From a bacterium (lineage in GTDB: Bacteria; UBA9089; CG2-30-40-21; SBAY01): 9,375 bases of DNA. The position numbers and the translations under genes are program-made. Positions 1-9,375 of the stretch are shown here, in pieces. The DNA lies in contig JBFLYA010000147.1 of the NCBI GenBank assembly GCA_040757115.1, positions 1 to 9,375 of the forward strand, in the 5' to 3' direction. Each line of letters opens with the position of its first letter. Within the stretch, counting starts at the first letter, position 1. The notes under the pieces are model-generated. The model searched no databases and had not been told where the DNA came from. It saw nothing but the letters and a program-made list of their open reading frames with translations.

Positions 1-1
1 T

Positions 2-451
2 AATGAAATTCTGGTTATCCTTCTTCACCAAACTCAATATGTCTATTTCCATCTCTTTTCCATTGCATCTTCTTCTCAGGTTTGGATTGGTCCATTCAAT
101 AGACATCCCTAATCCTTTGAATATTCTCTTAAAAGAAGCAAAGGCTAATCCCTCGGGGATTCTTCCTATCCCTTTGGTTACACCATCTACGGATTTAAGC
201 AAATTCTCTATTTGTTTATCAACTTTCTTTTGTTCCTCCTCTCTCTTTTTGAACATAGCCCTTAATTCTTCATCGGTTTTTTTAAGTTGCTCATCGGTCT
301 TTTTTTGAGCCTCTCTAAGTTCCTCATTACCCTTTCTAAATTCTTCCTGACTCTTTCTAAATTCCTCTTCCTGACTCTTTCTAAACTCTTCCTGACTCTT
401 TAAAAGCCGCTCTATCCTTCTATCTACATCCTTAAGTTCCGCTTTAGTCAT
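2..451 (-). CDS. Coiled-coil / PD-(D/E)XK nuclease-like protein (DUF3782-type), 3' end outside the window
   Basis: The gene reads leftward from ATG at 451-449 and stays open for 150 codons to the window edge, so its C-terminus is missing. Residues 1 to about 88 are a highly charged coiled coil with heptad-like repeats of the type EFRKSQE and KKTDEQL. After that comes a globular start with the pattern 'IPEGLAFASFKRIF', then 'RRRCNGKEMEIDIL' at about residues 127-139. The coil-plus-G/E/EIDIL layout matches the DUF3782 / PD-(D/E)XK-nuclease-like proteins common in cyanobacteria, archaea and candidate phyla. In that fold D137 would be the motif II aspartate, and the ExK half of the site would lie beyond the edge. 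The start is supported by GAGGTGA at 464-458, six bases upstream, and by a good promoter. Nuclease activity is inferred from the family; the cellular role of these proteins is not known. It is transcribed away from the other genes and is probably unrelated to them. Confidence 0.75.
   Translation of the reverse strand, partial: MTKAELKDVDRRIERLLKSQEEFRKSQEEEFRKSQEEFRKGNEELREAQKKTDEQLKKTDEELRAMFKKREEEQKKVDKQIENLLKSVDGVTKGIGRIPEGLAFASFKRIFKGLGMSIEWTNPNLRRRCNGKEMEIDILSLVKKDNQNFI
333..398 (-). repeat. Three tandem 21/24/21-bp units encoding coiled-coil heptads
   Basis: On the plus strand the units lie at 333-353, 354-377 and 378-398. They share TTTCTAAA at the left and TTCCTGACTC at the right, and the middle one has one extra codon. 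Each encodes EFRKSQE or EFRKSQEE on the minus strand. Near-identity at the DNA level, in frame, points to recent unit duplication that lengthens the coiled coil by whole heptads. Confidence 0.8.
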
Positions 452-491
452 TTTTAATCACCTCTTCATATTCTATTTTTTAACATTTATT

Positions 492-520
492 ATTTTATAT
501 TATTTTACCCCTTTTGTCAA
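492..520 (-). promoter_or_regulatory. Sigma-70-type promoter of the coiled-coil gene
   Basis: Reading leftward, TTGACA (520-515, perfect -35) is followed by 17 bases and TAAAAT (497-492, five of six -10 matches). Transcription would start near 485, leaving a leader of roughly 35 bases that contains GAGGTGA at 464-458. The spacer and surroundings are AT-rich. This is the best promoter match I found in the window. Confidence 0.6.
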
Positions 521-540
521 TAAATTTTTTTTGGTTCATC

Positions 541-597
541 AAAACTTTAGCACAGTTACTTATTCCACTACCAGCTACCAATAAACTTTACCAGATA
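541..597 (+). pseudogene. Probable remnant of a YPNPFNP-type C-terminal tail
   Basis: Read in frame from 541, the segment encodes KTLAQLLIPLPATNKLYQI. The part LLIPLPATNKLYQ closely resembles PIILLPTVNKLYQ, the linker and first strand of the sorting domain of the large gene, where it is followed by NYPNPFNP. Sixteen bases (AATAAACTTTACCAGA) are identical at 580-595 and 7109-7124. The similarity stops after CAG: the frame goes to a stop without a PNPFNP motif. I infer a fragment of the 3' end of another gene of the same surface-protein family, broken by rearrangement. The segment is short, so chance cannot be excluded. Confidence 0.35.
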
Positions 598-674
598 AAG
601 AGGGGAATAACCCCCAATATTTAACTTATTCTTACCCACAAATTGGGTAGAAGGAGAGAAACAAAGAGAAATAC

Positions 675-692
675 CACGAAGGGCACGAAGGG
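675..692. repeat. Short tandem repeat CACGAAGGG x2
   Basis: CACGAAGGG occurs back to back at 675-683 and 684-692. Motifs of the form 'ACCACGAAGG.CACGAAGG' recur as intergenic dispersed repeats in many environmental bacterial genomes. That family assignment is from general recollection; only the tandem pair is directly visible. Confidence 0.5.
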
Positions 693-750
693 CAGGGAGA
701 AAAATTATTTTAGGAATGGATTTTTTGGGATTTGATGCATTATCGTAATT

Positions 751-788
751 ATTCAGCCACTGATGGACACGGATTAACACGGATGAAA
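751..788. repeat. Dispersed-type repeat with ACACGGAT x2
   Basis: The block begins ATTCAGCCACTGATGG and contains ACACGGAT at 767-774 and 777-784, a 10-base period. Sequences of this style (CACTGAT...ACACGGATTAACACGGAT) are scattered between genes of many uncultured bacteria. It ends about 15 bases before the point where the large gene's frame opens in mid-domain, so it may mark a recombination junction. Confidence 0.5.
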
Positions 789-802
789 TAGTCATAAGAT
801 AG

Positions 803-3800
803 AACTCAGAGGACAGCGGAATATTCTTTACTACTTTTACAGTTGATTACCAACCAGGCGGAACTACTACTCTAACCGCAACAGGGCTTAATTCCAATTT
901 AGTCGCTACGGCTACCTTTGTAACCATCACCCAGCCAACTACCGTTATTGAGCAAGAAGACTTCTGGAGATATACATATTCACCTAACTCTGGCTGGGAA
1001 ACATTAGGATATGATGACAGTAGTTGGAGTAAAGGCAGAGCTCCTTTCGGAAATCAGTCTGATGGTGATTGGATTCCTCATACAGATTGGCCTGCAGGGA
1101 CGACACTATACCTTAGAAAGTATATTGATTTACCTGCATCTGCTAAATTGACTATCTATACTGGCGTAGATAACGAAATCCATATCTATATAAATGGTGT
1201 TAATATTTTTAATGCCTCTGCTCATGGATTTACATATCGCTGGGAATATACATTTGACATTCCTAAAGGATATATAAACCCAGGAAGAAATGTAATTGCT
1301 GTGCAAGCAGTGGATTGGGGTGGCGCGACAGGATTTGATCTGAAGGCTATTGCTGAGGTCAATATACCTCCAATGGGTTCTATGGCAATTAGTTCTGTGC
1401 CTTCGGAGGCAAAAATTTACTCAGATGGAATGGATACAGGTAAACTCACTCCTGCTGTCTTGACCAATCTATCCACAGGTAGTCATCAAATTGTCTTAAC
1501 TAAGCCTTTGTATAACAATTGGGCTGAAACTGTTACTGTATCCTCGGGACAGACTACAGAAATAGATGTTCCTCTTAGACTTTCTCCAACAATTATCATT
1601 ACCCCTATTTCTGGTACTGTTGGAATTATAATCACAGTTACAGGTGAAAACTTTAGTCCAATTGAGGCAATTAGGATTGATTTTGGTCTGATTTCCTCAA
1701 TTACCATCGCCACTACTACTGCCTACGGCACCTTTGCCACTACTTTTACGGTATCTTCTCAACCAGCAGGAACCACTACTATTGTGGCTACTGGTCTAAC
1801 TTCCGGGTCAAAAGCCTATGCTACCTTCACGCTTACTACTCCACCGCAAGCAACACTGACTGTCCGCTTAGACCAGATTGATGCCGCTAAATTCCCCACT
1901 ATCGAATGCCATGTCCGTGTAACTCAAGGAACGACATCTATTGCAGGACTGACAGCGGATAATTTCCAATTAACCGAGCAGTCTGAATTAGAATCTATAC
2001 CGACCGTAGAGATAATCAGTGTCAGTGCAACTAATACTGGGGGTGTAGCTATTGCCCAGGTATTAGATAGAAGTGGTAGTATGCAAGGTCAGAAGATAAC
2101 CGATGCTAAAACCGCCGCTAATTCCCTTGTTGATATGATGCAACCTCTGGATAGAATGGCGATAGTCTCTTTTGCTTCAAATGTTACTGTTGACCAATCC
2201 TTTACCAGTAATCAATCTGCCTTACATACCGCTATCAACAACTTAGTTGCCGATGGAGGCACGGCTTTGTATGATGGCATATATATGGGAATAGGTCAAT
2301 GCACACAAGAAATCGGTGTTAAAGCAGTTATTGCTTTGACTGATGGTCAGGAAAATAGTAGTTCACATACTCAGCAACAGGTGATTGATTATGCTATTGC
2401 CAGTGCTGTGCCTGTTTATACCATTGGCTTAGGTGGTGATGTAGATGCAGGGATACTTACGCATATTGCCACATCTACCGGTGGCACATACCATTTTTCA
2501 CCAAACTCTACCCAGCTACAAGAGATATTTGCAGATATTAGAGAAGAGATAGAACAGCAGTATTTAGTTACTTATAATACTCATAACCCGAATTATGATG
2601 GCACACTGCGGAATGTAGTCATTACTGCGAGTTATAACTCTGCCATTGGCTCAGATTCGGGGACATATCGTGTAGATGAACCACCGAAAATTATCCGCAC
2701 CCCAGAAACTATTGCCTTAGGTTCACAAAGTCAACCTGCCAACCAACCACTAACTATCGCCGCAACCATTACTGATAATACCGCAGTTACTAATGCCACC
2801 TTATTCTATCGACATTCGGGAACACTAACCAGCTATTCTCAGCTGACTATGACTCATATAGGTAATAACCTGTATAAAACAACTATCCCAGCCGCAAGTG
2901 TTAATTACCCGGGCGTGGATTACTATATCACTGCCTCAGATGGTAGATTAGTCGCTTCAGACCCAAAGAACAATCCTGAAACCTACCCATATCAGATTGC
3001 GGTATATCCAAATGAAAAACCAGTGATTATACATACCCCTGTTTCTGGAGCGTTAATTAACTCATCAGTAACTATTACTGCCTATGCTACGGATACCACA
3101 GATTATATTACTTCGGTAACCTTATCCTATCGTATCAAGGGTTATGTGCTTTATGAGAATGTAGTTATGACTAAGGCAGGTAATACCTATACCGCTACCA
3201 TACCGGCGAATAAGATGACCTTTGCCGGGGTCGAATACTATATTGTCGCGATGGACAATTATGGTTTGCGGGCATATCACGGCACCGATGTTAATCCACA
3301 CTACATTCGTCCCAATGTTCCACCGAGTATAACTATTACCGCACCACCAGCACAAGGGGCTTATGCTACCAGTTCTTATACCATCGCCTGGGTAGATGCT
3401 GACCCGGATAATGATGCCCAAATATCACTCTACTATGATACCAATAACACTGGCTATGACGGCTCAACTATCACTACTGGACTTTCTGAAGATAGCAGTA
3501 TCAATAGCTATATCTGGGATATCTCAACTATCCCTGAAGGTAGTTACTACATCTATGCTAAGATAGATGATGGCACTAATACACCGGTCTATGACTACAG
3601 CAATGGACCATTAAATATTGATCATTCACTACCACGAGCAACCATTACTACCACCCCTGCGTCACCAATTACTGCTACTGGCACAGTCTATGTTATCTTA
3701 ACTGCCTCAGAAAAATTATCTGCCGTCTCACTGACATTTACTCCCTATGGTAAATCACCTATCTCTATACCGTTGACTACCACAGATTATATCACCTGGC

Positions 3801-6800
3801 AGGGTAATTTCCAGGTTACTCTTTATACTGGCGATGGGATAGGCACATTTAATTATACCTTGAAGGATTTATTCGGTGTTGCTTTTCCAGGCAGCCAAAC
3901 CCTGGAAATAGATGTTGCTGGTGTCATATTTACACAGTCGAATTATAGCTTCAATGTAGAAAAGGACTATAACCAGCAAGGATTGGTCAAGGTTAAGAAT
4001 ATTGATAATGAAGCACATCAATTTTCAGCTCAGACGCTTAATGTCCCTGAAGGGATAGCGGTAGATTTTATCGGTGATGGCTCTGTAGATAGTCCTATTA
4101 CCTTACAGCCTGGTGAAGAAAGAAATCTTATTCTATCCATACATACGCAATATGCCACCAAAACAAACTACTCATTACAAGGAACATTGACCAATGATGA
4201 AGGACTAATTTCGCATACGACAATAAATATTAATGTTCGGCTGCCCGAGGTTAGGTTTACGGTTAGTCTCATCAGTGAAGACCCAATGACATTAGCCAAA
4301 ACCTATAGAATTACCAATATAGGTGCTGACCCAATTCCGGATTTAACCATTGACCTGGGAACGCTTACAGATAAGGTTATTATGCATCCGCTACTCTATA
4401 CCATATATTTAGGGACACAGAGCTATGTTGAATTTAAGTTAGTGCCGATTATCAATGAGACTTTTACCGGGCTATCTGGCACCTGGAGTGTGAGTAGTGG
4501 GGATAAGGTGGTGGAGGTTCTTACTACCTGGCAGGTTACAGGGACGATATACAAGGTAACATTAAATCAGCCAAAACTCGTTTTTGACATTAGTTATCTC
4601 TATCAATATCAAGAGGGATATTATGTCTGGGTGCAATACTGCCCCAATCAACCACCACGCCGGGTATGGGTCGCAGACCCAAGGTTAATTAAGAGCATTG
4701 ACCCATTCTATATACCAACAGGATTTGGGACTGCCAATGTCCAAAGTGCAAACTTGAGTATGCATTTTAGTCAAGGAAATATTCAGGCTAATCGTGATAC
4801 CTATATTTATATAAATAATAATGAAGTGGGTAGATTACTAAATGTTAATCCGGAAGGGTATTATACATTTCCAGTTGTGCCAGAGTATTTTCTGTATCCC
4901 GACCCGTATGTTGGTAATCGCCGCAATGAGATAAATATGGAGACAAATATAAATACGGGGCACTTAGCCTGGGTAGGTAACTTTAGGGTGACCATACTCT
5001 TAGATAAGTTTGAGGTGTATGTTATTGCCACAAGTTCAGCGGCGGCTACGACTACTGCCTGGGCATTGCCTTATGTGCATCATAATTCTGAGCAATTATT
5101 TGTTAATATTACTCAGCCACCGGCTGGCTTTGAGTATAAGAAAGGCACTAAGGTGTTGATTAAAGCTGAGGTCAAGGATGAGCATGACCTCTTCCAGTGG
5201 CTGTGTAATGTTCAGGCAAGTTTTACTAATAGCACCTCAACTTTGAATTTATATGACGATGGCATGCATAATGATGCCGGTGTAAATGACGGTATTTATG
5301 CCAACTACTGGTATCCTGTAAGTGAAGGGACTGTTACTATCACTGTGGTTGCCAGTAACTGCAAAACACAGGCAACCGATACAGTTACCGGCACGATTAT
5401 TGGAAACCGAGCACCTACAGTAGATATACTTACACCAACAGAACTACAAACATTACAAGGAACTACCACTATCTCGTATCAAGCCACAGACCCAGATGGC
5501 GATAGTTTATACTTCTATATCTATTATAGTGCCTCTTCGATTGGTCCCTGGAATCTGTTCTACATCGGCGTAAATACCGCCTATCTCTGGAATACTAACA
5601 TCCTGGAAAATGGTATTTACTATATTCGGGTAGTAGCCAGTGACCCTAGCGGATTGACAGGCTCAGATACCGTCAAGGTAACTGTAAAGAATAAAAAACC
5701 AAAGATTAGAGTTAATCCTACTGCTGGCTCTCAATGTGCCTTAGTTACGGTTTATGGTGAAGACTTTGGTGCGACAGAGACGGTTCAGATTGACTTTGGG
5801 CTACATCTTAATATTACTACTGGCATGACTAATGCCGAAGGCTCATTTACTACCTATTTTACCGTTGATACCCAGGCTGTAGGCACTATCTCAGTTGTCG
5901 CTACAGGTATAAATTCACACCTGAGGGCCTCTGCAGATTTCACTATTACCGCAATACACTATATCAAAGGATATATTCGCTATGCGAATGGTGAAGGAAT
6001 TCCAGGCATCAAAGTCTATTTAATGAGCCCTATAGTAAATGATTGTTATATCACTTCTGCGGATGGTTATTATGAATTTAATAATTTACCTACAGGATAT
6101 TATCGCACCAGACCGTTCAAGGAGTGGTATACCTTTGAGCCGCCGGGTAGGGAATATTATCCTGTATTAAATGCCAGTTATGATAATCAGAATTACATCG
6201 GGACACCACAGAGGTATTATATTAAAGGTAGATGTAAGACAGAGGCAGATGAAGGGATAGGTGGAGTGCAGGTAGTTTTATCAGGTTCTGTGCAGGCAAC
6301 CTATACGACTAATGCCAGTGGATATTATGCCTTCTGGGATGTTCCGGGTGGCACATATACCATCACCCCTTATAGGCAATTCTATACCTTTGTTCCGGCA
6401 AATAGAATCCTTCCTAACATAGATTTCCATCAAGCAGGACAGGATTTTGTTGGCACATCTACAACTGTAGAAAGATATTATATCAAAGGAACTATCACGG
6501 ATATGAGTCATAATCCGTTAGCCGGGGTAAGGGTATATCTGTTAGGCACGATGGATAATGTTTTTATCACCAGAGCAGATGGTTATTATGAATTTAGCAA
6601 TCTTGTGCCAGGTTATTATCGAACCAGTCCGTGGAAACAAGGATATACCTTCAGACCATCTGGCAAAAGATATGAATACCTGTGTAGCCATTATGAGCAT
6701 CAAGACTTTGACGATGATGGTCCACCACAAGGAATTCAACCACCACCACCTACCAGTACACTCACATCGCTATTCTTTGTAGTAAAGGATAATGCAGGAA

Positions 6801-7393
6801 AAGGAATAGCAGGGGCACAGATTACACTGACGCCATTAAATGTAGAAAATGTAGTGAGGGTCTTCAGACCCGTTGGGGAAAACGCATCTAAAGATGCTCA
6901 CTACAGACCCGTCTCGGCTGGCATTATCACTGATGCAGATGGTATGGCAGATATTATCAAACCTATCTCAGAATTGTATGGCCACTATAAAATAGAGGTG
7001 GCAAAACCAGGCTATAACTGCGAAGCTCAGATGATTACTATTACCGAAGAGACGATAGCACTGGATATTCCTCTACTCCTACAGCCAATTATTTTACTCC
7101 CAACTGTAAATAAACTTTACCAGAATTACCCAAATCCATTCAATCCCAATCAGGAAGAAACACAGATTTCGTATGATTTAGCCGTGAATGCTCATATAGT
7201 CATTAAGATTTACAACATTGCTGGAGAATTAGTCAGGACATTAGAGGAAGATAAACTTGCTGGGTCAAATATTACTACCCTATGGAATGGTAGAAACGAT
7301 GATGGTGATATAGTTTCATCAGGCGTCTATTTCTATCAATTACATATTGGTGGAAGTGTAGTTGGGACTAAGAAGATATTAGTAATAAAATAG
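803..7393 (+). CDS. Giant multidomain surface protein (IPT, PEGA, VWA, Ig-like, carboxypeptidase-like repeats, FlgD/T9SS-type tail), 5'-truncated
   Basis: The frame is open from 803 (stop at 800-802) to TAG at 7391: 2196 codons. There is no ATG, GTG or TTG before TTG 1148, and 1148 lies inside a beta-sandwich domain, so no credible start exists; the real N-terminus and signal peptide are missing. Domains, counting codon 803 as residue 1: half IPT/TIG-like 6-46; galactose-binding-like 50-188; PEGA 190-261; IPT-like 262-347; VWA about 409-586 with full MIDAS (DRSGSM 422-427, T487, D514), followed by a 'QYLVTY' strand typical of VWFA-related proteins; Ig-like domains 627-1246, including DADPDND; an unrecognised domain 1247-1433; a choice-of-anchor-X-like domain 1434-1536 (DDG-H-ND--NDGIY); Ig-like 1537-1632 with DPDGD; IPT-like 1633-1716; three carboxypeptidase-regulatory-like repeats 1717-1976; a PPPP linker; a fourth such domain 1990-2094; FlgD-like/T9SS-type tail 2096-2196 with LYQNYPNPFNPN. 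It is probably an outer-surface adhesin or matrix protein; the ligand is unknown. It may be a non-expressed fragment. Confidence 0.85.
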   Translation, partial: NSEDSGIFFTTFTVDYQPGGTTTLTATGLNSNLVATATFVTITQPTTVIEQEDFWRYTYSPNSGWETLGYDDSSWSKGRAPFGNQSDGDWIPHTDWPAGTTLYLRKYIDLPASAKLTIYTGVDNEIHIYINGVNIFNASAHGFTYRWEYTFDIPKGYINPGRNVIAVQAVDWGGATGFDLKAIAEVNIPPMGSMAISSVPSEAKIYSDGMDTGKLTPAVLTNLSTGSHQIVLTKPLYNNWAETVTVSSGQTTEIDVPLRLSPTIIITPISGTVGIIITVTGENFSPIEAIRIDFGLISSITIATTTAYGTFATTFTVSSQPAGTTTIVATGLTSGSKAYATFTLTTPPQATLTVRLDQIDAAKFPTIECHVRVTQGTTSIAGLTADNFQLTEQSELESIPTVEIISVSATNTGGVAIAQVLDRSGSMQGQKITDAKTAANSLVDMMQPLDRMAIVSFASNVTVDQSFTSNQSALHTAINNLVADGGTALYDGIYMGIGQCTQEIGVKAVIALTDGQENSSSHTQQQVIDYAIASAVPVYTIGLGGDVDAGILTHIATSTGGTYHFSPNSTQLQEIFADIREEIEQQYLVTYNTHNPNYDGTLRNVVITASYNSAIGSDSGTYRVDEPPKIIRTPETIALGSQSQPANQPLTIAATITDNTAVTNATLFYRHSGTLTSYSQLTMTHIGNNLYKTTIPAASVNYPGVDYYITASDGRLVASDPKNNPETYPYQIAVYPNEKPVIIHTPVSGALINSSVTITAYATDTTDYITSVTLSYRIKGYVLYENVVMTKAGNTYTATIPANKMTFAGVEYYIVAMDNYGLRAYHGTDVNPHYIRPNVPPSITITAPPAQGAYATSSYTIAWVDADPDNDAQISLYYDTNNTGYDGSTITTGLSEDSSINSYIWDISTIPEGSYYIYAKIDDGTNTPVYDYSNGPLNIDHSLPRATITTTPASPITATGTVYVILTASEKLSAVSLTFTPYGKSPISIPLTTTDYITWQGNFQVTLYTGDGIGTFNYTLKDLFGVAFPGSQTLEIDVAGVIFTQSNYSFNVEKDYNQQGLVKVKNIDNEAHQFSAQTLNVPEGIAVDFIGDGSVDSPITLQPGEERNLILSIHTQYATKTNYSLQGTLTNDEGLISHTTININVRLPEVRFTVSLISEDPMTLAKTYRITNIGADPIPDLTIDLGTLTDKVIMHPLLYTIYLGTQSYVEFKLVPIINETFTGLSGTWSVSSGDKVVEVLTTWQVTGTIYKVTLNQPKLVFDISYLYQYQEGYYVWVQYCPNQPPRRVWVADPRLIKSIDPFYIPTGFGTANVQSANLSMHFSQGNIQANRDTYIYINNNEVGRLLNVNPEGYYTFPVVPEYFLYPDPYVGNRRNEINMETNINTGHLAWVGNFRVTILLDKFEVYVIATSSAAATTTAWALPYVHHNSEQLFVNITQPPAGFEYKKGTKVLIKAEVKDEHDLFQWLCNVQASFTNSTSTLNLYDDGMHNDAGVNDGIYANYWYPVSEGTVTITVVASNCKTQATDTVTGTIIGNRAPTVDILTPTELQTLQGTTTISYQATDPDGDSLYFYIYYSASSIGPWNLFYIGVNTAYLWNTNILENGIYYIRVVASDPSGLTGSDTVKVTVKNKKPKIRVNPTAGSQCALVTVYGEDFGATETVQIDFGLHLNITTGMTNAEGSFTTYFTVDTQAVGTISVVATGINSHLRASADFTITAIHYIKGYIRYANGEGIPGIKVYLMSPIVNDCYITSADGYYEFNNLPTGYYRTRPFKEWYTFEPPGREYYPVLNASYDNQNYIGTPQRYYIKGRCKTEADEGIGGVQVVLSGSVQATYTTNASGYYAFWDVPGGTYTITPYRQFYTFVPANRILPNIDFHQAGQDFVGTSTTVERYYIKGTITDMSHNPLAGVRVYLLGTMDNVFITRADGYYEFSNLVPGYYRTSPWKQGYTFRPSGKRYEYLCSHYEHQDFDDDGPPQGIQPPPPTSTLTSLFFVVKDNAGKGIAGAQITLTPLNVENVVRVFRPVGENASKDAHYRPVSAGIITDADGMADIIKPISELYGHYKIEVAKPGYNCEAQMITITEETIALDIPLLLQPIILLPTVNKLYQNYPNPFNPNQEETQISYDLAVNAHIVIKIYNIAGELVRTLEEDKLAGSNITTLWNGRNDDGDIVSSGVYFYQLHIGGSVVGTKKILVIK
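5951..6730 (+). repeat. Three carboxypeptidase-regulatory-like (transthyretin-fold) repeats in the large protein
   Basis: Repeats lie at about 5951-6205, 6206-6460 and 6461-6730, each near 85 codons. Each has the plan YIKG....G(I/L)(P/G/A)G(V/I)(K/Q/R)V.L......T.A.GYY.F..(L/V)..G.Y...P....Y.F.P. Units 1 and 3 are much closer to each other than to unit 2: they share GATGGTTATTATGAATTTA exactly (6062-6080 and 6578-6596) and the run GYYRT. Such repeats usually act as stalk or spacer domains on secreted proteins. Confidence 0.75.
6851..6904 (+). repeat. In-frame 54-bp nested palindromic element inside the large gene
   Basis: An outer perfect 8-bp inverted repeat, GTAGTGAG (6851-6858) and CTCACTAC (6897-6904), encloses two small hairpins: GGTCT-TC-AGACC (6859-6870; with flanking bases, 6-bp arms at 6858-6871) and GCATCT-AA-AGATGC (6884-6897). 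The whole is 54 bases, exactly 18 codons in frame, encoding VVRVFRPVGENASKDAHY. It sits where the fourth carboxypeptidase-like domain would be expected to run from TPLN straight to ITDADG, so the peptide looks like an added loop. CAGACCCGT occurs at 6866 and again just after the element at 6905. This resembles palindromic elements inserted in Rickettsia genes; its mobility here is inferred. Confidence 0.55.
7115..7390 (+). other. FlgD Ig-like / type IX-type C-terminal sorting domain of the large protein
   Basis: The last 92 codons begin with LYQNYPNPFNPN, then 'ISYDL', 'VVIKIYN.AGELVRTL'-type strands, 'GSNITTLWNGRNDDGDIVSSGVYFYQL' (described here only as a pattern) and end in KKILVIK. This is the classical plan of FlgD-like Ig tails and of T9SS type A sorting domains. 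In Bacteroidota such tails direct export by the type IX system and are removed or anchored at the cell surface. Whether this organism has a complete type IX system cannot be told from the window. Confidence 0.85.
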
Positions 7394-7463
7394 GACGCAG
7401 ATGTACAGGATTTACAGGATTTTTAAAAAATATTATCCTAATAATCTGCGAAAATCTGCGTCC
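7393..7463. repeat. Inverted dispersed-type repeat (GGACGCAGAT ... ATCTGCGTCC)
   Basis: Perfect 10-base arms at 7393-7402 and 7454-7463 enclose 51 bases. Inside are the direct pair TACAGGATT (7404-7412, 7414-7421 region), the direct pair AATCTGCG (7443-7450, 7453-7460), and a smaller inverted pair AGGAT (7416-7420) / ATCCT (7435-7439). The left arm starts on the last base of the large gene's stop codon. 'GACGCAGAT...ATCTGCGTC' is a style of intergenic palindrome seen in many uncultured bacteria (recollection). It could also fold at the 3' end of the mRNA and affect read-through into the next gene. Confidence 0.65.
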
Positions 7464-7470
7464 CAAAAAA

Positions 7471-7476
7471 GGAGGT
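7471..7476 (+). promoter_or_regulatory. Ribosome binding site of the PorV-like gene
   Basis: GGAGGT, preceded by AAAAAA, lies eight bases before ATG 7485. This near-perfect Shine-Dalgarno sequence fixes the start and gives a protein beginning with a normal signal peptide. Confidence 0.85.
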
Positions 7477-7484
7477 AAAATAAA

Positions 7485-8402
7485 ATGTTAAACAAAACTA
7501 TTTCGTTAATTCTAACAATACTAACTTTTCCCATAATTTGTCAGGCGGCTTCTGATACCGGCGCTGATTTCTTGAAATTAGGTATTGGTGCCAGACCTTC
7601 AGCTCTGGGTGAGGCATTTTGTGCCCTGGCAGATAGTGTTGACTCTATCTATTACAATCCGGCAGGATTAGCCCGGCTGAAACAAAAAGAGGTTTCTGCA
7701 ATGTATGGCGATAAACGAGAGGATACTGCCCGCACATCATTAGTTTATGCCCAGCCACTACAAGAATGGGAAGCTGGCGGTGTATTAGGAATAGGTATCA
7801 TCTATCAAGACTTAGGTGAGATAGAACTGCGTAATAAATTTAATCACCCACAAGGTTCTATCAATCCCGCTGAGTTTGCCGTGATTTTCTCCTATGCGAA
7901 AAAGTATTATGAAAATCTATTATTAGGTGGGAATGTAAAATACATCCAACGCGAGCTTAAGAAAATAAAGGCTAAAGGCGTTGCCTTTGACCTTGGTCTC
8001 CTATATTTCCCGCAAATCCCAAAATTCCTGAACCTGTCAGGAACAGGTTTAACCACAGGTCTGTGTCTGGAGAATATAGGTAGTAAGATAAAGGGTGATG
8101 AGTTGCCGTTAAACTTACGGCTTGGTGTGGCGTATTCGCCTTTAAATAATCTCTCCTGTAGTTTAGATGTGAACCAACACCTTTATAATTCCGACTTATG
8201 TTGGAATCTTGGGCTTGAATATAGATATAGTTTGTTGGCTGTAAGACTGGGCTATTTTGACAAAGGAAGACAGATAAAGGGATTGAGTTATGGATTTGGA
8301 ATAAAGTATCTGGGCTATCAGCTTGACTTTGCCAATCTTGCCAGTGGTGAGATGGAAAATGCAGAAGATATGAACCGCATATCCCTCTCAGTGAGTTGGT
8401 AA
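7485..8402 (+). CDS. PorV/PorQ family outer-membrane protein
   Basis: This 305-residue protein has a typical signal peptide (K4, hydrophobic stretch 6-18, probable cleavage after CQA at 21). Directly behind it is the family hallmark: GADFLKLGIGARPSALGEAF at residues 26-45 and SIYYNPAGLA at 54-63. The remainder alternates short polar and hydrophobic beta strands with glycine turns and ends in the aromatic strand SLSVSW, as in FadL-like barrels. In Bacteroidota, PorV is the outer-membrane shuttle that takes type IX substrates carrying C-terminal sorting domains from the translocon to the attachment complex; PorQ is a related component. Here it follows, 91 bases downstream, a giant protein with exactly such a tail, which suggests a substrate-partner pair. 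Family membership is sound; the specific PorV role is inferred, since this broad family is also present in phyla without a proven type IX system. The gene is complete and has a strong RBS. Confidence 0.85.
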   Translation: MLNKTISLILTILTFPIICQAASDTGADFLKLGIGARPSALGEAFCALADSVDSIYYNPAGLARLKQKEVSAMYGDKREDTARTSLVYAQPLQEWEAGGVLGIGIIYQDLGEIELRNKFNHPQGSINPAEFAVIFSYAKKYYENLLLGGNVKYIQRELKKIKAKGVAFDLGLLYFPQIPKFLNLSGTGLTTGLCLENIGSKIKGDELPLNLRLGVAYSPLNNLSCSLDVNQHLYNSDLCWNLGLEYRYSLLAVRLGYFDKGRQIKGLSYGFGIKYLGYQLDFANLASGEMENAEDMNRISLSVSW

Positions 8403-8421
8403 CCGCAGGCTTTGTATGTGT

Positions 8422-8445
8422 TTAGCGTGTTCTGAATGACGCTAA
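8422..8445 (+). terminator. Hairpin 20 bases after the PorV-like gene
   Basis: TTAGCGT (8422-8428) pairs perfectly with ACGCTAA (8439-8445) around a 10-base loop. Only a short TTT follows, so it is at best a weak intrinsic terminator or a 3'-end stabilising hairpin. Confidence 0.35.
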
Positions 8446-8487
8446 TTTAAGGCGTAACTCTTTGGTAAATAATAGGCTTTTTAAAAA

Positions 8488-8517
8488 TTCTCTGCGTCTC
8501 TGTGTCTCTGCGGTGAA
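8488..8517. repeat. Dispersed-type repeat rich in CTCTG units
   Basis: The block TTCTCTGCGTCTCTGTGTC followed by TCTGCGGTGAA contains three degenerate copies of TCTCTG(C/T)G. Blocks of this wording, often read in the other orientation as CACAGAGACGCAGAG, are familiar intergenic repeats of environmental genomes (recollection). It has no coding capacity of note. Confidence 0.5.
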
Positions 8518-8546
8518 AAACTTCTCTCTTCAAACAAAAGCAAAAA

Positions 8547-8610
8547 GGAGGTGGTAAGATATTTCAACGCTGGCGAAGAGTTGACATAAAAATCTAAAAC
8601 AAAAGGAGGT
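8547..8610 (+). promoter_or_regulatory. Doubled Shine-Dalgarno leader before the small secreted protein
   Basis: AAAAGGAGGTG occurs twice, with GGAGGT at 8547-8552 and 8605-8610. The second copy is eight bases from ATG 8619 and is the working RBS. The first is followed after six bases by ATA and a 12-codon open run to TAA at 8595-8597 without a standard start, so it may be a decayed leader ORF, a duplication, or a standby ribosome site. A small TCAAC/GTTGA hairpin (8564-8568/8580-8584) lies between them. Confidence 0.5.
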
Positions 8611-8618
8611 GAAAAAAA

Positions 8619-9281
8619 ATGAAAAAACTAACATTACTTACTATGCTTGTCCTTGGGCTACTTGCTACCGCTACCTATACAACTACAGTATACGCAGAAG
8701 ATACACAAGCTTATCTTACCCAAACTAATCAAGCTACTGACTATGCTTGGGGATTAGGAAAAGTTACTCCCTGTCACTATGATGGTCCAGGTCCATATGT
8801 ATCTACTATGACCCATACCTATTTCTATGGATCAAGAACAAGTTTAATCGTAGATATTGCTGACCAACATCTCGAGTGGGAAGCTATAGGTCTACCAAAT
8901 GATTACATGATCAGGTGGACAAATATTTATGCACGGGCACTTTCCATAAGAGAACCATTCTATTTAAGGATGACGGTAGATGGGTGTGCAGATGTACTGA
9001 GAATTGGTGGTACGCAAACTATCCCCACATACTATGCTGTAGGAACTGCAAGTGGTAGTCATCCTGGGCCAGGTGATTTTGTTCGTGCGAATGAATTTAG
9101 GAGTTTAGTGGGACCTCCCCATGGGGATTATAGAACACCAAATGCAAGGATACCATCTTCCGGCGGAGGATCCGCCATTCGCTATAACAAAGACTTATGG
9201 GCAAGGGTGGTTCCAGATGATAGTACTCTTACAGGTAGGTATGAGGATATATTCCTTATTACCTTTGTAGTAGAGTTCTAA
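8619..9281 (+). CDS. Small secreted protein of unknown family
   Basis: The protein has 220 residues and begins with a clear signal peptide: MKK, a hydrophobic core about 4-20 and likely cleavage after VYA at 26, giving a mature protein of about 194 residues. The start is fixed by GGAGGT eight bases upstream. I do not recognise the family. Visible features are a threonine- and tyrosine-rich mature start, the segments GPGPYVSTMTHTYFYG (56-71) and HLEWEAIGLPNDY (84-96), two cysteines (C52, C123) that could form one disulfide, a glycine/proline-rich middle (about 146-186), and a C-terminus GRYEDIFLITFVVEF (206-220). The final strand recalls the last strand of fimbrial and spore-coat-U-like beta-sandwich proteins (G.Y.D...I.V.F), but this is weak. 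Its length and mature composition fit an extracellular or periplasmic beta-sandwich protein. It may be co-expressed with the PorV-like protein, though it lacks a YPNPFNP tail and a hairpin separates the two. Confidence 0.8.
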   Translation: MKKLTLLTMLVLGLLATATYTTTVYAEDTQAYLTQTNQATDYAWGLGKVTPCHYDGPGPYVSTMTHTYFYGSRTSLIVDIADQHLEWEAIGLPNDYMIRWTNIYARALSIREPFYLRMTVDGCADVLRIGGTQTIPTYYAVGTASGSHPGPGDFVRANEFRSLVGPPHGDYRTPNARIPSSGGGSAIRYNKDLWARVVPDDSTLTGRYEDIFLITFVVEF

Positions 9282-9327
9282 ATCTTGACAGAGGAGTATT
9301 TGTGAGGAAGTATTCCAGCGACTGACG

Positions 9328-9371
9328 AGAGAGACCTGTTTCCTTCTTGTCTGAGAGGGGCAGGTCTCTCT
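9328..9371 (+). terminator. Strong 11-bp hairpin after the last gene
   Basis: AGAGAGACCTG (9328-9338) pairs perfectly with CAGGTCTCTCT (9361-9371), with a 22-base loop and an extra G-T closing pair at 9327/9372. It starts 46 bases after the stop codon of the small secreted protein. Only TTGC of the following tail is visible, so a U-tract cannot be confirmed. It is likely a transcription terminator; a structured RNA leader of a gene beyond the window is the alternative. Confidence 0.5.
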
Positions 9372-9375
9372 TTGC

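Follow-up and report, generated by a model that had tools for sequence, protein, structure and literature searches.

The closest described relatives of the element considered here are the GTAG-tagged REPs, which were reported in 2013 together with REPtrons and with intragenic GTAG and CGTC REPs (PMC3733652); the occurrence of GTAG REPs in frame within genes is thus already published. REPINs, which are inverted REP doublets linked to RAYTs, had been described in 2011 (PMC3116915), and a study of 2021 showed that TnpA_REP cleaves single-stranded REPs, the cleavage in Marinomonas being dependent on the GTAG tag and on positions in the loop (PMC8266576). The palindromic elements of Rickettsia are likewise short palindromes that lie in frame within protein genes, and two of them, RPE-4 and RPE-6, correspond to CGTC repeats (PMC3733652).

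The element at positions 6851-6904 of the window (the whole stretch of 9,375 nucleotides that was analyzed) is very probably a REPIN that lies within a gene and belongs to a GTAG-tagged REP family. It is a 54-nt nested palindrome with the sequence GTAGTGAGGGTCTTCAGACCCGTTGGGGAAAACGCATCTAAAGATGCTCACTAC that is read in frame within a long host gene, and the features to which the following paragraphs refer are these.

6851-6904, no strand assigned: probable REPIN of two head-to-head REP units, 54 nt, in frame, encoding the 18 residues VVRVFRPVGENASKDAHY
6851-6874, plus strand: G-arm REP unit, composed of the GTAG tag, TGA, the GGGTCTTCAGACCC hairpin and GTT
6875-6880, no strand assigned: GGGGAA spacer separating the 24-nt units (the 22-nt cores lie 10 nt apart)
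6881-6904, minus strand: C-arm REP unit, GTAGTGAGCATCTTTAGATGCGTT in the minus-strand reading
1148-7393, plus strand: host gene for a 2081-residue secreted-type multidomain protein, with a TTG start at 1148
6752-7120, plus strand: carboxypeptidase-regulatory-like beta-sandwich domain with the insert, a sub-threshold Pfam match that is better without the insert

The outer arms, GTAGTGAG and CTCACTAC (6851-6858 and 6897-6904), form a perfect repeat of 8 bp and enclose two exact hairpins, GGGTCT-TC-AGACCC at 6858-6871 and GCATCT-AA-AGATGC at 6884-6897, each with a 6-bp stem and a 2-nt loop. The nested arrangement described in a sequence-only reading of this DNA is therefore exact, and its length of 54 nt and its in-frame position are as that reading had given them. 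The same nucleotides constitute two head-to-head, GTAG-tagged units of 24 nt, GTAGTGAG-GGTCTTCAGACC-CGTT and an inverted GTAGTGAG-CATCTTTAGATG-CGTT. The suggestion that such a structure seldom arises by chance in coding sequence was borne out, in that a scan of the window for an 8-bp outer repeat around two 6-bp hairpins found it at 6851-6904 only and no such structure arose in 200 codon-shuffled versions of the gene. The three-way junction that had been proposed as the fold was dropped as the main structure, since the minimum-free-energy fold of the 54 nt is a single long hairpin both as RNA (−25.2 kcal/mol, z −5.8) and as DNA (−11.9, z −4.8); this hairpin is the most stable fold because the two REP units are nearly complementary to each other. 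The small hairpins are unit-level structures and are the ones that covary. There was no Rfam match in the window, and a search of a phage collection gave no match.

In the genome to which the window belongs (G000; 4.3 Mb in 462 contigs), related places were found on six other contigs, and the 24-nt unit GTAGTGAGNNTCTNNAGANNCGTT occurs 17 times at up to 2 mismatches, in genes and between them, as compared with 0 occurrences of a reversed-pattern control. These multicopy matches resolve the element into two head-to-head units, a G-arm with the stem GGGTCT and a C-arm with the stem GCATCT or GCACCT. The 22-nt pattern is present in 5 of 61 genomes, all of one order: the genome of the window, that of a congener and three others. 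Across 62 units, whose selection pattern included the GTAG tag, T5 and A6 are invariant and G4 and G7 are conserved in at least 90%. Neighboring units are inverted in 18 of 20 pairs, with the G-arm facing the C-arm, and in the remaining two pairs the G-arm is repeated in tandem, one case being an in-frame duplication in a paralog of the host gene on contig C6; single units and tandem half-copies are found as well, the GTAG tag being at one end. Eight of the 17 units in the genome of the window are inside genes (the window gene, its C6 paralog, and C25-peptidase-like genes on contigs C6 and C43). Matches to the REP model of the window family number 46 in genome G004 and 61 in genome G006, most of the units in these two genomes being outside long ORFs, which suggests that the REP family is not specialized for genes. 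Matches were also seen in contigs labeled WOR-3, Deltaproteobacteria and Omnitrophota, with a doublet in the Omnitrophota contig only. A second REPIN family is present in G000 and in the congener (G001), where 63-nt doublets (GTAGTGCGAGGCTTTAGCCTCGCT ... AGCGAACCTAAAGGTTCGCACTAC; for example, L220:1527-1589 and L244:1505-1567) occur in dozens of near-identical copies.

The pairing within the unit stems is preserved among the copies. Over 53 distinct units, 97.5% of cells in the stem are paired and 56 cells have changed on both sides (18.8 in shuffles), but it should be noted that the set was partly chosen by pairing (at least 5 of 6 stem pairs), which inflates both the percentage and the counts of paired changes. 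The stem covariation score is 0.485, compared with 0.197 in shuffles, and the signal collapses when the partner is slid by 1-3 columns. The main changes, G-C to C-G, G-C to A-T and T-A to C-G, are each found in at least 12 distinct units and are clear also in units that were first found by position-specific patterns allowing few mismatches. Thus the element is not a unique sequence drifting without regard to pairing but belongs to a multicopy, covarying family, and its membership in this REP family is established by sequence, structure and covariation. At the level of sequence, the window element has the characters of a GTAG REPIN.

A candidate mobilizer of these elements is encoded on contig C7 of the same genome (L010:1579-2043). 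The ORF matches the NF047646 REP_Tyr_transpos model at 92.6 bits (cutoff 80) and also PF01797, and its sole match among solved structures is E. coli TnpA_REP (4er8, E 0.00055). A REP of the window family ends about 30 nt 5' of its start codon, and degenerate units in inverted orientation lie downstream. The same REP-flanked arrangement is found on contig C9 of the congener, with intact downstream units and a RAYT that is 100% identical in protein sequence over 153 residues. Related genomes contain several further RAYTs that have different GTAG-tagged palindromes on their flanks, so that the lineage is rich in such systems. In G004 and G006, no RAYT closely flanked by a REP of the window family was found, and either another RAYT serves their many REPs or their own has been lost or was not assembled. 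In both species, the REP-flanked RAYT lies amid a 37-nt repeat (GTGCGAATAATAGACCTGATGAATAAGGGATTGCGAC) whose copies are spaced at 72-80 nt in the pattern of a CRISPR-like array, extending over about 1300-2210 of L010 (G000:C7) and about 1170-2222 of L169 (G001:C9).

The host protein contains PEGA, VWA and repeated CarboxypepD_reg domains and has an FlgD-like/T9SS type A sorting tail. When 27 residues (the 18 of the insert and nine flanking) were removed from the receiving domain, its weak, sub-threshold PF13620 score rose from 22.6 to 26.8 bits and a PF13715 match emerged. In an AlphaFold model of the domain, which was built on two sequences and has a mean pLDDT of 61.5, residues 32-54, spanning the insert (34-51), have pLDDT values below 50 and lie between beta strands. 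The proposal that the insert occupies a loop of a carboxypeptidase-like domain is therefore supported, but not strongly, the predicted position being a surface loop of the carboxypeptidase-regulatory-like beta-sandwich. The doublet is free of stop codons in only one of the three frames in each orientation, and survivors inside genes are consequently expected only in that frame, with frame-breaking insertions presumably purged by selection. Among the 61 genomes, the 113-residue domain with the insert had no ortholog match outside its own genome. The congener yielded no clean empty site for the window copy, as its contigs end about 70 nt before the position of the element and resume well past it. 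In the C6 paralog, the 54-mer is identical to that of the window, with 98% identity over the 150 nt upstream and 82% over the 120 nt immediately downstream, and the left half is repeated there in tandem and in frame as an additional 42 nt (14 residues). The host gene with its insert was probably duplicated later, giving this paralog. Directly 3' of the host gene's stop codon is a second nested palindrome (GGACGCAGAT ... ATCTGCGTCC, window positions 7393-7463), which has 55 matches in the same genome at E values up to 0.1.

Units of the family lie in frame in several other genes. The C25-peptidase-like genes on C6 and C43 each have a single in-frame unit (GYGSKDPHYFRAPKR) where five homologous copies of the gene have a different linker without the unit, and the C43 gene has a second in-frame unit farther upstream. 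About 100 nt past this upstream unit the C43 gene (L009, about position 640) contains a frameshift, which reflects a pseudogene or an assembly error. In comEC, G006 has two units within the DUF4131 region and G004 has one degenerate unit there, whereas the genes of G003, G000 and G002 have no unit at this site; a NUDIX gene of G006 also contains a C-arm, in its final 20 residues. Since the linkers at the C25 and ComEC sites are themselves variable, the exact boundaries of the insertions are unreadable. In the comEC of G005 (L198), another GTAG-tagged palindrome (GTAGGGACAGGTTCCAAACCTGTCC) occupies the same site and is likewise in frame, and in C25-like homologs (L152-L161; L012:4836-12605) the same variable linkers hold the repeat-like peptides SAIRNPQSAIQN, KSEIRNPKSKIKN and PESRAPSPESR.

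The repeats resemble the GTAG REPs of the 2013 study (PMC3733652) in having the tag at one end, a short stem and a small loop and in forming mostly head-to-head dimers, as well as in having a RAYT gene with the repeats on its flanks and some units in frame inside ORFs; the dimers of that study encode 20-30 amino acids, a further likeness to the coding doublet described here. They differ in that the repeat consists of GTAGTGAG and a 6-bp stem and comes from an uncultivated lineage, and in that the two arms of the doublet bear different, covarying stems. The hosts of the inserts are secreted multidomain proteins and ComEC, whereas genes of DNA repair and replication are prominent in the published list (PMC3733652). 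With the REPINs of Pseudomonas fluorescens SBW25 (PMC3116915) the element shares the inverted doublet with a spacer, the long hairpin of the single-stranded DNA and the link to a RAYT, but copies number tens here as opposed to about a thousand in SBW25, and several are intragenic, as compared with gene overlap for 14 of 1,067 of the most abundant 16-mers in SBW25. The Marinomonas REPtron Mb, which has a group 3 TnpA_REP, resembles the repeats in its short perfect stem close to GTAG and in its loop, which is TTTA there and TTTA or TTCA here (PMC8266576); the tag and the stem are separated by two bases there and by three here.

The sequence-only reading likened the element to the Rickettsia palindromic elements. 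The likeness holds for its manner of entering genes, several unrelated ones of which contain such a short palindrome in frame, but membership in the Rickettsia system is contradicted by the tag, which is GTAG here and CGTC in RPE-4 and RPE-6, and by the RAYT with the same repeats on its flanks, no transposase association being given for the CGTC repeats (PMC3733652). The sequences also differ, the REPIN doublets form part of the distinction, and the predominance of copies outside long ORFs in G006 and G004 argues against a family that specializes in genes; it is thus very unlikely that the element is part of that system, whether of the same family or of an independent gene-entering one. A MITE of a DDE transposase, with terminal inverted repeats and a target-site duplication, would also be short and non-autonomous with inverted repeats at its ends, but inspection by eye shows no duplication on the flanks of 6851-6904, and the single units and half-copies tagged at one end, as well as the REP-flanked RAYT, make this origin highly improbable. 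It is scarcely credible that the element is ordinary coding sequence with coincidental palindromes, as an open frame carried by both the host gene and its paralog might suggest, given the occurrence of the same units between genes and in unrelated genes, the compensatory changes in their stems and the lack of a comparable structure in the shuffled genes.

A further possibility, compatible with the REPIN reading, is that the peptide was recruited and is kept for a useful loop or an mRNA hairpin. The identity of the 54-mer in the two paralogs, relative to the lower identity just downstream, and the retention of REP-derived sequence by ComEC in two species are in keeping with this, but, given the high upstream identity, the unchanged 54-mer is accounted for by a recent duplication or by gene conversion, the C6 copy tolerates 14 additional residues, and the loop is disordered in the AlphaFold model. 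Recruitment is therefore improbable, and the peptide seems to be tolerated rather than useful.

On the reading of the element as an intragenic REPIN, the RAYT (TnpA_REP, an HUH/Y1 single-strand transposase) would recognize the GTAG tag and hairpin on single-stranded DNA and would move or copy the doublet as a non-autonomous element, and the insertion would have occurred by transposition. One doublet may have entered the host gene at the surface loop of the beta-sandwich, in the sole stop-free frame of its orientation, and as a result the protein would have gained about 18 residues while the gene stayed open. Duplication of the gene with its insert would have followed, with the addition of the tandem left half in the C6 paralog.

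With this locus, the known distribution of GTAG REP/RAYT systems extends to a further lineage, one that is uncultivated. The gene copies with and without units make up a small collection in which the tolerance of in-frame REP insertion can be studied, and the principle of the Rickettsia elements can now be compared with a system whose candidate mobilizer is of a known class. A broader proposal, which we consider tentative and rather doubtful, is that in this lineage new protein loops arise repeatedly from REPINs linked to RAYTs. If this is true, units would enter the linkers of secreted and membrane proteins in a frame without stop codons, be passed on by gene duplication and grow by in-frame duplication of half-units, and a single-strand transposition system would supply coding sequence.
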